Positions 1 to 64,000 of a stretch of DNA of 64,000 bases are shown in pieces (the stretch's first letter is position 1; each line of letters opens with the position of its first letter). The notes below the pieces were generated by a model, which saw only the letters and a list, made by a program, of their open reading frames with translations, ran no database searches and was not told the origin of the DNA. The DNA comes from Bryobacteraceae bacterium (GTDB lineage: Bacteria > Acidobacteriota > Terriglobia > Bryobacterales > Bryobacteraceae), in assembly GCA_019752335.1 (NCBI GenBank), contig JAIEMJ010000013.1, positions 62,001 through 126,000 on the forward strand, in the 5' to 3' direction. Both the position numbers and the translations under genes were made by a program.

Positions 1-26
1 TCCCGGCCGCTAATCGGCGTGGCGGA

Positions 27-740
27 TTAGACGAAGGGAAACTTGGCGGGCCCCTTCAGACGCGCCGGGTCCACTAACTCCACCCGCGGACCCATATAGA
101 CATACACCAGGCCCCGCCGAGCCTGCTCGCTGGTGTTCGCTTCGCTCCGATGCACCGTCAGGCTATGATGCAGCACGACGCTGCCGCGCGTGATCTCGGC
201 GGCGTATTCAGGGAGCGCGTCGACGCTCGCCGTGGGCACCATTCCCAGGGAGTTGCCCACCACCTGCGACGCCGTGTGCGGCAACAGTCCCAGGCGGTGG
301 GAGCCGACGGAGAAGCGCACACAGCCGTTGGCCACGGTGGAGTGGTCCAAGGCGATCCACGCGCTCAAAAGGTCATAGGGAGCGAAAGGCCAGTACGGCA
401 TGTCCTGATGACGCGGCACCGCCGAGCCCACCAGCGCCGGCTTCGCGAAGACCTGGCTGCCGTAGAGGCGCAAAGGCTCGCCAAGGATCTCCCGGACGAT
501 GCCGGTGAGCGCGGGGTGGCCGGCGAACTCCAGAAACAATGGCTGGTACTGGTGCAACCGGAACGCATTGCGCAGCCGCGCGGAGCCGGGCTCCAGTACG
601 ATATCGCGCTCGGGGACGTAGTCCACCTCACGGCGGAGCACGCGGTCCACCTCGTCGGACACGGGCGCAATCTCCGCCTCGTTGAAGAGGCCTGGCAGCA
701 CGACGAAGCCATCGCGCCAAAAGCGCTCCGCCACGGTCAT
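27..740 (-). CDS. PhyH-family Fe(II)/2-oxoglutarate dioxygenase
   Basis: The 237-residue protein resembles the phytanoyl-CoA dioxygenase family, non-heme iron enzymes that hydroxylate or halogenate small molecules with 2-oxoglutarate and O2. The iron-binding HxD is visible in RHQDMPYW, the distal His in HHSLTVHRSEAN, and a candidate 2-oxoglutarate Arg in RRGLVYVY. The chosen start (MTVAERFWRDGF) lies just after the stop of the upstream small membrane gene (TAG, one base, ATG), which suggests translational coupling. A longer upstream reading in this frame is Cys/Arg rich and unlike the family. The substrate cannot be told from sequence. Family confident, function open. Confidence 0.8.
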   Translation of the reverse strand: MTVAERFWRDGFVVLPGLFNEAEIAPVSDEVDRVLRREVDYVPERDIVLEPGSARLRNAFRLHQYQPLFLEFAGHPALTGIVREILGEPLRLYGSQVFAKPALVGSAVPRHQDMPYWPFAPYDLLSAWIALDHSTVANGCVRFSVGSHRLGLLPHTASQVVGNSLGMVPTASVDALPEYAAEITRGSVVLHHSLTVHRSEANTSEQARRGLVYVYMGPRVELVDPARLKGPAKFPFV

Positions 741-741
741 C

Positions 742-939
742 CTACGCGGTCCGGCCACCCAGCACGCGCACCGGCAGGGTGAGAATCGCGCGCAGCAATT
801 CGAACACGCCGCCCACCGCAATGCCCACTAGGCGGAATGGCAGCGTGAGCAGCCACACCAACGGATACAGCAGCAATGCCAGGAAGGCTAGGGGCCAACA
901 GACCACGAGCAACAGGCACCAAAGCAGGAATTTGATCAT
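742..939 (-). CDS. Small integral membrane protein
   Basis: This 65-residue protein is almost entirely hydrophobic, with two or three short membrane segments (LLWCLLLVVCWPLAFLALLL, then LVWLLTLPF and IAVGGVFELL) and a basic C-terminus. I do not recognise a named family. It lies between rpiA and the PhyH gene on the same strand, and the PhyH start follows its stop by one base. That coupling and the consistent hydrophobicity support a real gene. No function can be assigned. Confidence 0.6.
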   Translation of the reverse strand: MIKFLLWCLLLVVCWPLAFLALLLYPLVWLLTLPFRLVGIAVGGVFELLRAILTLPVRVLGGRTA

Positions 940-971
940 CTTAGTCTCTCCATCCAGGTCCTACGCAAAGG

Positions 972-1691
972 CTAAGGTAGAAGTTCCCTGACGTCCGGCC
1001 CGGTCGCGACAATCGCCCGGTGCGCCAGCCCGAGAAAAAGCCCATGCTCGACGATGCCGGGGATCGCGGCTAACTCGCGCCCCAGGCCCTCCGGATCCGG
1101 GATCGCTCCGGCGTGGCAATCGAGAATTTCGTTGTCCTGGTCCGTGCGATAGACGGCCCCGTCGCGCGTCAAGCGCAGCTTTGGATTGAGCTCTAACGCG
1201 CTCAGCCGGCGCTCGACAAAAGCGCGCGCGAAGGGCACGACCTCCACCGGCAGTGGAAAAGCGCCGAGTTGGGCGACGAGCTTCGAGGAGTCCGCGATGA
1301 TGATGACGGTGTCGCTGGCCGCGGCGACAATCTTCTCGCGCAGCAGTGCCCCGCCCCCGCCTTTGATGAGGGCGAGGCCCGGGCCGATCTCATCGGCGCC
1401 GTCGATGGTGAGGTCGACGCGGGCGACGTCGTTGAGCTCGATCAGGGGGAGTCCGACTTCGGCCGCGAGCGCCGCGGTAAGAAACGAGGTCGGCACGCCG
1501 CGCACGTGCCAGCCCTTCTGGCGGACCAATTCCCCCAGCAGCCGTACCGCAATATTGGCCGTCGAGCCGCTGCCCAGGCCCAGCGTCATGCCGTCGCGGA
1601 CAAACTCGACGGCCCGCGCCGCCGCACGTTCTTTCTCGGTTAACTTCTCTGTCAACTCCGCATCCTCCGCGGCATCGTGATCGTCTGCCAT
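972..1691 (-). CDS. rpiA: Ribose-5-phosphate isomerase A
   Basis: Interconverts ribose 5-phosphate and ribulose 5-phosphate in the non-oxidative pentose phosphate pathway, in the cytoplasm. Family signatures run in order: GLGSGST (phosphate loop), TIDGADEI and KGGGGALLREK (active-site loops), and a C-terminal region with CHAGAI and PGIVEHGLFLGLA. The length of about 239 residues matches the RpiA family. The start at MADDHDAAED was preferred to an ATG six codons upstream. Either start overlaps the 3' end of the DinB-like gene on the same strand, suggesting cotranscription. Confidence 0.92.
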   Translation of the reverse strand: MADDHDAAEDAELTEKLTEKERAAARAVEFVRDGMTLGLGSGSTANIAVRLLGELVRQKGWHVRGVPTSFLTAALAAEVGLPLIELNDVARVDLTIDGADEIGPGLALIKGGGGALLREKIVAAASDTVIIIADSSKLVAQLGAFPLPVEVVPFARAFVERRLSALELNPKLRLTRDGAVYRTDQDNEILDCHAGAIPDPEGLGRELAAIPGIVEHGLFLGLAHRAIVATGPDVRELLP

Positions 1692-2170
1692 TCGCCGCCG
1701 CGGATGCACTTGGCGAGGTAGATCATCTGGCCGATATGCTGCGCCGTATGGGTGACGGTCCGCTCAATGGCCTCAATCACGGAATGCGGCTCCGCGCGGA
1801 TGTAGACGGTCCTGAGGAGGTCGGCCTCAGTGAGCTCCGCCAGGGACTGGTCTAGGCAGGCGAAGCCCCGCTCCCAAATGGCCATCAGTTCCGCGCGCGA
1901 CCGTGCCGAAGCCTCGAACTCGCCATCGCGATCCCGGTCCGGCTTCTCGCCGTCGGAGGTGAGGAAATCCGTCCAGCGGGAGGTCAGATTGCCGCCGACG
2001 TGCTGGAGCAGAACGGCCAGGGAGTTGGCTTCGGCGTCCGGCTGCCAGGCGAGTTCGGAGTCGCGCACCTGGGCCAAAGCCTTCTCTGCCTGAACCCGCT
2101 CCTTCGCCATGCGCTTCCGCACTTCCCGCAAATAAACTTCGCCGACACTCATAGCTAGGTATTGTCCCAT
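1652..2170 (-). CDS. DinB-like (DUF1572) four-helix protein
   Basis: About 172 residues with the DinB/DUF1572 pattern: a His early (LLQHVGGN) and a HTAQHIGQM motif near the C-terminus, which together would form the metal site of DinB-fold proteins. Members are putative metal-dependent thiol transferases or are uncharacterised. The chosen start reads MGQYLAMSVGEVYLREV; a later Met (MSVGEVYL) is equally possible and the ribosome site is weak for both. Its 3' end overlaps rpiA. Biological role unknown. Confidence 0.75.
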   Translation of the reverse strand: MGQYLAMSVGEVYLREVRKRMAKERVQAEKALAQVRDSELAWQPDAEANSLAVLLQHVGGNLTSRWTDFLTSDGEKPDRDRDGEFEASARSRAELMAIWERGFACLDQSLAELTEADLLRTVYIRAEPHSVIEAIERTVTHTAQHIGQMIYLAKCIRGGEWQTITMPRRMRS

Positions 2171-2232
2171 TTTCGGAAGCGGTTTGACATCCATGGATGC
2201 CATTGGCGACAATCAGATGAGCCCAACCAAGT

Positions 2233-2319
2233 GCGGATGTGGCGGAATTGGCAGACGCGCTAGATTCAGGTTCTAGTTCTCGCAAGGGAGTGGAGGTTCA
2301 AGTCCTCTCATCCGCACCA
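2233..2319 (+). tRNA. tRNA-Leu (anticodon CAG), intact, element-restored 3' end
   Basis: A full class II tRNA can be folded: acceptor GCGGATG pairs with CATCCGC, the anticodon stem CTAGA/TCTAG encloses a loop with CAG at 2267-2269, there is a long variable arm, the T loop is TTCAAGT, the discriminator is A and CCA is encoded. The last 55 bases recur at 36884-36938, so the 3' half here belongs to the integrated element and restores a working tRNA. Confidence 0.95.
2265..2319 (+). repeat. attL: 55-bp tRNA-Leu 3' direct repeat
   Basis: Bases 2265-2319 (anticodon loop to CCA) are identical by eye to 36884-36938. The bases before and after the match differ at both places, so the repeat is exactly 55 bp. 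It marks the left junction of the integrated element and contains the strand-exchange site used by a tRNA-targeting tyrosine integrase. Confidence 0.93.
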
Positions 2320-2342
2320 TAAAGATTCTAAAGCAGTTATCG

Positions 2343-2368
2343 AAGCCGACCAGCGATGGTCGGCTTCA
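2343..2368 (+). terminator. Hairpin downstream of tRNA-Leu
   Basis: An 11-bp stem GAAGCCGACCA / TGGTCGGCTTC with a 4-base loop lies 24 bases after the tRNA CCA and is followed by a T-containing run (ACTTCTTTA). It may terminate the restored tRNA transcript. The T tract is weak, so the call is tentative. The rest of 2320-2553 holds no gene I can support. Confidence 0.5.
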
Positions 2369-2553
2369 CTTCTTTAGGACGACTGTAACGGTTTTTGTAA
2401 CGATCAGCAGTTGCATCGTTATAGGCCGAGGTCGGCACGGCACCGTGGGTATACTCTCGCTTTCGCATTTGCAGCCCGCTGACGCGGTTTAGAAATCGAC
2501 GCTTTTGCTCATTCTGGCTTAGCGCTAAGGCCACAACGCAAACCATCGGTCTG

Positions 2554-3705
2554 CTAAATCAGATTGCCATGTCCATCGATCTCGACCAGTGGCACGGGAC
2601 GCAAGCCGATTGCGATTTCGTACCGTGCGTGGCGGCGCTCCCCAATCCGATACAGCGCCTTCTTGTCCACCAGATCGGCGAGGTCGCGCGTTGCCGTCGC
2701 CGGAGACGCCCCGGTGATTGTCATGTAGTTGCCAGCGCTCAGCCCACCCTTGAAGCCCTCAGGCCCCTCACGCAGCATTCGAAGAATGGCCTTCTCCTGC
2801 CGGGCGTTGAGTTGGCCGCGAAGCCGGTCGAGTAGCCGCGTCTTGTCGAGCAGAAACTCGACATGTGCTTCAGTGCGCTTCTGCGCCTCAATGCCGATGC
2901 CCGCAAACCAGCAAAGCCAGGGCGTCAGGTTGTTGTCCTTGTTCCCGACTTCGAGCGCTTCATAATACGCTTTCCGGCGGATCAGGATTGTAGCAGCGAG
3001 GGCCGTGAGGGTGGGATGTCCCACCGACTGCGCCAACGCCTTCTCCGAGATCGCACGGCCAAGGCGTCCGTTTCCATCCTCGAAGGGATGGATGGACTCG
3101 AAGTACAGATGCGCAATTCCGGCTCGCGTGAGAGCGGGCAATGGGTCACTGCCATTGGGAGCGGAGCGGTTGAACCACTTCACAAACCGCGCCATCTCCT
3201 TTGGTACCTTTGCCGACGGTGGCGCTTCAAAATGCACCTTCGGCGCATGAAGGCTACCGGAGACCACCTGCATCGGTTCGTCATCGGTTCTATAGCAGCC
3301 AATGTTCTTAAGATCCCGGCGTCCATTGGTGAGCATCTTGTGCCACGCAAAAAGCATGTCGTCGGAGAGCGGATCGGCGAAGCTCCGGTACAGACTGACC
3401 ATCATCTCTGCGATGCCCTGTTCAGCCGGTTTGACGCGGCGATGATCGGTGGCAAGACCAAGTTGTCTACGAATAGAAGACTGAACGCTCGCTCGATCCA
3501 GGATCTCGCCTTCGATTTCAGAAGTGGTCAACGCCTCGGTGCTGATTGCCTCAATCGTCAACTGCTCCCGGTCTTGATCCCCGAGATGCTTGACCGTGCC
3601 CGCAAACATGCCGCTACCCAGAAGGAACTGCTCTTCCGCCGTGCGGAGGCGAGAAGCATCCCAGGTAAAATTGGGCCAGTTGAGTTTTTGCCAGTTCCAG
3701 GTCAT
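2554..3705 (-). CDS. Fic-domain protein with N-terminal inhibitory helix and C-terminal winged helix
   Basis: A 383-residue Fic protein, probably an AMP-transferase acting on target protein hydroxyls. The complete core HPFEDGNGRLGR is at residues 206-217. An inhibitory-helix signature (TSEIEGE, residues 61-67) precedes it, as in Fic proteins that carry their own inhibitory Glu. The last 70 or so residues look like a winged helix (GASPATATRDLADLV), so it may bind its own operator. A set of three repeats lies immediately upstream (3725-3778). It is the first cargo gene of the element. Targets are unknown; it may act as a toxin or signalling enzyme. Confidence 0.88.
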   Translation of the reverse strand: MTWNWQKLNWPNFTWDASRLRTAEEQFLLGSGMFAGTVKHLGDQDREQLTIEAISTEALTTSEIEGEILDRASVQSSIRRQLGLATDHRRVKPAEQGIAEMMVSLYRSFADPLSDDMLFAWHKMLTNGRRDLKNIGCYRTDDEPMQVVSGSLHAPKVHFEAPPSAKVPKEMARFVKWFNRSAPNGSDPLPALTRAGIAHLYFESIHPFEDGNGRLGRAISEKALAQSVGHPTLTALAATILIRRKAYYEALEVGNKDNNLTPWLCWFAGIGIEAQKRTEAHVEFLLDKTRLLDRLRGQLNARQEKAILRMLREGPEGFKGGLSAGNYMTITGASPATATRDLADLVDKKALYRIGERRHARYEIAIGLRPVPLVEIDGHGNLI

Positions 3706-3724
3706 GAGTGATAGAGGTTGATTC

Positions 3725-3778
3725 TATCGCTCACAATATCTTGTTTTGTGAGCGATAGCAAGCCCGTTTATCGCTCAC
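3725..3778. promoter_or_regulatory. Three-copy operator upstream of the Fic gene
   Basis: The decamer TATCGCTCAC occurs at 3725-3734 and 3769-3778 and as its reverse complement GTGAGCGATA at 3748-3757. Start-to-start spacing is 23 and 21 bases, close to two helical turns. The cluster begins 20 bases upstream of the Fic start codon. It is probably an autoregulatory operator bound by the winged helix of the Fic protein or by an unlinked regulator. Confidence 0.7.
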
Positions 3779-3872
3779 CTCTCGATCCTCGGAAGCCTCG
3801 CATGGACCTTCTGAACAACCAGGCCCGCGCGGAGAACTCGGGCGGCCGCCCCCCCGATGGAGTTGGCGCGCC

Positions 3873-4748
3873 TCAACGAATTCCAGCTTTAGAAAGCAAT
3901 GACTCTAGTTCAGATCGGTTGGCCAAAACAATCTGCTGTGCTTCCGGCGTCGTTGTTTCCGGCTGATCCAACCGAAGCTGGCGTAACACATAAAACAATA
4001 AGGCTTCACGGCATTGGAATCTGCAGATCCCTCCGACCATGCCGTAATCAAGCTCAATCGCACGGCGGTGCGGATCAGCCAAGGCAGGGTGAGGAGACAG
4101 CACCACGTTCACCAGATTGTTCCATTGAGAATCTTCAGAGGCACGCGAACGGTCAGCCTCGGTGCCCTCTATCTCCAAAATCCTCGATATCAAGAAATCC
4201 CGGAAGTCCTCACGCGCATGGCAATAGGCGCGGACGTGCCACCGCTGACCGTCATAGACCAAGGCATGCGGGGTAAGTTTTCGCGAAAAGGGCGTCAGTC
4301 TCGATAGAGATTGATAGACCAATCGTAGAGCCCGATTCAAACGGATCGCCTCAACGATGGTTCCGACTGTTCGACCATCCAGATGCCTCCAGGGGGTTTG
4401 CGGGACCGACACCACTGGATGCCACCCCAGGAAACTCTCATCGGTCGATTCGACCGCGTAGGCTTCGCGTAGCAGATCGTTTAGATAGCGTTCGTGATTC
4501 GTGCCTTTGAAAACAGGGTGAAACCCGCTAGCCAAGACATAGGCGCGGGTGCTTCGGTCATAGGCCAGGTTACCCGGTGCACGTCGAGTGTACTCAGCGA
4601 GATCTAGCGACGCTTGGGGAACGGAAATGCCGAAGAAGTCAGTTAGATCACTACGGTTGAGGTGACCTGCCCATCGAAGTCTGTACTCGATGAACTCCAG
4701 CCGCCGATCCTGCCCCCAACGAGCAACCCTCGCAGAAGTCTCTGCCAT
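3873..4748 (-). CDS. capW: WYL-domain repressor of CBASS (CapW/BrxR-type)
   Basis: About 291 residues: an N-terminal winged helix (RWGQDRRLEFIEYRLRW, then LNRSDLTDFFGIS), a WYL-type domain with RWHVRAYCHAREDFRDFLISRI, and a C-terminal extension. This architecture matches CapW/BrxR regulators that repress defence operons and release on ligand or damage cues. It is divergent from the CBASS operon, with an AT-rich repeat region between. The start used begins MAETSARVARW; an in-frame ATG at 4802 would add 18 residues and reach into the operator. Regulator of CBASS by context and homology. Confidence 0.85.
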   Translation of the reverse strand: MAETSARVARWGQDRRLEFIEYRLRWAGHLNRSDLTDFFGISVPQASLDLAEYTRRAPGNLAYDRSTRAYVLASGFHPVFKGTNHERYLNDLLREAYAVESTDESFLGWHPVVSVPQTPWRHLDGRTVGTIVEAIRLNRALRLVYQSLSRLTPFSRKLTPHALVYDGQRWHVRAYCHAREDFRDFLISRILEIEGTEADRSRASEDSQWNNLVNVVLSPHPALADPHRRAIELDYGMVGGICRFQCREALLFYVLRQLRLDQPETTTPEAQQIVLANRSELESLLSKAGIR

Positions 4749-4786
4749 TGATCCAACATCCCCATTGTCGTCCCCTATAATCATGA

Positions 4787-4847
4787 ACTTGCATTGTTGC
4801 ATGCGTCTAAAAACTATGCAAGTATAAAAATTATGCTAATATAAAAA
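4787..4847. promoter_or_regulatory. Candidate CapW operator and divergent promoter
   Basis: An inverted repeat ACTTGCAT (4787-4794) / ATGCAAGT (4816-4823) overlaps two tandem 17-base near-repeats of the form TATGCnAnTATAAAAA (4814-4830 and 4831-4847). The region is much richer in A and T than its surroundings and holds possible -10 elements for the CBASS operon. Binding by the adjacent WYL protein is an inference from position. Confidence 0.6.
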
Positions 4848-4855
4848 CAAGACGT

Positions 4856-6487
4856 ATGATGACCAGCCCTCTGAAAAGCCATGCCCCTTCTTCAATGCCT
4901 CCCCAACTGGCTGCCCCCTTGCATGACGCTGAGCTCGCGGCGGAGCTCAAACGCCACCAGGGCGAAGGCCGCTCACGCTGGCATGTAATCGCAAATGCTT
5001 TTTCGATTCGAGTGTTGTCAACGCTCGTTGAGCAGAATCAGTGGGATGAAGTTGGAATGGGCGACCTTGGCGGCGAGACCCACAACCAGCTCAAGATCGC
5101 CGCCAAAGCAAAACGCCTCAGTTGGGCGAATGTTGATTCAGTCAATCTTGCGGAAGTTTTACTGGATCTGTCGAATCCAACGATGCAGTCAGTTTCTCAG
5201 TTGAACGATTGGGTGAAGCACCGGGACAACGTCACCACGGGGCGTCAGGGCGATATCAGTGATTCGGTGAAGGCGGACGTCTCCTCTCTTGCAGCTTGGC
5301 GTTGTCAATTTGAAGGTTGTGGGGAAAATCTCCGCACGCATGTCCTACCCGGAATTCGCGGCAATTTCTCTTACTACGCCCACATCGTCGCATCCTCTCC
5401 GGAGGGTCCACGCGGCGACAAGGTCTTGTCTCCGCAACTCGCCAAAGATCCGACGAACATTCTTCTTCTGTGCGACAAATGCCATCGCACCATTGATCGT
5501 GTTGCTCCGCACCTTTACTCGCGGGACAGGCTCCAAGAGATGCGCGCGCGAAATCTAACCAATGTCGAGCGTTGCCTCGATTCACTGCGCTATCCTGCGG
5601 CGCGCATCCTTGTTCTGGGAGGTAATGTCCAAGGCCAGACCGCCGCGTTCGACGAGACCCTCGCGCAGGAAGCCATGTGGCTTCGAAAACTCCGTAGTGA
5701 CTACACTCGGCCAGATTGGTTTGCAAGAAACGCCGGCCACCTCGGCGATACGCACTCGTCCGCCTTCTGGTCTAGCCTATTTGCGCTGCTAAAGAAGGAC
5801 GTCCCCCGTCTGCAAGCGATCCTAGAAGGCACTGCGCAAGATTCCGTTCAAGGCATGCCACTGGCCGTTTTCCCGGCACCGCACACAACCTCGGTTCTTA
5901 TTCTGTCAGGCCGACTTCTCGGGGAGTCACGATCCATTCACTTGTTTCAATTTCATCGTGACCAAGTCGGTGGCACGTTAGGCGGCCAGTGGGCTTGGCT
6001 TGGAGAGCCGCCAGCCAAAGAAAAATACAAGGTCAAGGTGTTGCGTCCTCCCCAGCCTGGGGAAAGCGAGGCAACCTTGCTGGTCTATCTCACCGACTCC
6101 ATCCCCCCCGAGGAATTGCCCTCAAACCTGTACGAGAACAACCAATGGGCTTGCCCCACCATCGAAGTCAGCGTTGAATTCCCCAGTCGCCGAATCATCG
6201 CTCACCCCGAAGATTTGGAACTGTTCGGGCTGGCCATTGATGACGCGCTCCAGAAGTTGCAGGACCAATGGCGTGCCTCGAAAGTTCACCTACTGGTGAT
6301 CGCGCCGATTACCGCATGCGTGCGGATTGGCCAAAAGATGCAGGCACGTTGCCAGCCCGGCTTTATTCTCTACGAACGGGATACGTCTACCGGCACAGCG
6401 GGGCGTGGCGCATTCGTTTCCACCATCGCAATCACGTCCAAAGCAGTAACCCATCTTAAAACGGAGGAAACCTGCCCACTTTGTTAG
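4856..6487 (+). CDS. cap5: CBASS effector: HNH nuclease fused to SAVED domain (Cap5)
   Basis: The 543-residue effector would degrade DNA when its SAVED domain binds a cyclic nucleotide made by the neighbouring CD-NTase. The nuclease part is a Cys-supported HNH: C150 and C155, the catalytic His region YYAHIVA (H176), then CDKCH (206-210). The C-terminal half (about 255-543) has the SAVED pattern, including HLLVIAPITACVRIGQKM near the end. The N-terminal 130 residues are an extra helical region, so the protein is longer than a minimal Cap5. It is the first gene of the CBASS operon, 15 bases before the CD-NTase. Confidence 0.88.
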   Translation: MMTSPLKSHAPSSMPPQLAAPLHDAELAAELKRHQGEGRSRWHVIANAFSIRVLSTLVEQNQWDEVGMGDLGGETHNQLKIAAKAKRLSWANVDSVNLAEVLLDLSNPTMQSVSQLNDWVKHRDNVTTGRQGDISDSVKADVSSLAAWRCQFEGCGENLRTHVLPGIRGNFSYYAHIVASSPEGPRGDKVLSPQLAKDPTNILLLCDKCHRTIDRVAPHLYSRDRLQEMRARNLTNVERCLDSLRYPAARILVLGGNVQGQTAAFDETLAQEAMWLRKLRSDYTRPDWFARNAGHLGDTHSSAFWSSLFALLKKDVPRLQAILEGTAQDSVQGMPLAVFPAPHTTSVLILSGRLLGESRSIHLFQFHRDQVGGTLGGQWAWLGEPPAKEKYKVKVLRPPQPGESEATLLVYLTDSIPPEELPSNLYENNQWACPTIEVSVEFPSRRIIAHPEDLELFGLAIDDALQKLQDQWRASKVHLLVIAPITACVRIGQKMQARCQPGFILYERDTSTGTAGRGAFVSTIAITSKAVTHLKTEETCPLC

Positions 6488-6502
6488 GGCAGGCTTAGGA
6501 TT

Positions 6503-7732
6503 ATGATCAACAACAAGACTTTTTCAAAGCGCATTAAGGAATCGCTCGACCTTACAAAATCAGCTGGTCGATGGGAGCAGCTTATGGTGACGCTGTTGCG
6601 TCGTTTGGAACTCGATCCCGCCGCTCGCAAAGACGCGGAGAAGGAGTACAAGGCTCTTGCCGAGCGGGTAGCTGACCGCCTTGACCTTCCGCACCACTCG
6701 GTCGACGTTATTCCACAGGGCTCGATGCGAACTCAAACCACGATCCGTCCACCCGGCCGAACGAATTTCGACTTAGATGTCGTCTTTGTTCTATCGGGGC
6801 CGCGCTATGAGAATCCGGACCCCGAGTTGTTTTTCGAAGAGTTCGGCAAAGCACTCGACGGAGATGAGGCAACTACTGGGTCACCTACACGAAAGAATCG
6901 TTGCTGGCGTCTCCCCTTTCCTAACAAGCCATACTACTTCGACGTAACGCCCGCCACCCCCGACCCCGATCATGTTTATGGTGCTGCGTTGCGAGTTCGC
7001 GATCCGGAAACCGCCTGGAGTCCTTCGAATCCAACTGAATTCGCGCAGTGGTTCTGCGACCGCGCGGATCTTCAGTTTTCCTTCCAGTCGGCATCGGGCT
7101 TGGGAAATCTGATCGAAGCCCGCAAAAGCGTAGAACCGTTGCCCAGCGATCCGGTCCGGATCGACGACATTTTGCGCCGCACAATCCAGTTGGTCAAACT
7201 GCATCGCGACAACGTGTATTTCTACGAGAGCGACAAGCGAAAGGAAGCGTGGCCAATCTCGGTCATCATCGTCACATTGGCAGGCCAAGCCTTCGAGAAT
7301 ATTTGGGCTACTCGCCGCAACTCGTTCAGCTCTCCCATGGAAGTCGTACTTGCTGTGATCGAGGACATGCCGAATTGGATCACCCGGAATGCGAACGGAC
7401 ACTATCTCGTCTGCAACCCCGCACTCGGCAGCGAAAATTTCGCAGAGCGATGGAATACCGATCAAGGCCTTCGTGCATCGGAATTCTTCCGCTGGTACCA
7501 ACGCTTGGAGAACGACATCGAAGCGTTGCTGACCGACGAATACTCCAAGAGCAGTGAGAACAAATTGAAGGCCATCTTCGGCCAGGTCGGCGTGGATGCC
7601 TGGATGGCTAGCCTACCTGAGAACAAACAGATGGCACCCTTGCTCAAGGGCTTGGTCGCATCTTCTGGTATTGAGGTCAGCAACCCAAGAGTCGCAACGC
7701 CGGTAGGCCGAAACACACGAACGCTGGCTTAA
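6503..7732 (+). CDS. cdnD: CBASS CD-NTase (cyclic oligonucleotide synthase)
   Basis: A 409-residue cGAS/DncV-like nucleotidyltransferase that would make a cyclic di- or trinucleotide on phage infection. The nucleotidyltransferase core is complete: QGS at residues 72-74, the metal-binding D90-L-D92 in TNFDLDVVFVL, and the third acidic residue D147 in YYFDVTPA. The SAVED-type effector next to it suggests a clade A or D enzyme; the symbol cdnD is tentative. An AGGA sits just upstream of the ATG. The C-terminal tail is the expected substrate of Cap2 conjugation. Confidence 0.88.
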   Translation: MINNKTFSKRIKESLDLTKSAGRWEQLMVTLLRRLELDPAARKDAEKEYKALAERVADRLDLPHHSVDVIPQGSMRTQTTIRPPGRTNFDLDVVFVLSGPRYENPDPELFFEEFGKALDGDEATTGSPTRKNRCWRLPFPNKPYYFDVTPATPDPDHVYGAALRVRDPETAWSPSNPTEFAQWFCDRADLQFSFQSASGLGNLIEARKSVEPLPSDPVRIDDILRRTIQLVKLHRDNVYFYESDKRKEAWPISVIIVTLAGQAFENIWATRRNSFSSPMEVVLAVIEDMPNWITRNANGHYLVCNPALGSENFAERWNTDQGLRASEFFRWYQRLENDIEALLTDEYSKSSENKLKAIFGQVGVDAWMASLPENKQMAPLLKGLVASSGIEVSNPRVATPVGRNTRTLA

Positions 7733-7742
7733 GGAGGTGAGC

Positions 7743-9443
7743 GTGCCAAACCCACCCCTCGATCAGGGGGCCATAGAAAAGGTGCGCACCTGGCTCGATA
7801 CATCCGATGTCGTGGCTGCGGTGACCCTGAGCGTCGCACAACGCGAAAAGTCTGTTGCGGCCTGGGAGTTGAAGGAGAAGTACGAGCACCTTGGCCCGAT
7901 ACAACCGAGGATTCTCCTTCCACGGGATTTCCCGTTCAGCCCCCTGCGTGTAGAACTGGACCAATCGTGTTGCCTACGCCTGCCCCACGTTGAAGCGAGT
8001 GGCAATTTTTGCCACGGTGTGTTGACGCTGCCCGACGACCTTGCTGATCCAGTAAAGGCGGCGGGGCGAGTCCTTGAACAGTTCCTAGCCTATATCCCGA
8101 ACTCCGCCGAACCAGAATGGATCGAACAGGAATTCCACCGCGAGGCACACGATTACTGGCTACGACATGTCGATGCCTTCCATCACCCCAAGGGTTGCAA
8201 AACCGAAGAATTGCTCTTAGAGATCGATGCTGATCTGCATGCTCCGCAGCGCGTTGAAACGCTTCACCTAGGAAGCCGCACGCGAGCCATAGCCTCCTCG
8301 CGCGATGGCGGCCCTAAAGCCACTGCGGAGAATACGGGGTGGTCGCTAGGAACGATCGTGTACGGCAGCACACTCGTCTTGCGCCTTCCCAGCGACCAAC
8401 GATGGACGCCGAACACTTGGCCCAGGTCTTTTGAGACTATTGCGGCTCTAGCCGACGAATTAACGGGCACAACCGACGGAGTGAAGTCCTGGTATGCTTC
8501 CCGCCAATGGTCCAACGATGCGCCACTCTTCATCGTCGCCTTACAGAATTCGGTCGGATTCGGATGGCGCGTAATCCCTTCTAGGTCGCGCGCATCAGCG
8601 CAGCCCACCGTTGTCCCGGTCAAAGTAACTCGCATCGACCGCCGGTGGACTTTGGCAAGAGATCATCGCACCCAACAACTAGACGGACTGACAGGCAAGC
8701 GGGTGGTGGTGTTTGGGTGCGGATCAGTCGGCGCACCCGTTGCTGAACTTCTCGCTCGCGCGGGCGTCGGCTCGATCGACATTGTAGACCCAGACGTTAT
8801 GAAGACGGAGAACATATCGCGCCATCCACTTGGACTTCCAGCGAACGGTCGCCACAAGGCAACTGCATTTTGTGAGCGTCTGAAAAGCAGCACTCCCGGC
8901 GTTAAGACCGCCGCGCATACGATGACAGCGCAGGCATGGCTGGCTGGGGACCATCCTATTCCCGATCTCATTGTTGATTGCACCGGTGACAGGGCCGTGA
9001 GGATGGCGATTTTTCATGCGCGTCCTACTATGTTTGGGCTCGTGTCAACTATCATGGCTTGGATGGAGCCATTCGGCGCAGCCGCACACGTCATAACCGT
9101 TGTTGGCGACGACCGTTGGCCGACTTCCGATCCTGCCGAAACGGCGATCCAAATTGGAGATTGGCCTGACGAAGTGGAAGTATTGCATCCAGGATGCGGG
9201 CAGGGTTTCCATCCGTATGGAATGTCCGACGCTTGGGAAGCGGCTGCTATGGCGGCTCGCCGTGGCCTAGCCCTGCTACGTGGAGAAAATACTACTTCAG
9301 ACGTTCTGTCCTTGGTCCAATCTCGCGAATACTTCGAGCGGGTCTGGCCCGGCATTACTTTTCGTCGTCAACTTGCCATCCCTGCTGGCATTACGTCGGT
9401 CGTGGAGCGACGGACCCTTGCTGAGGCGCTGCATGGATTCTGA
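7743..9443 (+). CDS. cap2: CBASS Cap2: E2-E1 fusion conjugating enzyme
   Basis: Activates the CD-NTase by ubiquitin-like conjugation of its C-terminus. The N-terminal E2-like part carries the candidate catalytic Cys90 (GNFCHG). The C-terminal ThiF/E1-like part has an adenylation nucleotide loop VVVFGCGSVGAP around residues 320-331 and a candidate E1 Cys485 (HPGCGQGF). GTG at 7743 was chosen because AAGGAGG ends five bases before it; another GTG at 7737 overlaps that site. It overlaps cap3 by 11 bases. Together with cap3 it makes this a type II (long) CBASS. Confidence 0.88.
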   Translation: MPNPPLDQGAIEKVRTWLDTSDVVAAVTLSVAQREKSVAAWELKEKYEHLGPIQPRILLPRDFPFSPLRVELDQSCCLRLPHVEASGNFCHGVLTLPDDLADPVKAAGRVLEQFLAYIPNSAEPEWIEQEFHREAHDYWLRHVDAFHHPKGCKTEELLLEIDADLHAPQRVETLHLGSRTRAIASSRDGGPKATAENTGWSLGTIVYGSTLVLRLPSDQRWTPNTWPRSFETIAALADELTGTTDGVKSWYASRQWSNDAPLFIVALQNSVGFGWRVIPSRSRASAQPTVVPVKVTRIDRRWTLARDHRTQQLDGLTGKRVVVFGCGSVGAPVAELLARAGVGSIDIVDPDVMKTENISRHPLGLPANGRHKATAFCERLKSSTPGVKTAAHTMTAQAWLAGDHPIPDLIVDCTGDRAVRMAIFHARPTMFGLVSTIMAWMEPFGAAAHVITVVGDDRWPTSDPAETAIQIGDWPDEVEVLHPGCGQGFHPYGMSDAWEAAAMAARRGLALLRGENTTSDVLSLVQSREYFERVWPGITFRRQLAIPAGITSVVERRTLAEALHGF

Positions 9444-9915
9444 AACGCGACCGCAGTTCATTATTCCCGGAGCAACGTGGAGCCTCCGTTTCTCAAGCGA
9501 GGCAGTTGCACTTATGAACAGCCACCGCCAGAAAAAGTGGCGTCAGCCTGAAACCGTCGGGCAGCTATTTAGCCCAGATCTCACCAGTCCAACCGTTCAT
9601 ATCTCAGAAGCCAGTGTTCTGACCCGCGTTAGAGCATCGCGAACCTCGGTTACCTTCGATCCAGACGAAGCCGTGGAACAAAGAAACTCCAAACTAGGGG
9701 AGGGGCTTCACTGTATCGGCCTTTGGCACACTCATCCTGAAGCCGCGCCGCGGCCATCGGGCACAGACGAACGCCTCGCCGCCGACCATGCGGGAGCGGC
9801 TGCCTCAATCCTAAACGGCCTCTGTTTCGTTATCGTCGGAACCGGCACGTCTTCTGAAAACTGGTACGTCGGCATCCATGACGGAAAGATGTTTCACGCA
9901 ACTCGACCGGCCTAG
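9433..9915 (+). CDS. cap3: CBASS Cap3: JAMM-family deconjugating protease
   Basis: A 160-residue JAB/MPN metalloprotease with the zinc motif HTHPEAAPRPSGTD (HxH, then S and D at JAMM spacing). Cap3 removes conjugates made by Cap2 and so resets CD-NTase activity. The start ATG overlaps the end of cap2, the usual arrangement. A Glu upstream (HISEASVL) may be the JAMM catalytic Glu. It closes the CBASS operon. Confidence 0.87.
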   Translation: MDSETRPQFIIPGATWSLRFSSEAVALMNSHRQKKWRQPETVGQLFSPDLTSPTVHISEASVLTRVRASRTSVTFDPDEAVEQRNSKLGEGLHCIGLWHTHPEAAPRPSGTDERLAADHAGAAASILNGLCFVIVGTGTSSENWYVGIHDGKMFHATRPA

Positions 9916-10116
9916 TGTGGCAGTCTGTTTCGGAGCCCAAGTTTCCCTCGCCATCCACTCAAATCGATACAAACAGACATCAGCGCACTTGCGATGGGGT
10001 TCAGTCGGTGTTAACAACAATGGGGCCTTACAGCACCGCCTGGACACACTTTTAGCCACACTGCCACACAGCAAACGAAAATACCAATGAATATCAACAT
10101 GTTGCTGTTGGCTTAG
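9916..10116. other. Non-coding stretch between cap3 and a tRNA remnant
   Basis: I see no supported gene here. A short open frame has no family resemblance and no ribosome site. The stretch leads into a tRNA-Arg 3' remnant, so it is probably the end of an earlier inserted module. Confidence 0.5.
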
Positions 10117-10166
10117 TCAGACTACGAATCTGAGGGTCGGAGGTTCGAATCCTTCCGGGTGCGCCA
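10117..10166 (+). pseudogene. tRNA-Arg(ACG) 3' remnant (candidate attachment scar)
   Basis: An anticodon stem TCAGA/TCTGA encloses CTACGAA with anticodon ACG; a T arm with TTCGAAT, the acceptor 3' strand CGGGTGC, discriminator G and CCA follow. The D arm and the 5' acceptor strand are missing, so it is not a working tRNA. It lies 130 bases upstream of a tyrosine integrase gene and reads in the same direction as the tRNA-Leu repeats. Best explained as an att site left by insertion into tRNA-Arg. Confidence 0.8.
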
Positions 10167-10295
10167 GTTTTCTCAAGCAAAACCAAGGCTTTCACGATTC
10201 TCGTTGACTCATCCAGCTCACCGATTTAGGCTGACACACAACTGACACACTTTCGCCGTTTTCATTCAATCCTCACCAACCCACACGAGGTTCGC

Positions 10296-11537
10296 ATGAC
10301 AGATAGCCACGAAATCATGGGCGGTAAGGTCCTGGTGTACCGCCGTGAACGGAGTGGTTACTGGCAATGCTCGACGTACCTGAATGGGAGACGATGGCGT
10401 ACCTCGACCCGCGAGGATAGCCTATTGTTGGCCAAGGAGTTTGCCGAAGACTGGTTCATCACGCTCAAGGGCAAGAGCCGAGCGGGCGAGCTCAAGTCCG
10501 GCAAGATGTTCAAGGAGGCCGCAGAGCAATTCCTGAGGGAGTACGAAGTCATCACCCACGGCGAGCGCAATCCGCGCTACGTCGAGGGGCACGGCCACAG
10601 GCTGGGCCTGCACCTCCTTCCATACTTTGGCAACATGATCGTCACCGAAATCACGCCGGGCGTCGTTCAGGAATACCGTGTCCACCGAATGACCTCCCGG
10701 CTACACCCCAAAACCGGCGAGCCAGTGAAGCCGTCACGCAGTACGCTCCACCATGAGATAGTTACACTCCGACTAGTCCTAAAGACCGCAAACCGCCACG
10801 GCTGGTTGCCCCACGTTCCAGACCTTACTGCGCCCTACCGCTCATCCAACAAAATCGAACATCGCGCATGGTTCTCCCCTGAAGAATACAAGCGCCTCTA
10901 CGAGGCGACTCGCGCCCGCTCGAAGCGCCCCGGCATTGCTGCGTGGCAAAACCGCGCCGCAGCGCATCTACACGACTATGTCCTCTTTATGGCCAACACT
11001 GGACTCCGCCCAGACGAGGCCGCTCGCTTAGAATTTCGAGATGTTGCCATCGTCAAGGACGAAGCAACCGGCGAACGTATCCTGGAAATCGAAGTGCGCG
11101 GTAAGCGCGGCGTCGGCTTCTGCAAGAGTATGCCCGGCGCGGTGTTGCCATTCAAACGAATTCAAGAAAGGATTGGCGGTGAAACGACGGCCCGATTGTT
11201 CGCAAAGGTGCAACGCAAGATGTTCACCACCATCCTGAATGAACTTGATCTCAAAAAGGACAGGGACGGCAACGCCAGAACGGCCTACAGCCTTCGCCAC
11301 ACTTACATCTGCTTCCGCCTCTTGGAAGGTGCTGATATCTACCAAGTTGCGAAGAACTGCCGCACGAGTGTTGAGATGATCGAAAAGCACTACGCCGTGC
11401 ATCTCAAAAACACACTGGACGCCGCCGCGATCAATGTGCGAAAGCGGAAGAAGGAAGCAAAGCCGAGGGCCGCTTCAGCAGAGCAAACAAAACCGACAAA
11501 GCAGCGCCCCCCAAAAGTGCTCAAGGAGCCGGTTTAG
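10296..11537 (+). CDS. Tyrosine recombinase/integrase (second integrase of the island)
   Basis: A 413-residue phage-type integrase. It has an N-terminal core-binding region and a C-terminal catalytic domain with NTGLRPDEAARL (Arg I), YSLRHTYI (HxxR-region Arg), and a nucleophile candidate in EKHYAVH. The start ATG follows CACGAGG. The stop codon lies inside a tRNA-Leu 3' remnant (11533-11586), an arrangement typical of integrases whose attP overlaps the end of int. It is unlike the integrase at 35723 in length and sequence and probably served a different element. Confidence 0.85.
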   Translation: MTDSHEIMGGKVLVYRRERSGYWQCSTYLNGRRWRTSTREDSLLLAKEFAEDWFITLKGKSRAGELKSGKMFKEAAEQFLREYEVITHGERNPRYVEGHGHRLGLHLLPYFGNMIVTEITPGVVQEYRVHRMTSRLHPKTGEPVKPSRSTLHHEIVTLRLVLKTANRHGWLPHVPDLTAPYRSSNKIEHRAWFSPEEYKRLYEATRARSKRPGIAAWQNRAAAHLHDYVLFMANTGLRPDEAARLEFRDVAIVKDEATGERILEIEVRGKRGVGFCKSMPGAVLPFKRIQERIGGETTARLFAKVQRKMFTTILNELDLKKDRDGNARTAYSLRHTYICFRLLEGADIYQVAKNCRTSVEMIEKHYAVHLKNTLDAAAINVRKRKKEAKPRAASAEQTKPTKQRPPKVLKEPV

Positions 11538-11586
11538 AAATCCGGTTTCGCAAGGACTGTCGGTTCGATTCCGACCACCCGCACCA
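11533..11586 (+). pseudogene. tRNA-Leu(UAG)-like 3' remnant overlapping integrase end
   Basis: The sequence runs from an anticodon loop TTTAGAA through 3' stem ATCCG, a class II variable arm similar to the tRNA-Leu at 2233, a T arm GTCGG TTCGATT CCGAC, acceptor strand CACCCGC, discriminator A and CCA. Discriminator A and the variable arm favour Leu over Ser. The 5' half is replaced by integrase coding sequence, so it is an attachment-site copy, not a gene. The isoacceptor call is tentative. Confidence 0.75.
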
Positions 11587-11894
11587 TCTTCCCTGACGAA
11601 TCCACCCGCAACCCGCCGTGGATTTCCTACACCGGTTGCAAGAGCCGAGCGCGTTGGTGCAGGCCGCCTGGGGGCGGCATTTCAAGCGATGCTTATGGGC
11701 GCATGCTGGGCTGGAATGCTTGTGGCGGGCATGCCGCTGTTATACGGGCACACCTCCGTATTGACAACCCCAAAGGCCCGGAGGAGGATGCCATACACCG
11801 AAGACCGTGACGTCGCGCCGCATCGTCGTTATTGCGTTCTTTCGTTATTCTGCTATAACCTAGACAGAACATGCAGCGAAAGGGTGCGACAGCC
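11587..11894. promoter_or_regulatory. Intergenic region with a candidate promoter at 11832-11859
   Basis: No gene is supported here. A possible promoter has TTGCGT at 11832-11837 and TATAAC at 11854-11859, 16 bases apart, pointing to the ribbon-helix-helix gene. The segment just after the tRNA remnant looks like ordinary host-type flank and may be what lies next to an old insertion site. Confidence 0.4.
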
Positions 11895-12122
11895 ATGCCC
11901 AAGTCACCGTCCCGAAGGAAGGCCGTAAAGGCCGATACCCCGCCGTCCGTCATCTCTCTGCCCACACTTGAGAAGGGCGGCGCAGCGGAGCTGACCCCGA
12001 TGAACTTCCGCGTACCAGAAACCTTCCACCGCGAGTTCAAGCTCTACGCCGTCCAGCACGGCATGAGCATGGTGGATCTGTTGCAGGAGTCCTTTAGACG
12101 GCTGAAAGCGTCTAAAGCCTAA
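11895..12122 (+). CDS. Ribbon-helix-helix protein (CopG/ParG-like)
   Basis: A 75-residue basic protein with a disordered Lys/Arg N-terminus and a C-terminal segment MNFRVPETFHREFKLYAV followed by SMVDLLQESFRRLK, the beta strand and two helices expected of a ribbon-helix-helix dimer. Such proteins act as partition centromere-binding proteins or antitoxin/operon repressors. No ParA or toxin gene is adjacent. The start at MPKSPSRRK was chosen because AAAGGG precedes it; an ATG eight codons upstream falls almost at the predicted transcript start. Confidence 0.65.
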   Translation: MPKSPSRRKAVKADTPPSVISLPTLEKGGAAELTPMNFRVPETFHREFKLYAVQHGMSMVDLLQESFRRLKASKA

Positions 12123-12279
12123 ATCGTGCATGAGGTTACCACTCTTGGCCATAACCGACGCTTCATGCCGAAGCCGAGGCACAGGGACCCGGAATCCGGC
12201 CACAAAGACCATTGCAAACTGATGATTATTAAATAAACAGGTATTGTCCCATGCACCCACCACTCACGAGACACACGTA

Positions 12280-13389
12280 ATGCGATCACCCTTGGCCTAC
12301 AACCGTGACTATGCGCTTAACGCGATCTGCCCATATTTCACGATGTTTCCCTTGGAGTACCCGTTACGCGTGATTAAGAAGCATTCGAGTGAAAACCCAG
12401 TCATCGTAGATCCGTTCTGTGGGCGAGGTACAACCATCTATGCAGCAAGGAAGCTTGGGCTCCGATCGTATGGGTTCGACACTTCGCCAATTGCAGTGGC
12501 AATTGCAAAGGCGAAACTCGCAAGCGCATCAGTCGAGAGAGTGATTGCACTCGCGGAGCACCTGCTTCAACGGCAGCCATCCGATTTGCCGGACACAGAA
12601 TTTTTCAAAGCCGCCTATTCAAGCGACACACTGCTCGATATATGTCGGCTCAGAGAGGGGCTAATGCTCTTGCCCGACGAATCGGACGAGTCTACCCTGC
12701 TACGGGCCGCGGCGCTAGGATGTTTACATGGTCCGTTGGCGAATGACGTGTCACTCTCTGGCTACTTTTCGAATCAGATGCCCCGTACATTTGCGTCCAA
12801 GCCCGATTACTCTGTTCGATATTGGAAGCAGAATGGTTTGGAAGCTCCCCATGTACAGGTGCTCGCTGTGCTTCGTCGCAAGTTGGAGAGAATTTCGGAG
12901 CTTGGCTCCACGGCGGTCGGTAGCTTTCGCCGGATCATGTGCGCAGATGCTCGCACGGCGGCACCATACAGAAACCTAACAGGACGTTTCGTCGTCGTCA
13001 CTTCGCCCCCTTACTACGGTATGCGGACCTATGTTCAGGACCAATGGCTGCGCAACTGGTTTCTTGGCGGCCCCGCGCAGGTGCATTATGAGACGGACAT
13101 GCAACTCAGGCACTCTAGCCACGAGTGCTTCGTGCATGACCTCGCTCGCGTCTGGAGTCATCTGCGGAAGCGCGCCGAGGCAATCGACCTATATGTTAGG
13201 CTCGGAACCATCCCCTCAGTAAAAAGTGACGCGCGCGCCTTACTCAAAGCGTCGCTAGATGAGTCCTCTGGTTGGCGGCTTGTATCAACTCGACGTGCGG
13301 ACACTGCTAGCGCAGGTAAACGTCAAGCAGACCAAATGGGGAAATCCACGCCAGAGGACGAATTCGATTTCCACGCCGTTGCCAACTAA
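12280..13389 (+). CDS. DNA methyltransferase (amino-type, TSPPY)
   Basis: About 369 residues with a SAM-binding motif VDPFCGRGTT near the N-terminus and a catalytic motif TSPPYYGMRTY near residue 245, so it should methylate an exocyclic amino group (N4-cytosine or N6-adenine). The motif order is SAM site first. The start at MRSPLAYNRDY is preferred; a TTG 12 codons upstream lacks a ribosome site. It is convergent with, and overlaps by four bases, the large nuclease-helicase gene, a restriction-modification-like pairing. Sequence specificity unknown. Confidence 0.8.
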   Translation: MRSPLAYNRDYALNAICPYFTMFPLEYPLRVIKKHSSENPVIVDPFCGRGTTIYAARKLGLRSYGFDTSPIAVAIAKAKLASASVERVIALAEHLLQRQPSDLPDTEFFKAAYSSDTLLDICRLREGLMLLPDESDESTLLRAAALGCLHGPLANDVSLSGYFSNQMPRTFASKPDYSVRYWKQNGLEAPHVQVLAVLRRKLERISELGSTAVGSFRRIMCADARTAAPYRNLTGRFVVVTSPPYYGMRTYVQDQWLRNWFLGGPAQVHYETDMQLRHSSHECFVHDLARVWSHLRKRAEAIDLYVRLGTIPSVKSDARALLKASLDESSGWRLVSTRRADTASAGKRQADQMGKSTPEDEFDFHAVAN

Positions 13390-16300
13390 TGCCACCTAAC
13401 TTCGGCTTCACGACTCACACCATTGAAGGAGATTGTCGTCGATGTCCGATTCGCGCAGAACTCCTCCACGTATGACTTGATCGCAACCGACGCGTCTGCT
13501 GCTTTTGGATCGGTTGGTAGGTGATACGCCAACGCTTTTGGCATGATGACTATGCACTTTGCCATCGCGCGAGAAATGGCAACGTTTGTGCGCTCCATTT
13601 GAAGTAGAAATGCCTCTTCTCCCTCAATGATATCGGTATCCCCTACACCAAACGAGACGATGATCGTGTGACGTTCACCACCCTGAAACCGTTCTACCGT
13701 ATCCACGGCATCATACACCTTCTGCGGATCGGCATTCGGAAAGATGCCCAGAAGGGCGCGCACTACCAAGGCCTTCTGGGCCTTATGGGGCGTGACTATT
13801 CCGATTCCAACTTCAAAGAAAAAGTCGTCATCGAACGCGGAGCGCTTCTCGGGGACGCCCATATCCAATTCTCTAGCCATGCATTTCCGGACACAGTATG
13901 CTAGTCCTGCAACCAGACCAGCTTCAACGTCATTTGCCTGCGACGAGATTGCGTCGTCATGAATGAGCGTAGCTACGCGCCTTCCTGGATCTAACAGCAG
14001 CTTGTATGCATCCGTTACTGGCAATCCACTCGGAAGCGTTGCGACCACTGGCCCAATCGACTTCAGTTCGGCGACCTGTTTGATGGGGCTGTGCGCAGTC
14101 AACTTTTCTGGATACTTGAGGGTCTTCGCAAACTCGACGATGTCCTGGTTGGACCGATAGTTCACAAGCAGTTCCTGGCGCTTGATCCCAAACCGCTTTA
14201 GAAGATAGGTTTGAATGCTTGACACCAAGTGCTCTGCGTTTGTTGGAGGATCGAGACTATGAATCGGCGGCATCTGTAAATGATCACCAGCGATCACCAA
14301 TTGGCCGTGTTTTCTTAAGCCGGACATGGGACGAAGCGCTAAAGTCACGGGGATCTGGGAGCTTTCGTCGAGCACCACTAGGTCAAATATCTCGGCGACA
14401 AACGAGCCACTTGCCCCCAGCATCTCTATGACCCGGTTGACCATGTGAGCAGTCGTCGCGATGACCGTTGTGTTAGAGCCGCCGTTTACCCCCTGAACCA
14501 TCTCTTGGGCCTCGGGGGCGTCAATTCTAAACGACTTCAGATTTACGTGGCCCTTAACCGATGGCGGATTCTTCGGATCGCGAGTCTTTGAATACACCCA
14601 ATAGAAATCGCAATTTGCCTTCAAATCACCATTTAGATTGACCGCCAAGCGGCCAGCGAGTTCTTCAACGGTCCGGTAGTTAGGTCCCGTCAAAAGTATT
14701 ACTCGCTGCTTCCGTTCCCGCACAACCGCATGCAAAAACGCCACCAACGTATCGGTCTTTCCTGTGCCTGGAGGACCCCACACGATGGAGAGCTGAGATT
14801 CCGCTACCCCTGCGACTGCGTCAGCTTGACTGTAATTCAGCTCGTACCTATTAGCCGTCTTTGCGAACGACACGATAGCCTTCACTTCTGAGGGCGTGCG
14901 GAGCTTTGTGGCGCTCACCTTGTCCGCAGCCCATAGGATTCGTGCGACGGGGGTGTCGGCGTCAGATCCAGCCGGAAGTTTTTTGGCCGCCGACTTACCC
15001 ATCGCATCCAGCGCCTCGGGTGCTGTTCGCGCGCATGCGGGATTTCCGATTGCTCTTAGGATACGTTGAGTAGCGTCAGTGTCGTCGTAGGGAAGCCCCT
15101 CAAGGATATAGATCGGGGCCGCCCCAATTGGCACGACACCCGAGTCCATCACTTCTCGAAAAATATCAGCTACCTTGGAGTGCCTCGGTCGTAGGGTGAT
15201 GATTGCAGTCCGATTTGCTCGGTCAAAACTATCAATCTTCGCGGCTATGATGCTGTGCATGGGCATATAGTAGCCGTGCAAGCTGGAATTAATGTTGAGG
15301 GACAGGCTGCTAGCTGATTCAAGCGGGAATCCCGATATGCTGGCAATGCCAACGGTGCAATACGCGTCGCCTTCCTCAATCTTAGCTTCCGTCGATTCCT
15401 CGTTGACAAAAAATGTGTAGGTGTGGTTGCCGTGATCGGTGATTAGCGAATCGAGCACGATAGCTTTGTAAGACGACTCCAGCCACTCGGCGGGCGCAAT
15501 CAATGCCGTTCGACCCTCTGTGTCAGCCGCAGCAGCAGATACCACGGACCACTGACTCCAAAGCTTGGAGTCCTGCGCGACACCTGTCATCCCGGAGGGA
15601 AAGGATAATTGCAGGACCGGTGCTTTACCGGAGAGAGAACCCCGGAGATCCGAGCGAAGCCTTGCCGTGATCGAACCCAATGCCCAAGCGTGGGCCTTAA
15701 GCACAGAACCATAGCGCTCGATGGCTTCGGTGATGCTGACGACTTTTCCGTATAATTTGACCGTTCCAGTTGGCGATTTCCAGATGTCAAATATTCGCTC
15801 TCGTGGGATCGCATTGCCCAGTGGTTCCACGTAGTATTTGTCGATCTTGCGTGGAGTCAGACTCGCGTGATGGTAGTGCTCAACAGTGCCGAGGAGAGTC
15901 ATCGCAAAACGCTCCGGCAACAAGACCGAACTGTGGATCAGATCACGGATGAACACGATGCTCGGGCAAATTTCATCTTCCTTTTCCATTAGCTGTTCGG
16001 ATGGGAAGATCCATGCTAGAGCTCGCTGCGATCTGCCCGATAGATCCAATACCTTGAGCAAGTGCCTACCAAATGCATTGCACAACTCCTCGTACTGTCG
16101 CGGCTCCCAAAAGCACACCTGTGTATGAACTCTCGTCCCCCACCCTTTATCAGCGTACGTCTTTTCAGCGTTGTTTACCCACGTGGCGAGGGTATCCACG
16201 AAGCTCTGGAGCGCAGTCCATTCGGCTGCGGCGTTATCCTTTGGGACTACAAAGGCCGCTTCCCCCAGCACCATTAAGGATTTAGGCGGTTGTCCGGCTT

Positions 16301-17645
16301 CGGCAAAGGATCTTCCATAAGGCGCAGACAGGACCCCGCGCAGAGCGATTCCCGTAAGAAAACCAGAACCTGAGTCAAAATTCACGATGACTTCGTACTC
16401 GGCACTCCATTGCTTTGCGAGACCGCCGAGTTTCACGCTTTGATTGACAGTTACTAGGTTATTGACGAGGGCGTCAGCTCGCGCTCCTATTTGGATACGA
16501 TCCTTCTTTAGCAGCGTATGCTTCTTTAGAGCAGCCGCACCTGATGCAATTCCCACGATACCGGTGACTGTCGAATGTCCTTCAAGGTTCAATACCTTTG
16601 CAGCGCCCTTGCTAAGGGAGCCCATCTTGCAGAGGTGGTCATCAGTTTCAGCACTTTGAAAGCAGTAATGACTCGGGTTCGCAGTGAAGATTGCAAGGTC
16701 ATCGGTAGAAAGCCAACTCTTGTTGCCAAGCCAATCGCAGGAACCACATCTCTGGTTTACGTGGTATTCAACCGCCTGCCAACCCTCTTTGTCACCCTTC
16801 TCAACCACCCGCGGCACGTCTTCCACGAAAAACTTACGCACGCTTGGCATATACACCAAGTAGTTAACCAGTCCTTCCCTCAGGTCCTGAAGTAACGCCT
16901 CTATGCGCTTTTCATGATCGCCGCCTGCTACCGTACCAAGGATCTTTGTGAACCGAGGCATCTCGACATGCCGCCACAGGTAAACCTGATCCGAGACGAA
17001 AAAGCCTTGGGCTATATCCGTCTTCTGGGTCTGAAGCCAGTTGGCCAAGAAGAACGCATAGAGACAGACCTCGGCAGAATAGCTCGCGTTTGCTTCAGTT
17101 ATGTTCTTTAAGTCAATGATGCTTAGTGGCCGTCGAGGGTCGTTCTCCTTCAATCGTCTCCGGTTGCCATTCGGCAGCACTTCGAATTCAGCGGACCCGG
17201 CATCGCCAATGTAAATCACGTCAGGCCTCAATCCCGCAAGTTCAGGGATGAAGGTCACTCGTGCTTTGGGCACTCCTATGTTGGTAAACGCGAGGTCACG
17301 AAAGCTCTGGGGTTCAATTCCCGGCTGGAGCAAGAAGCTTGAAATGTTTGCGGACCTTAAGGCGGCGGCAAGTTCGAGCGGCGCCCGCCCGTTGCTCTTA
17401 TGGAGGACGCGTCCGGGAAGCGCATTGATCAGCGCGTCGAATTGCCCATATTCGAACTCGGTACCGGCGCTCGTGATGAGCTGAACTCCAGGTCTTGATT
17501 TCAGAGGGATTGGAATGCCAGCCGCTTTAAGGCTCGGTACATTGTTCGAAAACAACGACAGGTAAAGCTCTCGGTCGCACTTGGTGCGCAGGTACATCGA
17601 GAACTTGCTCTTGCCAAGCTGCCGTTGGGGGGTGCCTTTGGACAT
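13386..17645 (-). CDS. Large PD-(D/E)XK nuclease - SF1 helicase fusion protein
   Basis: A 1419-residue protein. The N-terminal part has a RecB/Cas4-like nuclease signature: RPDVIYI, then SIIDLKN (about residue 177) and YSAEVCLYA. A Cys group (CGSCDW near residue 302, then CFQS and HLC near 330) could hold an iron-sulfur cluster. The C-terminal third is a Dna2/Upf1-type helicase with GPPGTGKT near residue 960, LDESSQ near 1088 and RTNVAISRA near the end. ATG at 17645 follows AAGGAG. It is convergent with the methyltransferase and visibly AT-richer than the host genes. Likely a defence enzyme; not matched to a named system with certainty. Confidence 0.8.
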   Translation of the reverse strand: MSKGTPQRQLGKSKFSMYLRTKCDRELYLSLFSNNVPSLKAAGIPIPLKSRPGVQLITSAGTEFEYGQFDALINALPGRVLHKSNGRAPLELAAALRSANISSFLLQPGIEPQSFRDLAFTNIGVPKARVTFIPELAGLRPDVIYIGDAGSAEFEVLPNGNRRRLKENDPRRPLSIIDLKNITEANASYSAEVCLYAFFLANWLQTQKTDIAQGFFVSDQVYLWRHVEMPRFTKILGTVAGGDHEKRIEALLQDLREGLVNYLVYMPSVRKFFVEDVPRVVEKGDKEGWQAVEYHVNQRCGSCDWLGNKSWLSTDDLAIFTANPSHYCFQSAETDDHLCKMGSLSKGAAKVLNLEGHSTVTGIVGIASGAAALKKHTLLKKDRIQIGARADALVNNLVTVNQSVKLGGLAKQWSAEYEVIVNFDSGSGFLTGIALRGVLSAPYGRSFAEAGQPPKSLMVLGEAAFVVPKDNAAAEWTALQSFVDTLATWVNNAEKTYADKGWGTRVHTQVCFWEPRQYEELCNAFGRHLLKVLDLSGRSQRALAWIFPSEQLMEKEDEICPSIVFIRDLIHSSVLLPERFAMTLLGTVEHYHHASLTPRKIDKYYVEPLGNAIPRERIFDIWKSPTGTVKLYGKVVSITEAIERYGSVLKAHAWALGSITARLRSDLRGSLSGKAPVLQLSFPSGMTGVAQDSKLWSQWSVVSAAAADTEGRTALIAPAEWLESSYKAIVLDSLITDHGNHTYTFFVNEESTEAKIEEGDAYCTVGIASISGFPLESASSLSLNINSSLHGYYMPMHSIIAAKIDSFDRANRTAIITLRPRHSKVADIFREVMDSGVVPIGAAPIYILEGLPYDDTDATQRILRAIGNPACARTAPEALDAMGKSAAKKLPAGSDADTPVARILWAADKVSATKLRTPSEVKAIVSFAKTANRYELNYSQADAVAGVAESQLSIVWGPPGTGKTDTLVAFLHAVVRERKQRVILLTGPNYRTVEELAGRLAVNLNGDLKANCDFYWVYSKTRDPKNPPSVKGHVNLKSFRIDAPEAQEMVQGVNGGSNTTVIATTAHMVNRVIEMLGASGSFVAEIFDLVVLDESSQIPVTLALRPMSGLRKHGQLVIAGDHLQMPPIHSLDPPTNAEHLVSSIQTYLLKRFGIKRQELLVNYRSNQDIVEFAKTLKYPEKLTAHSPIKQVAELKSIGPVVATLPSGLPVTDAYKLLLDPGRRVATLIHDDAISSQANDVEAGLVAGLAYCVRKCMARELDMGVPEKRSAFDDDFFFEVGIGIVTPHKAQKALVVRALLGIFPNADPQKVYDAVDTVERFQGGERHTIIVSFGVGDTDIIEGEEAFLLQMERTNVAISRAMAKCIVIMPKALAYHLPTDPKAADASVAIKSYVEEFCANRTSTTISFNGVSREAEVRWH

Positions 17646-17854
17646 TAATCTCCTTACGCTCACGCATGGCGTTCGCCGTTACTCCGAATGTCCTTATTAT
17701 AGGCCGCTTGTGTCAAAGAGGAAGGACCTTCGCACTTGGTGTGACAATCCGTTCATCCCATGCACCATCGATCCCCACATCCTCTGCTTCCAAACGAGCC
17801 ACTTCAACAGACTCATGGCGGCGATGCAGTCACCGGAATAACGAGTCGGGGGTG

Positions 17855-18490
17855 CTACTTCTCCTCGGCCTCCCAAACGGCGGCGTCAACCGTGACTTCG
17901 GTGGCCTCGTCGTCCCAATTCACCAGCAGCAGGACATATCGCCCTTCTTCGGGTGCCACAAAAGCGTACTCACCTTCCATAACGCCGGTGCGTGACCAGT
18001 AGCAGTCCGGCAGGGGGCTCTCCTCGTCGTGTTCTGCTTCCGACCACTCGTCGATGTCGTCCTCATCACAGATGACGACGTCGAGGAAGTCGTTTGCGTC
18101 GAGCGAGAACACGAGTTCGTCACCCTCGTCCATGTCGAACGGGTACTCTTCGTTCTCACTACCTTCGATGAGTTTCGTCTCGTGAATCTCTTCGACGGGC
18201 GATTCAATTTCCTCAGCGCCTACTTCGGCGCAACGTTTCTCCCACGCCCTCTTATAGGCAAGCACTTCGCCCTTCGCGTATCGGCTCCCGAGACTACTCT
18301 TTGCGGTGACGAGCCCGTGGCAGTTTCGGCAAAGCACGGCCAAGTTCTCCCACACGTTGTTGCTGGGGTCTTCGTCGATGTGATGCTTCTCCACGGGGTG
18401 GCGCGGCTCGTGGCAGATGCAGCACGTATGCCGGTTCGCCACCATTAGGCGATCCTTCAATTTGCGAGGGATTGGGCGTCGATCTCTCAA
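17855..18490 (-). CDS. HNH endonuclease with acidic C-terminal domain
   Basis: A 211-residue protein. The N-terminal 70 residues form an HNH zinc nuclease: CCICHEPRHPVEKHHIDED and NLAVLCRNCHGLV. The remainder is very acidic and ends in a beta-rich stretch (EGEYAFVAPEEGRYVLLLVNW) that looks like a small ligand- or protein-binding sandwich; this part is not recognised. The start is a TTG giving MRDRRPIPRKLKDRL, the usual beginning for this HNH type; ATG at 18445 would clip the first helix. It lies upstream of the nuclease-helicase in the same orientation and may be part of that module. Confidence 0.75.
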   Translation of the reverse strand: MRDRRPIPRKLKDRLMVANRHTCCICHEPRHPVEKHHIDEDPSNNVWENLAVLCRNCHGLVTAKSSLGSRYAKGEVLAYKRAWEKRCAEVGAEEIESPVEEIHETKLIEGSENEEYPFDMDEGDELVFSLDANDFLDVVICDEDDIDEWSEAEHDEESPLPDCYWSRTGVMEGEYAFVAPEEGRYVLLLVNWDDEATEVTVDAAVWEAEEK

Positions 18491-19135
18491 TACATGATAA
18501 TATCGCCAACGCAGTCTTGCACGCTAGTTTCATCGGGTAGTGCGACCTCGCTACTTGTAAAGCACTTTTCCGAGCGTGGCCATGCAGGTGAGGTGTCGCC
18601 GGTAGGTCATTCGCCCGTCCGCCTGAATGGCCGCCGCTTTCGATGATGGCCCAGCAGTCTTTGGCGAAGTGACGTTCGCTAAGAGAGATGGCCCTCGCCG
18701 TCATGCGAGGAATCGCCAGTCGCCGGACATCCAGCCGAATACGCCCGTCAACACTTCAGCGACGCTCCACACAGATAATGCGCGGCGGAAGGCCGCCATC
18801 GCGGAGGCCGACCCGACTGCCGAGTAGCGCTCTGGTTGCTCAGTCAAATCGCCCCGTCATTGCGCAGGTGAGTCGCGAGATGCGTGGTGGGTCTTTGCCG
18901 GCCGGTATGCAGGTCATCTCCCCTCCGCACGTGGTCTCTCGTAACCTGCCGCGATCATGGGCCACACCGCGAAGCCCGTCAACGCCGCTGCCCGCTCCAT
19001 TCGCCCCTTCTTGCCCTGCGGGCAAAGTGGCTCCCGTGTTGGGCGTTCCCCTCCGGTGACGGTCCCCGCTCTGGGTGCGGCCTCTTCATGATTCGCGTCA
19101 CGAGACACCACGACGCAGAAACAGGAGAAAAGACC
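18491..19135. other. Long gap between HNH gene and ardC-like gene
   Basis: No open frame here has family resemblance or a good ribosome site. The last 150 bases resemble the leader of the next gene, ending in ACAGGAGAA before its ATG. A similar GTGCGGCCTC leader word occurs before the gene at 24771, hinting at related leaders for transfer-region genes. Confidence 0.4.
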
Positions 19136-20044
19136 ATGCAAAACACCGAACGGCAAGACGTTTACACCCGCATCACCGGACAGATCATCAGCGCACTCGA
19201 ACAGGGCGTCCGCCCCTGGATGAAACCCTGGAGCGCCGACAACACGGCAGGCCGAATCACTCGTCCCCTGCGCCACAACGGCCAAGCTTACTCCGGCATC
19301 AACATCCTGATGCTGTGGAGCGCTGCCATCGAGCAGGGCTACAACGCGCCGATCTGGATGACCTTTAAACAGGCGGTTGAACTGAACGCGCATGTCAAGA
19401 AAGGCGAGAAGGGCTCACTCGTCGTCTACGCGAACAAGATCACCAAAACCGAAGACGACGGCAAAGGCAACGAAGTCGAACGCGACATCCCGTTCATGAA
19501 AGGCTACACGGTCTTCAATGTCGAGCAGATCGAAGGTTTGCCTGAGATCTACTACACGAAGCCGACGCCGCGACGCGAGGGCCCCGCCCGCATCGAACAC
19601 GCCGAGGCGTTCTTCACCCAGACCGGTGCTGACATCCGCATCCGTGGCAACCGCGCCTACTACGCCATTGATGCCAACTACATCGCCATGCCGCCCATCG
19701 AGAGCTTCACGACCGCCGAAAGCTACTACGCGACACTGGCGCACGAAAGCACGCACTGGACGCGGCACGCCACCCGCCTGGAGCGTGATTTCGGGCGCAA
19801 GACCTGGGGCGACGAAGGCTACGCCCGCGAAGAACTCGTGGCCGAACTGGGTTCCGCGTTTCTCTGCTGCGATCTGGAACTCACGCCGGAAGTGCGCGAC
19901 GACCACGCCTCCTACATCGCCTCGTGGCTCGAAGTTCTGAAGAACGACAAGCGCGCCATCTTCCAGGCCGCATCCCACGCGCAACGCGCCGTGGATTTCC
20001 TGCACAAGTTGCAAGCGCCGAGAGAGGAGGCCGAAGCCGCCTGA
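19136..20044 (+). CDS. ardC: ArdC-like antirestriction protein
   Basis: A 302-residue protein with an N-terminal ssDNA-binding domain (RITGQIISALEQG, WMKPW, YSGINILMLW) and a C-terminal zincin-type domain with HESTH (203-207) and a downstream acidic segment EELVAELGSAF. ArdC proteins enter or act with conjugating DNA and shield it from host restriction. AGGAG lies just before the start. This fits a mobilizable element. No partner gene is needed. Confidence 0.88.
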   Translation: MQNTERQDVYTRITGQIISALEQGVRPWMKPWSADNTAGRITRPLRHNGQAYSGINILMLWSAAIEQGYNAPIWMTFKQAVELNAHVKKGEKGSLVVYANKITKTEDDGKGNEVERDIPFMKGYTVFNVEQIEGLPEIYYTKPTPRREGPARIEHAEAFFTQTGADIRIRGNRAYYAIDANYIAMPPIESFTTAESYYATLAHESTHWTRHATRLERDFGRKTWGDEGYAREELVAELGSAFLCCDLELTPEVRDDHASYIASWLEVLKNDKRAIFQAASHAQRAVDFLHKLQAPREEAEAA

Positions 20045-20181
20045 GGGCGGTTTACACGAAATCCTCTCGTAGGCGAGGCGCGCCGCGTAGCCTAATGCGA
20101 TTAGTTGCTGCCCGCTGACGCTTCCAGCCCAATGGTACAGGCTCTTTGTTGATCGGCAGGCAGATTGGGGTACGGCACAAA

Positions 20182-20667
20182 TCAGAAGAATCTACGCCGA
20201 CCTATGCCCTGGGGTTTCGGGTTATCAATCGCCTCTGCAACAGCGTCCAGCAGGTCAACGTATTTAGGGACCTCTGTAGACTTGTAGGTCACTCGCTTAT
20301 TCACTACTTCGGGAACTACACTCAGACCCATCGTCGAAAACGCTCTTTGATCCTCTGAATGAAGCAGCACAATGGCGCACAATGCCTTGAGATCAGAAGT
20401 TTTCATATGCTTCTGCGCTTCCTCAACCAGTGCCGTCACGGATAACTTAGCATCGTCGACCACCACTACAGCATCAACCGCATTGGAAGAGAGCACTGAA
20501 GCGATATCCTTTCCGTCTTGTACAAGTGTTGCAGCCTTTCCACTGACCGTCTTAAATATGACCGCGGTGCTTGGGTGATCCCTCAAGATCAGTTGAAGCG
20601 CGTCATTGTGAGTACCATCTCTGGTTACGAAGAGAATAGTCTTACCCCTTAATCGGTCGCCTTTCAT
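20182..20667 (-). CDS. Unrecognised 161-residue alpha/beta protein (receiver-like)
   Basis: I do not recognise a family. The sequence alternates strand and helix: KTILFVTRDG, TAVIFKTVSG, AVDAVVVVDD, ALCAIVLLHS and SVVPEVVNK, like a flavodoxin or receiver fold. The Asp pair VVVDDAK could mimic a receiver acidic pocket, but the order is not a clear match. The start MKGDRLRGK was chosen because GGAG lies six bases upstream. It is the last gene of a four-gene minus-strand cassette; its 5' end is duplicated at 21812-21867. Confidence 0.6.
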   Translation of the reverse strand: MKGDRLRGKTILFVTRDGTHNDALQLILRDHPSTAVIFKTVSGKAATLVQDGKDIASVLSSNAVDAVVVVDDAKLSVTALVEEAQKHMKTSDLKALCAIVLLHSEDQRAFSTMGLSVVPEVVNKRVTYKSTEVPKYVDLLDAVAEAIDNPKPQGIGRRRFF

Positions 20668-20710
20668 GCCCATCTCCAACGCTCCATAACCACCTGTTTC
20701 CGGGCAATGC

Positions 20711-20854
20711 TTAATGCTCTCGGATAGTTGTCTTCACCCCCGTTCGCGCATTCGGCGCTTCTGCCTGCACTGCATCCTTTCCTTCTAGCGGTCCGCCAAG
20801 AGCGGCTTTAATTTCCTTTGCGACTTCACTCGACTTGCGCTCACAGATCTCCGC
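20711..20854 (-). other. In-frame 47-codon extension after the stop of the 20855 gene
   Basis: Immediately after the TGA that ends the 20855 gene, the same frame stays open for 47 sense codons (AEICERKSSEVAKEIKAALG and onward) to a TAA. The composition is protein-like, with an amphipathic helix. Either the TGA is a recent nonsense mutation that shortened a longer protein, or there is stop readthrough, or the extension is a separate remnant. Confidence 0.5.
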
Positions 20855-21757
20855 TCACTTACCCTTGCTCCCTTTGTCTCTTTCAGAGACAGCCCCAAAA
20901 TAGTTGCTCGGTGGAAGAGCATCGCGCTCCTCTACAAATTTGTAGCGCATAACGCTCTCTGCCGCTGCAAATACGGCACGTGGGTCGTCTGCCGAAACCT
21001 TTGTTCCAGAGGGCACCTGAGTGATGTCGATATGCTTAAGGTCTGGTGATGGGGGGCCAAGGTTGACAGTCGCCTTGTTGTCAAAGTGGCTTATCACCTT
21101 GCCTGGAAGAAAATGATTCTTGTCTGGCGCGAAATCGGTGCCGAGCAATGCTGCTGCTAGTTCTCTGTCAGTCAGCCCCGGCTTTCCATCCAGCTTCGAG
21201 GCGATATAACCGATTTCCGTTTTTTCAAGCTCGATCCCATTCTTCGCTGCAAACTCACGTAGCTTTGTGGCCTGTTGCATTGCCGATTCGAACAGTTTCG
21301 TGCGCTTCATCGTTATGCCAAGATTGAGATCGCGCGGCGAAAATGCATCCGAAGTATACATTTCCATTTGGTCAGTGGTAATGAGCGGCGAGTCAAACGT
21401 TGTCGTATAGGCGATGGTTTTCGTCTTCTCACCAACAAGTGTGTTGAAAAGCGTAAGTTCCCCCTGAACTATCGCGGCCGTAATCTCGGCCGATGCCTTA
21501 TACGAGTCCAAGTCCTTTTGCGTGACCAAGCCCGGCCCCTTGACGACGAGATCGCCCTTTGTGTTATCGAATTCGAGTTGCAGTCTACCCCATTTCAAAT
21601 GGTTCTTCACGCGGTCATCGCTCTTGAGAGCACCCTCGATTGCACCCCATTTCTGAGCCCCAAGACTTGCCTTGACGTTCCCTTCGTTCTCTTCGAAGGT
21701 CAAACCGGTAAGGTCAGAAACCGAATTCAGTTCTTTCTTAATCGCTGCCAGATCCAT
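20855..21757 (-). CDS. Unrecognised 300-residue soluble protein
   Basis: No family recognised. The protein is mixed alpha/beta and hydrophilic, without signal peptide or membrane segment. An N-terminal third rich in strands (LTFEENEGNVKASLG, LQLEFDNTKGDLVVKG) is followed by a helical part (FESAMQQATKLREFAAKNG). ATG at 21757 follows GGAG by six bases. The same frame continues after its TGA stop (see 20711-20854), so it may be a shortened form of a 347-residue protein. It lies in a cassette with genes at 20182, 21930 and 22519. Confidence 0.6.
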   Translation of the reverse strand: MDLAAIKKELNSVSDLTGLTFEENEGNVKASLGAQKWGAIEGALKSDDRVKNHLKWGRLQLEFDNTKGDLVVKGPGLVTQKDLDSYKASAEITAAIVQGELTLFNTLVGEKTKTIAYTTTFDSPLITTDQMEMYTSDAFSPRDLNLGITMKRTKLFESAMQQATKLREFAAKNGIELEKTEIGYIASKLDGKPGLTDRELAAALLGTDFAPDKNHFLPGKVISHFDNKATVNLGPPSPDLKHIDITQVPSGTKVSADDPRAVFAAAESVMRYKFVEERDALPPSNYFGAVSERDKGSKGK

Positions 21758-21811
21758 TGTTATCTCCATTTGGTTGGCGTGGTTCTACTTTTGCGCTGTT
21801 CCCTTCAGCTG

Positions 21812-21867
21812 CGAAGAGAATAGTCGTATCTCTTAATCGGTCGCTGTCCATGCCCATCCCCAACGCT
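21812..21867 (-). pseudogene. Truncated paralogue of the 20182 gene's 5' end
   Basis: These 56 bases match 20628-20683 at 49 positions by hand alignment. They translate to MGMDSDRLRDTTILF against MGMKGDRLRGKTILF and then lose similarity. This is the ribosome site and first codons of a second copy that was lost or replaced, now just upstream of the 20855 gene. Confidence 0.7.
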
Positions 21868-21929
21868 GCCCACCCGCCGCGCAGGGCGCTCACGCTCGAT
21901 ACGGACGCGCCAGCGCGCCTAAGGTATGG

Positions 21930-22463
21930 TTAAAGGCCACGCCCCTCCGAGGGTGAAGGCGTTCTTGCAGGTGCCTGAACGTCAACAGCATCCGACGGAG
22001 ATATCAGGTTTTTCAACGCGCCGTAGACTTCTGCGACAATCCTGGTTTGCCCCATTGTTGTGACCGGCTCCGACACCTTGTTGATATATCCGAGCATACC
22101 TTCAATTGAGCCCTTATCTACTCCCGTTTCACCTCGGTAGTGTCCACCATTTTCTTTCTCTTTTAATGCGACCCAGTTCACCGCAGACAGAGTCCCTACG
22201 CCGACGGTGCCCTGTGTTCGTTCGCGCAGCAAGGGCCCTTTGATCTCCGGCGATATGAATGACGACTCAAGAGCGAGATCTTGAAACCTCTCTACCCTCT
22301 TCCGGAACGCGTCATCCAGAGTGTCGGATTGATCCAGTCCAAAGCCAATCTTCGCGAGTGCCTTCTGCACGTCGCCGACCCGTTGGTTGCTTCCAGACTT
22401 TGATAGGTCTATCGTGAAGTCCGTACTCACAACCACATTCTTTAACTTCTCATCAATTCCCAT
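21930..22463 (-). CDS. Unrecognised protein with a peptidoglycan-binding-like repeat
   Basis: A 177-residue protein. Residues 23-65 follow the pattern of the PG_binding_1 three-helix module (RVGDVQKALAKIGFGLDQ, then FRKRVERFQDLAL and VGVGTLSAVNW), a fold usually found in cell-wall enzymes but also in phage and toxin delivery proteins. There is no catalytic domain and no signal peptide. The C-terminus is low complexity (APARTPSPSEG). It is in a run with 22519 and 20855 on the same strand. Function unknown. Confidence 0.6.
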   Translation of the reverse strand: MGIDEKLKNVVVSTDFTIDLSKSGSNQRVGDVQKALAKIGFGLDQSDTLDDAFRKRVERFQDLALESSFISPEIKGPLLRERTQGTVGVGTLSAVNWVALKEKENGGHYRGETGVDKGSIEGMLGYINKVSEPVTTMGQTRIVAEVYGALKNLISPSDAVDVQAPARTPSPSEGRGL

Positions 22464-22518
22464 GGCTATCGTTCTCCTTTCGTTTTATACCGTGTTATTA
22501 ACAACGTCCGTCCACACC

Positions 22519-23094
22519 TCACTCCCTGACCTTCGCTGATTTCGTGCCGGTGGGCGTCGCAGCTGCTGCCTTTAAGTCACCGTTAGCGTCGCACATCGCC
22601 ATCGCTCCGCCCGTCAAAAGTTGTGCAGCAACCGGAAGAGAGTTAATCGCGGAGCATGCCTTCGCGATTCCGTTAATCGTCGCCTGTGGCAAAATACTCT
22701 GCGCCGCCTTGTGCATATGATACTCGGCGCCGTAAGCAAGCGTTGGAATGTCTGGCCCGTTTGGATTGGCTGGTTGGTTCACAGCATCATTCAACGCATC
22801 CCGAATAGGATTATTCTGCGGTATCACATTTATGCCTGTAGCAGAATGTAGACGATCGGCAGGAATCATCATACCGTGAGCCTCTGTTGTGATAACTGCT
22901 AACGTCATCGTGTCCACCGCTCCCACAGCGGTTTTGGCGGCCACCCCAGACAGCCCGTGACTTGCCGCTTTGGTCGCGTCATATAGAGCGTTGTACACTC
23001 CGCCTGAAGCGTCAGGCCCTGGCGTTGGTGCTTCGTTCAGATACCACGTAGGTGATCTGGGAGTCTGTCTGCCTGATTGCTTGTCGTCTGCCAT
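22519..23094 (-). CDS. Unrecognised 191-residue protein, Ala/Gly-rich
   Basis: No family recognised. The N-terminus is polar and Pro-rich (QTPRSPTWYLNEAPTPGPD). The middle has helix-forming Ala/Gly stretches (YDATKAASHGLSGVAAKTAVG) that could contact a membrane or form a toxin-like helical bundle. A His-containing motif (YGAEYHMHKAAQ) and two Cys near the end are conspicuous. It heads the four-gene cassette; a gap of 55 bases separates it from the next gene. Confidence 0.55.
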   Translation of the reverse strand: MADDKQSGRQTPRSPTWYLNEAPTPGPDASGGVYNALYDATKAASHGLSGVAAKTAVGAVDTMTLAVITTEAHGMMIPADRLHSATGINVIPQNNPIRDALNDAVNQPANPNGPDIPTLAYGAEYHMHKAAQSILPQATINGIAKACSAINSLPVAAQLLTGGAMAMCDANGDLKAAAATPTGTKSAKVRE

Positions 23095-23236
23095 ATTAGG
23101 GTCTCCGCCTGCTGGTTACATATAGAGAATCTTAATTAGGTCAGTATAGTCGCTAAGTATTAAGAAATGGTTACCGTCCGTGTGAATTATTTATGACCGT
23201 TGCACGTTTGCGAGGTTGTTTTGGAAAGTCAGAACA

Positions 23237-23830
23237 TTAGAGCCCGGTCGGTCTTGGGTTTGCGTCTCGGGTTGCCCCATTGGTGATGCGGCTCAGCGCA
23301 GATGGTAGTGCCCATACGGTACCTTTGTTGGCACCTTCAATCGGCCCATGTCGTGGAACTAGAACGCCTCCAAGCCGTTTGATGTTCTTGTTCAACTGTT
23401 TCCACCACTTCTGCGTTAGGGGTGATGCACTGCTTCCAAGAGCTGCATAATGATTCCCAATCCATTCGAAGCTCGAAATGTTGATGTGGGTGCCGTCATT
23501 GTTCGCACGAACATTGAGCCAGATGACGCCAGGGTGACCTGGCCCGAAGTATGGAGTTTCCCTTTGTTCTGCGTGTGTGGCATCTACCCAACCGCTCCAG
23601 GGATCGGGTATTTCGTCCTTTGACAGTGCGGCCGGTTGCACCAGAGGCAGAGGACCGCTTGGATGGTGCCAGAGGCAATGGCGACCTTGATGAAGGGCCG
23701 TTACGGAATTACGAGCACGCCATCTTCCGTGGCCGTCCCTAACAATGAACGCTATCGATGAATCGCTGTTAAGAATGCCGAGTAGAGCCTCGGCATCAGT
23801 TGCATCTATATACATGGGAAGCCATGGCAT
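23237..23830 (-). CDS. Conserved-looking hypothetical protein, Trp-rich
   Basis: A protein of about 197 residues beginning MPWLPMYIDATDAEALLG, with GRWRA, HCLWHHPSGPLPLVQP, DPWSGWVD, PYFGPGHPGVIWLNVR and SSFEWIGNHY. The density of Trp, Gly and Pro motifs suggests a structured conserved family, but I cannot name it. An in-frame upstream start at 23920 adds 30 residues of poor character. No signal peptide. It lies alone between the unknown cassette and a small membrane gene. Confidence 0.55.
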   Translation of the reverse strand: MPWLPMYIDATDAEALLGILNSDSSIAFIVRDGHGRWRARNSVTALHQGRHCLWHHPSGPLPLVQPAALSKDEIPDPWSGWVDATHAEQRETPYFGPGHPGVIWLNVRANNDGTHINISSFEWIGNHYAALGSSASPLTQKWWKQLNKNIKRLGGVLVPRHGPIEGANKGTVWALPSALSRITNGATRDANPRPTGL

Positions 23831-24106
23831 CAGTGCGCGGTCGTCCCTTCTACATGTTCCACTGAGATTGTTTTGATGAGACTTATCACCAAGGCTCACG
23901 GAGCCGCAAGCGAAAATCATTCAGGCGATGGTGAATCTGTTGGGACGTAGGGCGGATTGTGCAAACTGCACCCTCATCGACCCGGTAAGTGTCGCTACGA
24001 TACCGTTGCATCACGCCCACAAGAATGGTAACCGTGTTGGCCGCGGGAAGAGCCATAGTCATGCCGCTGGTCACGAGCAGAGCCCTACTCCTCAACGAGA
24101 GCACCG

Positions 24107-24439
24107 ATGCTGTTAGGCGACGTATTACTAGCGTTTCAATGGTTAGGCCCCCTGTTCATCTACTCGGATTGCTGTGCGAATCGTATTGGCAAGGTCGGCG
24201 AGAGGGGAGTTCTGAGCAACTGGCACGCCCTTGAGTGGGCCATATGCGGCCTCATGCTAGGCCCGCTAGGGCTCTTGGTGTACTTGGTTCGCCGCCGTGC
24301 ATTGATAAGTGAAGCCAAGCAGCATCCCATAGTGGTTTCGGCGTTTCACAAGTATGGAGTGCTGCTGCTGATTCTATTGGTTGCCGCACCCTACAAGCGG
24401 TTGATTGAGTTGATCGAGTTGGTAGGCCTTCTTAGATAA
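24107..24439 (+). CDS. Small membrane protein, unrecognised
   Basis: A 110-residue protein with three likely membrane segments (LLAFQWLGPLFIY; AICGLMLGPLGLLVYLV; YGVLLLILLVAAP) separated by basic loops. The hydrophobic pattern supports a real gene, although the ribosome site (CGAGAG) is modest. Function unknown; it may belong to the transfer region or be an orphan. Confidence 0.45.
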   Translation: MLLGDVLLAFQWLGPLFIYSDCCANRIGKVGERGVLSNWHALEWAICGLMLGPLGLLVYLVRRRALISEAKQHPIVVSAFHKYGVLLLILLVAAPYKRLIELIELVGLLR

Positions 24440-24770
24440 CGGAACGGAAAGGCGAGATTGACCGATGTCGGAGATCTCTTCTTCTGGTGCGGAGCCCACG
24501 AGAGTCGCGGTGGTCTACGAAAGCGCTCGCCGGTCGCTTCACCGCTGCTGGCCACATCCTCCTTTTCTCCGTCGCCGGACACCCGTGCATGCCTCTCTTC
24601 TATGCGCACGTTGCAGTCGTCGCTTCGCTAGGGTCAATGACGGATTTTCCCCTCCCTGCGGGATTCCTCGCGCAGCAAAATCCTATGACCCACTCGCTGA
24701 GCCGCCTGCGGACACGGTGCCATAGAGAGGCTGTACGGTGCGGCCTCCTGAACAGAAAAGGAGAAACATT
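24440..24770. other. Gap before the transfer-associated small genes
   Basis: No gene supported. The end holds GGTGCGGCCTCCTG and AAAAGGAG as the leader of the gene at 24771, similar to the leader of the ardC-like gene. Confidence 0.4.
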
Positions 24771-25058
24771 ATGGCTAACACCACTTCCAAGAACCGCAGA
24801 AACGGCGAATCCGCCAAGCCCCCAGTCGCGAAACTTCGCATCGGTCTTCTGACCGCCAGCATCTGGGAACGCACCACCGACAACGGAACGTTCTACAGCG
24901 TCACCTTCGAGCGCCGCTACCGCGATGCCAAGGGCGAATGGCACTCCACCCAGGGCTTCGACAAGGGCAACCTGCTTACCCTCGCGAAGCTCGCCGACCA
25001 GGCCGACACCGAGATCGCGCGTCTCACGGCCACTGCCCGCGAACAGGCCGCCGCGTAA
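24771..25058 (+). CDS. Small conserved hypothetical protein of mobile elements
   Basis: A 95-residue hydrophilic protein. The central part KLRIGLLTASIWERTTDNG, FYSVTFERRYRDAKGEW and GNLLTLAKLADQ resembles small proteins often found beside antirestriction and transfer genes in plasmids and integrative elements (strand-rich core, then a helix). AAAGGAG precedes the ATG. Function unknown; probably single-domain nucleic-acid or protein binding. Confidence 0.65.
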   Translation: MANTTSKNRRNGESAKPPVAKLRIGLLTASIWERTTDNGTFYSVTFERRYRDAKGEWHSTQGFDKGNLLTLAKLADQADTEIARLTATAREQAAA

Positions 25059-25123
25059 TGCGGCCTCACCGAAGGGCGGCCTCCGGGTCGCCCTTCATCA
25101 ACCCGAACCGATGGAGAACTCCG

Positions 25124-25528
25124 ATGATTCGCCTACCTTCCGAAATCCTGACCGCGCTCGAAACCGTCCTCGACTACTACTGGCAAGATGAGGAACGCCA
25201 CTACGAAGAAACGCCCGAGGAGGATCGGGATGATCACATCTTCACTCGCCTGAAGATAGTGCAGGCTTTCGTCAACGCCGATACAACTGTTGCGGTCTAT
25301 CAGTCCGATCAAACGGCCACGCGTTACGAAGTTCAAACCGAAATGTTCTCTGGTTGGGAGAACTGCTGGACCGACGGCGACGGCAAACCCGTTACCTACA
25401 CAACCCGTGCAGAAGCCATTGAGGCCATCGCTGACCACATCATTGAATGCGTGGATGCCGTCGAGTCAGGCGACATGATCGACGCCCCCGAACCAAGCGA
25501 GTTCCGCATCGTGGAGGTCACACCATGA
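25124..25528 (+). CDS. Small acidic hypothetical protein
   Basis: A 134-residue, strongly acidic protein: DYYWQDEERHYEETPEEDRDD near the N-terminus and EAIEAIADHIIECVDAVESG near the C-terminus. The acidity could mean DNA mimicry, as in some antirestriction proteins, but this is only an inference. GGAG lies upstream of the ATG. Its stop overlaps the start of the next gene (ATGA). Confidence 0.6.
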   Translation: MIRLPSEILTALETVLDYYWQDEERHYEETPEEDRDDHIFTRLKIVQAFVNADTTVAVYQSDQTATRYEVQTEMFSGWENCWTDGDGKPVTYTTRAEAIEAIADHIIECVDAVESGDMIDAPEPSEFRIVEVTP

Positions 25529-25635
25529 GCCGCCGGTTCAAACCCAAGCACGGCGACACGCTTGCGGACTTCTTGCGCGATGCGGCAGTGCTGGTGTTTG
25601 TTGCGGGAGGGCTACTGTTCTTGCATTCGCTATAG
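25525..25635 (+). CDS. 36-residue single-pass membrane microprotein
   Basis: The ATG overlaps the stop of the previous gene in ATGA. A basic N-terminus (MSRRFKPKHGD) is followed by one hydrophobic segment (AAVLVFVAGGLLFLHSL). Translational coupling and the clean membrane helix argue for a real small gene. Function unknown. Confidence 0.5.
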   Translation: MSRRFKPKHGDTLADFLRDAAVLVFVAGGLLFLHSL

Positions 25636-25814
25636 CGTGTCTTTCCTCCCCGCACCATTGTCGCGGAACGTCCTCGCCGTCAAGGTCCGCTTCGCTCGAC
25701 CTTCGGTTACGCCCTTGACTGCTCCGGGCGTTCCCAGCGGCGACCTGGGATGAAGGAAATGCACAGGACTGAATCGTGAGTGGCGTGCTGTCGGATGCCG
25801 GACAAGTGATCCGG

Positions 25815-26297
25815 CTAGTGGTACCAGATGGTGCTACTGAGGATGCACAATGACGGTGGCGCTTGCTCCCAAGTGATTCCGGCAAGGCGCTCCAACGCAG
25901 CACGCCTCAGGACATAGCGTGTCTCAAAGTAGATCTCGACGGCACTGCGATCATAGACCGCCGCGCACGTGCAACCAAGGACTAGGCTGCTCTCTTTCAA
26001 AACGCCGCGCCCGCCGATCATCGCGAGCCGGTCGTCTAGCCAAGGCGTTCCATTGCTCCGTTCGGTCGGTGCCCCGACATCCAGCGCATGAACAATACGC
26101 CCGTCCATGGTGGCGAAGTAATGCTCACTGGAAAGTTCGGTGCCGTTTGCATCCTGATAGACCGGCCTTTCAGATAGCGCCCACCGGCCCCAGTCCCGAC
26201 CCGACACCACAAGCGTGTAACCGCACTCGCCCGGCAAGCACACCTTCAAGAGCTCGCGTGCCTGCTCCCGCGTCAGTTGCCGGTCAATCCCGTTCAC
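25815..26297 (-). CDS. Hypothetical protein at the end of the relaxase operon
   Basis: A 160-residue protein of unknown family. The N-terminal helix (RQLTREQARELLKVCL) and a central strand-rich region (GYTLVVSGRDWGRWAL, GRIVHALDVG) are visible, with several Cys. Its start overlaps the end of the 26284 gene by 14 bases, so it belongs to the five-gene coupled run that starts with the relaxase. Confidence 0.6.
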   Translation of the reverse strand: MNGIDRQLTREQARELLKVCLPGECGYTLVVSGRDWGRWALSERPVYQDANGTELSSEHYFATMDGRIVHALDVGAPTERSNGTPWLDDRLAMIGGRGVLKESSLVLGCTCAAVYDRSAVEIYFETRYVLRRAALERLAGITWEQAPPSLCILSSTIWYH

Positions 26298-26571
26298 GGT
26301 CCTCTTGCTCCTCCCGCTCGCGCTCTATGCGCTCGCGCCAGATCGCTTCGCCGATGCCGGAGGCCACCCCGAAACCGGCAATTGCCGACCACCTTGCGCC
26401 GGGGTCTTTCATCTTGTCGGCGGCGAGAATGCCAGCAATCATCCCCGCCATGTGAATCGCGCCAACGGTGACAGTGCCACGCGCAAACGCATGGTGATGC
26501 CTGTGCCTTGGGCGGGGCGGTGACACGCGCTGTTGCCACGATCCTGGGGGAGGATTAGGTCTGTCGTTCAT
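26284..26571 (-). CDS. Small protein with Gly/Ala helix and charged tail
   Basis: A 95-residue protein: a Pro/His/Arg-rich N-terminus, a hydrophobic middle (VGAIHMAGMIAGILAADK; IAGFGVASGIGEAI) and a charged tail (RIEREREEQEDRERD). It may be a membrane-associated or oligomerising accessory transfer protein. It begins two bases after the stop of the H-NS-like gene. Unknown family. Confidence 0.55.
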   Translation of the reverse strand: MNDRPNPPPGSWQQRVSPPRPRHRHHHAFARGTVTVGAIHMAGMIAGILAADKMKDPGARWSAIAGFGVASGIGEAIWRERIEREREEQEDRERD

Positions 26572-26573
26572 GG

Positions 26574-26915
26574 CTATTTCTCCTTCGGCTCGGTTGATAC
26601 CGGCGCAGGCAACTTGTTTTTCTCCCGCAGGGCCGAGAACCAGGCGGGCGGCTTGCCCTTGCCAACGACGTAAGACTGACCGGCATCGGCAGGGTTGGTG
26701 TAGCGATCACCGGCCTTCAGCATCGGCCTGCTGGCTCTTTGCTTGCGGCCGGCATCAAACGAGACGCTGATTTGCACTGCCGCCGCCAACTGGCGGATCT
26801 GCTCCATCGCGTCGCTCTTTCGCTTTTCGGCGCGGGCGTGAAGCAGGTCTTGCGCGGTGGCAATGACCTGCGTGAGTTCGGGGTCGGTGAGTTTGTTTAG
26901 GGTGTCTTGGTTCAT
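26574..26915 (-). CDS. H-NS-family nucleoid protein
   Basis: A 113-residue protein with an N-terminal coiled-coil (IATAQDLLHARAEKRKSDAMEQ) and a C-terminal H-NS-type DNA-binding segment (RYTNPADAGQSYVVGKGKPPAW, pattern Y-NP-G-G-G-PPW). H-NS proteins silence AT-rich DNA. One carried by a mobile element could silence its own cargo and reduce fitness cost after transfer. Start overlaps the stop of the 26912 gene (ATGA). Confidence 0.7.
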   Translation of the reverse strand: MNQDTLNKLTDPELTQVIATAQDLLHARAEKRKSDAMEQIRQLAAAVQISVSFDAGRKQRASRPMLKAGDRYTNPADAGQSYVVGKGKPPAWFSALREKNKLPAPVSTEPKEK

Positions 26916-27331
26916 ACGTTTTCCTCCTCAGGTTTCTGAATGTGAATACTGTCGATATGTGCGGCGTCGTCGGGCTTAAGCCCATCCTCCGCGTCGGTTC
27001 CCTCCTGCACAAACTTCGCTTTGTGCCGCCGCAGGAGATCGTAAAGCGGTAAAAGCCTTCTGCCTTCGATGACCACAATGTTTGCTGAGAAGACGAGCTT
27101 CAGTTCATCTCTCGGGCTGAAATCCACCTTCAGCAGCGTGCCATAAGGGAAGGCGTAGCGGCTGCCATCCTTCAGCCGCACATCGAGCATGAGGTCGTCG
27201 TCATCACTGACACGCCCCATGCTGAAAGAATCACGTACCGACTCGTCGCCGGGTGGCTCCTTGGCTTGCCTTCCGGCAAGCCGTTCGAGGACCGAGTTCG
27301 GCCTCTTTGGGGGTTCATACTGTTCTGCCAT
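26912..27331 (-). CDS. Hypothetical protein directly downstream of the relaxase
   Basis: A 139-residue hydrophilic protein. The core LMLDVRLKDGSRYAFPYGTLLKVDF and VVIEGRRLLPLYDLLRRH forms a small strand-rich domain, possibly binding a nucleic acid or partner. It overlaps the relaxase 3' end by 17 bases, so the two are coupled. A likely ribosome site AAAGGAA lies eight bases before the start. The family is unnamed but typical of relaxase operons. Confidence 0.65.
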   Translation of the reverse strand: MAEQYEPPKRPNSVLERLAGRQAKEPPGDESVRDSFSMGRVSDDDDLMLDVRLKDGSRYAFPYGTLLKVDFSPRDELKLVFSANIVVIEGRRLLPLYDLLRRHKAKFVQEGTDAEDGLKPDDAAHIDSIHIQKPEEENV

Positions 27332-30098
27332 GCGTGTGTTCCTTTCCGGGGCGAGGGACAATCATGTCGCGTCCTTTCTCGCGGAGTACCTGATAGTTTT
27401 GCTTCACTGCCTGCTGCATCCGCTTCGTCTGCTTGGGCCGGTGCGCCGGAGCTTCGCCTTCGAGCAGTTCGGTCGCGGACAGGCGCTGGCCGCTCGTCTT
27501 CACCGCATCGAGCATGGCCTGCTTGTCATCGGTGTAAAGCTTTACCGACTCGCGGCCACGCGACACAGACACATAGAACTGCTCACGGCTCGCCGCCGCC
27601 AACGCGTCTTGCCCCATCGCCACAAACACCTTGTCTACTGTCTTGCCCTGCGCCGAATGGCTGGTGCTTGCATAGCCGTAGGTCAGGTGGCCGTAGTCCT
27701 TCGGCACAACAAAGCCATTGGTGAACCGGATGTCACCGGAGCGCGTAAAGCCCTCCACTTGATACACCGCGCCGTTGTTAAGCCTCGCCTTGCTCAGCTT
27801 GCCGGTGCGGGCGGTTTCGGTGCCGTAGCCGTTCTGGGTAATGCGCACTACGTCACCGGCAGCAAGGTCCAGTTCCGCGCGGCGATACACCTGAAACTTT
27901 TCGGCGTCGCTAAGCCGCAAGGTAGCCCGCTTGCCGTCGGCTCGCTTCACCGTAACGCCAGCTTCGCCATGCCCGACTATCTCGACCTTCTCGCCACGCT
28001 TGAAATTGCTCAGGTTCTGGTGAAACTGCACCACAAGGCCCTTCTGGTAGAGGGTCCGGTCCTTACGCTGAGCGTTGGTCCAGTTGGCGCTTTCAAGCGC
28101 GGACACGGCTCGCTCGCTGCCCCCTAGGCGACCTTGCTCACGCAGCCCTTCGCGAATGTACGCCGTGATCTGATCGCCTTCCTTGTGGGTTGGGGCAACC
28201 ACCAGCGCCGTCTTGGCGGTGCCGTCTCGCTTCTGCTCGCCTACCGCCGCAAGGTAGTCGTTTGCCATTTGCCGGTAACGCTCTTCACCATCGAGCTCGA
28301 CTATCGCACCCATGGAGTCGAGTGCCGCAACCCCTTCCGCAAACCGCGTGCCTTGCTTGCCCGGTATATCGCCGTCACTGATCGCTTGCACCGCTGCGCG
28401 GTACGTCGCATTTGTTTGGCGCTTTACGTCCTTAAGTTCGGCAAAGGGTAGACCTGCTTCTTCTTCGATAATGCGCAGCGCATCACCCCTAACCACCGAC
28501 GTATGTTGCTTCTTGTCGCCGGAGAGAATGACGCGGCAGTTCTGCTCCTTTGCCAGGGCAAAGAGGCGGTTCGTATCCTTCACCGACAGCAGCCCCGCCT
28601 CGTCAATCCACACCACCTGACCGCTCACCTGCTTGCGCAATTGTTCGTCGGTCAAAAGCCGCTCGACCGTGTCGGCATTGGCAAACCCTTCTGACCTAAG
28701 CACCCCGCGCGAGGCTTCCGCCGACGGGGCAAAGGTGAACACCTCATGTCCTCCTTTCTGGATGGCGGAAATTGTCTCTTGCATCAAACGCGTCTTGCCG
28801 GTACCGGCACCGCCGCGGAGTCCGATGACCTGATCTCTTGAGGCAAGAATGGTCTCCGCCGCCTCGCGTTGCTCGGGCGTCAAGCTGTCCCAAACTGGGA
28901 CAGTTCCACCGGATAGTCTTTTGCACGTACCGCGACCAGCTCGTACAAACGCGACCATGTCGGTTTCCTCGCGGTATACCTGCTTCGTCGTCGCGTAACG
29001 CACGCCGCCGACGTCCTTCACGATCACATCGGCGGCACCCGCTTCGCGGTGTACGGCGTCCACGCTTACGTGCCCTACACCGTGCATCAGCGCTTCCGCC
29101 AGCAGTTGCTTTTCCCGGACGACCGACGCCCGCTCAAAGCTATGCTCAATGGCATGGTCAAGTGATTGCTTGGCCGTGATGGCCTCGCCTTTTGCCTGGC
29201 TCCTTGCAGCCCTAAGGGTCAGCTTGTCGCCCTCGGTCAAACGCTTCTCCCACTCCGCCCGAAGCTCAGCAATCGTCAGGTCGGCATTCTTGGCGTTACG
29301 GGTCTTGCGACCCAGTTCCGCCTTGCGCTTGGCATCGACGATGCCTCGCTTGGCTGCCTCCTCTTCGATGAGTTGCGCCCGCCGCGAAAACTTGTCCGTC
29401 AGGGTCGAATCAATACCGGCAAGCTTGAAGCTCTTGCCGTCACGCTCTATGCCGTAGCCAAGGTCTTTTAGCTTGCCCGCAAGTCTGGAATGAAAAGCCG
29501 ACTGGTAGTAATTCGCATCGCGCTTGATGGCCGAGAACTCACCGGCCTTCCATTGCCCCTCTACGGCGTCATAGCTCAGGTTCATTGCCACCGCATGCAC
29601 GTGCAATTGCGGGTCCGGCACTCCATCATCCAGGGGACGAGTTGTGCGGTGCACAAATTCGCCCCAGACCATGTTGCCTGTCGCGCGGTCATGGAAGGCT
29701 CCGCCCTTCCTGACTCGCACCGCCATCGCTTGCTCGACCTCAGCCATGGTCTCGCGCACCGACTCCTGAAACGCCTCACGCACGCGCTCATCGCCACCGA
29801 GTTCATAGGCAAGGGTTACGGACTTCGGAGCATCAAAGGTAAAGTCATAGGTCACGCGGCGATTCGCCTTCATGCGTGCGGTGAGTTGCTCGCCGGTCTC
29901 CGGGTGTTGGTTATCGCAAAGCCGCTCGAACGCCTCCTTGTCGATAGCTCCAGCAAGGCCGAGTGCCTGTGCGCCAAGCCCATGCCACTCGCCAGAAATC
30001 TGCTGGCCGTCCTTCATGTAATAGTCGGCTTGGGCTAGTTCCTGTTGGAAGTAGTCCTTGGCCGCTTGGGCGTTCGACGTGTGGTTAATGAATAACAT
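27315..30098 (-). CDS. MobF-family relaxase-helicase (TrwC/TraI-like)
   Basis: A 927-residue relaxase that nicks oriT, stays bound to the 5' end and unwinds the strand for transfer. The TrwC domain has Tyr pair Y26/Y27 and the metal-binding His set H150 and H166-V-H168 (FVHRTTR, QLHVHAVAMN). A RecD-like SF1 helicase follows with GGAGTGKT at 429-436, IDEAGLL near 515 and YASTSHSAQGKT near 825. It leads a run of five coupled genes. The 255-bp region upstream is the likely oriT. Intact in sequence. Confidence 0.92.
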   Translation of the reverse strand: MLFINHTSNAQAAKDYFQQELAQADYYMKDGQQISGEWHGLGAQALGLAGAIDKEAFERLCDNQHPETGEQLTARMKANRRVTYDFTFDAPKSVTLAYELGGDERVREAFQESVRETMAEVEQAMAVRVRKGGAFHDRATGNMVWGEFVHRTTRPLDDGVPDPQLHVHAVAMNLSYDAVEGQWKAGEFSAIKRDANYYQSAFHSRLAGKLKDLGYGIERDGKSFKLAGIDSTLTDKFSRRAQLIEEEAAKRGIVDAKRKAELGRKTRNAKNADLTIAELRAEWEKRLTEGDKLTLRAARSQAKGEAITAKQSLDHAIEHSFERASVVREKQLLAEALMHGVGHVSVDAVHREAGAADVIVKDVGGVRYATTKQVYREETDMVAFVRAGRGTCKRLSGGTVPVWDSLTPEQREAAETILASRDQVIGLRGGAGTGKTRLMQETISAIQKGGHEVFTFAPSAEASRGVLRSEGFANADTVERLLTDEQLRKQVSGQVVWIDEAGLLSVKDTNRLFALAKEQNCRVILSGDKKQHTSVVRGDALRIIEEEAGLPFAELKDVKRQTNATYRAAVQAISDGDIPGKQGTRFAEGVAALDSMGAIVELDGEERYRQMANDYLAAVGEQKRDGTAKTALVVAPTHKEGDQITAYIREGLREQGRLGGSERAVSALESANWTNAQRKDRTLYQKGLVVQFHQNLSNFKRGEKVEIVGHGEAGVTVKRADGKRATLRLSDAEKFQVYRRAELDLAAGDVVRITQNGYGTETARTGKLSKARLNNGAVYQVEGFTRSGDIRFTNGFVVPKDYGHLTYGYASTSHSAQGKTVDKVFVAMGQDALAAASREQFYVSVSRGRESVKLYTDDKQAMLDAVKTSGQRLSATELLEGEAPAHRPKQTKRMQQAVKQNYQVLREKGRDMIVPRPGKEHTHGRTV

Positions 30099-30353
30099 TG
30101 GCTCTATCCGCCTTCCTCAAAGGCAAATGCGTTATTTAACGCTTTCGTTAAGTCTAGGCACAGAATGGTTAACGAACCCCTAAGAATCACGGACATTTGG
30201 CTCAAATGCCCGTCATCCTTCGGATGTAAGTTTCTGTTAGACATCTCTCCTAAGCGGTGCTTAGGGTTGATTTCGGCCCCTCGGCGGGCTTGATGATTGC
30301 CCGCCCCAGGGCCGATTGTTGCACTGCGGCTTAGGTGCTTCGTTGCCACATTG
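30099..30353. other. Candidate oriT region upstream of the relaxase
   Basis: No gene is supported. The segment has inverted repeats: CCTAAG CGGTG CTTAGG at 30249-30265, and repeated GTTAA words (AACGCTTTCGTTAAG near 30130; GGTTAACGAACC near 30162). A non-coding, repeat-rich segment between a relaxase and other transfer genes is the usual place for oriT. The nick site cannot be fixed by eye. Confidence 0.5.
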
Positions 30354-30509
30354 CTACCACCTATCGCTAGGTCTACGGAGCCTGCGAACAAGCCCCGTAG
30401 CGAGGGCAATGAAGCACCACGTCAGGCCCAGAAGAAGCGCCAGGGCTATGACGCTTCTTAGGGCTAGAAACAGCGAGAGCTTACCCAGGAAGAACAGGTC
30501 GTCGAACAT
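30354..30509 (-). CDS. Small membrane protein coupled to the zinc-ribbon gene
   Basis: A 51-residue protein MFDDLFFLGKLSLFLALRS with one or two membrane helices (IALALLLGLTWCFIALATGL) and a basic tail. The start overlaps the upstream stop (TGATG) and GGGAG lies nearby. Function unknown; it belongs to the transfer region. Confidence 0.55.
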   Translation of the reverse strand: MFDDLFFLGKLSLFLALRSVIALALLLGLTWCFIALATGLVRRLRRPSDRW

Positions 30510-30742
30510 CACCTGCTCCCTGATTCGAAGAAGTTGAAGCGGTGACCGCATCTAGGGCAGGCGACCTTACGGCACGTGCTCCAAAGGGCTCCGCCTGCGA
30601 TGACGGGCAGGAGGTAGGGTGCCGCCACCATGCCAATGATTCCGGCCTTGGCGATAAACAACCCGGATAGCGTGGCACCGGCTTCGGCGGCATTCTGGTC
30701 GGTGGTTGCCTCGGTTTCAGTACTGCATTTGGGACAGATCAT
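30509..30742 (-). CDS. Membrane protein with terminal zinc-ribbon Cys pairs
   Basis: A 77-residue protein with CPKC at the N-terminus and CPRCGHRFNF at the C-terminus, flanking a hydrophobic stretch (LFIAKAGIIGMVAAPYLLPVIAGG). The two Cys pairs could form one zinc ribbon if the helix hairpins back. AAAGGAA precedes the ATG. Unnamed; in the transfer region and coupled to 30354. Confidence 0.6.
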   Translation of the reverse strand: MICPKCSTETEATTDQNAAEAGATLSGLFIAKAGIIGMVAAPYLLPVIAGGALWSTCRKVACPRCGHRFNFFESGSR

Positions 30743-30864
30743 GAAGGTTCCTTTCTTAGGGGTAGGGTTAGGGCAACCTTGCGACGTGGAAGGCTGCCGG
30801 GCTAGGGGTTGGACAGGGGCTTAAGAGCATCCAACGGATGCCTCTTGCCACCCAGAAACGACGG

Positions 30865-31254
30865 CTAACGCGAGCGCCCTTGCGATGGCGGCGGGAGGCT
30901 CGGCGTCTGGGCAGGTGGCCCAAACTGCTGGGCCGCGGATTGCTTGACACCAGCGCCCGCGAGTGACTGGCCAGCCTGCTGAATGTCAGCCTTGCTATTG
31001 GCCTGAACATTCCCATCGCAGGGGGAGAGAGCAGGGCGTTCGCCCTGCTGCACCCCCATGTCTTTGTGCGCCGACTGGCTTCCCTGATCGTTCTTCACGA
31101 GCGTCAGGTTGGCCTGCTTCTGCTCCTGGGTGACACCGGACTGCTTTAGCTGCTGCCCGATGTCACGGACCGTTTGCAGGTCTTGGAGGTTTTGCGAGAG
31201 CCGCTGCTCGACTTGCTGAACGGGCGGCCCGAACTCTTCCCTTGCGGATTTCAA
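30865..31254 (-). CDS. Gln-rich hypothetical protein
   Basis: A 129-residue protein, rich in Gln and Ser, predicted helical (QQVEQRLSQNLQDLQTVRDIG) with a low-complexity C-terminus. The start overlaps the stop of the 31251 gene in ATGA, so they are coupled. Such coiled-coil proteins are common beside coupling proteins. Family unknown. Confidence 0.6.
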   Translation of the reverse strand: MKSAREEFGPPVQQVEQRLSQNLQDLQTVRDIGQQLKQSGVTQEQKQANLTLVKNDQGSQSAHKDMGVQQGERPALSPCDGNVQANSKADIQQAGQSLAGAGVKQSAAQQFGPPAQTPSLPPPSQGRSR

Positions 31255-31997
31255 GCGGCCACCTCCTTGTCGAGGATGGCCTTCACGTCATCCGGCAGAG
31301 ACTGGAACGCGTCCTTCATTTCGGGGGTGCGTTCCAGCAGTTCTAGGTTGCTGCGGGCAATCGTATAGCCCTGCGTTTGCTGCACCGGCTTGCCGGCCAT
31401 CACGCCACTCCAGTTGCGCGATTCGATGAGGACATCGCGCATATCGAGGAAGGACTGGCGTTGCATGTGGTACGACACATGTTCATGCACAAGCACAGAG
31501 AACGCGCCGATGAGCAACCAGATGCGTAGCGGCGTGTCGTGGTACAGATTCGCGACGTACGCTAGGGCAAACAGCACGCCCGGCTCCACCCACTTCGCAA
31601 TAGCCTCTTGCGACAGTCCCGGAATCCGAATCAGCGACTCGCCCGGGTTATAGGAGTGCCACATCTGGCCGGTTTTGTTCTTGCGCCAGATCACCACGCG
31701 GTGGAACACGCTCAGACCAACAACGCCGTAATACGCAATCTCGATGGTGTAGGAGAGATGGCTGTTTCCCATTGAGAAGAGAATGTTACCGATGCCCGTG
31801 AAGAACCCGATGGCCGTCATGCCGAACAGGATGTTCACCCAACTGAGATAGCGCTCCCCGAAGTTGCGCCGCAGGAACACCACGACCGACATCACGAACC
31901 ATCCAAGTATCCAGTGGATCAGCATCATCAGGCCGAACACGAGCTTGCCCGGTTCGGTCGCCATAGCGACTCGCTTGCCTACGTTGCCTAGTTTCAT
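31251..31997 (-). CDS. Multi-pass membrane protein of the transfer region
   Basis: A 248-residue protein with about five membrane segments: LVFGLMMLIHWILGWFVMSV, NILFGMTAIGFFTGIG, IAYYGVVGLSVFH, VLFALAYVAN, IWLLIGAFSVLVHEH. A soluble helical C-terminus follows. It lies 87 bases downstream of the coupling protein gene on the same strand and may anchor or assist that ATPase. Not recognised as a VirB homologue. Confidence 0.7.
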   Translation of the reverse strand: MKLGNVGKRVAMATEPGKLVFGLMMLIHWILGWFVMSVVVFLRRNFGERYLSWVNILFGMTAIGFFTGIGNILFSMGNSHLSYTIEIAYYGVVGLSVFHRVVIWRKNKTGQMWHSYNPGESLIRIPGLSQEAIAKWVEPGVLFALAYVANLYHDTPLRIWLLIGAFSVLVHEHVSYHMQRQSFLDMRDVLIESRNWSGVMAGKPVQQTQGYTIARSNLELLERTPEMKDAFQSLPDDVKAILDKEVAA

Positions 31998-32084
31998 AAA
32001 AGTCTCCTTCGACTCTGGTTAGGGTTTAGGTTGAGCCGATGCGGTACCGCTGCATGGGCCAGAACTGACGTCGTTCGATGGCAG

Positions 32085-33677
32085 CTAAATCTGCCTGAAC
32101 GCCGTCTTGAGAAACGTTGTGCCGGAGGCGTTGAACACCCTGCCGCCCTGGCTCACGATGGCTTCCACGAGGTAGCGATTCTCGGGACCGCCCTTGGCAA
32201 GCGTCACGAACTCGGCAGGCTGCACGAGGTATTCGAGCGACTCCGAAGCACCGGCATTCGAGCCATCACCGCCCTTGTCGTTGCGGTTGATGCCAGAGCT
32301 GAACTTGCTCTGAAAACTCTTGGCAAAAACCGAGGCGGCCCACTCGTTCGTTTTCGGGTCGGTGTTCGCGCAGAAGATACGATTAGCGGACGCACCCGCG
32401 AAGCTTTCTGCCAGTGCTTGCCCACGATGATCGCCACCCATGGCCGCAACCAGATTCGGGTAGGACTGCGTCATGTAGATCGAGCAGCAACGGGACGAAC
32501 GGGCGGTCGTCAGGAACGACGCATCATGCTGGTTGACGATGTTGTGGCATTCGTCACTCGCGATGAAAACGGGACGCGGATTCTTGTTCACATCGCGACG
32601 TTCACACGCCTGCTGGAAGATGAACTTCCAGAGCGTTTGCGACGCGATGCCCACCTGACCGAACGTCTTGATTGGAATATCGATGACGATGATTCCGCCC
32701 TCGAACGCCACCTCCGGCACGATGGTGAGACCGTTGCTGAACAACGTTCCAATCTGCCCGCGTAGGAAGATGTCGGCCATAGTGGTGAAGGTCGAGATGA
32801 TGCTCCCGCGCGTGTCCTGTGGCAGACTCGGGAACTCGGACAAGAAGTATCGGCCCGTGATTTCCAGATCTGACTTTTGCTGCGGTGAAAGCCGGTCGTT
32901 GTTGATCGCTTCATCGAGCAACCGGTAGCAGGCGGATTTCTGCTGCCACGCTTCCGAGTCGAGTTGCTCGGGGCTGGTCGGCGCACTCACGATCACGTCG
33001 TAGAGTGCTCGAACCGACAGCGGTTCGCCGGGCCTCGCAAGCAGCCGCAGGTCGATGGCGTTGCGGAGCAGTTGCTCCAAAGCCAGCTTCCAAAACCGCT
33101 CCTGCTTGCCCCCACCGTCGCCATTGCGGTCGAAGGACTCTTGCACCGTGGTGAGCAGCTTGACGATGTTTTCGGTCTGCGCACCGCCTCGACCGGGGTA
33201 GGTCGATTCATAGGTCAGAAAAGAGAACCGGTGCTTCTCCTCTGGCGCGAAGCGGATCAGGCTGTCAAGCCGTCCCGTCTCCTCCGCCCATCGCCGAATC
33301 TCTTCGTACTCCCCCGGCTTGGTCGTGAAGATGATGCCGCCATATCCGGCCAGGAAGAACGTCCGCAGGAGGCTCCGGTAGGCACCGCTCGTCTTGCCGC
33401 TGCCTGTCGCGCCAAACACCAGGGTTCCTGTCACCGCATCCCGCAGTCGAAACGGGTCAGCCTGACTCCAGTAAAAGAGCGGATAGTCCAAATCGAAGGG
33501 GTGGTGCCGTCGCCTCGGAGCGCCGTCCGGCGCTTGCTTTTTCGGACTCCATATGGGCGATAGCAGACGGCGTAGGTTCATACCCACCTCCCGCCGGATG
33601 GCCCGCATTTTATAGCGTGCGATTTCATGTTGTGTCGATCTCCTTTCGCGCCTTCCCTGGGGAAGTTGTCGTGCCAT
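32085..33677 (-). CDS. Type IV secretion coupling ATPase (VirD4/TraD-like)
   Basis: A 530-residue hexameric ATPase that would link the relaxosome to a conjugation pore. Walker A is GATGSGKT (89-96); Walker B is PVFIASDECHNIV near 350. There is no clear N-terminal membrane domain, unlike classical VirD4, so it may rely on the neighbouring membrane protein. ATG at 33677 follows GAGGAGCTT, which decides the start. No VirB4 or other pore genes are seen in the element. Confidence 0.85.
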   Translation of the reverse strand: MARQLPQGRRERRSTQHEIARYKMRAIRREVGMNLRRLLSPIWSPKKQAPDGAPRRRHHPFDLDYPLFYWSQADPFRLRDAVTGTLVFGATGSGKTSGAYRSLLRTFFLAGYGGIIFTTKPGEYEEIRRWAEETGRLDSLIRFAPEEKHRFSFLTYESTYPGRGGAQTENIVKLLTTVQESFDRNGDGGGKQERFWKLALEQLLRNAIDLRLLARPGEPLSVRALYDVIVSAPTSPEQLDSEAWQQKSACYRLLDEAINNDRLSPQQKSDLEITGRYFLSEFPSLPQDTRGSIISTFTTMADIFLRGQIGTLFSNGLTIVPEVAFEGGIIVIDIPIKTFGQVGIASQTLWKFIFQQACERRDVNKNPRPVFIASDECHNIVNQHDASFLTTARSSRCCSIYMTQSYPNLVAAMGGDHRGQALAESFAGASANRIFCANTDPKTNEWAASVFAKSFQSKFSSGINRNDKGGDGSNAGASESLEYLVQPAEFVTLAKGGPENRYLVEAIVSQGGRVFNASGTTFLKTAFRQI

Positions 33678-33983
33678 AAGCTCCTCTTCTGCGTCCAGAC
33701 ACACCTCGGGCGTGCCACCTAAAGGTGGGTTTCAAGTTGCCAATCTGTTGCTATTAGCCCGGCCCAGTTGACCTAACGTCGCCGGGTGTAGGCTGTTCCC
33801 CGTTCACCAGGAAGGTCACTGTACAGCCCGATGGAAAAGCTGGGCTTAGGTCTTGCCGTGGAGGCGTTCATAGCACCACTCTTGCCCATGCTTTTGTGAT
33901 TTCCCCATGTGCCTCTCACACCTTGAGTGTGCCGCAGAAGTGGTTTCTTGCCAATATGTTAAGGGATAATCAAGGGTTAAGTG
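33678..33983. promoter_or_regulatory. Divergent intergenic region between coupling protein and regulator
   Basis: No gene is seen. A hairpin CCACCT AA AGGTGG lies at 33715-33728, close to the coupling protein start. The region should hold divergent promoters for the transfer genes and for the TPR regulator. Confidence 0.45.
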
Positions 33984-35360
33984 ATGGATGGCAAGCGCCC
34001 AAGCGACGAAGCCGTTGAGATGCACCTGACTCAGGTCAAGGCGCACCCGCTGTTCGATTCCTCGCCGAAGGCCACGAGCCTTTTGGAGTACCTCGTTGGT
34101 TTATGGATTAGACGCACCTTGGACAATGTGACTGAGTTCAGCATAGGTGTCGATCATTTGGGCAAGCCTAGCAACTGGAATCCAAAAACCGGCGAGGGCA
34201 CGAAACGAAAAAAGCCAGACTCAACGGTGCGGGTTGCGATGCGCAATTTGCGGGACAGGCTAACAAGACTCTATGCCGACTGGGGAACTCCACCGGACGG
34301 AATTACGATTTCATTCGAAGCCCATTCCTACGTTCCGATCATCGTCCAGAATCCGCAGACCTTCCGTGAGATGAGTCCTCTTCCGGACCAGCTAAAGCGC
34401 ACCGTCTTGCGCGCCTCGACTCTCATCGACACACGGGGTATGCGAGAAGAATACAAGGCGTTGGGGTACTACCGGGAGGTTGCAGGTACGGCGGATGTGA
34501 CAGACCCAGAGAACGCACGAATGCATCTTGATTTGATGTGGACCTTGGTGAACGCCCAGAACATCCTTGTCGCCTCAATGGGTGACAGGTTTGACAAAGC
34601 CGAGCAGACAATGAAAGCCTTTCGCGCGAAGAATTGGTACGTGTGGTCCAAACCATGGGAATGCACGTATATTGATGGCTGCATTCGCGCGGCCCGTGGC
34701 CATCGCGCCGCGGCCAAAGCCTATTTCTTCACGGCAGAGGAGGTGAGCAATGGCGCGTCTTTGCAGGGTTGGTGGACCACTGCTCTCTATGCTTCTGACT
34801 CCAACCGCTACCTAAAGTACGCAATCGAACATCTGACGGAATACATCAACAGTTCTGCCAGAACCCATCCAACATGCCGGGCCGATCTCGCAACGCTGCT
34901 CGTGATCGCCAAGCGTTACCAGGAAGCGGCAACGGTGATTGAAGAGACGCTTGAATTCTCACCGTTGACTGGCCCTGTTGCGGTTGCAAAACTAATCCTT
35001 TGCGAGGCTACGGATGCTTTCGACAAGGCAGAGGAATGCCGCATCCAAATGTCTCACTACTCGTTCCACTTCGCGGGCTTGGACGGCCTGATTCTAGGAA
35101 GAAGCGGCGACGAACAAGCCGCGCGCAGCGTCCTTGAATCGATGGAGCAAGCGGGCGGAGTCACCGCCTTCACGTTAGCATTGGCCTGTCTGGGCATTGG
35201 CGATCACGACCGCGCTGTAGAACTACTGCGCAGAGCTGCATTTGAGCAGCGCGACCCGTATACAATTTGGCTTCACATCTATCCGCCGCTCCGACATCTC
35301 TATGGACACAGCGGCTTCGTCAAGCTTCTTGCCGACTTGAATCTTGAGCGTCGCGGTTAA
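33984..35360 (+). CDS. TPR protein with N-terminal transcription-regulator-like domain
   Basis: A 458-residue protein. The N-terminal 110 residues (FDSSPKATSLLEYLVG, TEFSIGVDHLG, DSTVRVAMRNLRDRLTRLY, FEAHSYVPII) match the domain that precedes TPR or cyclase regions in Acidobacteriota regulators. The remainder is helical and TPR-like (THPTCRADLATLLVIAKRY, HDRAVELLRRAAF). It may control the divergent transfer genes. The first ATG after GTG was used. DNA binding is inferred, not shown. Confidence 0.65.
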   Translation: MDGKRPSDEAVEMHLTQVKAHPLFDSSPKATSLLEYLVGLWIRRTLDNVTEFSIGVDHLGKPSNWNPKTGEGTKRKKPDSTVRVAMRNLRDRLTRLYADWGTPPDGITISFEAHSYVPIIVQNPQTFREMSPLPDQLKRTVLRASTLIDTRGMREEYKALGYYREVAGTADVTDPENARMHLDLMWTLVNAQNILVASMGDRFDKAEQTMKAFRAKNWYVWSKPWECTYIDGCIRAARGHRAAAKAYFFTAEEVSNGASLQGWWTTALYASDSNRYLKYAIEHLTEYINSSARTHPTCRADLATLLVIAKRYQEAATVIEETLEFSPLTGPVAVAKLILCEATDAFDKAEECRIQMSHYSFHFAGLDGLILGRSGDEQAARSVLESMEQAGGVTAFTLALACLGIGDHDRAVELLRRAAFEQRDPYTIWLHIYPPLRHLYGHSGFVKLLADLNLERRG

Positions 35361-35426
35361 CCCTCGCTTATCCTCACCAGCGAATCATTTCGCGGAAACG
35401 CATCGTCCTTATGCGTGGAGACTTGA

Positions 35427-35684
35427 ATGCAAACGCCCCTTGATCCACTCGTGGACGCCATCGCAGAACGTGTTGCCGCGCGCGTTAGAGCTGAACTGTC
35501 AGCCCGCACCGCGGTCGTTCCCGTTCTCCTCAATGTCAAAGATGCGGGCGTGTACCTGGGTCGGACGGAGCAGGCCGTACAGCACCTCATCTTCCAGAAG
35601 GAACTTCCGGTCGTGCGGGTCGGCAGGCGAGTTCACCTCGACCGGCGCGACCTTGATGCCTGGATCGAAAAAAACAAATACTGA
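35427..35684 (+). CDS. xis: Excisionase-family helix-turn-helix protein
   Basis: An 85-residue protein with a MerR/excisionase-type helix-turn-helix: LNVKDAGVYLGRTEQAVQHL, then LPVVRVGRRVHLDRRDLDAWI, the pattern of HTH_17/Xis proteins. It sits 38 bases upstream of the integrase gene and should act as the directionality factor for excision. Confidence 0.8.
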   Translation: MQTPLDPLVDAIAERVAARVRAELSARTAVVPVLLNVKDAGVYLGRTEQAVQHLIFQKELPVVRVGRRVHLDRRDLDAWIEKNKY

Positions 35685-35722
35685 TCCTTGCGGCGCACTA
35701 GATCATTTAGTTACAATAGAGC

Positions 35723-36829
35723 ATGCCACGAACTACCAACGGCTCCGGCACGCTGTACCTCCGGGGCGACATCTGGTGGGTCAAGCTCCACATCGATGGA
35801 AGGCCCGTCTACCAATCCAGCAAATCAACCAAGAAATCCGACGCCATCAAACTTCGCGACCAGCTTCTCGCCAAGAAGCATCGCGGTGAAATCTCCGGTG
35901 GCGCACCGGATCGTGTCCTGATCGGCGAACTGCTTGATGACCTCATCAAGTCGGATGTGAAGGAAGCAACCCGCTACATCTACGAGAAGGTCATCGAGAA
36001 AAGCATCCGCCCCTACTTCGGCAAGTACAAAGTCACCCGGCTCACGACCGGCATGATGGAGGACTACCGAAAGAAGCGGAACGCCGAAGGTGCCAAGGAC
36101 TCCACCGTCAACCGTGAACTCTCGGTCATGCGAAGTGCCCTCTACAAGGGCAAGCGCCGAACACCACCGAAGGTGAACGTCATCCCGTACTTCCCACTCG
36201 TCAAGGAGACGAACGTCAGGAAAGGCTTCCTCACCGACGAGCAATACACCGCTCTGCGTGATGCCTTGCCCGACGAACTCAAACCCATGTTCGTCGCTGG
36301 CTTCGTCACCGGTATGCGTCTTGGAGAAATCCTCGCCATCAAGTGGCCGCAGGTGGACTTCGAGTCTGGCTACATCGTCCTTCAAACCGGCGAGACGAAG
36401 AACGGAGAAGGACGCGCGGTGCCGATTCTCGATGGCGACATGCGGGACTACCTCATGACCGCCAAAAAGGAACGCGACGCCGCATGGCCCCATTGCGAGC
36501 AGGTGTTCAGCCGCATGGGCGAGCCCATCAAGCGGTTCACAACAACATGGCGAAATGCCTGCGTTGCAGCCGGAGTGCCGGAACTCAACTTCCATGACCT
36601 TCGCCGCACCGCTGTTCGCAACATGCGCCGGGCAGGGATTCCGCAGGTCGTGCGGATGAAGATCTCGGGGCACAAGACTGATAGCATGGAACGTCGTTAC
36701 AACATCGTGGACGCCGAAGATTTGAGCGTCGCGAAGGAGCTTCTGGAGCGCCGGATGAAGCTCGCGAGTGTAACGAAAAATGTAACGATGACAGGAAACG
36801 GCGCGAAACTAGGCGATACCGCCGACTGA
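35723..36829 (+). CDS. int: Tyrosine integrase of the tRNA-Leu element
   Basis: A 368-residue phage-type integrase. An N-terminal strand motif (GTLYLRGDIWWVKLHIDG) and a SAM-like core-binding domain are followed by the catalytic domain with TGMRLGEILAIKW (Arg I), FHDLRRTAVRN (HxxR), ISGHKT and the Tyr nucleophile in ERRYNIVD. It ends 54 bases before attR and lies with xis, so it is the recombinase for the 55-bp tRNA-Leu repeat. Confidence 0.9.
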   Translation: MPRTTNGSGTLYLRGDIWWVKLHIDGRPVYQSSKSTKKSDAIKLRDQLLAKKHRGEISGGAPDRVLIGELLDDLIKSDVKEATRYIYEKVIEKSIRPYFGKYKVTRLTTGMMEDYRKKRNAEGAKDSTVNRELSVMRSALYKGKRRTPPKVNVIPYFPLVKETNVRKGFLTDEQYTALRDALPDELKPMFVAGFVTGMRLGEILAIKWPQVDFESGYIVLQTGETKNGEGRAVPILDGDMRDYLMTAKKERDAAWPHCEQVFSRMGEPIKRFTTTWRNACVAAGVPELNFHDLRRTAVRNMRRAGIPQVVRMKISGHKTDSMERRYNIVDAEDLSVAKELLERRMKLASVTKNVTMTGNGAKLGDTAD

Positions 36830-36883
36830 TTAGAATCAATGTGTTGCGGCTCCACGATACCCCGCGAAACTGCCTAGAATCGT

Positions 36884-36938
36884 TTCAGGTTCTAGTTCTC
36901 GCAAGGGAGTGGAGGTTCAAGTCCTCTCATCCGCACCA
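36884..36938 (+). repeat. attR: 55-bp tRNA-Leu 3' direct repeat
   Basis: Identical to 2265-2319. It is the displaced original 3' half of the host tRNA-Leu: anticodon loop, variable arm, T arm, acceptor strand and CCA, without the 5' half. Host DNA resumes after 36938. Confidence 0.93.
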
Positions 36939-36967
36939 ATAAAATCAATAAGTTACAGAGATTCTGA

Positions 36968-36990
36968 CGCCCTCCATCGGAGGGCGTTTT
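36968..36990 (+). terminator. Original terminator of tRNA-Leu, now displaced
   Basis: A perfect 8-bp stem CGCCCTCC ATC GGAGGGCG followed by TTTT lies 30 bases after the CCA of attR. It is a standard rho-independent terminator and fits the ancestral end of the tRNA-Leu transcript before insertion. Confidence 0.85.
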
Positions 36991-37049
36991 CGCGTTGGTG
37001 TGACTATAGTGTGACAAATTTCGAATTCCGTTCCGTTGGCCCCTGTTTT

Positions 37050-37072
37050 GGTGTGACTGTTTCTGTCACACC
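37050..37072. repeat. Palindrome GGTGTGAC / GTCACACC
   Basis: An 8-bp perfect inverted repeat with a 7-base spacer. A related word (GGTGTGACTATAGTGTGAC) occurs about 45 bases upstream. It could be an operator or an arm site of the truncated integrase nearby. No function proven. Confidence 0.45.
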
Positions 37073-37177
37073 AGACGGAGCTGACGGGTTCGGATGCCCA
37101 GGCCCAGAGCAGCCGGGTGGCGGCGATGACCGAGTCTTGAAGGGATGAGTTGGCAGGCGAGATTATGGTGGCGGCAG

Positions 37178-37708
37178 CTACGACTCGTCGTCGCCGCCTT
37201 CGGATTTTTCGTCTTGAGTCCGGCGCCGGCGGATGTGCTGGTCCAACTTCTCGGCTGCGTCTGTGAGGTCTGACTCGGAGACGATGTTGTAACGGTCAAA
37301 GACCGCCCTGGTCTTGTGCCCGGAGATGCGCATCGCAACCGCCTCTGGCACGCCGGCACGTACCAAATTTCGGACACCAGTTCGACGAAGATCGTGGAAG
37401 AGCTTTGTTGGCTCGCCGCCCGCGTCAACAAGGCCGGCCCGAACGCACGCGGCCGCCCAGGCAGCCTTGAACGATAGAATTCGCTCACCCTCCCGGAAGA
37501 AGACCCATTCGCAGTGGGGGTATCGTGCATCCCGGAGCCGCTTCTGATCCTGAAGAATGGTGAGGAGTTCCGATACAAGTGGAATGACCCTGGCTTCGTC
37601 GTTCTTGGTGGTGCCGGGTTCCAATCGGACGAGCCTATGGACAAGGTCCACCTGTGACCATTGAAGCTTGAGGATCTCACCGCGTCGGCAACCTGTGTAC
37701 GCCGCCAT
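37178..37708 (-). pseudogene. Truncated tyrosine integrase (catalytic half only)
   Basis: 176 residues of an integrase catalytic domain: [31 protein letters not shown] and FDRYNIVSE. The N-terminal arm-binding and core-binding domains are absent, and no start codon with a ribosome site precedes it. It is a relative of the active integrase at 35723 but clearly different. It shows that another element once sat at this tRNA-Leu site, on the host side of attR. Confidence 0.8.
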
Positions 37709-37821
37709 ACCTGTGCGATTTTCGGGTCCTCAAGTTGAAGACCAAATTTCAGGACGAAGGCATCAGCAAGCTGTTGGCCGCTCCTGCGCGCCATTGGAAG
37801 GTAGAGCCATGCCGGCATCAA

Positions 37822-37995
37822 CGCGATCCCAACGGCTTGAGCCACGCCCTCCGCCGTCGCGCGGCGGTCGCCGGTCAGCATGGTGAGAGCGAGCCCCAGC
37901 CTCTTGAGCTCGCCGATCGCGGAGCCGGAAGACGGCTTCACGGCATCGGCAACGGTGATGTACCCCGCCATCCTCAACGCAGCAGTCTGGACCAC
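37822..37995 (-). pseudogene. Fragment of a metal-transporting P-type ATPase
   Basis: About 55 residues reading AGYITVADAVKPSSGSAIGE and LGLALTMLTGDRRATAEGVA match the nucleotide-binding/P-domain boundary of copper-type P1B ATPases (AGxIxVADxxK, then ML TGD). Phosphorylation motif and membrane parts are gone, and similarity ends into the integrase remnant. It is a deletion scar. Confidence 0.75.
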
Positions 37996-39059
37996 GCGGC
38001 GGCGACAAGATCTACTCGGCGAACTGGGGAATGCTCGGCGCGGCGCGCAACCTCGGCCGCGGCAGCATCATGCTACGCGGCATGGTGTCGCTCGACCCGG
38101 TGACCGTGCGCGGCAAGCAGTATCCGCTGCTCTTTCAGACCGGAGAACTGGCCCAAGGGAAACCCATCGTGGACGGACAACACCCGCACGATCTGTTGAT
38201 GGAACTGAGCATTCAGTACGCACGGCCATTGAGTGAAAAGGCAATGCTGAGCCTCTACTACGCGCCGGTGGGCGATGCGGCGCTGGGTCCGGTGGCCTTT
38301 CCGCACCGCGACTCGGCGATGGAGTTACCGCAGGCGACGCTCGGCCATCACTGGCAGGATGCGACGCACATCGCCAATAACGTGGTCAGCGCCGGGATTG
38401 ACTTTAGCAAGTTCCGGCTGGAAGCCAGCGGATTCCGTGGACGCGAGCCCAACGAGAATCGCTGGAACATCGACATGGGCGCGATGGACTCCTGGTCGGC
38501 GCGGCTCGGTTGGCGCCCCACTCCGCGTTGGCTCGCCCAAGTTTCCACTGGCCGCCTTCGCCGGCCGGAGACAACCCACGTCGACGATGTCCAGCGCACC
38601 ACCGCGTCCGTCCATTACACTCGCCCGGTGCGCGGCACGCTCGGCTGGTCAACCAGCCTGATCTGGGCGCGCAACTACAAGACGATTGGCCGCTACTCGA
38701 CCAATGCGTTTCTCGCCGAGACAGTCCGGCCCATGACGCGCCGAAATCTTCTGACCGGCCGCTTCGAATGGTCGCAGCGCGACGAGTTGTTCGAGTACGA
38801 CCACGACCTCGCGTACGAGATCTTCGAAAAGACGGGCAAACGGGCGCACAACGTCAGTGCCTACACGATCGGTTATACGCGCGAGTTGGGTTCTGTCCGC
38901 GCGTTGACGGTAGCCGCCGGGTTCAATGTGACGGCCTACTCGATTGCTTCGACGCTGAAGCCGTTCTACGGATCCACGCCCGCCGCGGCCAGTGTCTTCT
39001 TGCGGATCCGCTTGGGCGCTGCCAACGAGCGAAGGAAAGAACGAGATGAATACTTGTGA
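37989..39059 (+). pseudogene. 5'-truncated outer-membrane barrel protein (copper-locus type)
   Basis: The open part encodes about 355 residues: GPRGGDKIYSANWGM at the junction, then VDGQHPHDLLMEL, FPHRDSAMELPQATLGHHW, FRGREPNENRWNID and many alternating strands ending in SVFLRIRLG. This resembles uncharacterised beta-barrel proteins found beside copper transport genes in Acidobacteriota. The signal peptide and 5' part are missing; the frame runs back only to the ATPase fragment. An ATG at 38031 could still allow translation of a cytoplasmic fragment. Confidence 0.65.
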
Positions 39060-39387
39060 ACGAACCCAAGTGGCGCGGCTGCAACTCGAAGGCGCGGTTG
39101 TATTGGGGTCACGCCAGTTCCAAGCTTTGAGAGGGCTGCGCCGCCTCGTTTCCGGCGTGGCCCGCATCGAGATTGACCTTTCGGGCGTTGAGAAGATCGA
39201 TGCGGCAGGAATTGGTGCGATTGCGAGCCTGTTTAAAGCCGCGCGAGAACAGGACGCGGCGTTTCGTGTCCTCAATCCGCGTTATCGACTCGCGAACCAA
39301 TTCGTAGTGTGCGGCCTCGCGGGAACATTGCTAGACTCCAGTCACACTAGTCGGACTTCACGAAGCAGATCCTCGAACTCTTCGTAG
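39046..39387 (+). CDS. STAS-domain protein (anti-sigma factor antagonist-like)
   Basis: A 113-residue protein with the STAS pattern: VARLQLEGAVVLGSRQFQAL, RIEIDLSGVEKIDAAGIGAI and FRVLNPRYRLANQFVV. The position that is usually a phosphorylatable Ser reads A in DAAGIG, so phospho-switching may be absent. The start ATG lies within the end of the barrel gene. Its 3' end overlaps the convergent wHTH gene by 46 bases, and the Ser-rich tail may reflect that overlap. Confidence 0.75.
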   Translation: MNTCERTQVARLQLEGAVVLGSRQFQALRGLRRLVSGVARIEIDLSGVEKIDAAGIGAIASLFKAAREQDAAFRVLNPRYRLANQFVVCGLAGTLLDSSHTSRTSRSRSSNSS

Positions 39388-41114
39388 CCTCGCAGCCATG
39401 ACAGCCGCGGATCGATCGGGAACGTAACCACCTTCAATGAGTGCTCCCGCGCAACCTCTCGAAGTGCGCTGATGGTCTCCGGCGCTTGCCCCAAACCAGA
39501 ACAGATCAAGGCCCGGTTCCAAGGCGACACGTAAGAAACCGCCGCTCGCTGTCGAAGAAGGCCGACCACGGCGTCCGCGTCGGACCGCCGCCCGGCGATG
39601 GAGTACGCGAAGGCGAAATCACCCAATGCATCGCAGGCCGCTGCGCCGGTGATCTGGTCCGGAGTCCCTGCCCGCAGGAGTGTTTCGAGCGCGCGCTCGT
39701 GCTCGCCCTCGCGATGGTGAATCTGAGCCATCGTACGATGAATCGAGTAGTCAGTCGTGAAATTCGTGGTGAAGCGGTAGTGCTCGACGGCGTCCTGATA
39801 ACGGCCCGCCAGCCCAAGGTTGAGAATTGTGGATGCGTGGACCATAGGATTGAAAGGATCCAATCTGACCGTCGCTTCCATCAGCCCGAGGGTGAGGTCA
39901 TATGCACCCCGTCTGGTGAGGCCCCAAAAGCCGTAGACCACGGTCGCGAAGGAGCTGGTTGGCAGCAGCGTACGAGCATATTCCAGCCGCTGAAAGCCAG
40001 TTTCCCAGGCCCATTCCAGTCCAAACTCCACCAGTGCCATGGAAACGTGCGCCTCTCCCAATTTCGGGTCGAGCCGGAGTGCTTCCATCGCTGCCGACTT
40101 GGCTTTCGGCATGGCTGAAGCCGGGTCTGAGATGCCAAAGAACACCTCGCTCAGCAGAACATCGGAGAGTCCGCTATGGGCGGCCGCAAACTGGGGATCG
40201 AGCTGGATCGCGTCCTCAAACATGCTCGCTGCGTTCGACAAGCCACCCAACCCAAGCGCGAGATGGTGACGTCCCTGCAAATAGGCGGAGTACGCGTCGG
40301 GGTTCGCCGTCCTGTGGCTGCAGCGCACGCAGACGTCGAGATGCGGCGCCAGCTCATGAGCGACCTCGGCGGCAAGCCGTTCCTGGAGCGCGAAAATATC
40401 GTCCAGTTTGCGGTCGTACATTCTGGAGAGCGCGTGGTATCCGTCGGAGACCTTGATCAATTGAACGGCGACTCGGACTCGATCGGCAACCCGGCGAACG
40501 CTGCCTTCCAAAACAAAACGGACGCCAAGTTGAGCACCGATCTCCCGGACATCTTCGGCGGCATTCTTGAACCGGAACGAAGATGTGCGGGCCACAACCC
40601 GCAGTCCCGAAATGGAGGCGAGCGCGTTGATAACTTCCTCTGTCAATCCGTCGCTGAAGTAGTCATTCTCTTTATCGGCGCTCAGATTTGCCAGGGGGAG
40701 CACCGCAATGGAAGGCTCGTTACCGAGACCGCCGCGGGTCACGGCGCCAGTGGAGGAGTGGGCGGTCGGCGCAGTGGCGTGTGCTGAAGAAGTGATCTGG
40801 CCAATAAACCGATAACCGTGTCTGCCGACAGTCTCGACATAACGCGGGCGGGAAGCGTTGTCGGCTAGGGCTGTCCGCAGCTTGCTAACTGCGGTGTTGA
40901 GGCTGTGATCGAAGTCCACGAACGTTCCCGAACCCCACAGGCGCGACTGAAGGTCCTGCCGTGAAATGACCTCGCCGGGTTGCTCCAGGAGGATGGAGAG
41001 GACACGGAACGGCAAATCCTGTAAGCGTATCCTTGTTTGCCCTTTTCGCAACTCGCCGGAACGCAGTTCCAGTTCGAAGGGTCCAAACGCTACCAGGTCT
41101 CTCACGCCGGGCAT
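39342..41114 (-). CDS. CadC-type winged-helix protein with TolB-like and TPR regions
   Basis: A 590-residue regulator. Residues 5-105 are an OmpR/PhoB-type winged helix (FGPFELELRSGELRK, VISRQDLQSRLW, FVDFDHSLNTAVSKLRTAL, YVETVGRHGYRFIG). Residues 135-260 are the TolB-like segment (SIAVLPLANLSAD, YFSDGLTEEVINAL, GVRFVLEGSVRR). The rest is TPR (YSAYLQGRHHLALG, FAAAHSGLSDVLLSE). No membrane segment is obvious. This family is highly expanded in Acidobacteriota. It is divergent from the exported-protein run starting at 41374, which it may regulate. Confidence 0.85.
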   Translation of the reverse strand: MPGVRDLVAFGPFELELRSGELRKGQTRIRLQDLPFRVLSILLEQPGEVISRQDLQSRLWGSGTFVDFDHSLNTAVSKLRTALADNASRPRYVETVGRHGYRFIGQITSSAHATAPTAHSSTGAVTRGGLGNEPSIAVLPLANLSADKENDYFSDGLTEEVINALASISGLRVVARTSSFRFKNAAEDVREIGAQLGVRFVLEGSVRRVADRVRVAVQLIKVSDGYHALSRMYDRKLDDIFALQERLAAEVAHELAPHLDVCVRCSHRTANPDAYSAYLQGRHHLALGLGGLSNAASMFEDAIQLDPQFAAAHSGLSDVLLSEVFFGISDPASAMPKAKSAAMEALRLDPKLGEAHVSMALVEFGLEWAWETGFQRLEYARTLLPTSSFATVVYGFWGLTRRGAYDLTLGLMEATVRLDPFNPMVHASTILNLGLAGRYQDAVEHYRFTTNFTTDYSIHRTMAQIHHREGEHERALETLLRAGTPDQITGAAACDALGDFAFAYSIAGRRSDADAVVGLLRQRAAVSYVSPWNRALICSGLGQAPETISALREVAREHSLKVVTFPIDPRLSWLRGYEEFEDLLREVRLV

Positions 41115-41373
41115 AAACCCAATCTACCGTAGCGATTAGCTGGTTATCAAGGGATGAGGTTGGATGCGCCGGTGATGTCGCGCCGTGGATGGCCTTTATC
41201 GGCACTATCCACCAGACTGTAGTTGCGGGGCCGGGTGTTGGGGTGGCGAACGGGGACACCCGAAAGCGGCTCCGTCAGAGGCTGTAAGGTTCAACCGCTG
41301 CTTCCGTCCGCCCATAAGAACGCGGAGAACCGCGTAGTGGCCGGCTCAACCCCGGCGCACAAAGGAGATCACT

Positions 41374-42312
41374 ATGAAACGACTGTTTATACTGACCGCA
41401 ATCACCGCCGGACTCGCCTGCGCAGCGGAGTTGATGCCTCTTGCGATGGGCAACTACTGGGTGTATCGCGAGGACCGGACGGGTGAGACGTTCACCATTC
41501 GTGTCGGCCAGCCGGTTGCAACGCAGTCCGGCAGGGTATACCAGTACCTCATCGGATATACCTCCAGCCATGCCTTGGCTCGCATCGATGAGAGCGGTAA
41601 TCTCGTCGCCCTGGACGAAGACACTGGCACGGAGAAGCTGCTGGCTGGCTTGTCCGAACCCGATAGCCGATGGTGGCCAGCACCGGGTCGCGAATGCCTC
41701 CAGGAAGGGCAAACGCTGGGCAAACGCGTGGAACACGATGGGCCGGGCGGAAGGTGGCAGCGCGTACTCGCCGTGAAATACCAAAGCTCGGCTTGCACTG
41801 ACGCGGGGGTGCTTTCAGAGCAGTTTGCCGAGAACATTGGCATGTTGCGACGGGTGGTGAGCACTCTTACGGGTCCACGCACGTTCGATTTGGTCTACGC
41901 GCGCATCGGCACACAGATCATCGAGACCCTGGACCGCGGCCGGTTCTCCATCGCGGCCGATCAACCTATCGGCCAAAACTCATTGCGCATCACGTTGCGC
42001 ATCGATCTTGGATTCACTCCAGCAGTTCGACTCCGCTTTCCCTCTGCTCAGGAATTTGAAGTCGCGCTACGAGACCCAGACGGCAAGATCGTCTGGCGGT
42101 GGTCCGACGGCAAGTTCTTTGACCAGTCCGTGCACGAGAAACTCATCGGCAACGTGTGGAGCCAAACCGTGATTGTGCCGAAACCCTCGGACGACTTGAC
42201 CGGATACACCATGGAAGGCTGGCTGACCACATCGCCCGACGAACCCAAGTTCGCGGCCACAGCACCGGTTCCACCGCCGCGAATCATGCCCGCGAGCAAC
42301 ATCGAGAATTGA
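41374..42312 (+). CDS. Exported BsuPI-domain protein
   Basis: A 312-residue protein with signal peptide MKRLFILTAITAGLACAAEL. The middle is a beta-rich, Cys-containing domain (GNYWVYREDRTGETFTI). Residues about 205-285 match the BsuPI proteinase-inhibitor domain (RLRFPSAQEFEVALRD, GKIVWRWSDGKFFDQS). AAAGGAG precedes the start. It opens a run of six exported-protein genes. Inhibition of a protease is possible but not demonstrated; BsuPI domains often serve structural roles. Confidence 0.8.
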   Translation: MKRLFILTAITAGLACAAELMPLAMGNYWVYREDRTGETFTIRVGQPVATQSGRVYQYLIGYTSSHALARIDESGNLVALDEDTGTEKLLAGLSEPDSRWWPAPGRECLQEGQTLGKRVEHDGPGGRWQRVLAVKYQSSACTDAGVLSEQFAENIGMLRRVVSTLTGPRTFDLVYARIGTQIIETLDRGRFSIAADQPIGQNSLRITLRIDLGFTPAVRLRFPSAQEFEVALRDPDGKIVWRWSDGKFFDQSVHEKLIGNVWSQTVIVPKPSDDLTGYTMEGWLTTSPDEPKFAATAPVPPPRIMPASNIEN

Positions 42313-42329
42313 CTTCCAGGAGATATCGC

Positions 42330-44252
42330 ATGTATTCACAATCTGCCATTGTTTTCGTCGGTTTGATGGGTTCGCTCGCACTTCAGGCCCAAGGGCTGCG
42401 CGCAGTCTCGGCGGCGAGTTTTCAACCCAGCGTCGCACCGGACTCGGTAGCTTCGGTTCTGGGCACGGGTTTGGCGCCGCGGGCAGTCTCCGCCGTACGG
42501 GACGAAAATGGCGCCTTACCTTTCGAGATCGACGGAGTCCAAGTCCGGGTGGGCTCTCTCCAGGCGCGTCTCTTGGACCTTTCACCGCGTCGGGTCAACT
42601 TTGTCGTCCCAGCGGAGTTGGAACCAGGCACCCACGATTTAATCGTCCAGAACGGATCGGAGACGCTTACGGGACTGGCGGAAGTTCGAGCCACAGCACC
42701 TGCGATCTTTTCACGCGATGGTACGGGCCAGGGCTTGGGTTCCATCGTCGATGCGGAGAGCCTCGGCGCGGGCCCCTTCCTGGTCGAATCCGGTGACCGC
42801 AGCCAGACTGACCGGCGGACCCGCTTGCGTGTGTTCGCCACAGGACTGCGCCGGGCTGGAGGCGAGAATTCCCCTTCCGACGGGAATGTGGCCCGTCATG
42901 TTGACGCGCAAGCGGTCTTCCACGATGGCGAGCAAATCACTCTCGAGTTGGAGTTCGCCGGACCCGCGCCAGGGCTGGAGGGAACCGACGTGCTGGACTT
43001 CGTGCTGCCTGAACAGCTTGACGGCGCCGGCACGGTCGAGTTGCAGCTAAGGGTCGGCCAGGCGGAATCCAACCCCGTCACTTTTGAGGTTGGGCTGCTT
43101 CCGGCGAATCAGCTTCGGCTGCGGGCGGTCGACATCAATACCGCGGCGGCCCGCGGCGGCGATTCCGTCACAGGCGTCGTCAGGCTTAACGGTGTCGCCC
43201 GCGGGGGCGGGCTACTGGTGCGCCTCGAAAGCAGCAGCCCGATCGCGCAGGTGCCTTGGTTTGTCCAGGTTGAGGAAGGCAAATCGACCGCGCCGTTCAC
43301 AGTGAACACCGCTCCGGTCGGATCTCCGCAAAGGGTCACCATCAGCGGCGATCTGAACGGCGCTTGTGAATCGGCGGACCTGATCGTGAAGCCAGCCGGC
43401 TTCGTCGGATTGGAACGCCTCTCGATCACGCCATCTTCGTTGGCGGGAGGCGCGGACGCGGCAGGCCTCGTCACATTGAACAGCACCGAGCACTCGGGTT
43501 TCCGCGTGGCGCTGCGATCAAACAGCCCCCGGATCCGGGTTCCCGCGATCGTGGATGTGCCGGCCGGCCGAAGCAACGCGACGTTCCGGATTACGACCTC
43601 GGCGGTGGCGGAATTCACCCAGGTCGAATTGGTTGCCGAAGCGGACGATGTTTCGAGATCGGCGAAGGTCGCTCTGCTGCCCGTTGTGAGCGTCACGTTG
43701 GAGCGCCAAGAAGTTGTGGGTGGCGCGGTTGTTAGGGCGGAGGTGAGGTTGAATCGGGCTCCGAGCAGTTCGGCAGTTGTGGTTGGACTGACTTCCAACA
43801 GCCCTGAAGTACGGGTTCCGCAATCTGTGACAATTCCGCCGGGACGCGTGTCCGCTGCCTTTGAGGTCAGGACGCTTCAAGTGAACGCCGCCAAGGAGGC
43901 ATTGTTCTCCGCGGACCATTTGGGCATGAAGCAGACGGTTCGGATCAAGCTCCGGCCGGTCAGCTCCGACCGGGTGGAGTCAATCGTCCTGTCGCCGCGG
44001 ACGGTGCGTGGCGGCGAACCGGTGACGGCCACGGTCACGCTGGAAGGACCAGCCACGTTTCCCGCCGTGACGTTGTTCCTCGGGACGGACTCGCCTTTTG
44101 TGGCGCAAGTGCCCGTGGTGTACTACGTCCCGGCTGGCCGCACCACAGTCCAATTCACGATCACCACTTCTCCGGTCTGGCAACCACGGGACGTGAAGAT
44201 CTCCGCATCGTCCGGTGGCCACACTGCCACAGCCGGGCTGCGGGTAAACTGA
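42330..44252 (+). CDS. Exported TIGR03437-type protein with four Ig-like repeats
   Basis: A 640-residue protein. A signal peptide (MYSQSAIVFVGLMGSLALQA) is followed by the TIGR03437 Solibacter-type domain (VSAASFQPSVAPDSVASVLG, NFVVPAELEPGTHDLIVQNG, FATGLRRAGG). Residues from about 265 hold at least four repeats of about 85 residues with the pattern LN-x-VxLxSxSPxxxVPxxVxVPxGxxxxxFxIxT. CAGGAG precedes the ATG. Probably a surface or secreted adhesion-like protein; function unproven. Confidence 0.85.
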   Translation: MYSQSAIVFVGLMGSLALQAQGLRAVSAASFQPSVAPDSVASVLGTGLAPRAVSAVRDENGALPFEIDGVQVRVGSLQARLLDLSPRRVNFVVPAELEPGTHDLIVQNGSETLTGLAEVRATAPAIFSRDGTGQGLGSIVDAESLGAGPFLVESGDRSQTDRRTRLRVFATGLRRAGGENSPSDGNVARHVDAQAVFHDGEQITLELEFAGPAPGLEGTDVLDFVLPEQLDGAGTVELQLRVGQAESNPVTFEVGLLPANQLRLRAVDINTAAARGGDSVTGVVRLNGVARGGGLLVRLESSSPIAQVPWFVQVEEGKSTAPFTVNTAPVGSPQRVTISGDLNGACESADLIVKPAGFVGLERLSITPSSLAGGADAAGLVTLNSTEHSGFRVALRSNSPRIRVPAIVDVPAGRSNATFRITTSAVAEFTQVELVAEADDVSRSAKVALLPVVSVTLERQEVVGGAVVRAEVRLNRAPSSSAVVVGLTSNSPEVRVPQSVTIPPGRVSAAFEVRTLQVNAAKEALFSADHLGMKQTVRIKLRPVSSDRVESIVLSPRTVRGGEPVTATVTLEGPATFPAVTLFLGTDSPFVAQVPVVYYVPAGRTTVQFTITTSPVWQPRDVKISASSGGHTATAGLRVN

Positions 44253-44281
44253 TATCGGCTTGCGTTGGGAGAGCACCATCC

Positions 44282-44779
44282 ATGACCCTTCATTCCTTTC
44301 TAACGGCCGCCTTGGCCACGATTCTGCTGGTGCCGGACTTGAGAGCCGGCACCCGCGACCTCGGCGAGTGGGGCAATCTGACGCAAGTGGCTTCGGGACA
44401 GCGGATCGAAGTCATCGATATGAGCCTCAAGAGAATCCGCGGCGAGTTCCTTGTGTCTTCGCCGGAGGAGTTGCAGGTAAGGGGTTCGAGCGGCGTTGTC
44501 GCCATGCCAAGAGCCCAGGTGTTCCGTGTATCGCTACTGGAGAAATCCAAGCGCCTGCGGAACGTACTGATCGGCGTGGCCGCCGGTGCAGCCACAGGCT
44601 TGGCAACGGGGGCGGCCGTCGATAGCTCATTCTCCGAGGACGACGAGCATGTGGCCAAGATGCTCTTCGTACCGATCGGTATTGGCGTGGGTGCCGGATT
44701 GGGCGCGGCGTTGCCGGGCTTCGAGACGATCTACCGCGCGCCGAAACGGGTTCCGCCGGCGTCGGCTGGTAAGCCTTAG
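44282..44779 (+). CDS. Exported small protein with glycine-zipper tail (paralogue 1)
   Basis: A 165-residue protein with signal peptide MTLHSFLTAALATILLVPDLRA. A small beta barrel-like part (GQRIEVIDMSLKRIRGEFLVSS, GVVAMPRAQVFRVSL) resembles an SH3/LSM-like fold. A Gly/Ala-rich helix pair (LIGVAAGAATGLATGAAV; VPIGIGVGAGLGAALPG) ends the protein. It is a clear paralogue of the 45686 gene; the two flank the retropepsin-like gene. Unknown function. Confidence 0.75.
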   Translation: MTLHSFLTAALATILLVPDLRAGTRDLGEWGNLTQVASGQRIEVIDMSLKRIRGEFLVSSPEELQVRGSSGVVAMPRAQVFRVSLLEKSKRLRNVLIGVAAGAATGLATGAAVDSSFSEDDEHVAKMLFVPIGIGVGAGLGAALPGFETIYRAPKRVPPASAGKP

Positions 44780-44797
44780 TCACAGTTGGAGGATCAC

Positions 44798-45640
44798 TTG
44801 AAAGTATCACTGTCTGTCTTGGTAGCAACCACGCTCGCATTGAAAGGTCTAGCAGCCTCGTCCTCGCCGGCCGCGATTCTCAAGCTAGAACCGTATCGGA
44901 AGACCGTGGCACTGCGAGCGAATGTGAGCGGGCACGCCGGCCTGTTTGTCTTTGACACGGCTGGCGGTGTGTCCCAATTCAGCCCCCGGTTCGCCGAGCG
45001 AATCGGGTGCAAGCCCTGGGGGAGAATCACGGGGTTTCAGATGATGGGGCAGCGGCTCGACATGCCGCAATGCAGCAGCGTGAACGTCGAAATATCTGGG
45101 CATAGGTGGAGCCTTCCTGTGGCCGGCGTCTTCGACGTGACGAGCCTCTTTCCCAAAGATGCGCAGCCGGTTGATGGCCTGCTGGCCCTCGATCTCTTTG
45201 CCGGAAACACGATCTCGATCGACTTCCCTCGTAAGCTGCTCATTGTCGAATCGGAAGCGAGCCTTCTTACTCGCGTCGCAGGGGCAACGGAGTTCCCGGT
45301 TCGAGTCTCGCGCGAGGCGCAGGGGCGCGCACTCGCGGTTTCGATCGGGGTTCCTTCGGACCACGGGAGGGTCTGGATGGAACTGGATTCGGGCAACGGC
45401 GGCACGATCCTCGTATCGAAGCCCTACGCCTCTCTGTTCGGGTTGGACCCGGCAAAAGAAGGGCGTCAGACTGTGGACTTCCCCTTGGGCGCTGGCTTTC
45501 ATGCGAAAGGTGCGGCCTTCACTCCCGACATGATCATTGACGGCAACATCGGCATGCCCTTTCTCCAAAGCGTGGTCGTCACGCTGGACCTGCCTGGCGG
45601 CAGGCTATGGCTTTCTCACGGTGAGCAAGGGAAACAGTGA
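44798..45640 (+). CDS. Exported retropepsin-like aspartyl protease
   Basis: A 280-residue protein. TTG at 44798 is the start because GGAGG ends five bases before it; this yields the signal peptide MKVSLSVLVATTLALKGLAA. Two half-sites of a pepsin/retropepsin fold are visible: FVFDTAGG (D-T-A-G) and WMELDSGNGG (D-S-G), each in a strand context. DGNIGMPFLQSV is the conserved C-terminal strand. A single-chain bacterial aspartyl protease acting in the periplasm is likely. Confidence 0.8.
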   Translation: MKVSLSVLVATTLALKGLAASSSPAAILKLEPYRKTVALRANVSGHAGLFVFDTAGGVSQFSPRFAERIGCKPWGRITGFQMMGQRLDMPQCSSVNVEISGHRWSLPVAGVFDVTSLFPKDAQPVDGLLALDLFAGNTISIDFPRKLLIVESEASLLTRVAGATEFPVRVSREAQGRALAVSIGVPSDHGRVWMELDSGNGGTILVSKPYASLFGLDPAKEGRQTVDFPLGAGFHAKGAAFTPDMIIDGNIGMPFLQSVVVTLDLPGGRLWLSHGEQGKQ

Positions 45641-45685
45641 TCCCGTCGGCATAAGGAATACGCGTTAACAACTTAAGGAATAACT

Positions 45686-46174
45686 ATGTCCAGAATCATT
45701 GCCATTCTCTTGGTCGCCATGACGGAACTGGCGCGGGCAGAAGACAACGGCCTCACCGCCTGGTCAAATCTGCAGCGACTGCACGCGGGACAACGAATCG
45801 AAGTGGTTGACACGAAGCTCAAGACGCATCGGGGCGAATTCGCCAGCGCCGGAACAGACGATCTCACCATTCAAACGGCCAGTGGTTCCCTGGTGATGAG
45901 TCGCGGTTCCGTCTTTCGGGTCTCCCTGCGCGAACACTCCAAGCGCCTCCGGAACACGCTTCTGGGTGCGGCCATCGGCGGCGGCGCGGCCCTCGCCATC
46001 GGTGCGATAGCCGATCGACGGTTCTCGAACGAAGGCAGGGAACACATCGCGAAGACCATCCTGACTCCGATCGGGCTGGGTGTCGGGGCGGGAATCGGGG
46101 CCGCATCAGCCGGATTCGAAACCATCTATCGGGCGGATCCAGGTATGTTACGTTCAGGAAAAGCGCGCCCGTAA
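45686..46174 (+). CDS. Exported small protein with glycine-zipper tail (paralogue 2)
   Basis: A 162-residue protein with signal peptide MSRIIAILLVAMTELARAE, the same barrel-like part (GQRIEVVDTKLKTHRGEFAS, SLVMSRGSVFRVSL) and the same Gly-rich helices (LLGAAIGGGAALAIGAI; IGLGVGAGIGAASAG) as the 44282 gene. TTAAGGAATAAC precedes the start. Paralogous pair arising by duplication; unknown function, possibly a membrane-inserted pair. Confidence 0.75.
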   Translation: MSRIIAILLVAMTELARAEDNGLTAWSNLQRLHAGQRIEVVDTKLKTHRGEFASAGTDDLTIQTASGSLVMSRGSVFRVSLREHSKRLRNTLLGAAIGGGAALAIGAIADRRFSNEGREHIAKTILTPIGLGVGAGIGAASAGFETIYRADPGMLRSGKARP

Positions 46175-46200
46175 TCAGCTACTGAGGAGGCACAGCACCA

Positions 46201-47157
46201 GTGTCAGTCTCTAGTCGAGTATTCATTTCGCTGCTGGCGCTCTGGCTGACAACTGTCACGTTGGGGCAACCGGCTACTGAGTTGAGCCGCGACCCTGCCC
46301 GGGCGCCCGTGTCAGTTTCCGATGTCGCGCTCTTTTGGCGAGCTTACGATGCTTGGACGGAATCGGGTGCCGCGAACGATCGGCTCGCGGCGACGCTTCA
46401 AACCGAGTATCTCGACAAGGCGTCGGAGGGCGTGAAGGATTTCACGCCGAACCGGATCGAAAGCGCTGCCTCGCTGGCGGCGAAGATTCTCGAAGACCGC
46501 GCCTACTACGAGCGAGCCCGTCCGTATGCCGAAAAGATCGCGGTCTTGGAGCCCGAGATTCGGACGTTGTACCGGCGCTTCCGCGAATGGTACCCCGACG
46601 CTCGTTTCCCGGCGCTCTACTTTGTGGTGGGCCGCCGCAATTCCGGCGGCATGAGTTCGCCGCGTGCCTTGATCATCGGCGCGGAGATGTTCGGCGACGA
46701 GAAGGCACGTCTTCGCTTCGATGTCATGGTGCCGATGGTCGCTCACGAACTCATGCACTTCCAGCAGCAGACGTCGGAAGAGAAGGGGAGCGGATTCCTT
46801 GCTTCCTGCATACGTGAGGGATCCGCGGATTTCCTCGCTGAGCGGCTTGCCGGCAGACATATCAACGAAAGCATCAAGAGCTACGGCGATTCCCACGAAC
46901 GCGAGTTGTGGGAGCGGTTCCAGGTTGACCTGAAACGAAAAGACGGGCATCGCGGCTGGCTCTATAACGGGCGTGATCCAAATCGGGTGGGTCCGCCTGA
47001 CCTGGGTTATTACATGGGCTACAAGATCACCCAGGCGTTCTATCAGGCGGCGGCCGACCCGGCGGAGGCGCTGCGGACCATCATCGAAATGCGCGACCCG
47101 GAGGTGATCCTCAAGGAGAGCCGATACGCTGAACGCTTTGGACGGCCCGAAAAATAG
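46201..47157 (+). CDS. Exported putative zinc metallopeptidase (DUF2268-like)
   Basis: A 318-residue protein starting with GTG and a signal peptide (VFISLLALWLTTVTLG). A zincin motif HELMH in VPMVAHELMHFQQQ and a downstream acidic ligand in REGSADFLAE are seen, with YYMGYKITQAFYQ near the end, as in DUF2268/GldB-like peptidases. GAGGAG lies upstream. It closes the exported-protein run. Substrate unknown. Confidence 0.78.
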   Translation: MSVSSRVFISLLALWLTTVTLGQPATELSRDPARAPVSVSDVALFWRAYDAWTESGAANDRLAATLQTEYLDKASEGVKDFTPNRIESAASLAAKILEDRAYYERARPYAEKIAVLEPEIRTLYRRFREWYPDARFPALYFVVGRRNSGGMSSPRALIIGAEMFGDEKARLRFDVMVPMVAHELMHFQQQTSEEKGSGFLASCIREGSADFLAERLAGRHINESIKSYGDSHERELWERFQVDLKRKDGHRGWLYNGRDPNRVGPPDLGYYMGYKITQAFYQAAADPAEALRTIIEMRDPEVILKESRYAERFGRPEK

Positions 47158-47326
47158 CCAACCTGCTGTTGGCGGTCTCAACGAGACAGCTTGTCTGTGG
47201 CTGCGGCAGGTCCCGCCAGCAGTCTCGCGTCTGGTTTCTGGACGAGCGCTTTTAGCTCGCGACCTTCTTCGCCTTTCGCGAGCGGATGGACTCTGTGCCT
47301 TCGTGCATCGCGTTGAGGATGGCCGC

Positions 47327-48274
47327 TCATGGGTAGAACCGGCGCAATTTGGGTTTGGCGCTGAATCCGCCGATGGAGTCTGCGACCAGCCTGAGGCGAT
47401 GCCGGAGCCAGGTGAGGGATTCATCGTCGTGGTCCCGCCAGACCACGCGAGTGGTGAAGGTGGGGAGTTCCAGTGGCACGGAGCGGGTAATCAACCCGGG
47501 AACGCGGCGGCCGAGCGCGGCGGGAAGGGTTGCGATGAGATCCGTTTGCTGCAGAATCTCGCAGACCGCGAGGAAATGGGGCGAAGCGTACTGGAGACGA
47601 CGGCGAAGACCGCGCGAGGCGAGTTCCTGATCGATCAAGCCCCAAGGCTCGGCCCGAAAGATCACTGCGGCGTGGGAGGCTTCGGCAAAACGCTCGAGCG
47701 TGAGGGGCCCATGGGACAAGGGATGGTCACGGCGGAAAACGACGGCGTTCTGCTCCTCAATTAGCGTCTCAGCAGCAGTTCCTTCCTCGAGAGAACGAGC
47801 ATCGGGGAAGAATCCGATGGCTAGATCGATGGCGCCGTGCCGGAGGTCGGCTTCGGGTACGGAGAAGAGGGCGTCGAGTCGACGTACCTGCAAACGGGCC
47901 TGGGGAGCCTCCTGACCGAGCGCCGAAACAAGCGCGGGGAGTATACGGTACTCCGCGTAGTCGGATAGAGCGAGGCGGAACAATCGTTGGCTCGATCGGG
48001 GATCGAAGCGAGGATCCGGCTGGAGAGCGCGCCGAAGTTGGGCGATGCCGGAGCGGACTGCGGGCCCCAGACGTTCCGCTCGAGTTGAGGGACGAATGCC
48101 GCGTCCCGTCCTCTCAAAGAGAGGATCATTGAGCGCGACACGGAGACGGGCAAGTGCGTTGCTCATGGCAGGCTGACTTATGCCGATGCGTCGGGCGGCG
48201 CGGCTAACGTTGCGCTCCTCGTACAATGCGTCGAAGGCAAGGAGCAGATTGAGGTCGAGGGCCTCGATATTCAT
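47327..48274 (-). CDS. LysR-family transcription regulator
   Basis: A 315-residue regulator with N-terminal helix-turn-helix (LDLNLLLAFDALYEERNVSRAARRIGISQPAMSN without interruption of the family pattern) and a PBP2-type effector domain. It is divergent from the class C hydrolase gene at 48340, with a perfect palindrome over its own start codon. It probably controls itself and the hydrolase. Effector unknown. Confidence 0.9.
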   Translation of the reverse strand: MNIEALDLNLLLAFDALYEERNVSRAARRIGISQPAMSNALARLRVALNDPLFERTGRGIRPSTRAERLGPAVRSGIAQLRRALQPDPRFDPRSSQRLFRLALSDYAEYRILPALVSALGQEAPQARLQVRRLDALFSVPEADLRHGAIDLAIGFFPDARSLEEGTAAETLIEEQNAVVFRRDHPLSHGPLTLERFAEASHAAVIFRAEPWGLIDQELASRGLRRRLQYASPHFLAVCEILQQTDLIATLPAALGRRVPGLITRSVPLELPTFTTRVVWRDHDDESLTWLRHRLRLVADSIGGFSAKPKLRRFYP

Positions 48275-48286
48275 ATTATGAATATC
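48266..48286. promoter_or_regulatory. Palindromic LysR operator over the LysR start codon
   Basis: A perfect 9-bp inverted repeat GATATTCAT / ATGAATATC with a 3-base centre ATT. It contains the T-N11-A pattern expected for LysR binding and spans the LysR ATG (48272-48274). Binding would block translation initiation region transcription and affect the divergent hydrolase promoter. Confidence 0.7.
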
Positions 48287-48339
48287 GTAACGCTCGATGT
48301 TCTATGGAACAAGTGGCCGCGTAGCTCGTCATTTTGAGC

Positions 48340-49746
48340 ATGAATCGAAGAACTTTCACACTCACATTCACCACACCCGTGTTGATGATGGCCGCCCAGG
48401 ACGGCATACCGGAAACGCCGGCGGGACGACTCCTCCGCCTGTGGCTGACAGCCTTCAATTCCGGTGACCGGGCCCAACTTGTGGATTTCCGCGCGAAGTA
48501 CGCGCCCGACCAACCGGATCACGTGGAGCAAATGATGCAGACGCGGCGGTTCACCGGGGGCTTCGAAGTCCGGCGTGTGGAACCAGAGGAGGAGGGAAAG
48601 CTGAAAGCGATTCTCAAGGAGCGCGAGGGTGACACGCACGCCCGGATTGAACTGCACGTGGCTTCGGCGGATCCACTGCGAGCGGGGCGCATCACAGTGC
48701 AGCGGATCGAAACGCCGGAGGACCTGGCCCCGGCGGCGATGAATGAACGCGAGTTGTGCAAAGCCCTTGATGAGCGGGCGCAGGATATGGCGCGTCGCGA
48801 CCAGTTCTCGGGTTCGGTGCTTCTTGCGCGGGGAACCGACGTGGTATTCGAACAGGCATATGGATGGGCGGACCGGGACGCGAAGATCGCCAACACCATG
48901 GATACGCGCTTTCGGATTGGTTCGATGAACAAAATGTTCACAGCCGTGGCGGTGCTTCAGTTGGTCGAGAAAGGCAAGTTGGCGCTTGAGGCGCCGTTGG
49001 GTGAATACCTCCGCGAGTATCCGAACGCCAAAGTGGCAGCGAAGGTCCAAATACGGCACCTATTGAATCACACCGGCGGCACGGGAGATATCTTCGGACC
49101 GGAGTTCGCCAGCAAGCGGCTGGAATTACGGACGCTGGGGGACTATCTGAAGTTGTATGGCGGGCGCGAACTCGCCTTCGAGCCGGGGGCGAACTGGGCG
49201 TACTCAAATTACGGTTTTTTGCTCTTGGGAGCGGTGATCGAGCAGGTCGCCGGGCGCGGTTACTACGAACAAGTGAAAGAGAGCGTCTATCGTCCGGCGG
49301 GAATGACGGGGTCGGGCTCGCAACCGGAAGAGGAGCCGGTGCCGCAGCGTTCAAAGGGCTACCAACAGGGATCGGCCGGATGGAAATCGAACGCGGACAC
49401 CCTTCCGTGGCGTGGTACACCTGCGGGTGGCGGTTACTCGACAACCAGAGATCTGTTCCGATTTGCCCGGGCGCTTGAAACCGGCAAACTGCTCGGAGAG
49501 AAACTGCGTCGGGAGGCGACAACAGCGCAGAAGGCCGGTGCCGGGTACGGATATGGCTTTCAGGTGCGCGAGAAGCCGATGCGGCAATACGGGCATGGTG
49601 GCGGTGCGCCGGGAATGAACGGCGATCTGCGGGTCCTCCCGGACAGCGGCTATGTATTGGCGGTGCTGTCCAACCTGGATCCGCCGGCAGCGGGGAGACT
49701 GACGGATTTCGTCATGGCGAGGCTCAAGATCTCTGCGAAACGCTAG
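48340..49746 (+). CDS. Exported serine hydrolase, beta-lactamase class C/PBP4-like
   Basis: A 468-residue protein with a twin-Arg-like N-terminus (MNRRTFTLTF), an N-terminal DUF-like region of about 145 residues, then a class C beta-lactamase fold: the catalytic SxxK is in GSMNKMFTAV, YxN in WAYSNYGFLL, and HGGGAPGMNGD gives the third box. An ATG at 48340 is better than the TTG two codons before. It is likely an esterase, D-amino peptidase or lactamase; the substrate is unknown. LysR is divergent. Confidence 0.85.
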   Translation: MNRRTFTLTFTTPVLMMAAQDGIPETPAGRLLRLWLTAFNSGDRAQLVDFRAKYAPDQPDHVEQMMQTRRFTGGFEVRRVEPEEEGKLKAILKEREGDTHARIELHVASADPLRAGRITVQRIETPEDLAPAAMNERELCKALDERAQDMARRDQFSGSVLLARGTDVVFEQAYGWADRDAKIANTMDTRFRIGSMNKMFTAVAVLQLVEKGKLALEAPLGEYLREYPNAKVAAKVQIRHLLNHTGGTGDIFGPEFASKRLELRTLGDYLKLYGGRELAFEPGANWAYSNYGFLLLGAVIEQVAGRGYYEQVKESVYRPAGMTGSGSQPEEEPVPQRSKGYQQGSAGWKSNADTLPWRGTPAGGGYSTTRDLFRFARALETGKLLGEKLRREATTAQKAGAGYGYGFQVREKPMRQYGHGGGAPGMNGDLRVLPDSGYVLAVLSNLDPPAAGRLTDFVMARLKISAKR

Positions 49747-49944
49747 GTCAACCTCATGATCTCGGCCTCGGTGGTTCGGGCGCGCCCGAGTGGTCAAAAG
49801 GCTACCGCTGGGGCTCAGGATCATGTGGTTGCTCGTCCACTGGCCGGGCGTCGTCGTGAGGAATACTATCGAAAGGCGGTACTCGCACGCGCCCTCCGTA
49901 CGGGCGAATACGCGAAACCGCCTTGGACCGTGGGAGAACAAATT

Positions 49945-50358
49945 ATGCCCAGCCTCAGCGACCTTAAAGAAACAGCCCTGTATGTGGACGATGTCGACGT
50001 CGCCGTCCGGTTCTATTGCGACGTGCTCGGCCTCGCCGTCTTGATCCAGGACCAGCGCTTCTGCGCTCTCGACGTGAATGGTCGGCACGTGCTCCTGCTC
50101 TTCTTGCGTGGCGCTTCCTGCGAAACTACTACATTGCCGGGTGGAACGATCCCGCCCCACGATGGCTCCGGCCCGATTCACGCCGGCTTTGCGATCGAGG
50201 ACGCTGACTTCCCGGCCTGGGAGTCGCTTCTGGCCAAAAACGGTGTAGCTGTGTTGAGCCATGTGAATTGGCCGCGTGGGGGCCGCAGCCTTTACTTTCG
50301 CGACCCGGATGGACATCTGCTCGAACTGCTGACCCCGGGCGTGTGGGTGACGTATTGA
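49945..50358 (+). CDS. VOC-family (glyoxalase/dioxygenase fold) protein
   Basis: A 137-residue protein with two beta-alpha-beta-beta-beta units: ETALYVDDVDVAVRFYCDVLG and HAGFAIEDADFPAWESLL, then RGGRSLYFRDPDGHLLELLTPG. Metal ligands of the fold may include the His in GPIHAGFA and the Glu in LLELL. The ATG at 49945 follows GGGAG. The preceding 190 bases are in frame but carry no family features and are likely leader. Function unknown, metal-dependent enzyme or resistance-type protein. Confidence 0.8.
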   Translation: MPSLSDLKETALYVDDVDVAVRFYCDVLGLAVLIQDQRFCALDVNGRHVLLLFLRGASCETTTLPGGTIPPHDGSGPIHAGFAIEDADFPAWESLLAKNGVAVLSHVNWPRGGRSLYFRDPDGHLLELLTPGVWVTY

Positions 50359-51086
50359 GCCGCATGACCAAGGTGCTATGGGAGCAAGCATGCCCCGAAG
50401 TAGCCGCGTTGATCCAGGTCAGCAACGTATGAGGGTTCGAGCAGGCATTTGCAGAACCCCGCACCGTCACGGTGAAGTGCTCGTACTCTGTCTCCATCCG
50501 GGTTGACATCCCAGTTCTTGCGTTGAGATTGAGACTGGACTATCGCATTCGGCGATGCTGTAGACGCAAGGTGCGGCCGTCGAATCCGGTACCAGGTCCA
50601 CCTGCCTTTCGAGACTAGCGACTCCGCGCACAGTGACGCCCCCAATCAAGGTCAGTTTCGGGGATAAGTGGATCGGCCTCGCTATGCGGTGAGGGCCCCT
50701 CGGCGTAGATCATTGCGATGAGCTGAGCGCCCGGCCGATTCGCGCCTGCCGCAACTGCCGCCGAGACAAGACTGCGACTCCTGTGGTCACTCACTCGCGC
50801 GTTTCCGATCAGCTCGTCGGTCATCTCATCCCGCGCGAGGTCAACTGGCAGGTCTGTGAGTAATCTCGATCTGGGGTTGCACTCGGTGCACGGCGTCGAT
50901 TACTGGTTCGACACCAATTTCACGCAACAGGGCGCCTTCTGAACCGACCGAGTCTTGCCGAACATGCGCCATCCATCCTTCACAAGAAGCGGAGCGAGAG
51001 AGCGCCCGACTCTCGCAATGTCTTCGGCTTATTCGGCCATTCTCACAAGGTCGCAAAAAGCCCCGTCAGTGACGGCGCGGGGATGG
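50359..51086. other. Gap with degraded coding-like fragments, no gene
   Basis: I find no supported gene. Two minus-strand fragments (50615-50824 and 50841-51056) read weakly protein-like but have no start signal or recognisable family. The segment may be a decayed gene between the VOC gene and the racemase-like gene. Confidence 0.45.
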
Positions 51087-52010
51087 TCAGAACTCGCGCA
51101 GCAGGCGCCCAGCGCCATGCAGCGGCGCCTCAAATCCGTTTTCTCGCAACGCGTACCAAAACGTGGTCGCGTTGATCCCGAGCACGGGAATGCCGAGTAC
51201 CGGCTCCACCCGCTCTGCCACTTCGACGAGACTCATGTTCGTTCCGCACTGCACAACCGCATCGATCCTATTCGCATCCGTTGCCAACAGTTCCAGGATG
51301 GCACGCTCTTTGGCCCAGTCGGGAATATGCGCGATGTGCAGTGCATTCGCGCAAGAAAAACCCACGCTGGCGATAACGTCGTAGCCGAGATCCTGAAACA
51401 TCCGGGATGCGGATTCGTTCCCGGTCTTGTCGAACGGAGTCAACAAACCAACTCGCCGCGCGCCGTACCTGGTTAGCGCGGTGTGGATGGCGTCGTGCCA
51501 GGTGGCCCACCCGAGGCCGGATTGGGCCTCCACGCCCGCCATCGGCGTGCGCACCTCATCAATGCCCTTCAGGATGTGTTCGAGACTCATGCCCATGATC
51601 ATGTATTCGGGCTCGGCCAACAGGGCGGTGTCGACCGCGGTCTTCAGACCGCTCAGGAACTGATCCTTGTACGCGAGGAGGTCGGCCTCGCTGTCCAATA
51701 TCGGCCGGGGCGTGACGACGCCGACCGTGTGAAGGCCGACTCCACGCAAGCCCTGCTGCGGCCCCTGATTCTTGAGAATGATGCTCCACAGTTCATGTTC
51801 GGTGCTCGTGTTCGTGGCGGGAACCACCAGCCCGAACTTCCGCCGGAAACTGCGCGCGTCCGGATACCCGCGCGAAGAGCCGATGCTGCCAAAGCCCTCG
51901 GCGGGCCGGCCGTTCACAATGACGCCGGGGGCTCCCAGCACCGGCATCGGAGCGGCGTTCACATCCGGGATGTGGATCGGCTGGCCCGACAATTTGCCCT
52001 TGATGGTCAT
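51087..52010 (-). CDS. Asp/Glu racemase-like (maleate isomerase/arylmalonate decarboxylase-like)
   Basis: A 307-residue protein; ATG at 52010 follows GGAG. An N-terminal extension of about 55 residues precedes the racemase-type fold that begins FGLVVPATNTSTEHEL. One candidate catalytic Cys is in VVQCGTNMS; the region that usually supplies the other reads MIMGMSLEHI, where Ser or Met replaces Cys. The enzyme may therefore be a decarboxylase or isomerase type that needs a single Cys. It follows the cupin gene by 11 bases on the same strand. Confidence 0.72.
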   Translation of the reverse strand: MTIKGKLSGQPIHIPDVNAAPMPVLGAPGVIVNGRPAEGFGSIGSSRGYPDARSFRRKFGLVVPATNTSTEHELWSIILKNQGPQQGLRGVGLHTVGVVTPRPILDSEADLLAYKDQFLSGLKTAVDTALLAEPEYMIMGMSLEHILKGIDEVRTPMAGVEAQSGLGWATWHDAIHTALTRYGARRVGLLTPFDKTGNESASRMFQDLGYDVIASVGFSCANALHIAHIPDWAKERAILELLATDANRIDAVVQCGTNMSLVEVAERVEPVLGIPVLGINATTFWYALRENGFEAPLHGAGRLLREF

Positions 52011-52021
52011 GGCCAGCTCCT

Positions 52022-52462
52022 TCAGCCCAGCGTCAGGTCCACGATTTGCTGCTTGTGTTTCGTGCACACCGCCGCCACGTCTGGCAGTTGGTGCGGTACA
52101 GGGAGGGCGGCCATGTCTCTGAAGAACGCGTCGTGGCCAGCGGGCGTGGAAACCAAGATGAGCTGCGCCACCTCGGCACCGGGATTGTGGAAACCGTGCG
52201 GAGTGCCACGCGCAACCGTCACGGTTGCGCCCGCGGTCAGTTCCCGCTCCTGGTCTCCGGCAGCGAACCGCAGACGGCCCACCAGAATGCAGAAGTACTT
52301 ATCCTCTTCGAACGAAATGTGGAGCGGTGCGCCCGCGCCCGGCTTTACGTTCATCTCGATCACGGTCAACCGTCCGCCGGTTTCAGTGCCCGGCACGTCA
52401 ATTCTGAAACCGATTCCGGAGAAGCTGCCGGTCTCTGGTTTGATTCCAATTTGCGATTGCAC
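52022..52462 (-). CDS. Cupin-domain protein
   Basis: A 146-residue single-cupin protein. The two cupin motifs are PLHISFEEDKYFCILVGRL and GTPHGFHNPG, with His and Glu metal ligands. The start is GTG at 52462 after AGAGGA; upstream residues in this frame are Arg-rich and not credible. It is likely a small-molecule dioxygenase or sensor in the operon 53564 to 51087. Confidence 0.78.
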   Translation of the reverse strand: MQSQIGIKPETGSFSGIGFRIDVPGTETGGRLTVIEMNVKPGAGAPLHISFEEDKYFCILVGRLRFAAGDQERELTAGATVTVARGTPHGFHNPGAEVAQLILVSTPAGHDAFFRDMAALPVPHQLPDVAAVCTKHKQQIVDLTLG

Positions 52463-52487
52463 CTGTGAGTATCCTCTCTGTTGAGTG

Positions 52488-53564
52488 TCACGCCGCCAGG
52501 CGGTGCGGCGGATAGTCCGTGTAGCCGCGGGCGCCGCCCGTATAGAAGGTATCTGGAACGGCGAGCGGGAGGTTGTGAGCGAAACGTGTGGGAAGATCCG
52601 GATTCGCCATAAACGGCGCACCGAACGAAATCGCGTCCGCTTCTCCCCGGTGGATCGCGTCCTCCGCCAAAGCGAGATCGAAACCGCCATTGACGATCAC
52701 ACCTCCCTGGAACCGCCGGCGCAACTCGGGCGTCAGCCGGTCGCCCTGTTGTGGCGTCACTGGCTCGACGACGTGCAGGTAGGCGAGGTTCATTCCGGAC
52801 AGTGCGTCGGCGACGGCTGCGAATGTCGATCGCGGGTTTGAATCCGCGATGTCCTTGAAGGGGTTGAAGGGCGAGATCCTCACACCGACCCGGCCCTGGC
52901 CCCAGACGGCCACGGCGGACCCGACCGACTCGAGCAGCAACCGGAGCCTGTTCGCCACCGATCCGCCATACGAGTCGGTACGTTGATTCGTGCCGTCGCG
53001 CAGGAACTGATCGAGGAGATACCCGTTCGCGGCGTGCAGTTCGACGCCGTCAAAGCCGGCTTCGAAGGCCATTCGAGACGCCAGGGCAAACTCCGTCACG
53101 ATGGACGGGATCTCGGACGAATCGAGGGCGCGTGGCGTTTCGAAGGGTTGAGGACGACTCCGCGTATAGACGCGGCCCGCCGGACGAATGGGCGAAGGTG
53201 CCACCGGAAGCGAGTCTCCCGGCAACAGAGAGGGATGCGACACCCGTCCGGCGTGGGCGATCTGGGCAACGATGAGGCCGCCGGCCTCATGCACCCGTTC
53301 AGTAACCTGGCGCCAACCGGCACGATGAGAATCGCGATAGAGACCGGGGGCGCTCAGGTAGGCGACGCCCATCTCAGAGACCACGGTCATTTCGGTGATG
53401 ATGAGACCGGCACCTGCTCGCTGCGCATAGTGCTCAGCCATCAGTCCGCTGGGCGTGCCATCGGCATGGGCCCGATTGCGGGTCATCGGCGCCATCAGGA
53501 TACGATTCTTCAGGTTGAGTTCGCCGAGGCGCAACGGTGAGAACAGTTGTGTGGATTGAAACAT
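52488..53564 (-). CDS. Old yellow enzyme-type NADH:flavin oxidoreductase
   Basis: A 358-residue TIM-barrel flavoprotein, likely an alkene reductase. Start ATG at 53564 follows CCAGGAGCAAAGC. Features: NRILMAPMTRNRAH, AQIAHAGRVSHPS (active-site His pair region), ELHAANGYLLDQFLRDGTNQR, and GAPFMANPDLPTRF. A MarR gene lies upstream on the same strand with matching operators. OYE genes are often controlled by MarR or TetR sensors of electrophiles. Confidence 0.9.
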   Translation of the reverse strand: MFQSTQLFSPLRLGELNLKNRILMAPMTRNRAHADGTPSGLMAEHYAQRAGAGLIITEMTVVSEMGVAYLSAPGLYRDSHRAGWRQVTERVHEAGGLIVAQIAHAGRVSHPSLLPGDSLPVAPSPIRPAGRVYTRSRPQPFETPRALDSSEIPSIVTEFALASRMAFEAGFDGVELHAANGYLLDQFLRDGTNQRTDSYGGSVANRLRLLLESVGSAVAVWGQGRVGVRISPFNPFKDIADSNPRSTFAAVADALSGMNLAYLHVVEPVTPQQGDRLTPELRRRFQGGVIVNGGFDLALAEDAIHRGEADAISFGAPFMANPDLPTRFAHNLPLAVPDTFYTGGARGYTDYPPHRLAA

Positions 53565-53603
53565 GGCTTTGCTCCTGGATATAAAATGAGTGTCGCACAA
53601 TAT

Positions 53604-53616
53604 GTGTTGTAAACAC
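53604..53616. promoter_or_regulatory. MarR-type operator before the OYE gene
   Basis: GTGTTGTAAACAC, an imperfect 13-base palindrome 40 bases upstream of the OYE start. The same word with one change occurs on the other strand at 54141-54153 before the MarR gene. Confidence 0.65.
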
Positions 53617-53655
53617 GATTATGGGATGCCGCAACCTTATCCATGGATTCAGAAA

Positions 53656-54132
53656 TCACTCGCCCGCCATTCGATCACACATCCGGGCAAGGGCGTTCTG
53701 GTCGGAAACCGAGAGCTTCCCCACGGTTTCGTCTTCGACGGCTTTCACGTCGGGATCCACCTCTTTGAGCAGCGCTAGTCCTTTGAAAGTGATCTTTGCG
53801 ATCGACAAGCGCCGGTTCTCTTTGGACCAGCCCCGTTCAATGAGTCCTTGCCGCTCGAGGCGATCCAGGAGCCGGGTGACATCTGGAGCGCGGGTAACTA
53901 ATCTCTCGGCAACCTCGCATCGCGGATGGCCCTCCGGATAAACACCTCGCAGGATGCGCAACACGTTGTACTGGGTGTGCGTCAGCCCGTGGCTCGCGCA
54001 CGCATCCTCGAGCCGCTGCAGAATCTTGTTGCCAACGAAAAGCAAGCCCACGAAGGCGGCCTCCGCGGGACTCTTGAACGCTCGCTGTTTGATCTGGCTC
54101 TGGACGATTGCCCGCATGGATTTTATGTTCAC
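53656..54132 (-). CDS. MarR-family transcription regulator
   Basis: A 158-residue winged-helix regulator with HTQYNVLRILRG, CEVAERLVTRAPDVTRLLDRLERQGLIERG and the wing SKENRRLSIAKITF. It lies 91 bases upstream of the OYE gene on the same strand, and the paired operators suggest control of itself and that gene. Likely responds to reactive small molecules. Confidence 0.88.
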   Translation of the reverse strand: MNIKSMRAIVQSQIKQRAFKSPAEAAFVGLLFVGNKILQRLEDACASHGLTHTQYNVLRILRGVYPEGHPRCEVAERLVTRAPDVTRLLDRLERQGLIERGWSKENRRLSIAKITFKGLALLKEVDPDVKAVEDETVGKLSVSDQNALARMCDRMAGE

Positions 54133-54140
54133 AACTATAT

Positions 54141-54153
54141 GTGTTTACGACAC
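54141..54153. promoter_or_regulatory. MarR-type operator upstream of its own gene
   Basis: On the minus strand GTGTCGTAAACAC, one base different from the site at 53604-53616. It ends eight bases before the MarR start, as expected for autorepression. Confidence 0.65.
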
Positions 54154-54246
54154 GCTGTGTCAAGCTTTTCCGCGCCGTGATCCATTTGACGCCGACATTT
54201 CGCGGGTATGAGTGTGGGCCGTTGGCCCCGCCCGAGGTATCACCAA

Positions 54247-54649
54247 ATGATCATCAATTTGCTGTCCGGCACGGACATCACCGAAGTCGCCAGTGGCATT
54301 TACCGCATCAGCACGCCGGTTGATAACCTCCCAGGCGGCTTTTCATTCAACCAATACCTGGTGGTTGACGACGAGTGCCTGCTCTTCCATACTGGCTTGC
54401 GCAAGCTGTTCCCGCTGGTGCGCGAGGCCATCGAGAAGGTCATTCCACTCAGCAAGCTTCGCTACATCCTTCTCGCATTTCGAGTCGGATGAATGCGGAG
54501 CATAACACCACGCCGGTTTTGAGAGACTCGCACAATTGAAACCCCAGACACTCGCCTGCATGCACGGCAGCGCCTGGAGGGGCGACGGGGCCGCACTCTT
54601 GCGGTCGCTGGCGGAAGTCCTCGACCGGTCACGCCAGACAAAGGAGTAG
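54247..54649 (+). pseudogene. Broken metallo-beta-lactamase-fold (flavodiiron-like) gene
   Basis: The first part reads MIINLLSGTDITEVASGIYR and KLRYILL. A +1 shift then restores the metal motif SHFESDECGA. After a TAA the same shifted frame continues with a family C-terminus (ERLAQLKPQTLACMHGSAW, RGDGAALLRSLAEVL) to a TAG at 54649. So one frameshift plus an internal deletion have collapsed a gene that should be several hundred bases longer. Non-functional. Confidence 0.75.
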
Positions 54650-54689
54650 GCGGCATGCCGGAGGCGCGACCGGACGTAGACGAGATCAT

Positions 54690-54786
54690 CACGATTGTGT
54701 GGGCTCGCTCCGCGCAGCCTGGGTAGACGATCGGTGAAGAAGTCGCGGATGATCGCGCCAAGGAGATTCGGGATGGGCTTCTTCAT
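54690..54786 (-). pseudogene. N-terminal fragment of a tyrosine recombinase
   Basis: The fragment MKKPIPNLLGAIIRDFFTD, then RLPRLRGASPH, matches the N-terminal core-binding region of recombinases of the RIT (recombinase trio) type. Its ATG overlaps the stop of a preceding minus-strand frame (ATGA), as in RIT gene trios. The reading decays after the SPH by a small indel. The rest is missing. Confidence 0.55.
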
Positions 54787-54915
54787 CGGCGCTGGTCCTT
54801 TCGCGCCGGCGGAGGCGTGATGAGCGCGCCGTAATGGACGGCGAAACGTTCGCTGGCCGCGGTGCGGAGTGTCCTATCGGCAAGCTTGCACAGCGCGTGG
54901 GAGGGGGTGTCATCA

Positions 54916-54943
54916 ATCATCTGAAAACGTAGTTTTCTGAGCG
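54916..54943. repeat. IS21 left inverted repeat
   Basis: Reads ATCATCTGAAAACGT, then AGTTTTCTGAGCG. It pairs with the reverse complement of 58095-58122. The core TGAAAACGTAGTTTTC is itself nearly palindromic. Confidence 0.75.
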
Positions 54944-55160
54944 TGAGGCCGGAGGCAACATCATCAGCGCCGAAGGCGCAGTCATCCGTCCGATCATCGG
55001 GACGCTGTATGGTGGACGGGATAGGCGGCAAGAGAAAGGCCCCCAACCGCGCCAACGGTGGAGGCCTGATGTCGTCACCCTCGAGAAGGTGAGACCGAAC
55101 AGACAGGTTTAGGCTGACACGAACGGGTGCCGATGTCCAGTAGGCCCGCCTGCTTGACGC

Positions 55161-55553
55161 ATGGCGGCGCACGAAACGGTACTGGTGCAGCGGACTTGTC
55201 TTCGCGCCGACTGCCTGGCGACCTTCTTCCTTTGTTCGCACTGCGACCGCGGGCACCGGTACTGCAGCCAAGCGTGTAGTGGGCGGGCTCGACGCGAGCA
55301 GCAGCGACGGGCCAATCAACGGCATCAGCGAAGTCCGGAAGGGCGGCTCGATCATCGCGACCGTCAGCGCGATTACCGGCAGCGCTGCGCAGAGCGCCCG
55401 CGCGTGACGGATCATAGTTCCGTTTCGATCACATCCCCGGCATTATTGGCATGTGGAAACAGTCAGCCGCGCCCGCCGTTGATGCAGTGCCGCATCTGCC
55501 GGCGCCTGGGGCGCTTCGTGAATCCGTTTCCCCGAACGCCATTAAGAAGGTAG
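55161..55553 (+). CDS. Cys-rich zinc-finger-like accessory protein of the IS21 element
   Basis: A 130-residue protein. Cys pairs in RTCLRADCLATFFLC, SHCDRGHRYCSQAC suggest a zinc-binding domain; a basic stretch RARREQQRRANQRHQRSPEGR follows, and a second group MQCRICRRLGRF sits near the end. It ends six bases before istA in the same orientation, so it is part of the element. Similar small proteins accompany some IS21-type transposases. Likely nucleic-acid binding; role in transposition unknown. Confidence 0.6.
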   Translation: MAAHETVLVQRTCLRADCLATFFLCSHCDRGHRYCSQACSGRARREQQRRANQRHQRSPEGRLDHRDRQRDYRQRCAERPRVTDHSSVSITSPALLACGNSQPRPPLMQCRICRRLGRFVNPFPRTPLRR

Positions 55554-55559
55554 GAGCCG

Positions 55560-57038
55560 ATGACTTCACCCGAAGTGCGCGCCCAGATCCGGCGCTATTT
55601 TTATGCTGAACATTGGAAGATCGGAACCATCGCGCGAGAGTTGAACGTGCATCCCGATGCGGTGCGCAACGCCATCGAGTCGGAGAAGTTCAAAAGTTCG
55701 CAGCCGCTGCGCGCTTCGGTAGTCGATCCCTACCTCGGATTCGTCCAACAGATCCTCGCACAACATCCGCGTCTACGGGCCACCCGCATTTACGCGATGA
55801 TTCGCGACCGCGGCTACACCGGCAGCGTGGGACAACTGCGCCGCGCCGTGGCGCGTCTGCGGCCACAACCGCGCGAAGCATTCTTGCAACTGGAGACCTT
55901 CGTCGGCGAGCAAGGACAGGTCGATTGGGCGCACTTCGGATCGGTGATGGTGGGTCGCGCCAAACGCGCGTTGTCGTGTTTCGTGATGACGCTGTCCTAC
56001 TCCCGCGCCCTGTATCTCGAGTTTTTCTTCGATCAGACGATGGAGAACTTCCTGCGCGGGCACGTGCATGCCTTTGCGTTCTTCGGCGGCCAACCGCGCG
56101 TGATCCTTTACGACAACCTGAAGAGCGCCGTGGTAGAGCGGCGCGGCAACGCCATCGCGTTTCATCCGCGCCTGATCGAGTTGAGCGCGCACTATCACTT
56201 CGCACCGCGCCCGTGCCAGGTTCGCGCGGGGAACCAGAAAGGCCGGGTGGAACGCGCCATCCGTTATGTCCGCGAATCATTCTGGGCCGGGCGCACCTTC
56301 ACCACGCTCGCCGAATGCAACCGGCAGGCTTGGCTATGGCGCGATCAAGTGGCGCATCCCCGTCCGTGGCCGGGCGGCGACCACCGCTCCGTTTCCGATG
56401 TGTTTACAGAGGAACAAGCGCGCCTGTTGCCGCATGCGGCCCATCCGTTTCCCACCGATCGCATCGAGCCCGTTCGTTCGGCCAAGACGATCTATGTTCG
56501 CTTCGATCTGAACCAGTACTCCATCCCGCCCGAGGCTGTGGGGCGGTCGCTGACGCTCGCCGCCTCCGACACCCTCGTGCGGATTCTAGATGGCGTGAAC
56601 GAAGTCGCCCGCCACACGCGCAGCTATGATCGCAGTCAACTCGTGCTCGATCCCGTGCATCAGGACGCGGTGCTCAAAAGCAAGCGCAAGGCTTCGCACT
56701 CGGCGCCCACGGGCCGCCTGGAGCACCTGGTGCCGGAGAGCAAAGCGTTCCTCGACCAAGCGTTCGCTCATGGAGAATCGGCTGCACACGAAGCGGCTCG
56801 TTTGAACAAGTTGCTTGAACAGTACGGCGCGCAAGCGCTACGCCGGGCCATCGCGGAAGCACTCGAACGTTCCACCCCGCGTTCGTCCTCAGTGGCTTTT
56901 CTGCTGCGCCGTCAGCCGCGTTCCAGGCCGCTGGCGCTCGACCTGAGCCGCCATCCGCAAGCCCAATCGCTCGATGTCCGCCCGCACGATCTGGAGACCT
57001 ACGATGAACTCGCCCAAAGCAAAACAGACAGCGAGTGA
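55560..57038 (+). CDS. istA: IS21-family transposase IstA
   Basis: A 492-residue transposase. A helix-turn-helix ([19 protein letters not shown]) is followed by the DDE core: the first Asp in GQVDWAHFG, the second in [10 protein letters not shown] and the Glu in [13 protein letters not shown]. The C-terminal Mu-like beta barrel region has [14 protein letters not shown] precedes the ATG. The DDE set looks intact. Confidence 0.92.
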
Positions 57039-57783
57039 TCTGGCCGCCCAACTCAAGCACGTCGGCCTGTGCGCCGTGCCCGATACTCTGGACGACTTCC
57101 TGGCCGCGGCCGTCAAAGCGCGCTGGTCGGCCGTGCAAATCCTCGAGGCGCTCGCGCAAGCCGAAGCGCAGGAGCGCTCCAAGCGCAGCCTGGAGCGCCG
57201 TCTGCGCATCAGCGGCATCAAGTCCTTCAAGCCCATGGCCGACTTCGACTGGTCCTGGCCCAAGAAAATCGAGCGCGACATCATCGACCGCGCCTTCACG
57301 CTCGACTTCTTCAAGGAAGCCCGTAATCTAGTGCTGGTCGGCCGCAACGGCTTAGGCAAAACAATGATTGCGCAAAACCTCTGCCACACCGCCGTGCTGG
57401 CTGGACACTCCGTGCTGTTCCGTTCAGCCTCCACACTGCTCGAAGAACTTCACCGTCAGTCACCCGAAGGTCGCCGCCGCAAGCTCCGCGCTTACGACAA
57501 CGTCGGTCTGCTGTGCATCGACGAGGTGGGCTATCTCTCCTTCGACGACAAGGCCGCCGACTTACTCTACGAAGTGGTGAACTGCCGCTATGAACGCAAA
57601 CCGCTGATTATCACCACCAATCGTCCGTTTAAAGAATGGAACGAAGTCTTCCCCAACGCGACCTGCATCGTCACACTGCTCGACCGGTTGCTGCATCACG
57701 CCGACGTCACGCTCGTCGAAGGCAACAGCTATCGCGTCCGGGAAAGCGAACAGGAATCCGCCGCGCGAAGGAAGAAGAGATGA
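57004..57783 (+). CDS. istB: IS21-family ATPase IstB
   Basis: A 259-residue AAA+ helper for IstA. Walker A region reads [15 protein letters not shown], and Walker [14 protein letters not shown]; sensor [10 protein letters not shown] follows. The ATG at 57004 overlaps the end of istA by 35 bases. In the element it assembles on target DNA and activates IstA. Confidence 0.93.
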
Positions 57784-58094
57784 GCGAGGCCGAATACATC
57801 GCGGCGCTGCTCGCCCTCTACGCCGACCTGCCCGACACCCCCTTGCGTCCCAGCCCCGCCGACCAATCGCTCGCACGGAAGCTGTTTACCGACGCTGTCC
57901 CGCTCACGCTCATCGAGTCGGCGGTGTTGTTGGGCACCCTGCGTCGCCTCAGTCGCGACCCCAGTCTGCCGCCGCTGACCAAGATCCGTTCACTCGCCTA
58001 TTTCCTGCCCGTCATTGAGGAACTCAAACTCCAGCCGCTACCCGCTGGCTATCTCGACCACCTCCGGCTGAAGTTCCGCAGGTTGTCGGCCTGA
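57780..58094 (+). CDS. Third-position small protein of the IS21 element
   Basis: A 104-residue helical protein ([58 protein letters not shown]). Its start overlaps the istB stop in ATGA, and it ends at the right inverted repeat. Such small genes occur after istB in some soil-bacterial IS21 elements, but its role is unknown. Confidence 0.65.
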
Positions 58095-58122
58095 TGCTCA
58101 GAAAAATACGTTTTCTGATGAT
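58095..58122. repeat. IS21 right inverted repeat
   Basis: Contains TCAGAAAA ATACG TTTTCTGA, an inner palindrome, and matches the left repeat in reverse complement at 24 of 28 bases. Confidence 0.75.
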
Positions 58123-58130
58123 CGTTAACA

Positions 58131-58161
58131 GGGGGCATATCTCTTTGAGGAATATGCCCCC
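58131..58161. terminator. Hairpin at the 3' end of the serine recombinase gene
   Basis: A perfect 10-bp stem GGGGGCATAT / ATATGCCCCC with an 11-base loop begins two bases after the recombinase stop. No T run follows on the minus strand, so it could be a terminator or a barrier to readthrough into the IS element. Confidence 0.5.
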
Positions 58162-58162
58162 A

Positions 58163-58834
58163 CTACTTTCGTTCGCGGGTATTTCTATCGGGAATATGCC
58201 ATAGCAACCGGCGCACTGAGGTGCGGCCGATGTCGAGTCGGCGGGCGATCTCAGACTTGCTGAGACCTTGGTAGATCGTGCGGACATCAGCCGCTTGGTG
58301 AGCCGCCGATGGCGGGCGACCGAGGCGCATGCCCTGCTGCCGAGCATGATCCAACCCAGCCCGCACTCGCTCGCGCATCATCTCGCGTTCGACTTGCACG
58401 AAAACGGCGAGCATTCCTGCCATCTCGCGGCCCGTCGGCGTAGTCAGATCGATGGCCTCGGCAATTGACACGAGGCCGACGCCCAACTCCGTCAGTTCCT
58501 GCAACGACGTAACCAGGGTCGGCCACCGATCGGCCCCATCGGTCCAGCCGCCACACAGCACCACATCAATGTCACGCCGACGAGCGGCTTCCATGACTGA
58601 CCCGCGGAGTGGCCGCGCCGCCGCACCGGAGCCCGCCTCTTTCACCTGCCTGACCACCGTCCACTCGCAGCCGGGCAGCATACTCGCGCACGCGCGTATC
58701 TGCATCGGCAGCGTCTGCTGGTCCAGCGTGGAGACGCGGGCGTAGATCCCCACCCGCAACATTTTCACTGGTTTGCGTGCCTGGCCAAAGACCTGCCTCT
58801 TTTTCGACGGCGCGACCTTCGGTTTGGCGGGCAC
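58163..58834 (-). CDS. Serine recombinase (resolvase/invertase) with a shifted active-site segment
   Basis: A 223-residue serine recombinase: catalytic Ser in IYARVSTLDQ, C-terminal helix-turn-helix (SKSEIARRLDIGRTSVRRLL). Between about 58514 and 58560 the frame gives GGWTDGADRWPT where the family has WRLDRWGRSVAD. The expected residues appear in another frame, so a one-base loss and a one-base gain have compensated each other. The Arg residues needed for catalysis (LDRxGR) are lost, so the enzyme is probably inactive. The start may be GTG at 58834 or ATG at 58762. Confidence 0.75.
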   Translation of the reverse strand: MPAKPKVAPSKKRQVFGQARKPVKMLRVGIYARVSTLDQQTLPMQIRACASMLPGCEWTVVRQVKEAGSGAAARPLRGSVMEAARRRDIDVVLCGGWTDGADRWPTLVTSLQELTELGVGLVSIAEAIDLTTPTGREMAGMLAVFVQVEREMMRERVRAGLDHARQQGMRLGRPPSAAHQAADVRTIYQGLSKSEIARRLDIGRTSVRRLLWHIPDRNTRERK

Positions 58835-58893
58835 TTGGGCAGTATAACCGGAACTGGCCCCAACCTATCCTTTCCGGCCAGGCAGGATTCCTA

Positions 58894-59119
58894 TTACGCG
58901 GCTGCTGCTGGAGCCAGTCGGGCCAGCGTCTGGCGGTAGTTCCAAGGCATCTACTCTGAAGGATTGGCAGCCAGTGCGCGCGCGTGCGGCCGCAATTCGG
59001 CGAGGTACTCGAAGGGTTTTGCTTCATTCAGCTCGCAAGTGTGGATCAGGCTCATGAAGAGATCGCCCACTTCAGAGCCGTGCAGGGTGCGATAGAACAG
59101 CGCATTGTTTCTGCTATCG
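58894..59119 (-). pseudogene. IS66 transposase C-terminal remnant (minus strand)
   Basis: Reads NALFYRTLHGSEVGDLFMSL, IHTCELNEAKPFEYLAEL, AANPSE, then an amber codon, then MPWNYRQTLARLAPA in the same frame. This is the C-terminus of an IS66 TnpC protein, with the family's Trp (NPxEWMPWNY) changed to TAG. The N-terminal part is missing. Confidence 0.8.
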
Positions 59120-59139
59120 AAATCTTTCTATAGCAGAAA
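59108..59139. repeat. Palindrome at the junction of two IS66 remnants
   Basis: TTTCTGCTAT (59108-59117) pairs with ATAGCAGAAA (59130-59139). It lies exactly between the two divergent IS66 remnants and is probably a product of an inversion or hairpin-mediated joining. Confidence 0.6.
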
Positions 59140-59148
59140 GAAAAAAAC

Positions 59149-59290
59149 ACTTTATTCTACAAGACGCTGCGCGAAGCGGACGTTGGCGACCTGTTCGTGA
59201 GCTTGATTCACATGTGCGCCCTGAACCAGGTCAATCCGTTCGATTTCATGGTGGCCCTACTGGGCCATGCCCTGGATGTCAAGGCTGATG
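59149..59290 (+). pseudogene. IS66 transposase C-terminal remnant (plus strand)
   Basis: Reads TLFYKTLREADVGDLFVSL, IHMCALNQVNPFDFMVALLG and then loses similarity. It is a second IS66 TnpC C-terminus, related to but different from the minus-strand remnant at 58894-59119, pointing away from it. Confidence 0.75.
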
Positions 59291-59596
59291 GGCGTGGTGG
59301 CTCCCTTGCAACTACCGGGATAATCCTTACCGGCTATGCACGCTGGCGGAAAGGTCACCGGGTTGGTCGATTCTGGAATGAATTGGGCGGTGTTCCATCG
59401 CGGAGTGGAGGAAGGGGCGATTGCGCTTCGTAGGCCTTGATCACGCATTCAGTAGCGGATAGTGGAATGTCTTGCGGAAGGCTCACATCGTTTTGTGAGG
59501 CTTGGCCGATTTGCGCGACAGTCCTCACAATTTGGAGGTGATCCAAACGGTGTGCGCTTGAGGCCGTCTGTCAGCCGCAGTGTGCGGGTCGAATAC
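59291..59596. other. Gap downstream of the IS66 remnants
   Basis: No gene supported. The frame continuing from the IS66 remnant loses the family pattern and the other readings are short. It probably holds decayed mobile DNA and the end of the oxidoreductase transcript. Confidence 0.4.
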
Positions 59597-60592
59597 TCAG
59601 CCGGCCAGATCGATGACGACCTTGCCAATTTCTCCCGCTTGAACGGCAGCATAGGCATCATTAACCTCATCCCAACCGAACCGCCGCTGATTTAGCAAGG
59701 GAACTAGTTTTCCTTCGCCCGCGAGGTTGGCCGCCTCCTCAAGGATGTGGCCGTGATGACCCCGATCGGTGCCAGTCAACAGCGGTAGCAAAGTGAAAAC
59801 CCCGGAGTACGTGGCGCCACGAAAGGATAACGGCGCTAGTGAGTGGGTGCTCCATCCCAGGCAACTGACCACGTGGCCGGTATATTTTTTGACGGCTGCG
59901 AACGATTCGTCTATCGTCGCTCCGCCGACAGTATCATAGACGATATCGAAGCCCACTCCTTGCGTATGATGCTGAACATATTCTTTGACGGGCGTTGTCT
60001 TGTAGTCGATGGACTTAGCGTCGAATCCGCTGACAATCAATTGCTTCTCGGATGAGACCGTTGCAAAGACTTTCGCTCCAAAGGCCTTCGCCAGCTGAAC
60101 TGCGACGTGACCCACGCCTCCCGCACCAGCATGCACCAACACGAGTTGTCCCTCCCTCACGCGAGCGCGGTCAACCAATCCTTCCCAAGCAGTGATCGTT
60201 ACCAGCGGTAGGGCCGCGGCTTGCCGCATCGATAGAGATTTGGGCTTTATCGCAAGCAAGTCGGCATCGGCAACCACGAACTCAGCCAACGTACCAGGTA
60301 TTCCGCCAACTCCTCCAACCATGCCATAAACTTCGTCACCGGGGCGCAATTGGGTTGGTCCCGGTCCAATTGCTTCGACTGTGCCTGCCATATCCAGCCC
60401 CAACACTGCGGGTAAGGGCTGCTTGGCATGGGGCGCTTTACCTGCGCGAATTTTCGTGTCGAGCGGGTTGACGCCGCTTGCCTTTACCCGCACCAGCACC
60501 TGTCCGAAATCCGGAGCCGGAATCGGAAGTTCCACGCGCTGAAACGGGCCGTTTGCAGTCTCGACTAAATATGCCCGCATAGATCGGTGCAT
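59597..60592 (-). CDS. Zinc-type/quinone oxidoreductase (MDR family)
   Basis: A 331-residue medium-chain dehydrogenase/reductase without the structural zinc Cys set, so a quinone oxidoreductase-like enzyme. GLDMAGTVEAIG and VLVHAGAGGVGHVAVQLAK (the nucleotide loop) are visible, along with YDTVGG and QRRFGWDEVNDAYAAVQAG. It probably uses NADPH to reduce a quinone or enone. It begins eight bases after the histidine kinase stop, on the same strand. Confidence 0.9.
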   Translation of the reverse strand: MHRSMRAYLVETANGPFQRVELPIPAPDFGQVLVRVKASGVNPLDTKIRAGKAPHAKQPLPAVLGLDMAGTVEAIGPGPTQLRPGDEVYGMVGGVGGIPGTLAEFVVADADLLAIKPKSLSMRQAAALPLVTITAWEGLVDRARVREGQLVLVHAGAGGVGHVAVQLAKAFGAKVFATVSSEKQLIVSGFDAKSIDYKTTPVKEYVQHHTQGVGFDIVYDTVGGATIDESFAAVKKYTGHVVSCLGWSTHSLAPLSFRGATYSGVFTLLPLLTGTDRGHHGHILEEAANLAGEGKLVPLLNQRRFGWDEVNDAYAAVQAGEIGKVVIDLAG

Positions 60593-60599
60593 GACTTAC

Positions 60600-63500
60600 T
60601 TACCTCATTCTGGATCGCTTGAGAAAAGCGATGAGTTTCTTAAAGCGGCCGCCGGAAGAGGCCTTGGCTGGAAACGCAATTTCGGCTGGAACGGCCAGAC
60701 GAACCTCAGTCCCATGACCCGGGCGACTAAAGAGGTCGAGCGAGGCCCCGATTTGCTTGGCTCGTTCTTTCATGCCGCGAATCCCAAAGTGCCCCTTTCG
60801 CCCTTGAACCAGGAGATCTTCCTCGACTCCTCGACCATCATCTCGAACAGTCAACCGCAGTCCATCCACATACGAAATGTCGACTTGAATCGATCTCGCA
60901 TCGGAATGCTGCATCGCATTGGCGATCGCTTCCGAAGCGATGCGAAATACCTCGTATCGGACCAATGGATCCAGGGCATCGCTTTCGCCGGTAACGCTCA
61001 GAGAAACTTCCGCAGAACTGCGATGTTGCGCTTGTATCGCTGCAAGGGCCCGAGGCAGATCATTCACATCACTAACCGTGTCTCGAAGGCCCGCAAGCGC
61101 GGTTCGCGACTGGGAGAGCGCCAAGTCCAGTTGGTCCAACGCACGAAGCAGTGAGCCCTTCACAACCGGCATTGAATCCGGCACCTTTTCGGTCGCATTT
61201 TCGACAATCATTGTTGATCCAGAAATCGCTTGGACGACGGTGTCGTGCAATTCTTGGGCAATCCTGATGCGCTCCAATGCGCGCTCCTCAGAACGGACTC
61301 GAATTTTGCTTAACGCATTTTGGACCTTCAGGTTATAAAGCGTCCAGGCCGCAGATCCGACCACTGCAAACATCGCTGCCGCGAACCACCATGTCTGATA
61401 GAAAAAGGGCAACTGCCGAATTCGAAGAGTCGGTGAGTCGTGCCAGTGGCCCTCGCTCGAACTCGCGGATACTCGAAATACGTATTCGCCAGGGCGCAAA
61501 TCGTTGTAGTATGCGGTGCGGCGTGTGCCAACGTTCACCCAGTCTGAATCGACGGGCTCAAGTTTGTAGCGAAAGTGCAACGCTTCCGGACTTGCAAAAT
61601 TGAGGGCGCTGTATTCAATGGCTAGAGATCGGGCACCGGGCGAGATACGTAAGGAATCTTCGGAAGCCTGAGTCGCGCCGTCAACGCTTACTTGCTCGAT
61701 CAGTACTGGAAAGGCATTGCCTCGCGCCCGTCCTGGTGGGGGAGGTTCAACCTCCACCAGGCCCGTTGCGCTTGGGAAGTAAAGATCTCCATTATCTGTA
61801 CGCAGAGAATGCGGGTAGCCGCGAGTCACCATGGCGATGATGCGCACGCCGTCCGACCTTCCATGGATCGTCGGATTCAATCGGGATACCTTTCCCTCCG
61901 CGTAGGCATCCAAGCTCTGCCGTTCGATCGAGAAAATTCCGCCATAACCAACCATCCACAGACGCTCATTGGCATCTTCTGCCAAAGCGAAAACTTGATC
62001 CGATGGCAAACCAGCCTGAGAGCCAACTGTGTGAAGCACACCGCGGTGGAACCAGCTTAATCCCCCCACGGAGCCAATCCAGAGACGCCCGTCGTCGGTG
62101 ATCAAAAGTGAATAAACGTTGGGCGAACGCAGTCCCTGATCTCTGCCAAAGTTATCAATCTGGTCTCCCTTGAGCCGGTAGAGTCCTCCGCCCGTGTTAG
62201 CGCCAGCCCACAGCACCCCATCGTTGTCCTCCGCAAGCGTCGCAATCGAGTTGTCCCGCAAGCCCGTGAACCTAAGTTGCGGCCCGTTCCAACGAAAAAG
62301 CCCGCGGTTCCTGGTTGCGAGGAAGATGGAACCGTCCCGGCTACGCAGTGCGCAACTGACCTGTAGCGATGCGAGGGCGGGAACCGGCGTGGTTCGATTC
62401 GGGGTCCATAGATAGCCGCCGTTGTCACTGCCAATGAAAAGCCGCTCCCCACCCATTGCTAACATGGTCAATGGCATTGGCTTTCCTGGAATTCGAGTTG
62501 GCCAAGTTGTCGCCCGACCTCCGACTATTCGGGTTACTCCCTCGGACGAAGCTGTCCAAATCGATCCACCTTCCCCGCGAAGAATCGGACCCGGATTCTT
62601 GACGGCTCCTTCACGCTCCGTAAAGATTCTGATTGGCGCGTCCCTGAGTCGATCCAACCCTCCGCGGGTCGCCGCCCAGAGATTTCCCTCACGGTCCTCC
62701 ATCGCATCCGAAGTGAAGTCCGCGCTGAGTCCTAACTTTTGGTCCATCTTGGCAAGGTGCCCATTTGAAACGCGGTAGAGCCCCGTCGAGGCGGAGATCC
62801 ACATGTTTTTGTCTCGATCCACCATGCAGCCGATTGCGTAGATCACCTCGCGATTGATCAGCTCGTCGACAACAAAACCGGATCCATTCCAGTAGGAAAC
62901 GCCTTTGACTCCAGTTGCCCAAAGCTTACCGTCGTGGTCCTGGCAAAGGCCGGTCAATCGGTTGTGGGCGAGACCATTCTCCATAGTGAAGTTTTCCAGC
63001 TTGTCGCCACGAATCCTGTACACGCCGGCACCGAATGTAGAAAACCAGACGTCTCCGTCCTTTTCGAAAAATGAGTTTACTGGAATTGGGGGCAGCTTGA
63101 TGGGCAGCGTTTCGATGCCGTCCTCGGTCAACCGTGCAATCTTCCCCTCGCGAGTCCCGATCCACAATCGACCGTCTTGGGTCCGGTATAGAGCCATGAT
63201 GTCATCCGACGGAAGCCCATCTTTGGTCGTGAAAGTACGAAAATGGCCACGCACCAAGTGAGAAATGCCGCCCCCCAGGGTTGCCACCCAGAGCGATCCA
63301 TCTGAATCGACCTGGAGATCTTGAATCGTGCTGCTCTCAAGTCCATCCGATCCAGCCCGGAAGGTGGTGAAGCGGACTCCGTCAAATCGCACCAACCCCC
63401 CGCGCGTTCCGAGCCACAAGTATCCATCCGGTGTCTGCTTCAGTCGGCGTACAGCCTGAAGGCCTGCGTCCGCAGTCCAGGAGGTATGAACATACTGGGA

Positions 63501-63620
63501 GATCGCTCGATCTGGGCTGAGCGCCATTACGGTCGGCACGCAAACTGTAGCCCAAGTCCAGAGTGCCAAGAGGCACCCTATACGTGCTGGAAACGCTATG
63601 AAGGTTTGCGGAAGAAACAC
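60600..63620 (-). CDS. Two-component propeller sensor histidine kinase
   Basis: A 1006-residue hybrid-size sensor. An N-terminal signal segment (IGCLLALWTWATVCVPTV) is followed by about 14 two-component-regulator propeller repeats (TPDGYLWLGTRGGLVRFDG, QDGRLWIGTREGKIARL and others), a Y_Y_Y domain (FRYKLEPVDSDWV, GEYVFRVSASSSEG), one membrane helix (WWFAAAMFAVVGSAAWTLY), and a HisKA_3/HATPase pair (AQELHDTVVQAIS with the phospho-His; EAIANAMQHSDARS; GHFGIRGMKERAKQIG). It should phosphorylate a NarL-type regulator, not found here. Confidence 0.92.
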   Translation of the reverse strand: MFLPQTFIAFPARIGCLLALWTWATVCVPTVMALSPDRAISQYVHTSWTADAGLQAVRRLKQTPDGYLWLGTRGGLVRFDGVRFTTFRAGSDGLESSTIQDLQVDSDGSLWVATLGGGISHLVRGHFRTFTTKDGLPSDDIMALYRTQDGRLWIGTREGKIARLTEDGIETLPIKLPPIPVNSFFEKDGDVWFSTFGAGVYRIRGDKLENFTMENGLAHNRLTGLCQDHDGKLWATGVKGVSYWNGSGFVVDELINREVIYAIGCMVDRDKNMWISASTGLYRVSNGHLAKMDQKLGLSADFTSDAMEDREGNLWAATRGGLDRLRDAPIRIFTEREGAVKNPGPILRGEGGSIWTASSEGVTRIVGGRATTWPTRIPGKPMPLTMLAMGGERLFIGSDNGGYLWTPNRTTPVPALASLQVSCALRSRDGSIFLATRNRGLFRWNGPQLRFTGLRDNSIATLAEDNDGVLWAGANTGGGLYRLKGDQIDNFGRDQGLRSPNVYSLLITDDGRLWIGSVGGLSWFHRGVLHTVGSQAGLPSDQVFALAEDANERLWMVGYGGIFSIERQSLDAYAEGKVSRLNPTIHGRSDGVRIIAMVTRGYPHSLRTDNGDLYFPSATGLVEVEPPPPGRARGNAFPVLIEQVSVDGATQASEDSLRISPGARSLAIEYSALNFASPEALHFRYKLEPVDSDWVNVGTRRTAYYNDLRPGEYVFRVSASSSEGHWHDSPTLRIRQLPFFYQTWWFAAAMFAVVGSAAWTLYNLKVQNALSKIRVRSEERALERIRIAQELHDTVVQAISGSTMIVENATEKVPDSMPVVKGSLLRALDQLDLALSQSRTALAGLRDTVSDVNDLPRALAAIQAQHRSSAEVSLSVTGESDALDPLVRYEVFRIASEAIANAMQHSDARSIQVDISYVDGLRLTVRDDGRGVEEDLLVQGRKGHFGIRGMKERAKQIGASLDLFSRPGHGTEVRLAVPAEIAFPAKASSGGRFKKLIAFLKRSRMR

Positions 63621-63658
63621 TGGGGAATCACGTAGTATTGACGATTTAGCCTTTAATT

Positions 63659-64000
63659 TTAAGCGATCTGGCTATGGAGTTGCTTTGCCTCAACGACAGG
63701 AGGCACGATGCCGAGGCGTCGAATCCGGTACAAAAGAGTGGTCCGGGGGACACCGAGCCTGGCGGCTGCGCCATCAGCCCCGCCTACTCTCCAGCCAACC
63801 TCCTGGAGGGTGCGACGTATACAATCTCGCTCCACCTCCAGCAGAGTCCTTGGCGCTGGTTCAAACGCCGGTGCCTCATCTCCCAGTTGCCAAACGGGAG
63901 CTTCCAACACGGGACCGCCGGACAGGATAACAGAACGCTCGACAAAATTCTGAAGTTCACGAATGTTGCCAGGCCAGGAATAACGGCAAAGATGTTGCAT
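63659..64000 (-). CDS. Sigma-54-dependent regulator, 3' part only (window edge)
   Basis: The 3' end of an NtrC-family gene: YSWPGNIRELQNFVERSVIL of the AAA+ C-terminal subdomain, then a Fis-type helix-turn-helix (DCIRRTLQEVGWRVGGADGAAARLG with RTTLLYRIRRLGI). The gene continues beyond the window. Start and receiver domain are not visible. It precedes the histidine kinase on the same strand by 38 bases. Confidence 0.88.
   Translation of the reverse strand: MQHLCRYSWPGNIRELQNFVERSVILSGGPVLEAPVWQLGDEAPAFEPAPRTLLEVERDCIRRTLQEVGWRVGGADGAAARLGVPRTTLLYRIRRLGIVPPVVEAKQLHSQIA

Follow-up and report, generated by a model that had tools for sequence, protein, structure and literature searches.

A candidate two-gene, restriction-modification-like defence: an amino-methyltransferase convergent with a nuclease-helicase

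Within a 64,000-nucleotide stretch of Bryobacteraceae DNA, referred to here as the window, the gene for an amino-methyltransferase (MTase) converges tail to tail with that for a large nuclease-helicase (NH) (Table 1). We read the pair as a two-gene, restriction-modification (RM)-like defence in which a TM0106-like nuclease-helicase would take the restriction part, a function that we infer from computation and to which we assign a probability of about 0.6. An earlier note had put forward a candidate defence pair with RM-like logic, and this proposal is supported: partner conservation, domain content and neighbourhood all point to a role in defence.

In the mechanism that we propose, the MTase would mark a sequence in the DNA of the host or of the mobile element that carries it by methylating an exocyclic amino group (N4 of cytosine or N6 of adenine). 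NH would recognise incoming unmarked DNA, either alone or with the MTase as its specificity subunit, would load, translocate and unwind through its Upf1/Dna2-type SF1B motor, and would cut strands with its Cas4/AddB-like nuclease, the outcome being processive degradation instead of a single clean cut. If true, restriction would require neither a site-cutting enzyme nor an SF2 translocase, and one methyl mark could gate a Cas4-like nuclease combined with a Dna2/Upf1-like motor. The pair consists of just two genes, is present in cultured species and prophages, and is transferable to E. coli.

Results and Discussion

Gene Layout

The convergence of an MTase with a 1419-residue protein across four bases, as described in the earlier note, was recovered, with both ORFs found in place. 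The MTase ORF spans 12244-13389 (+) from a longer TTG start at 12244 (381-aa ORF), and the NH ORF spans 13386-17663 (-) from a longer GTG start at 17663 (1425-aa ORF). The ATG codons at 12280 and 17645, the latter giving 1419 aa, agree with the start positions of the homologues. In the 4 nt of CTAA, TAA ends one gene and TAG the other. This overlap is not fixed, as in convergent pairs the two genes may overlap by up to 19 nt or lie up to 20 nt apart.

Table 1. Coordinates of the gene pair and of the NH domains in the window
Feature	Position	Strand	Basis
MTase (amino-methyltransferase), 369 aa	12280..13389	+	ORF call, motifs, homologue alignment
NH (nuclease-helicase), 1419 aa	13386..17645	-	ORF call, profiles, homologue alignment
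Tail-to-tail stop-codon overlap CTAA	13386..13389	.	sequence reading
NH res 12-334: Cas4/AddB/Dna2-like PD-(D/E)XK nuclease	16644..17612	-	model, profiles, alignment
NH res 335-398: helix-hairpin-helix-like segment	16452..16643	-	fold rows, profile comparison
NH res 410-557: RNase T/TREX-like fold	15975..16418	-	predicted model, alignment
NH res 726-852: beta barrel resembling domain 1B of Sen1/Upf1-type helicases	15090..15470	-	model
NH res 933-1400: SF1B Upf1/Dna2-type motor	13446..14849	-	profiles, alignment

Domains of the Nuclease-Helicase

The four-Cys nuclease motif consists of an N-terminal Cys, a D / D-x-K core and three C-terminal Cys, and by this motif the N-terminus of NH is predicted to be a nuclease of the Cas4/AddB/Dna2 type, in which the four Cys would hold an iron-sulphur cluster. 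The RecB/Cas4-like nuclease and Cys cluster of the earlier note are supported: the four Cys and the core are kept in 27/27 aligned homologues, where C23, D142, D178, K180, Y196, C300, C303 and C328 are invariant. Residues 335-398 we take to be an HhH segment. The RNase T/TREX-like domain, read by the DEDD motif, retains its first Asp (D424), and its exonuclease activity is doubtful. The motor matches the Upf1/SMUBP-2/Dna2 families, as expected for the Dna2/Upf1-type helicase claimed before, and carries the motifs GPPGTGKT, DESSQ, GDHLQMPP, NYRS and ERTNVAISRA; the motor residues checked are invariant in 27/27 homologues.

Structure prediction of the N-terminal part, suggested earlier as a check, gave a low-confidence model (mean pLDDT 61.5), for which Foldseek returned no match at E 0.001. 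The VIA rows name Dna2, Cas4, RNase T and Sen1, all below Z 8. With Foldseek empty and support coming from the VIA rows, we regard the fold reading as modest. A profile of the N-terminus searched against PDB sequences produced nothing credible (a single row at E 0.88), and a Pfam search gave no match for this region.

The Methyltransferase and Its Substrate

The MTase is predicted to methylate DNA and retains its AdoMet and catalytic motifs intact, namely DPFCGRGTT (motif I, residues 44-52) and TSPPYY (motif IV, residues 241-246), which are invariant in 26/26 aligned MTases. The helical stretch between them, residues ∼83-215, may be the target-recognition part. Its best PADLOC model among the best 25 of 55 families matched is a type II MTase, which covers residues 32-280 of the 381-aa ORF.

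Fold searches with Foldseek and VIA returned many Rossmann methylases, with tRNA methylases at the top in VIA, and the best structural matches of the model are TrmN/Trm11/Trm14 at Z about 17, so that an RNA substrate has to be considered. The pair could then combine a Trm-like N-methylase with a Upf1-like RNA helicase-nuclease, and the NH motor does belong to the Upf1/Sen1 family. CoCoNuTs are McrBC systems, some with UPF1/DNA2-like helicases, that are predicted to target RNA, and their CnuH resembles NH in being a UPF1/DNA2-like helicase that belongs to a restriction-type system (PMC11090510). The McrB or McrC expected of a CoCoNuT is, however, not among the matches listed in the scan of 10 window ORFs. 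Sequence profiles group the MTase with DNA methylases (PF01555, E 4e-13; UPF0020 only 0.07) and the NH nuclease is Cas4/Dna2-like, and we consider action on RNA improbable.

Linkage of the Two Families

The proposal depended on linkage between the two families, and this linkage is conserved. In one scan of species genomes, 15 of the 16 full-length NH have a convergent MTase within -4 to +13 nt, and the association extends to NH identities of ∼38%. On viral contigs the MTase accompanies NH in 8/8 cases, two of which are one identical sequence, and NH lies beside 8/8 untruncated MTases at 55-60% identity, these being the same contigs. Two plasmid records at 57-59% identity also carry the pair, which spans distantly related bacteria, across phyla, and their integrated phages. 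MTase and NH distances correlate (r = 0.82 for 26 pairs; 0 of 10,000 permutations as high). When ORFs were clustered over 23 loci, NH was found in 23, the MTase in 19 and any other cluster in at most 4, and no third conserved gene emerged. The window also has a small RHH-like gene (11871-12122) and an HNH gene (17855-18490); neither formed a cluster in this set, and we do not count them among the parts of the system.

At one locus (L060) the association occurs in tandem order with an MTase from a separate clade, and this is a second, independent MTase-NH union. At a prophage-type locus (L042), the MTase shares 90-92% identity with the MTases of the prophage clade, and its flanks align at 83-90% DNA identity, yet the NH is only 40% identical to that of the prophage clade; we conclude that NH was probably swapped for another NH. 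Quite different nuclease-helicases may therefore serve one methylase, and the exchange makes the question of which protein reads the site directly testable. A rival reading is that the two are unrelated cargo genes, adjacent by accident, as might be suggested by remote homologues of each that are found without the other. MTases at 42-46% identity lack NH in 6/8 cases, and the remote NH relatives L006 (from AM1), L069, L070 and L071, at 24-35% identity over aligned stretches, have no such MTase alongside on contigs that are mostly short. The convergent neighbours, however, recur across phyla at 29-61% NH identity, which is beyond chance, and with two separate associations and an NH replaced in place by another NH, we regard accidental adjacency as very improbable. 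The pair was not found when cultured phage records were searched with the window and L027 proteins, and complete E. coli genomes, searched by megablast only, gave no match to the L027 pair.

In Nostoc linckia z4 (L021), NH is intact and keeps every catalytic residue checked but has no adjacent MTase, and a search of this genome yielded just one weak methylase match (E 5.9e-4) and no such MTase. This solo NH counts against restriction because an unprotected restriction enzyme is expected to kill its host, unless part of the genome is missing from the draft, a different MTase gives protection or NH is active only with the MTase. It would suit a defence without methylation gating, in which NH senses DNA ends, forks or recombination intermediates of the invader, as Dna2/AddAB-like end-loaders would, and the MTase modulates NH or marks self indirectly in a BREX- or DISARM-like manner. 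The modest resemblance of the NH fold to Dna2 and the HerA and NurA resection-type genes that adjoin relatives of the MTase are in keeping with such end sensing. The near-obligate pairing of NH with one MTase clade argues instead that either the mark or the MTase protein is important to NH, and we think end sensing unlikely, though it is the rival that we take most seriously.

Related MTases adjoin other nuclease/ATPase modules. Returning to the RM-like reading, we tentatively suggest, at less than even odds, that the MTase family may be an interchangeable self-marking module with at least four partner sets (NH, HerA-NurA, GmrSD_N-HEPN and a three-gene set), whose partners change while the methylase stays the same, as at L042. 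The convergent pair would then be the best-conserved example of an RM class not yet described, with a processive nuclease-helicase of the end-resection type in place of the site-cutting enzyme. A ParB-like name for the three-gene set, which lies beside L014-type MTases, had been given by eye only and was dropped for want of Pfam support.

Neighbourhood and Carriers

The pair is carried by plasmids, an ICE-like element and prophages; in prophages it is located near tail and lysis genes. Carrier strains include Shinella curvata C3 and Silanimonas lenta DSM 16282. These carriers would be consistent with a non-defence cassette for DNA maintenance or superinfection exclusion that, for example, processes replication or transfer intermediates of the carrying ICE, plasmid or prophage. 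Carriers of such different kinds show no evident common replication need, however, and the neighbours of the pair are often defence or prophage genes, with CBASS in the window and HsdR, GmrSD, PglZ+BrxL, type III-like Mod, TmtA and PtuA at other loci. Given this variety of defence genes, a maintenance role seems to us improbable.

Comparison with Known Systems

Type I and type III RM systems also couple a methylase to an ATP-driven nuclease, and their HsdR/Res motors belong to SF2. The present pair differs in its SF1B motor and four-Cys nuclease and contains no HsdS or Mod/Res; no REase_I or Res model occurs among the 22 PADLOC matches of NH. The PADLOC scan covered 10 window ORFs between 4.9 and 20 kb, with all 22 matches considered for NH and the best 25 for two ORFs. 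The earlier note could not place the pair with certainty in DISARM, BREX, Nhi or Hma. Matches from PADLOC, NCBIfam and Pfam do not go beyond the generic motifs of the motor and the methylase. The whole pair was accordingly rejected as a PADLOC or NCBIfam system, its matches being limited to motor or methylase (for the MTase, among the best 25 of 55).

Among the matches listed for the 10 ORFs there is no BREX PglZ, BrxC/PglY or PglX (best 25 for two ORFs) and no DISARM Drm model (all 22 for NH; best 25 of 55 for the MTase). Among the neighbour proteins scanned at other loci, PglZ and BrxL lie near the pair at L036. The HmaB models (967-973 positions) align over at most 43 residues and the window MTase has 369 aa, so the pair is not Hma; the Nhi match to NH (E 0.046) is confined to the Walker A region, so it is not Nhi. 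DpdJ of Dpd, the best PADLOC match of NH (E 4.5e-34, over residues 932-1401 of its 1425-aa ORF), and MkoA of Mokosh (3e-25) have a homologous Upf1-type motor. The DpdJ match is motor-confined, spanning 442 of 2112 profile positions, and beyond these motor-level matches of NH no other Dpd or Mokosh protein is among the matches listed for the 10 ORFs.

A further comparison is with the TM0106 family RecB-like nuclease (an NCBI product name), usually described as COG2251 joined to a Upf1-type motor. In a comparison of profiles, the family member L074 has in common with NH a CxxC...C-then-HhH segment and a Upf1-type motor; the motor aligns at 8.6e-16 and the N-terminal part over only 84 columns (Cys/HhH, E 3.9e-6). 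The TM0106 model is absent from the NCBIfam matches of NH, and, in contrast to NH, no MTase is annotated in the 11 kb examined at L074.

The closest printed precedent that we found is the Cas4-UvrD fusions, in which a Cas4-like nuclease is joined to an SF1 helicase as in NH, often near methylases and with links to type III RM or Dcm (PMC5704561). Their motor is UvrD-type (SF1, 3'-5') and described there as ancillary, whereas that of NH is Upf1/SMUBP-2/Dna2-type, and they are not presented there as a convergent pair of two genes that includes this MTase (PMC5704561). The DraI system, taken up from a paper that mentions NurA and m4C, uses a GIY-YIG enzyme and was set aside as unrelated (PMC10855626). 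The pair is not described in the titles or abstracts of the open-licence literature searched. In database records its members bear no labels other than "AAA domain-containing protein" and "DNA methyltransferase", and our reading, if true, would give these proteins a name.

The gene pair and its products

The earlier note had described an amino-methyltransferase (MTase) gene overlapping by four bases, tail to tail, with a gene for a large protein that joins a nuclease, a Cys cluster and a Dna2/Upf1-type helicase (NH). Both genes are found (Table), their starts agree with those of homologues, and their stop codons share a CTAA overlap. The GC content is ∼0.54 over the pair versus 0.66 in the first 2 kb of the window. 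The domain assignment holds as well: profile matches place an Upf1/SMUBP-2/Dna2-type motor in the last third of NH, and four Cys (C23, C300, C303, C328), a D/D-K core (D142, D178, K180) and Y196 are invariant in 27 of 27 aligned NH proteins, as are the motor residues K963, D1093, E1094 and R1352. This alignment omits fragments (L022, L025, L034, L035, L037-L039, L046), the identical copy L041 and the remote relatives L006, L069, L070 and L071. Residues are numbered on the 1419-aa form; numbers in alignment A7 and the NH model are five higher.

The first ∼930 residues of NH match no Pfam family at E 0.5 in the window member, and matches in 16 other members are weak and unrelated (best E 0.011). 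In profile comparison with a protein of the RecB-like TM0106 family (L074), the CxxC...C and HhH segment aligns with a pairwise E of 3.9e-6 and the motor with 8.6e-16; the IDxK motif aligns in a weak match to an archaeal RecB-nuclease/helicase, and a fourth comparison is weaker still. AlphaFold models the first ∼930 residues with low overall confidence (mean pLDDT 61.5, pTM 0.38); block means are ∼70-92 across most of model residues 70-290, 350-400, 460-510 and 800-850. VIA, a structural comparison run after Foldseek, ranked Dna2 first (Z 7.7, rmsd 21). Along the model it matched residues 59-309 to a Cas4 chain (Z 5.9), ∼339-402 to small helical folds of HhH type, ∼414-562 to RNase T/TREX (Z 5-6) and 730-856 to Sen1 domain 1B (Z ∼6). 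Every row lies below Z 8. The RNase T-like domain retains one Asp, D424, and its exonuclease-type activity is doubtful.

The MTase ORF matches PF01555 (4e-13), and residues 32-280 (of 381 aa) match the PADLOC type II MTase model (3.3e-13). Motif I (DPFCGRGTT) precedes motif IV (TSPPYY), an order reversed in the nearest PDB sequence relative, 2zie. The MTase model (mean pLDDT 81.4) has a Rossmann fold. In VIA, tRNA methylases score best (Z ∼17), so the fold cannot settle the substrate; RNA is a less probable substrate of the pair.

Linkage in other genomes

Conserved linkage between the two families, which the earlier note had set as a test, is present in genomes and viral contigs alike. A scan of genome contigs with the NH N-terminus (84,980 species by the database description) gave 23 loci, 16 of them with full-length NH, and in 15 of the 16 the MTase gene converges on NH at a spacing of -4 to +13 nt. 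The sole exception is Nostoc linckia (L021), where BLAST and tblastn over 22.8 kb found no MTase and the best match in the genome is only E 5.9e-4. Among the shorter matches, NH in L022 extends to residue 655 and adjoins an MTase remnant, L025 stops at a contig break (its genome shows the MTase 20 nt from an NH end), L034 stops at a contig end, L035 is a 301-aa fragment, and L037-L039 span 40-102 residues. MTase lies beside NH in all eight viral-contig loci, of which L040 and L041 are identical and L046 is cut by a contig end; the L032 and L045 MTases are identical to each other. Three plasmid records cover at least 80% of NH: both at 57-59% identity carry the pair, and the AM1 megaplasmid relative (26.5%) does not. 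Among 257 genomes of the window's order, four match NH at E 1e-20, the window's own included; the other three are remote relatives (24-35% identity in aligned stretches), and MTase is absent from their contigs save for a weak 34-residue match in L069.

Searching from MTase gave 17 loci in viral contigs. The untruncated MTases at 55-60% identity have a convergent NH in 8/8 cases, on contigs already found through NH; L064 is cut by a contig end. At 42-46% identity, one of eight has a convergent NH (L058; 29% identity, 19-nt overlap), one has NH in tandem (L060; 33%, 10-nt overlap) and six have none (L056, L057, L059, L061, L062, L063). Eight plasmid records match MTase and two hold the pair; four others show no NH (L013 and L014 by BLAST, L015 and L016 by annotation). 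Among 399 sampled genomes of the class, seven match MTase, and of the seven loci only the window's holds NH.

Co-inheritance and a probable exchange of nuclease-helicase

The MTase tree has 43 rows, of which 26 are NH-linked, a group over-represented because many were found via NH, and 17 are unlinked. One NH-only clade holds 25 of the linked rows (support 100/99). The L060 MTase falls outside it, in another clade shared by MTases of GmrSD-HEPN and HerA-NurA sets and by unlinked ones, which implies two changes or more in the association; placement of the long-branch rows L015, L016 and L092 is unsure. Distances between NH proteins track those between their MTases (r 0.82, 26 pairs, 0 of 10,000 permutations), a sign of general co-inheritance rather than of interaction.

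The prophage-type locus L042 departs from this pattern. Its MTase is 92% and 90% identical to those of L047 and L044, whereas NH identity to the same two loci drops to 40-41%; the NH proteins of L044 and L047 are 93% identical to each other. The L042 DNA aligns with L047 over 146 nt upstream (90% identity) and again over 2.8 kb (83%) that start close to the NH end and run across MTase and further; the flanks are collinear. The near-constant MTase, aligned flanks and divergent NH argue that one NH was swapped in place for another, although the mosaic may be an assembly chimera on a 7.3-kb contig. The rest of the prophage clade is 54-57% (MTase) and 39-40% (NH) identical to the window pair.

Carriers and neighbors

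In the window, where a defense-rich mobile element had been proposed, a profile-tested type II CBASS lies within ∼6 kb of the pair, and the pair sits among an ICE-like gene set (integrase, ArdC, TrwC relaxase, TraG/TraD-type protein); with a tRNA-Leu, these genes outline an ICE- or IME-like element. No attachment repeat of at least 18 nt at the tRNA-Leu was found within window positions 1500-26500. Two 76-nt repeat copies, 80% identical, flank an RHH gene, the pair, an HNH gene and ardC, the second copy lying at the ardC 3′ end, which suggests cargo exchange at ardC. The CBASS-like operon encodes an HNH-SAVED effector, CD-NTase, E1-E2 and JAB, and WYL and DUF4172-Fic proteins are encoded directly upstream.

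Elsewhere, neighbors were profile-tested within ∼6 kb of the pair and include HsdR (L023, L027), GmrSD (L027), PglZ and BrxL (L036), type III or type II/III-like methylases (L019, L031), TmtA (L028) and PtuA (L004). In L005, L017, L022, L024, L029 and L032, defense-type neighbors are assigned by homology to profile-tested ones or by record annotation. As a raw count, defense-type neighbors occur in 14 of the 19 loci that have flanking sequence on one side or both; none was seen in L018, L020, L021, L030 and L033, where few neighbors were profile-scanned. An annotated anti-phage deoxyguanosine triphosphatase gene in L005 has homologues adjoining the pair in L017 and L022.

Phage endolysin, tail, tail-fiber or tail-terminator matches, direct or through a shared ORF cluster, lie within ∼2 kb of MTase in L026, L027, L029, L031, L032, L036 and L064, which marks these copies as prophage cargo. 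These seven loci look like a prophage defense hotspot, with BREX, HsdR, GmrSD, and methylase plus Res-like genes as exchangeable cargo on the NH side.

Proposed function

The pair is best read, as had been claimed, as an MTase with a processive nuclease-helicase that would follow restriction-modification-like logic with an unusual restriction part; we put the probability at about 0.6. This reading draws on the almost obligatory association of one MTase clade with a single ATP-driven nuclease, on intact active sites in both proteins and on the mobile, defense-rich DNA. NH would load onto DNA that lacks the mark, translocate along it and degrade it. The helical stretch 83-215 of MTase is the natural candidate for site reading, and a reader on the MTase side would fit the NH exchange in L042. 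The strongest contrary facts are the solo NH of Nostoc and the tRNA-methylase-like MTase fold, and NH may instead sense DNA ends or intermediates.

Among the titles and abstracts returned by searches of the open-licence literature, none describes the pair. The closest printed precedent found is a Cas4-UvrD fusion encoded next to type III RM or Dcm (PMC5704561), whose motor differs from that of NH. CoCoNuT helicases belong to McrBC systems (PMC11090510). The main texts of the YprA/ARMADA paper (PMC12458937) and of a BREX-related survey (PMC12839542) make no mention of UPF1, Cas4, RecB or Dna2.

Other partners of the MTase family

In three of the viral contigs (L056, L059, L062), MTase is followed by GmrSD_N and HEPN genes, with a second methylase gene in between in L056. 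L057 stops at a contig end and L063 carries other genes. A set of three genes recurs in the plasmid L014 and in L087, L088, L089 and L091, and in part in L090: genes for proteins of 359-400 aa and 296-366 aa come before MTase. Where scanned, the partner genes have no gathering-level Pfam match. HerA genes accompany MTase in L061 (DUF87, 2.8e-20), L092, L015 and L086. NurA or NurA-like genes join the first three of these sets (in L061 at 3.6e-4, slightly under the cutoff), and Pfam support for NurA is absent in L086. The MTase family with HerA/NurA is possibly a further methylase-resection module.

Table. Coordinates of the features discussed
Feature	Locus	Position	Strand	Remark
MTase	window	12280-13389	+	369 aa
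NH	window	13386-17645	-	1419 aa
ICE- or IME-like element	window	2233-33704
DUF4172-Fic protein	window	2554-3705
WYL protein	window	3873-4802
Type II CBASS-like operon	window	4856-9915
76-nt repeat, first copy	window	11602-11677
76-nt repeat, second copy	window	19975-20050
NH exchange	L042	198-5694		compared with L047
Deoxyguanosine triphosphatase gene	L005	11363-12718
Homologue	L017	15788-17149
Homologue	L022	3256-3945
HerA-MTase set	L061	3636-8091
HerA-MTase set	L092	3854-8461
HerA-MTase set	L015	8947-15420
HerA-MTase set	L086	2373-6778
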